From a virus, in the IMG/VR virus record IMGVR_UViG_3300030329_003953, positions 1-22,365 of that record: a stretch of DNA of 22,365 nt; one strand, written 5' to 3'. This document shows, in pieces, positions 1-22,365 of the stretch. Both the position numbers and the translations under genes were made by a program. The number at the start of each line of letters is the position of its first letter. Position 1 is the first letter of the stretch. The notes below the pieces were generated by a model. That model was not told the origin of the DNA and did no database searches. It was given only the letters and a program-made list of their open reading frames with translations.

Positions 1-393
1 GCCGTCATCAAACCCGGTCAAAGACAGATCAAAGTCCAGGTCTTGCAAGCCCTCTAATTCCGCCTGCAGCATATCCATGTCCCAGCCCGCGTTTAAGGCC
101 AGTTTATTGTCCGCGAGAATGTATGCTTTCTTTTGCGCCTCGCTCAAATGCGCCAGCGTAATCGTCGGCACCGTTTCCATGCCTAATAGCCGCGCTGCTT
201 CCAGCCTGCCATGCCCGGCAATGATGCCGTTGCGCTCATCAATCAATATCGGGTTATTGAAACCGAACTCGCGCATACTCGCCGCAATCTGACTGACTTG
301 ATCGACGCTATGCGTTCTCGCGTTCGCGCCGTACGGAATTAAAACATCCGTCGACATCTCTTTTATGGCGTCTACTTTCGCGCTATTAAGCAT
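1..393 (-). CDS. ParB/Srx-domain protein, 3' end beyond the window
   Basis: The reading frame starts with ATG at 393 and stays open to the window edge, giving 131 residues without a stop. The visible part is a ParB/sulfiredoxin N-terminal domain: a 'VLIPYGANARTH' strand near residues 17-28, 'NPILID' near 47-52, the nucleotide-binding-like 'IIAGHGRLEAA' near 57-67, and 'ILADNKLALNAGWD' near 93-106. In phages this exact domain commonly precedes a DNA-methyltransferase domain, so the complete protein may be a ParB-methylase fusion; that part is not visible, so this is inference. It starts 3 bases after the stop of the PAPS-reductase-like gene, so the two are probably co-transcribed. Its first eleven residues nearly repeat those of that neighbour. 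No clear Shine-Dalgarno sequence is seen. Confidence 0.85.
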   Translation of the reverse strand, partial: MLNSAKVDAIKEMSTDVLIPYGANARTHSVDQVSQIAASMREFGFNNPILIDERNGIIAGHGRLEAARLLGMETVPTITLAHLSEAQKKAYILADNKLALNAGWDMDMLQAELEGLQDLDFDLSLTGFDDG

Positions 394-397
394 TTGT
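361..397 (-). repeat. Copy A of a duplicated gene-start segment
   Basis: This 37-base segment holds the start codon and first eleven codons of the ParB-like gene. It matches the start of the upstream PAPS-reductase-like gene (1252-1288) at 30 of 37 positions by direct comparison. The proteins begin MLNSAKVDAIKE and MLNAAKIDAIKE, and similarity stops directly after. Confidence 0.8.
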
Positions 398-1284
398 CAT
401 ACGCCGCACATCCCGTCGCATTCATCAAGGAATGACAACTGACCGAAATCTTTTGCCCCTCGAAAATCGATCTGGTCTAACGGCTTGCATTCACGGTGTA
501 GAAATATCTTGCCTTTGATCTGTGACCCACGCCGGTCGAGTTTGATCACTTCGTTCCACTCTTTTTCAAAATCAACGGCGCGTTGAAATTCATCAGGCAT
601 GGTAGTTTTCAACTTCTGCCATTCTTCATTCTTGTGATACGGGCAAAACACACACGCTGAACGAGGGGGAGTTGGATAGCCTTTACCTGCCATCCATTCG
701 AAGCAGTGGCCGCGAGTCATTTTCGCATCTATCAAAGGGAAAACGTGTTCTATCCAGTGATCACGCGCGTCCTTCATTCGCGTTATTTCATCGAGCGAAA
801 TACCGAGCCATTGCTTGACCAGAATTTTTTTAGGAATGCGTTGCCCTTTTTTATATCCAGCTAACTCTCTAGCTTTTCGAATGATTGGAACGATCTTGTA
901 ATCCGCTGTGCATTTTCTCAAAAGCATTCCCGTACTTCCGTCAGGGTTCAACGAAAACGCCGGAATAACGTTCCGCACATATTGACCCTCTCCATCTTTG
1001 CTTGTTTTAAGAGTCAAGCATTCATCTTGCAGACTTCCCGCTGTGACGCGATGAACCGGAAAAGGAAGCTGTTTTTCGAGCCAGTCGAGCCACTTATAAA
1101 CTTCTGCTGGCTCTCCCTGAGTATCCGCAAATATCGCGCAATCCGGCATTGGTGTAATTTCGCCGTGCGCTGCCATCAGCGCCAGCGTAGAACTCTGCAC
1201 TCCCGCGCCCAAGCTCAGAATCGTTGTGAGTTTTTGACCCCTCGTGTTTTCTTTTATTGCGTCTATTTTGGCGGCGTTAAGCAT
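397..1284 (-). CDS. PAPS-reductase/ATP-pyrophosphatase family protein
   Basis: This 295-residue protein has the ATP-pyrophosphatase P-loop of the PAPS reductase / N-type ATPase group at residues 24-32 (SLGAGVQSS), followed by 'IFADTQGEP' at 51-59, where the family places its second nucleotide-contacting strand. Family members adenylate or reduce sulfate donors or activate tRNA or DNA bases for thiolation; phage members have no settled role. Cysteines at 125, 194, 211, 214 (CVFC), 266, 289 and 293 could bind zinc or an iron-sulfur cluster, a pattern closer to thiolation enzymes than to plain PAPS reductase, but this is inference. It lies directly upstream of the ParB-like gene and shares its N-terminal leader, so a joint role in DNA modification is possible. 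The ATG at 1284 is the only start that includes the leader. Confidence 0.85.
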   Translation of the reverse strand: MLNAAKIDAIKENTRGQKLTTILSLGAGVQSSTLALMAAHGEITPMPDCAIFADTQGEPAEVYKWLDWLEKQLPFPVHRVTAGSLQDECLTLKTSKDGEGQYVRNVIPAFSLNPDGSTGMLLRKCTADYKIVPIIRKARELAGYKKGQRIPKKILVKQWLGISLDEITRMKDARDHWIEHVFPLIDAKMTRGHCFEWMAGKGYPTPPRSACVFCPYHKNEEWQKLKTTMPDEFQRAVDFEKEWNEVIKLDRRGSQIKGKIFLHRECKPLDQIDFRGAKDFGQLSFLDECDGMCGV

Positions 1285-1288
1285 CTGT
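1252..1288 (-). repeat. Copy B of a duplicated gene-start segment
   Basis: Second copy of the 37-base segment found at 361-397, covering the start codon and first codons of the PAPS-reductase-like gene. The copies are in direct orientation about 890 bases apart, each at the 5' end of a gene. Confidence 0.8.
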
Positions 1289-1337
1289 TTTTCTTATCGT
1301 TTGATGGATTTATTTAGACTTTTAGCTTCAATTAGTG

Positions 1338-1373
1338 TGGATCTTTTATATACATATGTGTATGATCAATAAA
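1338..1373. promoter_or_regulatory. Divergent promoter region with a CATATG-centred palindrome
   Basis: On the minus strand, TTTATT (1368-1373), a 17-base spacer and TATAAA (1345-1350) form a plausible promoter for the PAPS-reductase-like gene. On the plus strand, TATGAT (1361-1366) is a good -10 for the gene at 1396, but its -35 (TGGATC, 1338-1343) is poor. The imperfect palindrome TATACATATGTGTA (1349-1362) lies between these elements, where a bound protein could control both directions. Read by eye; no scoring was done. Confidence 0.4.
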
Positions 1374-1395
1374 CATTCACAAGCGAGCAAAACAC

Positions 1396-1743
1396 ATGAC
1401 CGACACTATTATTTTAACGGGCGCCGAACTCCATTCCGGGGGTAAGGCGGTTTTCTTGTCAGGCCACGTTGATTCCGAAGCGACTGATCAGGAATTACGC
1501 GTTCGTAAGTTTTATTTTCCGCTTTCACAATGCGAACTCATCGATGACGAGTACCATTGCCCGCTTTGGCTTGCAGAGGCCAAGGCCGCAGAGGTTGTTT
1601 ACCAGTGGGTCAGCAACCGCGGCATGAAAGGCATCGATCACTTGGGCGGCGCTGCTTTATCTGCTAGTTTTGCAGATCGTGTATTTTATATAGACAGCTA
1701 TCGTCTTAATAAAGCGAAAGACTATTTAGAACGGAGCGCATAA
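1396..1743 (+). CDS. Unknown phage protein, first gene of a plus-strand pair
   Basis: I do not recognise this 115-residue protein. It is soluble-looking, with no signal peptide or membrane segment. A beta-rich N-terminal half (VFLSGHV, FYFPLSQCEL) is followed by an alanine-rich helix (LAEAKAAEVVYQWV). The ATG at 1396 follows a weak GCGAG purine stretch at about the right distance. Its stop codon overlaps the next gene's start (TAATG), so the two are translationally coupled. The pair reads against the late genes on both sides and has its own candidate promoter, the usual layout of a moron: a cargo gene that a phage expresses independently. No function can be assigned. Confidence 0.75.
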   Translation: MTDTIILTGAELHSGGKAVFLSGHVDSEATDQELRVRKFYFPLSQCELIDDEYHCPLWLAEAKAAEVVYQWVSNRGMKGIDHLGGAALSASFADRVFYIDSYRLNKAKDYLERSA

Positions 1744-2282
1744 TGACTTCCAAAGACACCCCGCCAAACATAACCGTTTCGTTCGATGCGCAAGACGCGA
1801 TGGATTTAGCGTACACGTTAGTCGATTCGTTTTTTCAAAAGAGCATCGAGGATTACGATATTCTGCATCAAAGCGGCGAGCCGCAAGACGACGAAAGTAT
1901 GATGCTTTTTTATGAAACGCATCTAGAGGCGCTTACATTTTATAAAATGTTCGCACAAACGGGAGCGCCGACCGTTCTCGCTGTTCGCGAAACAGATCCA
2001 GATGGCCCGATTCGTTTTCATAACCGTGTGTATTCTAATCTCGAATATATTGTGATCACTCGTGGGCGTGTACCAATACCCGCGCCAACTAACCCCTATG
2101 ATGCTCTGGTGCTTGCTTTGACGCTGGCTCTTAATGCGCCTGACGACGCACGATCCGAACGTGCAGTCAAAGAGGGCGAAGAGTTGATATCTAAGGCGTT
2201 AGCGTCGGGCGATCTCGATGAACTGCAAGTCGAGCGGGCGAAGCGTGAGGCCAGCAGAAATTCTAAAAAAAATATCCGCTGA
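1743..2282 (+). CDS. Unknown phage protein, second gene of the plus-strand pair
   Basis: This 179-residue protein is not recognised. It starts in the TAATG overlap with the previous gene. Residues 1-60 are acidic and helical (FDAQDAMDLAYTLVDSFFQKS). The middle has a short beta segment (TVLAVRETD, YIVITRGRVP). Residues 120-179 form a charged amphipathic helix rich in Arg, Lys and Glu, ending in a basic tail (RNSKKNIR). No membrane segment or known catalytic motif is visible. It converges with the minus-strand methylase gene across about 110 bases. Host-modifying or anti-defence roles are common for genes in this position, but nothing in the protein shows that. Confidence 0.75.
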   Translation: MTSKDTPPNITVSFDAQDAMDLAYTLVDSFFQKSIEDYDILHQSGEPQDDESMMLFYETHLEALTFYKMFAQTGAPTVLAVRETDPDGPIRFHNRVYSNLEYIVITRGRVPIPAPTNPYDALVLALTLALNAPDDARSERAVKEGEELISKALASGDLDELQVERAKREASRNSKKNIR

Positions 2283-2283
2283 A

Positions 2284-2330
2284 CGACGACAGATGGCGCC
2301 TTCCGATGTTTTTCCATCATTCCGTCGTCG
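2284..2330. other. Two-part inverted repeat between convergent genes
   Basis: CGACGAC (2284-2290) pairs with GTCGTCG (2324-2330), and inside it GATGG (2292-2296) pairs with CCATC (2314-2318). It lies just after the plus-strand pair and could act as an RNA hairpin that ends or protects that transcript. There is no following T-run on the plus strand, so it is not a standard intrinsic terminator. Confidence 0.5.
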
Positions 2331-2391
2331 GTCAGTCGAAAGGAACGCATGACGCTGGCTGTTAAACGAGTTCGTCAACGGTATAATAGTT

Positions 2392-2901
2392 TTATCTTTC
2401 CCCAACCTCTACTGTACAAATGGTGTCGTTTTTCGATCCGCCATGTGGCACTAAAAGGATTCGTGACATTTTGAATTGTCTGTTTTTCCCCAACCCCATG
2501 CTTGTCCAACCAAAACAAATCGCTTTACCATTCGGCTTTAAAATCCTAGCCATTTCATTTTTGCACCCCGACCAATAATTCATCATAGTTGGTTTAATTT
2601 CTAGTTGCGCCATCCCATACCCTTCGTAGCATTCGCGAGCTTGAGAAATTGAATAAGGGGGGTCAAATAAAACTCCATCAAAAGCATTACTATCTAAAGC
2701 CTTTAAAAATTCTAAAGCATCCATGTTATGGTCAGCTTCTATTTTTTCGTTCAAATCATTGGTGACTTGAGCTGGACTATTTTTCCCACAAAACGGATCA
2801 CACCACAACCCTCCATCCCATTCTTCTGATATCAGTTCCTTGATCGGCTTAATGGTAAACGTCCATTTGTTTGGCATTGCCCAAATTCTTTCAATTCTCA
2901 T
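2392..2901 (-). CDS. Phage DNA N6-adenine methyltransferase-like protein
   Basis: The 169-residue protein carries the amino-methyltransferase catalytic motif IV DPPY at residues 80-83, within 'FDGVLFDPPYS', and a motif I-like 'CDPFCGKNSPA' near 34-44. Such proteins transfer a methyl group from S-adenosylmethionine to adenine N6 (or cytosine N4) in DNA, often masking phage DNA from restriction. At about 170 residues it is a compact, orphan-type phage enzyme with no restriction partner nearby. The start at 2901 has a GAGAAG stretch just upstream; the Met at residue 9 is a weaker alternative. It follows the holin by 31 bases in the leftward lysis cluster. By eye it is richer in A and T than its neighbours, which suggests separate acquisition. 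Confidence 0.8.
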   Translation of the reverse strand: MRIERIWAMPNKWTFTIKPIKELISEEWDGGLWCDPFCGKNSPAQVTNDLNEKIEADHNMDALEFLKALDSNAFDGVLFDPPYSISQARECYEGYGMAQLEIKPTMMNYWSGCKNEMARILKPNGKAICFGWTSMGLGKNRQFKMSRILLVPHGGSKNDTICTVEVGER

Positions 2902-2932
2902 TTCTTCTCAACAGGCTCGGTCATGACTTTTG

Positions 2933-3433
2933 TTAATGAGCGCCTTTGGCCTTCTCTTTCGAACCGGAACTGGAACCAAACCAGAAGTTCAGTATGCTTG
3001 TCTGCGCAGTAGTGAGCGATCCGACGACGGCCATCACTAGCGCCATCATGGAATCCTCGGCTTTGACGTGCCCGGTAACGACCATGAACACCAACGCTGC
3101 ATACGCCAGGGTGTAGACAACGCTCAAAACTACGTGGGGTCTCATATCCACGCTCGCAAGATGCCGCGCACTGGTTCTGTCCTCCGCATCAATTCGTAGA
3201 ATATCGACACCCAGTTTTTTCATCTGCACGTCGTACTCGCGATCCATTTTTTTGATCGACAACAACTGGTCGGGAGACGCCGTTTGTACGAACTGCGCGA
3301 GTTCCTCTTCGGTCGCGTTTTCATCGCCCAATAATTTTTTCGATAAAAAACGGACAGCGCCGCCACCCATTGGCCCGCCCAACGCAGTGCCAATTACCGG
3401 GGCGACCGATTTAATAATGTTTTTCCAGTCCAT
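2933..3433 (-). CDS. Holin of the 3-TM (GTA holin) family
   Basis: This 166-residue protein resembles the GTA_holin_3TM family. It has an N-terminal glycine-rich amphipathic helix (residues about 6-30), a charged central region (about 38-90), then two clear membrane segments at about 99-120 (VVLSVVYTLAYAALVFMVVTG) and 128-150, and a short basic tail. Holins gather in the inner membrane and open holes at a set time so that the endolysin can reach the peptidoglycan. Its ATG at 3433 overlaps the endolysin stop codon (TAATG), so both are made from one message. This supports a holin/endolysin pair. Confidence 0.8.
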   Translation of the reverse strand: MDWKNIIKSVAPVIGTALGGPMGGGAVRFLSKKLLGDENATEEELAQFVQTASPDQLLSIKKMDREYDVQMKKLGVDILRIDAEDRTSARHLASVDMRPHVVLSVVYTLAYAALVFMVVTGHVKAEDSMMALVMAVVGSLTTAQTSILNFWFGSSSGSKEKAKGAH

Positions 3434-3849
3434 TAGGCGCTTCTCACCATTTCAGATAATTCGACAGCCCTGCCGCCGACCTGTCTCGCCCATTTTGAGT
3501 CGAGCATTTCCTCGGCAGCGCGACTTAACTCGCCTGTTTGCAAATGCGTTAAAAACTTGCGGAACTGCATCAGCGTCGGCAGTCCAAGATTAAACGCCAT
3601 ATTGAGCAACACCTGTTTTACCGGGACGGGTTGTTGATTCCACCACGGTATGTTGATCGTTAGCTCCGCGGCGCAATTCGCGATATCCGCGTCGAGCATC
3701 ATCATCGCTTCCTCTTCCGTAATGCCGTTGTCGTCAAGATTCCTCCCGACGCCAATCGTCAACTTGCCTGCGGTGCATTGGTACGGGGCGAGCCGCAGTC
3801 CTTCATGGCGGATAAGTTGTTTTTTTAAATCTTTGTATAAATCAGGCAT
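3433..3849 (-). CDS. Endolysin, GH24 (T4-type) lysozyme
   Basis: From the ATG at 3849 this is a 138-residue GH24 muramidase that cuts the MurNAc-GlcNAc bond of peptidoglycan. The family's E-8aa-D/C-5aa-T catalytic pattern is visible: Glu16 in 'RHEGLRL', Cys25 where T4 lysozyme has Asp20, and Thr31 in 'KLTIGVGRN'. There is no signal peptide or signal-anchor helix, so the enzyme should collect in the cytoplasm and depend on the holin downstream. The start is odd: it directly follows the T-run of a terminator hairpin, and no good ribosome site is present (only GAGCGG about 10 bases upstream). The frame remains open upstream to 3951, but that part encodes promoter and hairpin sequence rather than lysozyme. 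Confidence 0.9.
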   Translation of the reverse strand: MPDLYKDLKKQLIRHEGLRLAPYQCTAGKLTIGVGRNLDDNGITEEEAMMMLDADIANCAAELTINIPWWNQQPVPVKQVLLNMAFNLGLPTLMQFRKFLTHLQTGELSRAAEEMLDSKWARQVGGRAVELSEMVRSA

Positions 3850-3874
3850 AAAAAAACCCGCTCGAAAGCGGGTT
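3850..3874 (-). terminator. Intrinsic terminator directly before the endolysin
   Basis: On the minus strand a 7-bp stem (AACCCGC/GCGGGTT, 3868-3874 with 3855-3861) is followed by seven T residues that run straight into the endolysin ATG. It can also fold on the plus strand, with a weaker T stretch (TCTCTTTTT). Together with the promoter at 3923-3951 it resembles the pR'-tR' leader of lambdoid phages, where the Q protein must antiterminate before late genes are read. Confidence 0.75.
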
Positions 3875-3922
3875 CTCTTTTTAGAAGTAGCAATGAATCG
3901 GTAGTTATCCCACCGTGCGCCT

Positions 3923-3951
3923 ATTATGGTCTGTTTCTGCGCACAACACAA
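3923..3951 (-). promoter_or_regulatory. Candidate late promoter on the minus strand
   Basis: TTGTGT (3946-3951), a 17-base spacer and CATAAT (3923-3928) form a sigma70-like promoter reading leftwards. Transcription would start near 3916 and reach the terminator at 3850 after about 65 bases. A short leader ending in a terminator is the layout of Q-controlled late promoters; this role is inferred. Confidence 0.5.
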
Positions 3952-3977
3952 TCAGTTATTTGTAATATACATTTAGG

Positions 3978-4006
3978 TTGTAAAAGAAACGTGCAGCGCA
4001 TATTAT
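3978..4006 (+). promoter_or_regulatory. Candidate plus-strand promoter
   Basis: TTGTAA (3978-3983), exactly 17 bases and TATTAT (4001-4006) match sigma70 boxes at 4/6 and 5/6. No plus-strand gene follows; the next signal is the terminator ending at 4070. Confidence 0.4.
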
Positions 4007-4012
4007 GGGAGG

Positions 4013-4070
4013 CGTAGGTTACTAGGAAAGAAGAGGAAAAGGTCTTCCTTAACGGGAAGGCCTTTTTTTT
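4013..4070 (+). ncRNA. Candidate short phage RNA of about 58 nt
   Basis: The promoter at 3978-4006 and the strong hairpin with T-run at 4037-4070 would define a transcript of roughly 58 bases with no coding frame. About half would be the terminator stem, leaving a purine-rich 5' part (GGAAAGAAGAGGAAAA) able to pair with pyrimidine-rich targets. No sequence family is recognised, and the only evidence is the spacing of promoter and terminator. Confidence 0.3.
4037..4070. terminator. Strong intrinsic terminator, probably bidirectional
   Basis: AAGGTCTTCC (4039-4048) pairs with GGAAGGCCTT (4055-4064) through a 6-base loop, with one G-U pair, and is followed by T residues to 4070 on the plus strand. 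On the minus strand the stem is followed by TTTTCC, so it could also end leftward transcripts from the genes at 4103-4758. Confidence 0.75.
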
Positions 4071-4102
4071 GCCTAACACAGCGCGATCAAAAAGAAGGGA
4101 CA

Positions 4103-4471
4103 TTAATGTAGTTTCTTCTTTTGTGACAAGTCGGGATGGTTTTTTAGTAGTTTCTCATGCTCAACCAGCAATTTTTTAGCGACCTCTTCAAACTCCCTTT
4201 CTGTCGCCTCCTCCATTTCATCCAGTATATCGGGCCTGCTGTCAATGATCGCCATGAGTTCTTCTGCGTCTTCCAGAGCAAATTCGAATAACTCGTCAAT
4301 ATAAAACCCGGTCTGCTCTTCGTGGTTTTTCTCTTCTAGCCGAATTATGGCTTTTTTGGCCTTTTTCTGTAATTTTTTTTCTATTTTTTTGTCCGGCTCG
4401 CTAATCACTGCATACAAACAAAGCACCAAATCATCATATCTTTCTTCAAATGTTTTTTCTTGCGTCATCAT
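4103..4471 (-). CDS. Unknown acidic helical protein
   Basis: The 122-residue product is not recognised. It is almost entirely charged and helical, with a Lys-rich stretch near residues 32-45 (EKKLQKKAKKAIIRLEEK) and a very acidic stretch near 61-95 (FEFALEDAEELMAIIDSRPD). It may form a coiled coil. There is no signal peptide or membrane segment. Its ATG at 4471 overlaps the stop of the preceding 96-residue protein (ATGA), so the two are coupled and may act together. The transcript would end at the bidirectional terminator at 4037-4070. Confidence 0.7.
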   Translation of the reverse strand: MMTQEKTFEERYDDLVLCLYAVISEPDKKIEKKLQKKAKKAIIRLEEKNHEEQTGFYIDELFEFALEDAEELMAIIDSRPDILDEMEEATEREFEEVAKKLLVEHEKLLKNHPDLSQKKKLH

Positions 4472-4758
4472 ATGGCATACACCCCGTGTCGAATGCGCCG
4501 AATAATGCCCTCCTTGGTCATTTTTCGGATTTCCTGACGCACCACGAGCTTATCCTTGGCCTTGCGGTGCGGACGACTTTTAAACTTTTTCATAACTTCT
4601 GTCGGCGTTTGCGGCCCATAAATAGTCAGAATATTGTAAATTTTCGTCGCGTACGTTTCGCGCTCAGCGTCATCGATCCATTTTTCTTTCGCTGTGATGT
4701 TTTTGCGCTTTTTTTGCTTTAGCAAAATCTTGCAGTATTCGGCCACCGATCCCTTCAT
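4468..4758 (-). CDS. Putative winged-helix DNA-binding protein
   Basis: This basic 96-residue protein ends in what looks like a winged helix: a helix 'TYATKIYNILTIYG' (about 35-48), a recognition-like segment 'TPTEVMKKFKSRPHR' (about 51-65), a second helix 'LVVRQEIRKMTKEGIIRRI', and a short beta wing 'RHGVYAI' at the C-terminus. The family is not recognised by name. The start at 4758 has an AAGGA ribosome site 11 bases upstream. The repeated TGTCAT sites just upstream (4789-4860) could be its own operator, which would make it an autoregulator; this is inference. It overlaps the next gene by 4 bases. Confidence 0.7.
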   Translation of the reverse strand: MKGSVAEYCKILLKQKKRKNITAKEKWIDDAERETYATKIYNILTIYGPQTPTEVMKKFKSRPHRKAKDKLVVRQEIRKMTKEGIIRRIRHGVYAI

Positions 4759-4788
4759 CGTTTTAGTTCCTTTTTTTCTGTCACAACC

Positions 4789-4860
4789 TTTGTCATATGA
4801 CGAACTTTATGACAAACGTAACCTATTGTTTTGTATCGCTTATTTGAAAGCGTCTGTCAT
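4789..4860. promoter_or_regulatory. Cluster of TGTCAT operator-like sites
   Basis: TTTGTCAT (4789-4796) and ATGACAAA (4809-4816) form a perfect 8-bp inverted repeat. A 10-bp palindrome GTCATATGAC (4792-4801) overlaps the first arm, and another TGTCAT lies at 4855-4860. The cluster is directly upstream of the winged-helix gene (start 4758) and probably binds a dimeric regulator. No convincing -35/-10 pair was found within it. Confidence 0.45.
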
Positions 4861-4869
4861 AAGTTTTAT

Positions 4870-4900
4870 GGGGGCGGAGTAAAGCGATTACTCTTCCCCC
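4870..4900. other. Hairpin after the 70-residue protein gene
   Basis: GGGGG (4870-4874) pairs with CCCCC (4896-4900) and AGTAA (4878-4882) with TTACT (4888-4892), separated by a 3x3 internal loop. Eight bases past the stop at 4909, it probably ends or stabilises the leftward early transcript. The T-rich stretch is on the plus-strand side (ATTTTTTATTT), so intrinsic termination in the leftward direction is doubtful. Confidence 0.5.
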
Positions 4901-4908
4901 ACCATTTT

Positions 4909-5121
4909 TTATTTAAATGTGGCGGTTTCCTGCTTGGCCCACCTCGGCTCGCAATGCGCCTTTATCGGATGACGCCTGCGGTAGTCGTACGATTTCCGAC
5001 CCTGATAATTCAGGCGTTTGGCGGTCGCTGTGCAGCCGCGCAAACTGGCAAAATAAATTGGATCTTGGTTTCTGATTGGCTCACCGTTGGATAAAACGAC
5101 CAATAGATAGACGAGTTTCAT
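4909..5121 (-). CDS. Small unknown phage protein
   Basis: The 70-residue protein begins 'MKLVYLLVVLSNG', a short hydrophobic strand or weak signal-like start, followed by a polar, basic remainder (RLNYQGRKSYDYRRRHPIK). I know no function for it. The ATG at 5121 overlaps the stop of the upstream 154-residue gene (ATGA), which fixes the start; the frame is open further upstream but that part is only the other gene read out of frame. Its place after a membrane protein and before the lysis region is compatible with a lysis accessory role, without direct evidence. Confidence 0.65.
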   Translation of the reverse strand: MKLVYLLVVLSNGEPIRNQDPIYFASLRGCTATAKRLNYQGRKSYDYRRRHPIKAHCEPRWAKQETATFK

Positions 5122-5582
5122 AACATCAGGCTCGCAATCCCGGTGATCAGCGCTATTCCCAAACCCAACACCGTTCCCCCAATCAAAACGGACAGCGCGG
5201 TATCTTTGCGGCGCCGGGCTGCATACATCTGTTTTTCCCGTTTCGCCCGCAGATCTCGTCGCAGCGCCATCATTTCTCGGTACGTGTCGATGCCGTATCG
5301 ATAACAGATGATTTCGCGCAGTTGCGTTTCCTGCTCTTGCATTTTTTTGCGGGCTACGACCAGATTGAGCGCCTCGCTTTCGATAGATCCCTGAAATGTC
5401 AGTTTCTTCCATAGCGGTGGATGTTTTTGTTCTTCCTCTCTTTGCTTGATGTCGGAGGCGGCTTCAAACCACCGCGTCAAATGCCCTACGCATTGCTCTA
5501 GCTCTGCCCCGCGATTGACGAGGCGTTCGATTCCTTTCACACATTGCGTACAGACAGATATCGCTGTCATGATTTCGAGCAT
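5118..5582 (-). CDS. Coiled-coil protein with a C-terminal membrane anchor
   Basis: This 154-residue protein has a long charged helical region (residues about 40-128, many Lys, Glu, Gln and Arg) and ends in one glycine-rich membrane helix (about 129-153, LSVLIGGTVLGLGIALITG). The N-terminal 20 residues hold a Cys pair (VCTQC). A tail-anchored topology with the coiled coil in the cytoplasm is likely. The start at 5582 follows AAGGAG in the leader. It lies between the candidate antiterminator and a 70-residue protein to which it is coupled by an ATGA overlap. The function is unknown; a holin accessory or membrane-linked early protein are possibilities. Confidence 0.7.
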   Translation of the reverse strand: MLEIMTAISVCTQCVKGIERLVNRGAELEQCVGHLTRWFEAASDIKQREEEQKHPPLWKKLTFQGSIESEALNLVVARKKMQEQETQLREIICYRYGIDTYREMMALRRDLRAKREKQMYAARRRKDTALSVLIGGTVLGLGIALITGIASLML

Positions 5583-5605
5583 TTCCTTATGCTCCTTTTA
5601 ATTTT

Positions 5606-5971
5606 TTAGTCCCTTAACAAAAATCCCTCGAGCGCGGCCTCCCCTCTGCGTTTTTTCTCGTAAACATTGCGACGACTCAACCCGGAGCGCTTGACCGTCT
5701 CATCCAACCCCAACGTATAAAACATCCGCGTGATTTCGACGTCCTGCCCCATCCGGCTTTCTAGTAAGTGGTTCATCGCTTTCTGCACACGCCCCAATCC
5801 CGGCGGTGGTAACACCCCGGACGGAATGCTGGATTGAAAGCCACTTTCACCGGGCGAGTTCCGCAGGCGCCAGATGGGGGTCGATCCGGGATAACCCGAT
5901 TCCTCCGAGTTGTACCAAGCAGCCCAATCTTTTAACAGTTCCACGATTTCAGACAATCTACGAAACACCAT
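5606..5971 (-). CDS. Candidate late-gene antiterminator (Q-like) with sigma-4-type HTH
   Basis: The 121-residue protein has a tryptophan-rich N-terminal part (LKDWAAWYNSEESGYP) typical of small phage Q/antitermination-type regulators. Its C-terminal half reads as a sigma region 4-like helix-turn-helix: 'VQKAMNHLLESRMGQDVEITRMFYTLGLDETVKRSGLS...', followed by a basic recognition helix (SRRNVYEKKRRGEAALEGFL). It is the last regulator of the leftward early operon and lies upstream of the lysis region, where lambdoid phages carry Q. The ATG at 5971 is used; a TTG sits directly before it. No good ribosome site is seen. The Q role is inferred from position and fold. Confidence 0.6.
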   Translation of the reverse strand: MVFRRLSEIVELLKDWAAWYNSEESGYPGSTPIWRLRNSPGESGFQSSIPSGVLPPPGLGRVQKAMNHLLESRMGQDVEITRMFYTLGLDETVKRSGLSRRNVYEKKRRGEAALEGFLLRD

Positions 5972-5986
5972 CAACGAGAAACCGAT

Positions 5987-6427
5987 TTAGTTATAACCGA
6001 CAAATTCGATGCGGCCTTGTTCTCCCTGGTCTCGTCGCTTTCGCATTGTTTGATATTGATCTCGGTAGTGCGCAGCGATGGCTTTTCTTTCGGCTTTTGT
6101 AAATTTAATCGACAGGTCATTTACTTTCTCCCTCAAAAGTTCAAGCGCTCCATCGCCCAATAGATTCCTGCAAAAGTCGGCAAACTCCATCGGGCGCTCG
6201 GTGAAATACCGATGGCTCGATGTGCAAAGCGCGACAGCGTTGTTCGGCTCCCATCGCACGTTCCGGCTACGCCTTCCCCAGATATGCGCGGCCTCGATGA
6301 TGCGGCTTTTCCCACTCGCCTGTCCGTCAGGACACACCAACCCGGTATGCTCGCAGGTGAAATTGGCCCGCTCACGGACGCATAGAGAAAAATAGTGATC
6401 GGCAGCATCGCGTCTGATTCCACTCAT
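5987..6427 (-). CDS. HNH nuclease-like protein
   Basis: The ATG at 6427 overlaps the upstream stop (ATGA), giving 146 residues. It has an HNH-type layout: a first Cys in 'ANFTCEHTGLVCPDG' (about 23-37), the core 'IIEAAHIWGRRSRNVRWEPNNAVALCTSSHRYF' (about 43-75; AAH, N and H as the H-N-H elements), and a helical C-terminus. The C-terminal part is charged (KFTKAERKAIAAHYRDQY). Phage proteins of this type near replication genes include NinG/Rap-like recombination nucleases and small HNH endonucleases; this one cannot be assigned to either with certainty. It sits directly before the candidate antiterminator, as nin-region nucleases do before Q. Confidence 0.75.
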   Translation of the reverse strand: MSGIRRDAADHYFSLCVRERANFTCEHTGLVCPDGQASGKSRIIEAAHIWGRRSRNVRWEPNNAVALCTSSHRYFTERPMEFADFCRNLLGDGALELLREKVNDLSIKFTKAERKAIAAHYRDQYQTMRKRRDQGEQGRIEFVGYN

Positions 6428-6744
6428 GCGCGGCGTTGATTCGCATTCAGGGAGCGCCATACGTCTATCTGGGTCTGCCAGTTTTGGCGCCGCAAGTGCA
6501 TTAGGGTTTTCTCAAACTCGGCGGTTCTAAGCTCGTCCAGAGCCAACGCATATTCCGCCGACATTAACGCTGACGCTTCGCGCTGCGCTACCGTTCCCGC
6601 CGATGGCATTGCTTTTGCCCGCGCTACTTTCAGCCCTTCTTTCGCAGCGACTTGGCGTGCTGATGCCTGGGCGAAGCGCTCATCGGTCTCGACCAAGCCC
6701 GCCAGCGCCTTTTCCACATCTATTTCGCTAGGCAAGGGCATCAT
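6424..6744 (-). CDS. Unknown helical early protein
   Basis: This 106-residue protein is not recognised by function. It is predicted to be nearly all helix: an N-terminal 'SEIDVEKALAGLVETDERFAQASARQVAAKEGLKVARAKAM' and a C-terminal 'SALMSAEYALALDELRTAEFEKTLMHLRRQNWQTQIDVWRS', so a two-helix hairpin or coiled coil is likely. Two ATG codons lie in series (6744 and 6741). It overlaps the preceding HTH protein by 17 bases and the following HNH gene by 4, deep in the early operon. Similar small helical proteins recur beside HNH and HTH proteins in phage early regions, but their job is unknown to me. Confidence 0.7.
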   Translation of the reverse strand: MMPLPSEIDVEKALAGLVETDERFAQASARQVAAKEGLKVARAKAMPSAGTVAQREASALMSAEYALALDELRTAEFEKTLMHLRRQNWQTQIDVWRSLNANQRRA

Positions 6745-6946
6745 TCACCAACACGTATTGCGCAACTTTTGTTTTTTCACCATGGCGGTTGGTGACCGTT
6801 TTGCGTTTCGAGATGATTTGATGCCCCCGTTTTTTCAAATCGTGTATGCGGGAAGCGGTGCGCATAATGCCTAACTCCATCCCGTCCATCGATGTGATCG
6901 GTCGTTTTCTCAGCAGTTTCAAAATTTGTTGTTCTTGTGTGTTCAT
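6728..6946 (-). CDS. Small helix-turn-helix protein (HTH_39-like)
   Basis: The 72-residue product reads as one helix-turn-helix or winged-helix domain: helix 'TQEQQILKLLRKRP' (about 3-15), 'ITSMDGMELGIMRTASRIHDLKKRGHQI' (about 17-44) as the turn and recognition helix, then a beta hairpin 'KRKTVTNRHGEKTKVAQYVLV' (about 47-67). The wording 'ITSMDGMELGI..ASRIHDLKKRGH.I' is typical of the phage HTH_39 family. It has a strong GAGGAGT ribosome site ten bases before the ATG. It probably binds DNA as a small regulator or replication accessory; its target is not visible. Confidence 0.8.
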   Translation of the reverse strand: MNTQEQQILKLLRKRPITSMDGMELGIMRTASRIHDLKKRGHQIISKRKTVTNRHGEKTKVAQYVLVNDALA

Positions 6947-6958
6947 TTTTTTTACTCC

Positions 6959-7303
6959 TCAAAATTTCAACTCTTTGAATAACTCTTTTCTCGCTTCGGC
7001 CCGCTCGGCGCTGGCAACGTTCGCATCGCACATCACCCGCGATAAAACCCCGACGTAATCGGTGCGCTGACACATCTCGCCGATCTTGGTTTCGCGAATG
7101 TCATCCCACAAGGTGCGCTCGGCAGTGGGCGGGTTTTCAAAACAGCGTCGACAAATCCAACCCCCGGCTATCGAGCGACCGAAGACGTTTGCACTAGAGC
7201 AATAATCGCAATGAGGCTTGGAGACGCTCTCTGCCTTCCAACCGCATTTACACCATTTCGCATTCGCAGCTAGTTTTTTTTCGCACTCAGGACACTCGCT
7301 CAT
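6959..7303 (-). CDS. Zinc-ribbon early protein
   Basis: This 114-residue protein has clear zinc-binding pairs: CPEC (4-7) with CKC (about 18-20), and CDYC (32-35) with CRRC (about 51-54), making two ribbon-like knuckles. The C-terminal half is helical and charged (SAERAEARKELFKELKF). The ATG at 7303 is preceded by GGAGGG that lies inside the end of the replication gene. It directly follows the replication initiator, where some phages have helicase-loader or accessory proteins, but the sequence gives no sign of an ATPase. A role in nucleic-acid binding is likely; nothing more can be said. Confidence 0.75.
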   Translation of the reverse strand: MSECPECEKKLAANAKWCKCGWKAESVSKPHCDYCSSANVFGRSIAGGWICRRCFENPPTAERTLWDDIRETKIGEMCQRTDYVGVLSRVMCDANVASAERAEARKELFKELKF

Positions 7304-7306
7304 TTT

Positions 7307-7957
7307 TCATCCCTCCGGTATTTCTGAAACGTAGTCGGCGAACTTGCTCTGTCGGAACAACGTCCCGATCCGAATATATTTTTTCATTTCGTCATCGTCT
7401 CCCCACTCGCGATTTTTGCGCACAATCACAGCCCTACAATCGTCCTCTGAATATCCCGCTTTCAGAATGTCGACGACAGCATCCAAACTTGCTCCATGCG
7501 GTCGGGCGTGTTTACCGCATTTACGATTGAAAAAATCGATGACGTTCTTCGCTGACTCTGAAAAATTCTTTTTATTTATATTTTTGTTTCTTTGATGGTT
7601 AATTGATGGTTCTAATAGTCCTGCATCTAATGCACACCCCCCTGCATTAGACGCAGTACCGTCCTGCATCTGGCGCAGGGGTTCGACGCCATTTAGTGCT
7701 GCATCTCGTGCAGGGGTCAGCACATAATTCGATGCCCTGCCCGGCACACGATCAACGCGCAAATAATGCTCGGTTTCTAGGAACTGAATCGCGGCCCGAA
7801 TCGCTCTTTGTTTTAATCCTGTCCGCCTCGAAATACTGCCAACGGAAGGCCAACAAAGACCATCGTCATTGGCCTGATCAGCCAAGGAAATTAACACCAG
7901 CTTTTGAGACGGACTCACTTGCACATCCCACGCCTGCGATAAAATTTTTGTGCTCAA
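7307..7957 (-). CDS. Replication initiator, O-like (HTH plus Phg_2220_C-type domain)
   Basis: The 216-residue protein has an N-terminal winged helix-turn-helix (residues about 15-80, 'KLVLISLADQANDDGLCWPSVGSISRRTGLKQRAIRAAI'), typical of phage O-type initiators. A low-complexity linker (about 85-132) follows, then a C-terminal 'conserved phage' domain (about 135-210: VIDFFNRKCGKHARP, ...EWGDDDEMKKYIRIGTLF). It would bind origin iterons and recruit the host replisome. The linker DNA itself contains four repeats that look like the origin (7621-7713). The start codon is TTG at 7957, within TTGA that includes the stop of the Cro-like gene, so translation is probably coupled. No nearby helicase gene is seen, so host DnaB is probably recruited. 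Confidence 0.8.
   Translation of the reverse strand: MSTKILSQAWDVQVSPSQKLVLISLADQANDDGLCWPSVGSISRRTGLKQRAIRAAIQFLETEHYLRVDRVPGRASNYVLTPARDAALNGVEPLRQMQDGTASNAGGCALDAGLLEPSINHQRNKNINKKNFSESAKNVIDFFNRKCGKHARPHGASLDAVVDILKAGYSEDDCRAVIVRKNREWGDDDEMKKYIRIGTLFRQSKFADYVSEIPEG
7621..7713. other. Putative replication origin: four iterons in the initiator gene
   Basis: Four related 14-15 bp repeats with dyad symmetry, consensus CTGCATCTNNYGCAG, start at 7621, 7642, 7664 and 7699, so the first three are spaced 21-22 bp (two helical turns). They lie in the linker-coding part of the O-like gene. A T-rich stretch (about 7558-7619) lies next to them and could be the unwinding region. Lambda has the same layout, with iterons and an AT-rich region inside gene O. 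Confidence 0.65.
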
Positions 7958-8175
7958 AGACGCCAGTCGCCGGGATAGAATTTGGGTTTGAAATTCTCTG
8001 CTTTGATGGCTCCTTGCGATGCGTTCGCGACCGCCTCTCGGCGACTTTCCGGGACGAAATTATCACTACGCCATTTGTAAAAACCGTCCCTCGAAATGCC
8101 GCAATTTTGCGCGAAATCTGTTACGGTTTTGCCGCTGCTCCTCAGCGCTTTTTTGAGTAAATCAGTATGGTTCAT
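7954..8175 (-). CDS. Cro-like helix-turn-helix regulator
   Basis: From the ATG at 8175 the product is 73 residues. It is one small HTH: helix 'TDLLKKALRSSGK' (about 4-16), then 'TVTDFAQNCGISRDGFYKWRSDNFVPESRREAVANAS' (about 17-53), with 'FAQNCGISRDGFYKWR' as the turn and recognition helix. Small single-domain Cro-like proteins repress the opposing immunity promoter and favour lytic growth. It starts the leftward early operon and is divergent from the HTH/PAS operon, with a 17-bp palindromic operator 21 bases upstream. Its stop overlaps the TTG start of the O-like gene. A longer upstream frame exists but would cover the operator and is rejected. Confidence 0.8.
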   Translation of the reverse strand: MNHTDLLKKALRSSGKTVTDFAQNCGISRDGFYKWRSDNFVPESRREAVANASQGAIKAENFKPKFYPGDWRL

Positions 8176-8195
8176 GTATCGAAAATACTCCGAAA

Positions 8196-8212
8196 GTTTA
8201 GTATCACTAAAC
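8196..8212. promoter_or_regulatory. 17-bp palindromic operator
   Basis: GTTTAGT-ATC-ACTAAAC is a perfect 7+3+7 inverted repeat, the size of lambdoid operators. It lies 21 bases upstream of the Cro-like start codon, where it would cover that gene's promoter. No second perfect copy was found in the region. Confidence 0.7.
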
Positions 8213-8254
8213 AATAAGATACATTTATGTCGGTCTGAAATCAACAGGGGGGTA

Positions 8255-8283
8255 TTGACGGGAATCGAATGTACCTTTATCGT
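8255..8283 (+). promoter_or_regulatory. Candidate promoter of the HTH/PAS immunity operon
   Basis: TTGACG (8255-8260; 5/6 to consensus), 17 bases and TATCGT (8278-8283; 4/6) read towards the HTH gene. Transcription would start near 8290, giving a leader of about 100 bases that contains the inverted repeat at 8331-8363. Confidence 0.55.
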
Positions 8284-8330
8284 TCTTTTTGTAGACCGGA
8301 AAAAAACAAAAAACGGCTGCGACAGGAATG

Positions 8331-8363
8331 GCGAGACCAATGTCAAAATAGATCTGGTCTCGC
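8331..8363. promoter_or_regulatory. 9-bp inverted repeat in the immunity leader
   Basis: GCGAGACCA (8331-8339) and TGGTCTCGC (8355-8363) are perfect inverted copies separated by 15 bases, ending 27 bases before the HTH start codon. The same AGACC/GGTCT core also occurs at 8232-8236 and 8293-8297. It may be a protein-binding site or an RNA stem controlling translation. Confidence 0.55.
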
Positions 8364-8390
8364 AACTCAAACAAATAGCTGGAGTGTGCT

Positions 8391-8792
8391 ATGCCTAAAT
8401 TAAACACCGCTGCCCTGCGGCGGTTGATCGATGAACGCTATGGTGGTGTTCAACAACGTTTCTTAAATGACTTTAAATTGACTCGCAAAGCGATCGGCCA
8501 ATGGTATGCCGATGGGTTGGTGACGGATAAACGCCTAAAAGAGCTGTGCGATCACTTTTCAGTCGATCGTTCAGAGCTTGACCTCGAAGCCCTCGATATC
8601 GACATGGAAACTTTCATGCGCATATACGAGGTGCTTGAAAAACGTGCAGAGGAAGCCGGGGTGTCGATCCCGGCGAAAAGTCTGATTCACTGGACGGGAC
8701 TGAACTACCGCAAATTCGCGGATTCAAAGGGAACGGTGGATGTCGAAGTGTTCGACACGTTTCTGGAAACACAAAAGGAGAACAAAAAATAA
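8391..8792 (+). CDS. HTH immunity regulator (repressor candidate)
   Basis: The 133-residue protein has an N-terminal helix-turn-helix at about residues 18-60: 'GVQQRFLNDFKLTRKAIGQWYADGLVTDKRLKELCDHFSVDRSEL'. The C-terminal part is acidic and helical (DMETFMRIYEVLEKRAEEAG) and may dimerise. It lacks the LexA/S24 self-cleaving domain of lambda CI, so induction must depend on something other than RecA-driven cleavage. A GGAG ribosome site precedes the ATG at 8391. It is divergent from the Cro-like gene, as a repressor would be, and is followed by the PAS protein 18 bases later in the same operon. Which of the two HTH proteins keeps lysogeny is inferred from position. Confidence 0.75.
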   Translation: MPKLNTAALRRLIDERYGGVQQRFLNDFKLTRKAIGQWYADGLVTDKRLKELCDHFSVDRSELDLEALDIDMETFMRIYEVLEKRAEEAGVSIPAKSLIHWTGLNYRKFADSKGTVDVEVFDTFLETQKENKK

Positions 8793-8810
8793 TCGGGGAG
8801 GTTTATTACT

Positions 8811-9707
8811 ATGTTGCGCGAAATAAAAACGTCAGTCGACAATCAGATTCGACTACACGTCCGGGACTTCACTGCCCCGGTTATTGTCTGCAGGGAGCGT
8901 GATGGGGTGATGGCGTTTGTCTGCGAGCGAATGGCAGACCTGTTGGGCTTTGAACAGAGCGATTTGATTGGCGCCCACCGTCATAAAATTATGGTGAACA
9001 ATACGGACTTCTACGGGGAAGAAACCCGCACCCAGTTGCGCTTGAAAAACAACGGACAGGCTGAGGTGTTCTTTCACAATGACTTTCGAGATTTCGACAA
9101 CGAGCGTTATGCCGTAGGCACCGTCACCGATTTTCATTTATTGAACGATTCGACGAAACATCTTTTAGAAGACTATATGGAGTTTTCAAAACAATATTCT
9201 CCTCGCATCATTTCCGGCTTCAACGACGTTGAGATTCTCGACCTGCTACCGATTGGCGTGGCTTGCCTGGCGCTTTGCGACGACCCATTTTTTGTTTACG
9301 TCAACGATCATTTCTGTAAAGGCATCGGATATAGATGTGAGGATTTGTTGTCGGGTCGTGTGAAAACTCACGACATTTCGGTCGAGCAGTTTCGGATGAG
9401 TGATGTGGTCAGCCCGATCGGCAATTTCGACAACTCTTTAAACGGTTTTTACCACCATAAACAGTGGCGCCACAAAGCGGGTCATATCGTCGAAGGTCGT
9501 GTGTTGACAACGAAGGTCGCGTTCGCAGGCGAGAACATTGAATATGCGCTTTCCGTAATTTCTTTTCGGCGCGGGAATGCGTACCAGTTTGCCAAAACAC
9601 CCGCGGCCATAAAAAGGACTGCGGAACTGACAAACCAAACTCCGGAGCAGGTAATCGAGGTTTGTGAAACCTTGCAGCGGGAGGGATTTTTGCAATTTCC
9701 TGACTAA
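8811..9707 (+). CDS. Double PAS-domain sensor protein
   Basis: This 298-residue protein has two PAS-like domains. The first (residues about 20-110) shows 'VIVCRERDGVMAFVCERMADLLGFEQSDLIGAHRHKI' and a C-terminal beta set ending 'AVGTVTDFH'. The second (about 140-255) shows 'LDLLPIGVACLALCDDPFFVYVNDHFCKGIGYRCEDLLSG' and 'YALSVISFR'. The end (about 265-298) is a helical segment, 'TPEQVIEVCETLQREGFLQF', like a small winged-helix fragment. PAS domains bind small ligands, haem or flavin, or mediate dimers. There is no kinase or GGDEF domain, and no LOV-type NCRFLQ motif. A GGGAGG site precedes the ATG. As the second gene of the immunity operon it may tune the repressor to a host signal; this is inference. 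Confidence 0.75.
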   Translation: MLREIKTSVDNQIRLHVRDFTAPVIVCRERDGVMAFVCERMADLLGFEQSDLIGAHRHKIMVNNTDFYGEETRTQLRLKNNGQAEVFFHNDFRDFDNERYAVGTVTDFHLLNDSTKHLLEDYMEFSKQYSPRIISGFNDVEILDLLPIGVACLALCDDPFFVYVNDHFCKGIGYRCEDLLSGRVKTHDISVEQFRMSDVVSPIGNFDNSLNGFYHHKQWRHKAGHIVEGRVLTTKVAFAGENIEYALSVISFRRGNAYQFAKTPAAIKRTAELTNQTPEQVIEVCETLQREGFLQFPD

Positions 9708-9720
9708 TTTTCGTTTTTTT

Positions 9721-9741
9721 TGCCCCCTTTCGGGGGTTTTT
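9721..9741. terminator. Intrinsic terminator after the immunity operon
   Basis: CCCCC (9723-9727) and GGGGG (9732-9736) form a stem with a TTTC loop, followed by five T residues on the plus strand and preceded by a T-run that gives an A-run on the other side. It ends the HTH/PAS operon and separates it from the recombination operon. Confidence 0.85.
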
Positions 9742-9816
9742 CTTGTCTCTTTGTGTTTACTTTTAATATACTTTTAGTTATCTTCTATTACGTATTGTAA
9801 ATAAACGAGATACAAA

Positions 9817-10005
9817 ATGACGAAAAACGAAACTAAATCTGTCTATTTTAGAACCGAGAACACCTGGGTAGAAGTTGATGGCGATATCTCCATCGACCAC
9901 CTCTGCGCTGCTTTGCAAAAAAGCGGTTACAGGATTGTCTCGCGCCCTACCAATGGACAGACCAAAACAAACGGCCTCAAGGTCGAGGAGTTCCACAATG
10001 CATAG
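9817..10005 (+). CDS. Small unknown protein, first gene of the recombination operon
   Basis: The 62-residue protein is polar, with a short beta-rich start (KSVYFRTENTWVEVDGDISIDHL) followed by one helix (CAALQKSGYRIV). It has no signal peptide or membrane segment and is not recognised. It begins the rightward operon that leads to the ERF, YqaJ and integrase genes, and overlaps the next gene by 8 bases. Upstream there is only weak promoter-like sequence (TTTACT, 17 bases, TATCTT near 9757-9785), so the operon's promoter is not settled. Confidence 0.65.
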   Translation: MTKNETKSVYFRTENTWVEVDGDISIDHLCAALQKSGYRIVSRPTNGQTKTNGLKVEEFHNA

Positions 10006-10414
10006 CCTTATAACTGAGCGCGAATACCGGGAAATCATGTTAGACATTGCCGAACGCTATTGCGAGTTTTCGGACATTCCCGACAGCGAATTACAAAAAT
10101 TGGCGTTAGCAAACTGGCGTTTGGACGATGTTGGCGAGCGCTGCAACGCACTGACCGATGACGACCTGCAAGTTGACTGGGGAGATGGCAGAAGGCGGAG
10201 TAAAACCAGATTGAGGATGCTGTCACTGGTTGACCGTCTGGACGATCTGTTCGCCATGAGAGAAAGAGCCAATCTGACCGATGCGCAGGCGCAGGTAGAC
10301 CTTAATGACATTCTCGATCACGTGCTTCAAAACATCACCGAATATCGGAAATGGTCGATCGAAGACGATTTCGAACGGGCGCAGACTGCACTCGATTTCC
10401 AAAGAGCATCTTAA
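9998..10414 (+). CDS. Unknown acidic protein of the recombination operon
   Basis: From the ATG at 9998, preceded by GAGGAG, this is a 138-residue acidic, helix-rich protein ('REIMLDIAERYCEFSDIPDSELQKLALANWRLDD', 'RLRMLSLVDRLDDLFAMRERANLTDAQAQVDLNDILDHVL'). No motif is recognised. The longer frame starting at 9875 runs through the previous gene and is not used. It lies 11 bases before the ERF gene and is likely expressed with it, so it may be a recombination or nuclease-inhibitor accessory like those near lambda red, but there is no direct sign. Confidence 0.65.
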   Translation: MHSLITEREYREIMLDIAERYCEFSDIPDSELQKLALANWRLDDVGERCNALTDDDLQVDWGDGRRRSKTRLRMLSLVDRLDDLFAMRERANLTDAQAQVDLNDILDHVLQNITEYRKWSIEDDFERAQTALDFQRAS

Positions 10415-10425
10415 GGGGGCATCCA

Positions 10426-11022
10426 ATGACAGACGAAAAAATACCGAACATCTACGAGCGCATTTTAGCCGTCATGGATGATTTGCACTATGTACAAAAA
10501 GAGAACAAAAAAGTAAACAATCAATACTCCTTTGTTTCTCACGATGCGGTTACTGCCGCACTGCACCCTCTTTTAGTAAAGCATCGCATTGTAATGATCC
10601 CGTCTATCGTGGAACACACGATAGATGGTAATCGCACCACCGCGACTGTCAGCGTAGCGTTTGTGAATCCAGACGAACCGGATGATCGGGTTGTCAGCAC
10701 CTTTGTAGGATTCGGAATCGACAATCAGGACAAGGGAATTGGCAAGGCCGTCAGCTATGCCACTAAATACGCGATCCTGAAAACCTTTGTACTTGAGACC
10801 GGGGATGATCCCGAGCGCGATCAAATTGATTTTGAGCCGGGTTTCATTTCTGACTCGGAAATCGAATCACTGACCGAACTGATTGAAAACACGGGAACCA
10901 ACCTCGATAAGTTTTGTTCCCATTATCGGATCAACAATCTACAGGCGATGCCGAAAAACAGACTTGATGAGGCGGTCAATGCCCTCAGCAAAAAACGGGA
11001 GAAAGTTCATGCAGTTGCTTGA
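10426..11022 (+). CDS. erf: ERF-family single-strand annealing recombinase
   Basis: The 198-residue protein carries the ERF pattern: 'IYERILAVMDDLHYVQKENKK...YSFVSHDAVTAALHPLLVKHRIVMIPSIV' (residues about 6-66), with 'TATVSVAFVNPDEPDDRVVSTFVGFGIDNQDKGIGKAVSYATKYAILKTFVLETGDDPE' (about 71-130) as the core strand and loop. ERF proteins anneal single strands and serve phage recombination and circularisation. The start at 10426 is 12 bases after a GGGGG stretch. The YqaJ exonuclease begins inside its last codons (14-base overlap), which matches the usual annealase-exonuclease pairing. The C-terminal 60 residues are helical and less conserved. Confidence 0.9.
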   Translation: MTDEKIPNIYERILAVMDDLHYVQKENKKVNNQYSFVSHDAVTAALHPLLVKHRIVMIPSIVEHTIDGNRTTATVSVAFVNPDEPDDRVVSTFVGFGIDNQDKGIGKAVSYATKYAILKTFVLETGDDPERDQIDFEPGFISDSEIESLTELIENTGTNLDKFCSHYRINNLQAMPKNRLDEAVNALSKKREKVHAVA

Positions 11023-11899
11023 TGTAGAACAAGGCACCGACGAATGGCTCGCTCTGCGCAAAAAGTATTTTACGGCAAGCGAAGCCCCGGCAGTGATGGG
11101 CGCCGGATTATATGAGGTGAAAACCCCGAAAGATTTGGTAGCTCAAAAACAGGGACGGCTCAACAGCCAACCCTACGCGCCTGCTTTACAACACGGTCAT
11201 GACAGGGAGCCGCACATTCGCAAACGTTGCGAAGCGCTGCTCGGCGAATCATTTGTGCCTCAAGTCTGTGTCGAAGGGCAGTATTTGAGGTCAAGCGATG
11301 GCCTTAATATGGATCAAAACATCGACCTTGAAATCAAAGCGCCCTATAGCCCCAAGAGCAAAATTTTACAAGCCGCCAGGAAGGGCGAGATTTTAGACGC
11401 ACATCGGTGGCAGCTTGATCATTCGCTCCTTGTCACAGGATGCGAAAAGGTCGTCTTTGCGGTCGAAGATGCGGAAAACAACGATGTGATTTTGATCGAC
11501 TATTTACCGGATTTAGAACGCCGGGAGCAACTCATCGAAGGATGGCGGCGCTTCGCAGAACTTATGAAAGAAAAGCCGATCGAAACATCCGTCATTGCGG
11601 ACGATTTAGAACCGACGATTCAATCCTATTTGATGGCGAAAGATGAGGTGGAACGAGCTACCGAATATATGCACGCAATTCGATCGCAGATTTTGAATGA
11701 GTTGGACTCAGACAAAGAATGGGTCGCGCCGAACATTACGCTGGTTGTAAAAACGGTCACGCCAAAAGAGAAAACGGATTACAAACAACTTGTGACCGAC
11801 AACCTTGAGCTTCTGAAGGATGTCGATTTTGCAAAGTACAAAAAACAACCCAAGCCCTATCAAACAATTTTGGACAAAAGGAAAAAACAGAATGGCTGA
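11009..11899 (+). CDS. YqaJ-type (lambda exonuclease-like) recombinase exonuclease
   Basis: From the ATG at 11009 this is a 296-residue YqaJ-family nuclease. The N-terminus 'GTDEWLALRKKYFTASEAPAVMGAG' and the core 'LRSSDGLNMDQNIDLEIKAPYSP', with its D-(Q/E)...EIK metal site, are typical. 'HRWQLDHSLLVTGCEKVVFAVE' is the third conserved block. It degrades one strand of double-stranded ends so that the ERF annealase can load. The C-terminal 90 residues (about 200-296) contain a helical region that may bind the partner. It overlaps the ERF gene by 14 bases and the SSB-like gene by 8, so the three are coupled. A longer upstream frame is only the ERF gene out of frame. Confidence 0.9.
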   Translation: MQLLDVEQGTDEWLALRKKYFTASEAPAVMGAGLYEVKTPKDLVAQKQGRLNSQPYAPALQHGHDREPHIRKRCEALLGESFVPQVCVEGQYLRSSDGLNMDQNIDLEIKAPYSPKSKILQAARKGEILDAHRWQLDHSLLVTGCEKVVFAVEDAENNDVILIDYLPDLERREQLIEGWRRFAELMKEKPIETSVIADDLEPTIQSYLMAKDEVERATEYMHAIRSQILNELDSDKEWVAPNITLVVKTVTPKEKTDYKQLVTDNLELLKDVDFAKYKKQPKPYQTILDKRKKQNG

Positions 11900-12278
11900 A
11901 TATCATTTGAGCGGAGAGATTACCGCAATTCAAGAACCGAGAACGGTTGGCAATAATTTCACTTTTAGAGAGTTCGTTGTCATGACGCCCGATGAAAAAT
12001 ACCCGCAACCGATTTGCTTACAAGTTGGCGGCAAGACCCTGCACATTCTGGATGATTTTCACGTCGGCGATCAAGTCCGGGCAGAGTTCAACTTGCGGGG
12101 CCGGGAATGGCAAGGCGATAACGGAACGCGATATTTCAACACGTTGTCTGTGTGGCGCATGGAGTTGCTTGAAAGTCGCAAACCAAAAACGAACGGCGAT
12201 TCACAACATTTCGACGATCGGAATCCACCGCCCATCAGCGACAGTGATATCCCATTCGACGACAAAATACCATTCTAG
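11892..12278 (+). CDS. SSB-like OB-fold protein (DUF3127)
   Basis: From the ATG at 11892 the product is 128 residues. It matches the DUF3127 pattern: 'YHLSGEITAIQEPRTVGNNFTFREFVVMT' (about 3-31), 'YPQPICLQVGGK' and 'FNLRGREWQGDNGTRYFNTLSVWRM'. This reads as a five-stranded OB fold. The C-terminus is an acidic tail ending in 'DIPFDDKIPF', closely like the DDDIPF tip by which bacterial SSB recruits partner proteins. It probably binds single-stranded DNA during the ERF/YqaJ reaction and may contact host replication proteins. It follows the exonuclease with an 8-base overlap. Confidence 0.8.
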   Translation: MAEYHLSGEITAIQEPRTVGNNFTFREFVVMTPDEKYPQPICLQVGGKTLHILDDFHVGDQVRAEFNLRGREWQGDNGTRYFNTLSVWRMELLESRKPKTNGDSQHFDDRNPPPISDSDIPFDDKIPF

Positions 12279-12286
12279 GAGGTTGT

Positions 12287-12487
12287 ATGGACAATCTGAA
12301 CCTTTTATCTTCCGAGGATTTGTTTAATCTGACTGGCCGTAAACAAAAAGAAAAACAAATCGCAATGCTGCAACGAATGGGCATTGATCATTTCACGCGA
12401 TGGGACGGGAAGCCTGTTGTTACTTGGCATCAAGTCAATTCTGCAAAGGGCGACAGGGAGTTCGTGCCGAAATTCGCAGAAAAATAA
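12287..12487 (+). CDS. DUF4224 protein, possible excisionase or DNA-binding accessory
   Basis: This 66-residue protein has a strong AGGAGG site ahead of the ATG. The phrase 'LSSEDLFNLTGRKQKEKQIAMLQRMGIDHFTRWDGKPVVTW' (about 7-47) is the typical DUF4224 pattern, with a helix-turn-helix-like segment and a short wing. Members of this family lie beside phage integrases very often. Its place 12 bases before the integrase suggests a role in recombination directionality (excision) or regulation of integration. That role is inferred from position; no experiment is known to me. Confidence 0.8.
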   Translation: MDNLNLLSSEDLFNLTGRKQKEKQIAMLQRMGIDHFTRWDGKPVVTWHQVNSAKGDREFVPKFAEK

Positions 12488-12499
12488 AGGGAGCCAATC

Positions 12500-13513
12500 A
12501 TGGGCCGAAAACGCAAGGTGGAGAGTAATCTGCCAAAAGGTGTTGATCGTCATCGAAACCAATTCCGTCTAAGTATAAAACTAGAGGGGAAATGGACGTT
12601 TAAATTTCTAAAAGCTAAAACGATCGGGGAGTGTTGGGCAGAGGTTGAACGAATCAATAGTGTTGGAGTCTACGAGAATACAATCAATTACGGAATTGAT
12701 CGTTATTTGGGATGGTTGAAAAGTCTTGCCGACAACGATGACCGCAAATGGTCTCAAGCCACTTACCGCACCGAGCTTCCTCGGATTCAGCAAGTCCGGG
12801 ACAACTACGGCGACGCCTTTTTTGATCAAGTATCAAGAAACCATTTATACGAATGGCGCGACTTACATCGCAAGGAGCGGGTGCTGCGGCGCTTCCGAAC
12901 AATGTGGAATATGTGGCTTCAGTGGGAGCTAACGACTCACGCTCCGTTCGTTGGTTTTAAATGGACGGCAGACAAAGCTCGGTCGCGCTACATCAGCGAT
13001 GATGAGTTTGATTTAATTTGTCGCGTTTGTTGGGATAAACAACTTACAAACCCGATGGCTCTACGAGTATGGGCTGTTTTGATTCTGACGTATTTAACGG
13101 GCAGGCGTGTCAGCAACATTATTGAGCTACAGTTATCTGCAATCAAACCCGACGGGATTTATTTCACAGAAACAAAAACCGGGTTGAAAACAATCGTGAC
13201 AATGAGTTCCGATTTGGCCGAAGCGATCGCGCTGATCAAAAAAACACTGAGGAGAGATAAGAACATTACCTCGACCCAGTTAATCACCAAAACAAACGGA
13301 CATCCTTTGAACCATCACGATTTCAGTCAGGCGGTCTTGCGGATGCGCCGTCATTTTCGCGATGCGGGCATTGATGACTTTCAGCCCCGCGATTTGCGAG
13401 CGAAATACGGCACAGATCATACACGCGGTCAGGCCAATCTGCGCCATACCAACCCCCGGACTTTCAATAAGCACTATTATCGAAAGCCCATGAAAATCAC
13501 CCCGATTCGGTAG
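12500..13513 (+). CDS. int: Tyrosine-type phage integrase
   Basis: The 337-residue protein is a tyrosine recombinase. Residues 1-60 form an arm-binding-like N-terminus (GVDRHRNQFRLSIKL), about 60-160 the core-binding domain, and about 165-330 the catalytic domain. Visible catalytic residues are Arg202 (TGRR), Lys230 or nearby (TKTGLK), the 'RDLR' block with Arg300, His316 in 'LRHTNPRT', and the nucleophile at Tyr326 or Tyr327 (HYYRK). In the HxxR block the first residue is Arg297 rather than His, as in some phage subfamilies. It has an AGGGAG ribosome site. It lies directly beside the attP core made of a tRNA-Cys end, so it presumably integrates into that gene. Confidence 0.9.
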   Translation: MGRKRKVESNLPKGVDRHRNQFRLSIKLEGKWTFKFLKAKTIGECWAEVERINSVGVYENTINYGIDRYLGWLKSLADNDDRKWSQATYRTELPRIQQVRDNYGDAFFDQVSRNHLYEWRDLHRKERVLRRFRTMWNMWLQWELTTHAPFVGFKWTADKARSRYISDDEFDLICRVCWDKQLTNPMALRVWAVLILTYLTGRRVSNIIELQLSAIKPDGIYFTETKTGLKTIVTMSSDLAEAIALIKKTLRRDKNITSTQLITKTNGHPLNHHDFSQAVLRMRRHFRDAGIDDFQPRDLRAKYGTDHTRGQANLRHTNPRTFNKHYYRKPMKITPIR

Positions 13514-13577
13514 GTTTTTTTCCCAAATGGCTCATTTTTTTTCCCATTTTTTTCCCACGGCTTGTCTGGAATCACCT

Positions 13578-13669
13578 AAGTGTTTGATTTCATTGGAGGC
13601 TGAGGCCGGAATCGAACCGGCGTTGACGGCTTTGCAGGCCGTACCAGTTTCTTTTAAAATCAAACACTT
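13578..13669. repeat. 13-bp inverted repeat around the att core
   Basis: AAGTGTTTGATTT (13578-13590) and AAATCAAACACTT (13657-13669) are perfect inverted copies, 3 bases before and 15 after the tRNA-like segment. They may be extra protein sites for excisionase or the integrase core domain, or an RNA stem ending the integrase message. Confidence 0.75.
13594..13641 (-). other. attP core: 3' half of a tRNA-Cys(GCA) gene
   Basis: Read on the minus strand the 48 bases begin CGGCCTGCAAAGCCG, a tRNA anticodon arm with anticodon GCA, and end with a T arm (GCCGGTTCGATTCCGGC) and acceptor end CTCAGCCTCCA with an encoded CCA. The D arm and 5' acceptor strand are missing: the flanking phage bases do not fit them. 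It is not a working tRNA gene. Its identity with a host tRNA-Cys end would let integration restore the host gene. Confidence 0.85.
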
Positions 13670-13741
13670 GCGAGGCTTTTGGGAAAAAAAACTGTGTTTT
13701 TCTATGCCATTTCATCGTATTTTAACGCTTTTTTTTTCCCA

Positions 13742-14098
13742 CTATCTAGCATCAGCGAGGACGCCATAAATGTTAAAAGTTAAGGCGTTTCCAGTGCTGA
13801 CTCTAACACCTAAACTGTCGGTCGGCATTAAAGTGATTCCGTTGCCTGTGTTGAATGATTGCATGGCGTCATTTATGGCGCCTACTGCTATGCTGACGTC
13901 CCACGCTAGCGCATTGGCTTCGTCGTACGTTGTGCCGCCGACATCATGGAATAGACGAAAGGTCGCAGCGCCGGAGCTTGTGTTTGCGATGATGATGCGT
14001 CCTATCTCCAACCGGACTGTTGCTGTGATGGCCGTTGCGTTGTTGGTATCGCCTGGGCGCACTTGTGCAATTAAAGAACCGGAGGCGTAGTCGTTCAT
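13742..14098 (-). CDS. Small virion-type protein, function unknown
   Basis: The 118-residue protein is beta-rich and soluble, with alternating short hydrophobic strands ('GSLIAQVRPGDTNNATAITATVRLEIGRIIIANTSSGAATFRLFHDV', 'GNGITLMPTDSLGVRVSTGNALTFNIYGV'). This resembles small decoration or tail-fibre-associated proteins rather than an enzyme. An AAAAGG site precedes the ATG at 14098. It is the last gene of the leftward virion block, next to attP, and its stop lies directly beside an arm repeat. The 151-base gap before it has an AT-rich stretch with a TATAAA near 14115-14120, but no convincing promoter. Confidence 0.7.
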   Translation of the reverse strand: MNDYASGSLIAQVRPGDTNNATAITATVRLEIGRIIIANTSSGAATFRLFHDVGGTTYDEANALAWDVSIAVGAINDAMQSFNTGNGITLMPTDSLGVRVSTGNALTFNIYGVLADAR

Positions 14099-14249
14099 AT
14101 AATGGAGCCTTTTATAATAATAATCGCTTTTATAGTGCGTCCGTTTTTCTGGTTGCTAGTCATGAGCGTTTTATTTTATTTGATTTCCGTTTTTTGCCCG
14201 GCGTCAGTGAGACGGGTATTGATGAAAGATTTATGGAAAGGTGTTGGTG

Positions 14250-16055
14250 TTACTCCCCCACAAGACCCTCCGACATAAACGGGACACCCAATAAAGGCGT
14301 CGCTCGCCCGCTAATAGACCGAAGCGATGCGCCAGGCAGGTATTGTCGAGTAGCGTCTCCTATTGCTGCCGGGAGGTCTTTGGTTATCGGCGGAATGAGT
14401 CCGCTTTTTAACGGCCATCCTCCGCCTTTGATATATCCCCTAGCCCCCACATTAAATAATCCTTGTGTTGCAAGCGGAGCGCCCGCAAGTAATCCGACAT
14501 AAGCCGGGTCTATGTTAAGGCCTGCCTGCCCCAACGCTTGCTGCCCTAGTAATCCGCCCCCTAGCAATACTCCTCCGATGCCGAGTTGGTTTTGCAAATT
14601 TCCTACAAATGATCGCGTCGCCGTTCCGCTGTCTGCAATATCTTTAAATGCCTGACCGAAACGTCCTAGTTGGTATAAATCGGATTTGTCTTGACCTCTT
14701 AAATAGCCCGGCTTATCTCTGCGGTTCAATACATTTGCTAGTTTCGCCGGGCTAAGATCCCCGCTCCCAGTATTCACGACGCCGGGGCTTTCAATAAACA
14801 ATTTATTTCGCCATTTTTGCCTCGCGTTTTTAAACGCTTCTAACTTCTCCGGGCCAAGCCCTTTCTCAACGGCATCGTCTAACGCCTCTTTGATCGCAGC
14901 ATGGACATACCCCAATTCAATCTCTGAGTTAACATTGCTTGCTAATAACGCCCTCGTCTTGTTCCCCATTTTTGACTGCAAGATTTGATAATTGGTGCCG
15001 GAGATAACATCACCATCTCTCAATTTATTTAATACGCGATCGACCACTTTCTGCGCACCATCAATATCATCGACGCTATCTATTCCCATGTTCGACAGGT
15101 TGTCGTCTATCGCGTCTAAAATCGTTCCGTCCTCGCCATAATCTAGCAGCACCTTTTCGTCTTTAGTAAGATCGCCAAATTCCTTGCTAATTTTTGCGTG
15201 TGCTTTTCCTAACGCTTCTGCGGATATTTCATCGCCATCTTCTCCTATCGACCGCAATGCTATGCGGTTATGGCGACGCTGATTTGCTTCTGCCACTTCT
15301 ACCATTGGCCCGGAGGTGCTTGGGGTCGATTTCAGCGACGCCTCAAACTGCTTTAACGGTATCGATCCGGTTTCAACTGACGGCAGCAATTTGTAACCCA
15401 TCTCTTTGCCCCATTCCATCAGCTCTTCCATTTGCCCGGACAGCCTGCTTTGTACTGGCTGCACGACCCGTCCTAATAAGCGTCCGATAACATCTCCCGC
15501 CGCCCCTTCTGCGCCTGCTTGTATTGCCTGCTGTCCCTGATCGTCAGAATAAGTAATACCACCTAAACCCATCCCTGTGAGGACTGCATCAGCCAATGGG
15601 CTTTTTTGAACCCTCGCGCCAAGACTTAAGAGACCTTTCGTTACAGGCGATGCTAACGTTTTAATGGCTCCCCCGGTTGTCTGAGCCGCTACCCCCAACG
15701 GTGCCGCGAAATAAGGAATGATCTCGCCTGTCATGGTTGAATATGGCCGCTCTTGCGATAGCATTCCATAGGCACGATCTTTTTCTGCCTGCTCTTGCGC
15801 TAACGTCGCTCGTTGATCTTCGTCTGCAAATATATTGCTAACGCCGGACACTATCTTGTCGCCCGTCCTTCCCATTCCTATAACCGCGCTTTCTAACGCC
15901 CCCGGTACTTCCATGCCGCCATCTTGAAACACTGAATATGCTGGAGTTGGCGTCTGCGGTATCTCTGTATTTTGTTGGCTAGTTTGCGGCGGGAAAAACT
16001 CCGGTGACCCTATGAGCGCAGTAGCCTCTTCCGCGGATATTATTCTTTCGCTCAT
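14250..16055 (-). CDS. Probable DNA ejection / internal virion protein
   Basis: This 601-residue protein has a low-complexity N-terminus (about 1-50), a central helical region (about 60-460) and a glycine-rich, hydrophobic C-terminal part (about 490-570, with 'LGIGGVLLGGGLLGQQALGQAG' and 'VGLLAGAPLATQGLF') that could insert in a membrane. A similar hydrophobic glycine stretch lies at about 110-200. Podovirus ejection proteins share this make-up: long, helical, with membrane-active segments, made in a cluster and packed in the virion to form a channel for DNA. No enzyme motif is seen. It overlaps the 402-residue gene by 4 bases (ATGA). Confidence 0.65.
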   Translation of the reverse strand: MSERIISAEEATALIGSPEFFPPQTSQQNTEIPQTPTPAYSVFQDGGMEVPGALESAVIGMGRTGDKIVSGVSNIFADEDQRATLAQEQAEKDRAYGMLSQERPYSTMTGEIIPYFAAPLGVAAQTTGGAIKTLASPVTKGLLSLGARVQKSPLADAVLTGMGLGGITYSDDQGQQAIQAGAEGAAGDVIGRLLGRVVQPVQSRLSGQMEELMEWGKEMGYKLLPSVETGSIPLKQFEASLKSTPSTSGPMVEVAEANQRRHNRIALRSIGEDGDEISAEALGKAHAKISKEFGDLTKDEKVLLDYGEDGTILDAIDDNLSNMGIDSVDDIDGAQKVVDRVLNKLRDGDVISGTNYQILQSKMGNKTRALLASNVNSEIELGYVHAAIKEALDDAVEKGLGPEKLEAFKNARQKWRNKLFIESPGVVNTGSGDLSPAKLANVLNRRDKPGYLRGQDKSDLYQLGRFGQAFKDIADSGTATRSFVGNLQNQLGIGGVLLGGGLLGQQALGQAGLNIDPAYVGLLAGAPLATQGLFNVGARGYIKGGGWPLKSGLIPPITKDLPAAIGDATRQYLPGASLRSISGRATPLLGVPFMSEGLVGE

Positions 16056-17260
16056 GGCGTAACCTCTATCATCAGTCCGTTGTCTTCGAAAATATATTTA
16101 TAACTACCCGGTTCACCATGCATTCCTTTGTAGGTTGCGGTCGACGATGGCAGTTCAATGCTGTCTCCCGTGGCGTCAAAATAAACGGACGGCTTTTTAC
16201 TGCCTGCCGCGTAACCGATTGGAGACGATCCAACGGGTAAATTTTGATAGCCCGATTCGTTTCTATCGATTGCCATCATTTTTTTAATGTGATTACGCAT
16301 ATCTCCTAGCGCTTGTTTAAACGCTTCCACGCCTTGCGATGTTTGCGCCCTTAATAACGCCTTAGTCGCCATTTCCCCCTCTGCTAACTGAATCGAACCG
16401 CCTCCTTTTAATGCTTGAAATGCCTCTTGGAAAGCCTGCCCTTGTAGTTGCTCCCACTTTGCGACCGCATCCGCCAAATCAGTACCGCGGGCGAACGTCG
16501 CTGCTTTAAATTTTGCGATATTTTCATTAGTGCCTAGCAACTCTTCCAAGCCCGGTGCGTTGAGCATTTCATCGAGCGTCAATAATGTTTTTTGATAGCT
16601 CGCATATTTTCTCGGGAATCGTTGTCTTGCTTCCGCTAATGCTTTTCCCTCTTCTTCGGCTTGCGTCTTTGCTGCGACTGATTCGGGTGATTTTCGTTGT
16701 TTTTCTTCTTCCCATTTATCTTTTTCAAACGCAAGTGTTTCTTGTTCTCTCATCGCGGTTGCCAGTTCGGGTGCAATGAGTGCTAGCGCCGCTTTTTGGT
16801 CATCATTCATGTTGGCAAGGCCGCCTGATGTTTGTCCCGCGCTAGTACCGGGTCGTCTAAACAATCGGTTAACCAAATCGGTTTTCCATTGTAGCTCTTC
16901 GGCTTCCGCCCTTACTTTTTGCGCATCTGCCGCTGATTTTTGCAATTCCAAAAGACTTGTTTGCCAATCGAGTGACGCCTGCTGCGCTGCGACCTTTGCG
17001 TTCTGTCGCGCTATCAACCCTTCTGTGTACATTCTCGGCATCGCCTGTACCGCATCGGCAAGAACCAAACCCAACGATTTGTTCGGTTGATTGGCCTGCG
17101 CCCATGCTTGACTCATAGTGGATAACAGGTTCGGTGCTGCGGGCATTACAGTGGGAACTTTGGTGAGCAGGTTGGGCGGGATCGTTGGCAGTTGACCCGC
17201 GCCTTGGTTCTGGCCTAACAGTCCGCCCGTGTCGCTGGCGTAAATATCCAAGATATCCAT
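16052..17260 (-). CDS. Probable DNA ejection-cluster structural protein
   Basis: The 402-residue protein is mostly long charged helices rich in Ala, Gln, Lys and Glu (about 50-230, for example 'AKVAAQQASLDWQTSLLELQ'), so it is likely a coiled coil. It carries the segment 'WEQLQGQAFQEAFQALKGGGSIQLAEGEMATKAL' (about 270-302), a wording that recurs in phage proteins of ejection clusters. The C-terminal 60 residues are beta-rich and may be a separate small domain. It lies between a 54-residue membrane protein and the 601-residue protein and overlaps the latter (ATGA). The role is inferred from composition, this motif and neighbours. Confidence 0.65.
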   Translation of the reverse strand: MDILDIYASDTGGLLGQNQGAGQLPTIPPNLLTKVPTVMPAAPNLLSTMSQAWAQANQPNKSLGLVLADAVQAMPRMYTEGLIARQNAKVAAQQASLDWQTSLLELQKSAADAQKVRAEAEELQWKTDLVNRLFRRPGTSAGQTSGGLANMNDDQKAALALIAPELATAMREQETLAFEKDKWEEEKQRKSPESVAAKTQAEEEGKALAEARQRFPRKYASYQKTLLTLDEMLNAPGLEELLGTNENIAKFKAATFARGTDLADAVAKWEQLQGQAFQEAFQALKGGGSIQLAEGEMATKALLRAQTSQGVEAFKQALGDMRNHIKKMMAIDRNESGYQNLPVGSSPIGYAAGSKKPSVYFDATGDSIELPSSTATYKGMHGEPGSYKYIFEDNGLMIEVTP

Positions 17261-17270
17261 ATTTATTTTC

Positions 17271-17435
17271 TCACCTCATGAAAGCGGCTATCACAATCGA
17301 TGCCGCAATAAACGGGTAAAGCCCCAAGGTTAAACGCTCGAGCAAAGTGATACGCTTGTCAAAATGCTCTGAACGCAATTTACATTCGCGCTCGTGTGCT
17401 TCGAGTTCCGATAATGCTTTTTCTGCGTTATCCAT
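17271..17435 (-). CDS. Small membrane protein of 54 residues (XhlA-like layout)
   Basis: A short frame from the ATG at 17435 overlaps the fibre gene's stop codon (TAATG) and ends with TGA at 17271. The product has a charged helical N-terminal half (ALSELEAHERECKLRSEHFD) and one hydrophobic helix near the C-terminus (about 39-53, LYPFIAASIVIAAFM), then MR. Small phage proteins with this coiled-coil plus membrane-helix layout include XhlA-type holin accessories. Here it sits between fibre and ejection genes instead of by the endolysin, so a second lysis element or a virion membrane component are both possible. The translational coupling supports it being real. Confidence 0.7.
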   Translation of the reverse strand: MDNAEKALSELEAHERECKLRSEHFDKRITLLERLTLGLYPFIAASIVIAAFMR

Positions 17436-18964
17436 TATCTAGCCTCCAACGCCGCAACTTTGGTTTCGAGCGTTTCGATTCTTGCCATCGCTTCCTGCAA
17501 GGCTTTAAGGGCTTTCATGTGAATGACTGAGTATTTCGCGCTTTTGAAGGATTTTTGATTGCCGTCGCTGTCTAAAACCGGAGCATCATTTCCATTTGCG
17601 TCAGGATTGGTTTCAAGGTGTGTTTTGACGAGCTTGCCCATCCCTGCAGCTTCCAACTCTTGAGCAATGACACCGATCATATTCGGTGCATCTAAATTGT
17701 CTTCTTTAAAGGAATACTTACGGACACGAACTGCTTTTATGTCGTTCCACTGACTGCCAGAATCAACAATGTTTTCTTTGAGATTCACATCAGAAGTTGA
17801 ACCATACGAATTTGTCGCGCTCAAAAAATCGCCATTAGATTCAATCTCCGATTTTATAGTTGCGCTCAATTTGTTTTGCCAAATCGGACTGCCGCCAGAG
17901 GAGTTGTAAACTTTTACGGCTGTGAAAGTTGTCCCAGCCGAGCCGTGATCGTCGTAGATGAAAAGACCCTGACCAGACTGATCGAGGGCTGTTCCGCTCG
18001 AATTTTGACCGAGTCGCACATTGCAGTTTCCGAAATAGTGATTATAGGTCGTCCCATCGTTGCCATGACCAAGGTGCAAATTGGTTGAGACGTTTACGCC
18101 GTCATTAAAGGTGGCTTCTCCACCTGCACTACCGTCAATCGTTAAAAAAGTCGTATCTGCACCGCCATCTGTGCCTTTCAAAATAATGTCGGTATCATCG
18201 CCTTGCGCATCGACAGTGATATTACTTGCAGTCGCGATAATAGAATTAGTGACAACGCTTTGCGCGAAATGTGCATTGCCACTACTGTCAAATTTGGCAG
18301 CGACTTTACTCGGGGCGTCTCCATCATCTCCATCGTTGATCTTGACTTCAATTCGGCCTGTTTGGTCATCGACTCCATCTGTGTCGTGCGAGGCGACAAT
18401 CGTTGCGAGTGTCGTGACCTCGTTACCCGATTGTTTCCCTTTAAATTGAACGGTGCTTTCTCTACCCCCTAGAGTGTCCTCGTTCGAGGAATTCTCCAGC
18501 ATAATGTTGGGCGAGCTGTTATTGATGTATAAATTTTGTGCGCTACCCAAACCACCGACCAAGATGAAACGGTCGTTGTTGGCCTCATACGCAATCAAGT
18601 ACATCCCGGCGGCGGTTATGTCGCCAGCGCGTAACGCGGTGCCGTCATTGTGTACGATCGATTTCGCGCCCAGGGAATCCACATTGATCGTCGCTGCGCC
18701 TGTATTTGTGTGGTTAGCCTCGAAGAGATACGCATCACCTTGCGCATAGGACGCTACTGTCCTCGCTGCGGCCAAGGTGTACGTGTTGGATGAACCAGCG
18801 GTTACTTTAGTGCCAGAAATATCTTGATACCACCTCGCGATTCTGGCGAACGATTCCCGCATCGTGTCATTAACCGTCGAAGGCGCCATCCCGTTTGGGG
18901 CGCCCGCAGGTGGCGTCGCATTATTATCGTCAGCGGTTACACTGTAGTCTCTGATTTCACCCAT
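17435..18964 (-). CDS. Tail fibre/spike with C-terminal S74 intramolecular chaperone
   Basis: The 509-residue protein has a short N-terminal attachment region (about 1-50, 'APSTVNDTMRESFARIARWYQDISG'), a long beta-rich, Gly/Asp/Ser/Thr-rich shaft (about 55-390), and a Peptidase_S74 chaperone domain from Ser391. The autocleavage motif 'SDVNLKENI' is at 391-399, with 'RVRKYSFKEDN' and 'MIGVIAQELEAAG' following, and a terminal coiled coil 'LKALQEAMARIETLETKVAALEAR'. Such domains trimerise the fibre, then cut themselves off. The shaft probably recognises the host surface. It overlaps the preceding gene by 8 bases. Confidence 0.9.
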   Translation of the reverse strand: MGEIRDYSVTADDNNATPPAGAPNGMAPSTVNDTMRESFARIARWYQDISGTKVTAGSSNTYTLAAARTVASYAQGDAYLFEANHTNTGAATINVDSLGAKSIVHNDGTALRAGDITAAGMYLIAYEANNDRFILVGGLGSAQNLYINNSSPNIMLENSSNEDTLGGRESTVQFKGKQSGNEVTTLATIVASHDTDGVDDQTGRIEVKINDGDDGDAPSKVAAKFDSSGNAHFAQSVVTNSIIATASNITVDAQGDDTDIILKGTDGGADTTFLTIDGSAGGEATFNDGVNVSTNLHLGHGNDGTTYNHYFGNCNVRLGQNSSGTALDQSGQGLFIYDDHGSAGTTFTAVKVYNSSGGSPIWQNKLSATIKSEIESNGDFLSATNSYGSTSDVNLKENIVDSGSQWNDIKAVRVRKYSFKEDNLDAPNMIGVIAQELEAAGMGKLVKTHLETNPDANGNDAPVLDSDGNQKSFKSAKYSVIHMKALKALQEAMARIETLETKVAALEAR

Positions 18965-20027
18965 CGCGGTTTTCCTTCTTGTTAATCCTGCTTCGCATCC
19001 ACTTTCTGATAATGCTTTGAATTCTTGGCTTGTCTTTTATCCATTGCGCGACAGGTTTCGCATAGCGGTCATAGAGTTTTCTAAACCATTTCGGCGCTTG
19101 CTCTTCTTTCCAGAAATAGAACGCGACCCACTCGGGGTTGTCTTGACCGAATACTGTACGGGCCACGTGACAGATCCCGGTGTAGTTCCAGATGTTGCTC
19201 AAAGTGGTGCCTAGTTGCCCCCCGGCGGTTTGACCTGACGCCCCTTGCTGGTTCATCCAGTTTAGTCCGCCAAGGCCCAACCCGATCCAGTCAGATATTC
19301 CCGGCTTGCTGCTTGCGGTCATGGTTTGGCTGCCGCCGTAATTGCCACCCGTCACCATATTTCCATAAGCGGCGAGCGCATCATATGGTTGGCCTTGCCT
19401 TTCATAATACTTCCGCATTTGCTCATTTAACTGCGCCTGACGATACTGCTCTCGCTCTTGACCGGACAGCGCCAGCATTCTTGGATCAAGATATTGCATC
19501 TCTGCCGCGGCTGGTGCGTATTGCATCGCCTTTAGCTGACGGTCGCGCTCTGATTCATAGGCGGGTGCGTAGATACCTGTCGCCAGTTCGTTGAGTGTGC
19601 GGCCAAACGCTTCCTCGTTGCGTTGCGTGCGATCGGCCAACGCGCCCGATCCCATGCGCCCTGCTGATGCGAACTCGCTTTGTAAGTTGGGCATCGTGTA
19701 ATCGCGAAACGTCTCCCCGACCCCTCGCGCTGCCTGCTCGTACGCCTGACGCAAATACGGGTTGGACTCGGGCGATAGGTACTCTCCTTCCATCGTGTCC
19801 CGCAGTTGCGTGTTCATCGAATCCAGCCATGGGTTCCCGCTTTTGGCTTGCTGAGCGATCATGCTCAACGCTAAATCGCGATTCGCCGACATCGGCGTCA
19901 ACGTCATTCCACTATACGGTTTTATCCCGCCTCTGTTTTCGTACAGTCGCTGCGCCTCGGACAACATCTGCTCCATATACGGTTGCGCAAACGGGACGTC
20001 CTCTGTGGTTGTTTTGGTTTTTGCCAT
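18957..20027 (-). CDS. Virion-associated protein with a distinct C-terminal module
   Basis: The 356-residue protein has an N-terminal helical part (about 15-230: 'PYMEQMLSEAQRLYENRG', 'GSGALADRTQRNEEAFGRTL') of a kind common next to ejection genes in short-tailed phages. A Gly/Ser/Gln-rich linker follows (about 215-280), then a C-terminal module from about 284: 'CHVARTVFGQDNPEWVAFYFWKEEQAPKWFRKLYDRYAKPVAQWI'. That module is found in phage proteins both as an extension and on its own, from memory of the pattern, so this looks like a fusion. AGGAG precedes the ATG at 20027. It lies directly upstream of the fibre gene and overlaps it. Confidence 0.65.
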   Translation of the reverse strand: MAKTKTTTEDVPFAQPYMEQMLSEAQRLYENRGGIKPYSGMTLTPMSANRDLALSMIAQQAKSGNPWLDSMNTQLRDTMEGEYLSPESNPYLRQAYEQAARGVGETFRDYTMPNLQSEFASAGRMGSGALADRTQRNEEAFGRTLNELATGIYAPAYESERDRQLKAMQYAPAAAEMQYLDPRMLALSGQEREQYRQAQLNEQMRKYYERQGQPYDALAAYGNMVTGGNYGGSQTMTASSKPGISDWIGLGLGGLNWMNQQGASGQTAGGQLGTTLSNIWNYTGICHVARTVFGQDNPEWVAFYFWKEEQAPKWFRKLYDRYAKPVAQWIKDKPRIQSIIRKWMRSRINKKENRDG

Positions 20028-20043
20028 ATGCCGAAACTCCTAA

Positions 20044-21330
20044 TTAATAGCCGACGTCGGCTAATAAACTCTGCAGTTCATATTGTTGCGCGGTCGGTAA
20101 TCCTTGCGCACCGGGATAATTACCCATCTTTGCCGCCAGTAACGAGGGCGGTAATTGGGCAGGATCTATGGTCTTTCGCTGATACGGAATGGTGCGTCCA
20201 CCGCCCCTGAAGCCCGGGGGAAAGACCGGATTTTTCGGCGCCTGCCGCTGCAGTAGCGATAATAAATCTGCGACGATTTGTTCTGCGCCTTCACCTTCGC
20301 CTTCACCTTCGCCTTCACCTTCACCTTCGCCTGTAGTGCCTTCGCCTGCAACGTCTCCCGGCTTATATTGACCGCTTGTAGGTAATGTCGTCGCGTCTGT
20401 AGAAGGGAAATGCCCTGATTCTGACAAACCCTGCTGCGCGAGTGCTGTACGCGATGGCTCATGCTGTGGGAACGGGTCATAGCTTTGACTGCCTGCGACG
20501 GTGCCATATTGGATATCTTGTTTGTCTCCGGGGCCGCGTAAATCCTGTTCGATACCTTGCCTTGTGCGGTGCGCCCATTGAGGGTTCCCCGTGTTGTAAG
20601 CGATATACGCGTTCATCCACGTTTCGGGGTTTTTAATCGCATCCCATGTTTTGCTCCAGAAATTCCCTTTATGCTGTTGATGGCGGGCCGTCTCACGAAG
20701 ACCTTGATCGGCCATATACAACACGTCATCAAGGCGCAAAGGCGAAACGAAATCTGGATTTTTTTTCTGTTTTTTCTCTAGTTCTTTTAAATAGCTGTCA
20801 CCCTCTGTCAAATAGCGCTTCAGCGCAGATCGGCGATTGACGTGCCATCCAGAACGTTCTGTGACCCATTTATTCCAATAGTCCCACAGTTGTTTTTGCC
20901 CACCCGCTTTAACGTCTTTGTTTTTTCTGATCGTGTCTACCCGTTGATGAATGTTTCCGGGCGTCCAGTTGTAATTGGCGAGGCCTATTCCGTAAATTTG
21001 GTTGCCCTCAGAAATCAACGGCATGGTTTTCGCGTTATAGTCGCCTTGTCCAACGGTGAACAGTGCCTTGCGATTCGCCCAATTCATCGTTGGTGCGCGA
21101 GCGCCTCTCAAATCTTTTTTGTCAAACGCCGTCCAGCGCTTTTGTAATTTTTCCTGTTCAGCGAGGGATAATCGTTGCAATCGTTGTTCTGGCGTCGGTA
21201 ATTGCTGTTGGTTCCGATACGGATTGCTGCTGCCAACCCCGTAAATGTTGAGTGCGTTCGGGTATAAATCAAAATAAGAACGCTGCGGATATTCCCAACG
21301 GACATTGGGGTTGTCGTACGGATCAGACAT
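20044..21330 (-). CDS. Unknown virion-region protein with a Gly-Glu repeat
   Basis: This 428-residue protein is rich in Gln, Tyr, Trp, Asn and Arg ('WEYPQRSYFDLYPNALNIYG', 'WDYWNKWVTERSGWHVNRR'), polar and without signal peptide or membrane segments. A run of Gly-Glu pairs (about residues 333-348) acts as a flexible hinge between an N-terminal body and a Pro/Gln-rich C-terminal 80 residues ('VFPPGFRGGGRTIPYQRKTIDPAQLPPSLL'). No family is recognised. AAGGAAGG precedes the ATG. It lies 2 bases after the beta-propeller-like tail protein and 16 bases before the next gene, so it is probably a virion or tail-assembly component. Confidence 0.65.
   Translation of the reverse strand: MSDPYDNPNVRWEYPQRSYFDLYPNALNIYGVGSSNPYRNQQQLPTPEQRLQRLSLAEQEKLQKRWTAFDKKDLRGARAPTMNWANRKALFTVGQGDYNAKTMPLISEGNQIYGIGLANYNWTPGNIHQRVDTIRKNKDVKAGGQKQLWDYWNKWVTERSGWHVNRRSALKRYLTEGDSYLKELEKKQKKNPDFVSPLRLDDVLYMADQGLRETARHQQHKGNFWSKTWDAIKNPETWMNAYIAYNTGNPQWAHRTRQGIEQDLRGPGDKQDIQYGTVAGSQSYDPFPQHEPSRTALAQQGLSESGHFPSTDATTLPTSGQYKPGDVAGEGTTGEGEGEGEGEGEGEGAEQIVADLLSLLQRQAPKNPVFPPGFRGGGRTIPYQRKTIDPAQLPPSLLAAKMGNYPGAQGLPTAQQYELQSLLADVGY
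20288..20333 (-). repeat. Hexanucleotide tandem repeat coding Gly-Glu
   Basis: About 7.5 units of GGTGAA/GGCGAA on the minus strand encode (GE)7-8. The unit length is a multiple of three, so gain or loss of units changes protein length without a frameshift. Confidence 0.9.
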
Positions 21331-21332
21331 AA

Positions 21333-22365
21333 TTAACGCCTTCCTTTTGTCTCAATGTTGGCCTGCACACCGATGGCCTCATCAAAGCCGCCTGCAATAT
21401 CCACGCGGAAGCGCATATAGCGCGAGGTCGATCGAAAGTTATGGTCGCCAATAGCCGATGCGGTCACACCGCTCGAGTAGGTAATGTCTTCGTTCAAATT
21501 ATTACGGGTAGCGATATAGACCGTGTTGGTCGCGCTACCGCCTGCAACTACCGGGCGCACGCCATCACAATAGACATATTCTTTCTCGCCGCTGGCGATT
21601 TCCCCGGTTTCAATGCGGGCAGTCAACGCTGCGCCGCCGAACGTGCCTGATTTATGATCGGTCGCAAAGACATACAAGGCCAGTTGTCCGCCCTTCCACA
21701 TATCGGCATCTAATGAGGCAGGCAGAGCATCGACAGAGGTATTCACCGAGTCCAGCCCTTCTAGCGTGTAACCGACGGAACGACCATCAAAAATAATTTC
21801 ATGATTGACCTCGATATAAGACCAGTTATCCGTTTTCCAGTCATAGACAATCAACTCGGTCGGGTCGCCTTCCCCGGTCGCGTACGACCAGATCACTTTC
21901 GCGTTTGGCACATCGACATAGCCGACCATGCGATAGCGCTGTAGCACAGACGCTCGGGCTTTGAAAAACTGATCGATTTTTTTATCGCCTATCGGGGTTA
22001 GGCCACCCCCGAGGTCGTAGCGCATAAAACCGTCTTGGGAATAGAAAAATACGGAGTTGCCATAACGCACGACGCTACGTGCAGCCGGGGTTCCCATGCC
22101 GACCGCCGTGTTGGTAAAACGGAAAATCATCGGAGAGCCGATGTATTCCATCTCCCAGATCGCCCGCTCCTGAAAGATAATCCCGATATCGCCGCCAGCA
22201 ACGGCCATCACACGACCGCCATCGCCGTACAAGTCTTGAAAATCCGCCTGTGTCGCCGGAACGGTTCCCCAGGAGGTCTCGTTCTCTAGTCCTGACCATT
22301 GCACGCGATTAGAATAATGCGTGCCATCCGTCACATCGCCTAACACCACAAAGCCGCGGACAATA
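21333..22365 (-). CDS. Tail stabilisation/adaptor beta-propeller-like protein, 5' end beyond the window
   Basis: The frame ends at 21333 and stays open to the right edge, so the N-terminus is missing; a GTG at 22349 is probably internal, because the residues before it (IVRGFVVLGDV) still fit the family. The visible part shows the pattern of a widespread short-tailed phage family near P22 gp10-like stabilisation proteins: 'RVQWSGLENETSWG', 'GGRVMAVAGGDIGIIFQERAIWEMEYIGSPMIFRF', 'SVVRYGNSVFFYSQDGFMRYDLGGGLTPIGDKKIDQFF', and 'YVDVPNAKVIWSYATGE'. The protein would close the portal/tail channel and bind fibre or needle parts. It is the most upstream visible gene of the leftward tail block. Confidence 0.8.
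   Translation of the reverse strand, partial: IVRGFVVLGDVTDGTHYSNRVQWSGLENETSWGTVPATQADFQDLYGDGGRVMAVAGGDIGIIFQERAIWEMEYIGSPMIFRFTNTAVGMGTPAARSVVRYGNSVFFYSQDGFMRYDLGGGLTPIGDKKIDQFFKARASVLQRYRMVGYVDVPNAKVIWSYATGEGDPTELIVYDWKTDNWSYIEVNHEIIFDGRSVGYTLEGLDSVNTSVDALPASLDADMWKGGQLALYVFATDHKSGTFGGAALTARIETGEIASGEKEYVYCDGVRPVVAGGSATNTVYIATRNNLNEDITYSSGVTASAIGDHNFRSTSRYMRFRVDIAGGFDEAIGVQANIETKGRR

Follow-up and report, generated by a model that had tools for sequence, protein, structure and literature searches.

The window (the whole stretch of DNA that was analyzed, 22,365 nucleotides) comprises positions 1-22365 of the IMG/VR virus record IMGVR_UViG_3300030329_003953, whose 32,186 bases are an incomplete genome that ends inside the portal gene. 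Two adjacent genes on its plus strand are the subject of this study. The first (8391-8792) encodes a 133-residue HTH protein that is presumed to be the immunity repressor and has no S24 domain, and the second (8811-9707) encodes a protein of 298 residues with two predicted PAS domains. The two ORFs are separated by 18 bases, each has a Shine-Dalgarno-like sequence ahead of it, and at the 3' end of the operon (9722-9737, plus strand) a hairpin with a run of T residues resembles an intrinsic terminator. Divergent from the HTH gene is a 73-residue Cro-like HTH gene (7954-8175, minus strand; phrog_35 repressor, E 4.3e-7), and leftward from it on the minus strand there follow an O-like replication initiation protein (7307-7957), a NinG-like nuclease, a Q-like antiterminator (5606-5974, a weak match with E 0.00034) and an endolysin. 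The earlier note had described an HTH gene followed after 18 bases by a PAS gene, closed by a single terminator and opposed by a Cro-like gene, and each of these elements was recovered in our analysis.

Rightward of the terminator, all on the plus strand, lies a P_L-like recombination operon consisting of genes for an Erf-like single-strand annealing protein (10426-11022), a RecE/YqaJ-like exonuclease (11009-11899), a single-strand DNA binding protein (DUF3127, 11892-12278), an excisionase-like protein (12287-12487) and a tyrosine integrase (12500-13513). The resulting gene order, O-cro | HTH-PAS-terminator-erf-exo-ssb-xis-int, is that of lambda, in which the comparable genes are N, rexB, rexA, cI, cro, cII and O with the same relative orientation. 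Relative to lambda, the HTH gene takes the place of cI and the PAS gene that of rexA. Neither the window nor its relative G056 (see below) has a CII-like gene separating cro from O. Directly past the integrase gene, in antisense, is the 3' half of a tRNA-Cys(GCA) gene (13594-13650), which is probably the attachment site (attP) and could name the host, and a viral scan using it as a host clue gave no result. The excisionase and integrase genes, together with this likely attachment site, support the view that the phage, a podovirus of lambda-like organization, is temperate. In other parts of the record, the left end of the window encodes a PAPS-reductase-like protein and a short DNA methyltransferase (397-1284 and 2392-2901), and outside the window (L002:1421-5335) there are large ORFs among the structural genes whose products appear by eye to be glycosyltransferase-like and repeat proteins.

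The 298-residue protein can be divided into PAS1 (residues ~17-110), a helical linker, PAS2 (~140-255) and a winged-helix-like tail (~262-298). The NCBIfam model TIGR00229 matched it in two stretches at 27.8 bits (E 2.2e-6), above the curated cut-off of 22.9, and also matched the homologs from two sister phages, i.e., all three members of the family. Matches of the window protein to Pfam were below the Pfam cut-offs for both PAS2 (PAS_9, E 6.6e-5) and PAS1 (PF00989, E 0.005), and PAS1 of the two sisters exceeded them (PAS_9 at 31.9 and 29.3 bits against 27; PF00989 at 29.5 and 29.2 bits against 22.6). When a profile of the three sequences was compared with the PDB, all 17 chains that matched at E values up to 1 were PAS proteins, each single match being modest (best E 0.009). 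These searches bear out the suggestion, made from the sequence by eye, that the protein carries two PAS domains, and they also lend weak support to the winged-helix-like tail that had been proposed with them, as the tail resembles half a winged helix and residues 258-293 of one sister gave a weak match to TrmB (E 0.0036). An AF2 model of the protein for which no alignment was given had a pLDDT of 31.9, too low to be informative. Neither a kinase, cyclase or GGDEF domain nor any other output domain was detected in the protein, there was no LuxR-type HTH among its Pfam or NCBIfam matches, and a tblastn search of the phage collection returned no match. The presence of YtvA in the list of PDB matches led us to consider whether the protein is a LOV photoreceptor; light sensing of this type is unlikely, since PAS2 does not have what we take to be the LOV flavin-binding cysteine motif.

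The three PAS proteins have diverged unevenly, with identities of 16-25% in PAS1, 33-44% in PAS2 and 32-41% in the tail. Our reading of this pattern is that PAS1 may be a variable input domain and that PAS2 and the tail may form a conserved output that contacts a partner protein or DNA.

The assignment of the HTH protein, which consists of a putative HTH at residues ~9-63 and a C-terminal helical part, draws on a number of weaker signals. No Pfam or NCBIfam HTH model matched the window protein significantly, and the proteins of the sisters matched HTH_26 (E 0.0063, residues 9-63) and HTH_3 (E 0.035 and 0.076) at scores under the Pfam cut-offs. Alignment by hhalign of the HTH family with the N-terminal domains of eleven phage CI/repressor proteins covered residues 18-69 (P 2e-4, probability 46), and a tblastn search of 50,697 phage records with a sister HTH protein had as its sole match an XRE regulator (E 0.01). 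An HMM of one CI sub-family scored the window protein at 0.1 bits, below shuffled sequences; with a broader CI HMM it outranked 2000 shuffles, but at 7.9 bits only. An AF2 model made without an alignment arranges the helices in the manner of an XRE domain; the model is of low confidence, and its comparison by Foldseek/VIA gave no fold match, with a Z of 4.6 to a chain of a repressor complex being tied with unrelated folds. We consider it likely, but not proven, that the HTH protein is of the Cro/CI type (XRE).

That the HTH regulator has no self-cleavage domain, as the earlier note had observed, held across the record: S24 (PF00717) was absent from the three records G000, G053 and G056 in a search that found the positive controls G011 and G014, and although the records are incomplete the HTH gene itself is complete. 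Autocleavable CI/LexA-like repressors with an S24 domain occupy the same position opposite cro-O in other IMG/VR phages (L014 and L017), unlike the HTH protein of the window. A search for the ANT antirepressor domain, also with positive controls, found none in the three incomplete records. As the records are incomplete, an antirepressor or a cleavable repressor may have been missed, and the part of the proposal stating that the phage is induced by a signal instead of by RecA is deduced only from the missing S24 domain in these records.

When IMG/VR, INPHARED, plasmids and GTDB were searched with only the HTH or the PAS protein as the query, no useful close relative emerged. The sister phages surfaced only when the major capsid protein was used as the query, which identified relatives with up to 77% identity, two of which (G056 and G053) encode homologs of the PAS protein (E 1e-46 and 2e-45). 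In both sisters an HTH gene lies directly ahead of the PAS gene, so that the family search for an HTH-PAS pair in other phages suggested previously did uncover an adjacent pair in two IMG/VR phages, and a scan of IMG/VR with an HTH-family profile found G056 and G053 as the only relatives. The HTH proteins of the sisters are 42-48% identical to that of the window and the PAS proteins 30-34%, and the spacing between the genes ranges from 18 nt in the window and 5 nt in G056 to an 8-nt overlap in G053. The number of related phages known to have the pair is three. In most of the relatives found by the capsid protein the immunity region is not covered, and these are silent on the pair. Of the 44 records searched, just two contain a homolog of O, again G056 and G053, so that the PAS gene is present wherever a capsid relative includes the immunity region.

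Other relatives place the pair in a wider context. G050, a 35-kb relative whose capsid protein is 75% identical, has no detected integrase, O, cro, HTH or PAS gene and no operator-like site, and from the joint absence of integrase and pair in this phage it would seem that the pair accompanies the lysogeny module. No PAS gene was present in any of the 45 records of phages reached via O or the exonuclease, and among the phages with a distant O homolog and no PAS gene two carry an S24 repressor. In a phage with a related O protein we observed a gene (L014:5144-6232), convergent with an S24 CI gene, whose 363-residue product resembles a WYL-type sensor by eye. The stretch of G053 from O to the HTH gene (L151:3233-3380) has no detectable cro-like gene, and the switch of this phage may consist of the HTH-PAS side alone.

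The gap between cro and the HTH gene, which corresponds to P_R, contains a 17-bp palindrome, GTTTAGTATCACTAAAC (8196-8212), and the second-best match to this palindrome within the window is a site in the P_L-like gap, GTTTACTTTTAATATAC (9755-9771), that overlaps a promoter-like sequence (9743-9772). Dyad operator-like sites at P_R-like and P_L-like positions are thereby predicted to flank the repressor-like gene, as lambda operators do, and the lambda operators are also 17 bp in length. The pattern GTTTA-N7-TA[AT]AC, which was derived from the sites of the window so that independent support comes from the sites of the sisters only, has five matches in the ~71 kb scanned from the three phages, every one of them in a P_R-like or P_L-like gap, although such gaps make up ~1% of this sequence. 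The chance expectation for the pattern is 0.05 occurrences per window and 0.04 in L152. A sixth copy with one mismatch is in the P_R gap of G053. In addition to the pair being in a lambda-like gene order with xis and int, these flanking sites uphold the contention of the earlier note that the HTH and PAS genes form part of the immunity operon of a temperate phage.

The retention of the sites in G053, which has no detectable cro, favors the HTH protein as the factor that would bind the 17-bp sites. The window and G056 have similar putative recognition helices and P_L sites that differ at one position; in G053 both the putative recognition helix and the site are different. Two further elements are in the region upstream of the HTH gene. 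A promoter-like sequence in the position of P_RM (8255-8283, plus strand) is a consensus match only, of a kind whose frequency here is not above that in shuffled sequences. Closer to the HTH start is a strong inverted repeat, GCGAGACCA-N15-TGGTCTCGC (8331-8363, fold z -5.2), possibly a leader hairpin or an extra operator. We rejected a conserved riboregulator as the identity of this hairpin, there being none in either sister and no match in Rfam.

The reading that we prefer, to which we give a probability of roughly one half, has the HTH protein acting as the immunity repressor and the co-expressed double-PAS protein setting its activity without cleavage. The HTH protein would bind the 17-bp operators in the P_R-like and P_L-like gaps, and the double-PAS protein, made from the same transcript, would serve it as a sensory partner. 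The variable PAS1, alone or together with PAS2, would register a change in the cell, and PAS2 and the winged-helix-like tail, which are better conserved, would relay this state to either the HTH protein or the operators, with the consequence that repression would be kept or released and no cleavage would be needed. Several links in this chain we infer from the arrangement of the locus, namely the role of the HTH protein as the repressor of the phage, the contact of the PAS protein with the HTH protein or its DNA, the sensing of a ligand or redox state by the PAS protein and the dependence of induction on it. The signal might travel by PAS-HTH contact, by binding of the tail to the operators or by another route. 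The conservation of the pair between matching operator-like sites in related viruses suggests that their choice between dormancy and killing may follow a signal from the cell. Non-proteolytic cI repressors are known to require additional phage or host factors (PMC10432266), and the PAS gene is the obvious candidate for such a factor here. A more specific version of the preferred reading, in which immunity is a two-gene system with a non-cleavable repressor at the CI position, the co-transcribed double-PAS protein directly sets operator occupancy, induction follows redox or a metabolite and not SOS, and PAS1 has diverged to read different signals, we advance tentatively, with the odds leaning somewhat against it.

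The slot and orientation of the PAS gene are those of rexA/rexB of lambda and hex of phage 434, each a second gene of a repressor operon located between cI and P_L on the same strand, and RexA homologs adjoin CI-like repressors in other phages (PMC11077077). The PAS protein might on these grounds be a Rex-like accessory of the lysogen that is made with the repressor and guards the host against other phages or alters its behavior, and that does not set the phage's own switch. The fast divergence of the PAS gene (30-34% identity) would suit a gene for exclusion or one in an arms race. However, the PAS protein has no sequence similarity to RexA (BLASTP E 3.7), a protein structurally related to RdgC (PMC11077077, PMC3564112). 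The operon also has no further gene after the PAS gene and ahead of the P_L-like gap, and in each of the three phages where this region is visible the PAS gene comes with the HTH gene, whereas exclusion genes tend to be swapped freely. We regard the Rex-like role as unlikely, while noting that it overlaps with a role in the switch and that the two are not exclusive, since RexA can bias the lambda switch (PMC11077077).

We think it quite improbable, but worth weighing, that the PAS protein senses nothing and is a constitutive structural partner that dimerizes or scaffolds the repressor, either as an obligate co-repressor or as a protector like Hex. The PAS domain of VqmA is required for dimerization and DNA binding (PMC8284805), and the 434 repressor is protected by Hex, whose gene shares its transcript (PMC3564112). 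Two PAS domains, of which PAS1 is highly variable, exceed what dimerization needs, though, and Hex guards a RecA-cleavable repressor against RecA-stimulated cleavage (PMC3564112), whereas no cleavable domain was found in the window phage. Lastly, the weak HTH similarity, the incomplete record and the XRE-LuxR pairs of Aeromonas phages, which are auxiliary modules beside a separate cI (PMC10432266), could be taken to mean that the HTH protein has an auxiliary regulatory role, the activation or tuning of another gene together with the PAS protein, the true repressor being the Cro-like protein or a product of the missing part of the genome, but this is very doubtful given that the HTH gene has the position and orientation of cI opposite cro-O and that operator-like sites flank the HTH-PAS pair in all three phages, including G053 without cro.

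Our preferred reading, that of a repressor whose activity is set by a PAS partner, has parallels in systems already known, as both PAS sensing by a temperate phage and paired operons of an XRE regulator and a sensor have been described. VqmA-phi of the vibriophage VP882 and its relatives is likewise a PAS sensor encoded by a phage, and it decides between lysogeny and lysis without a need for DNA damage (PMC12802170, PMC8284805). VqmA is a single protein with a PAS and a LuxR-type HTH DNA-binding domain and acts via the small antirepressor Qtip on a separate cI, whereas the window phage has two PAS domains and a short tail encoded by a separate gene that is co-transcribed with the repressor-like gene. 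In the Aeromonas phage modules an XRE regulator and a ligand sensor are similarly encoded in one operon of a temperate phage and both are needed for the response (PMC10432266); those modules are extra to an autoproteolytic cI and act via a small ORF, whereas the pair of the window is in the cI position and its sensor is a PAS protein and not LuxR. In the open-licence papers searched we found no separate double-PAS gene paired with a gene at the CI position in a phage without a cleavable repressor.

The induction of prophages with non-cleavable repressors is far less clear than that of prophages whose repressors are cleaved through RecA, and a published screen for induction modules left non-cleavable repressors aside (PMC10432266). 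The locus described here is a compact, testable candidate for such a switch, with one repressor-like gene, one double-PAS gene, two operator-like sites and three diverged natural versions. If our reading is true, PAS-domain sensing wired directly to a repressor would join the short list of phage-encoded lysogeny sensors.
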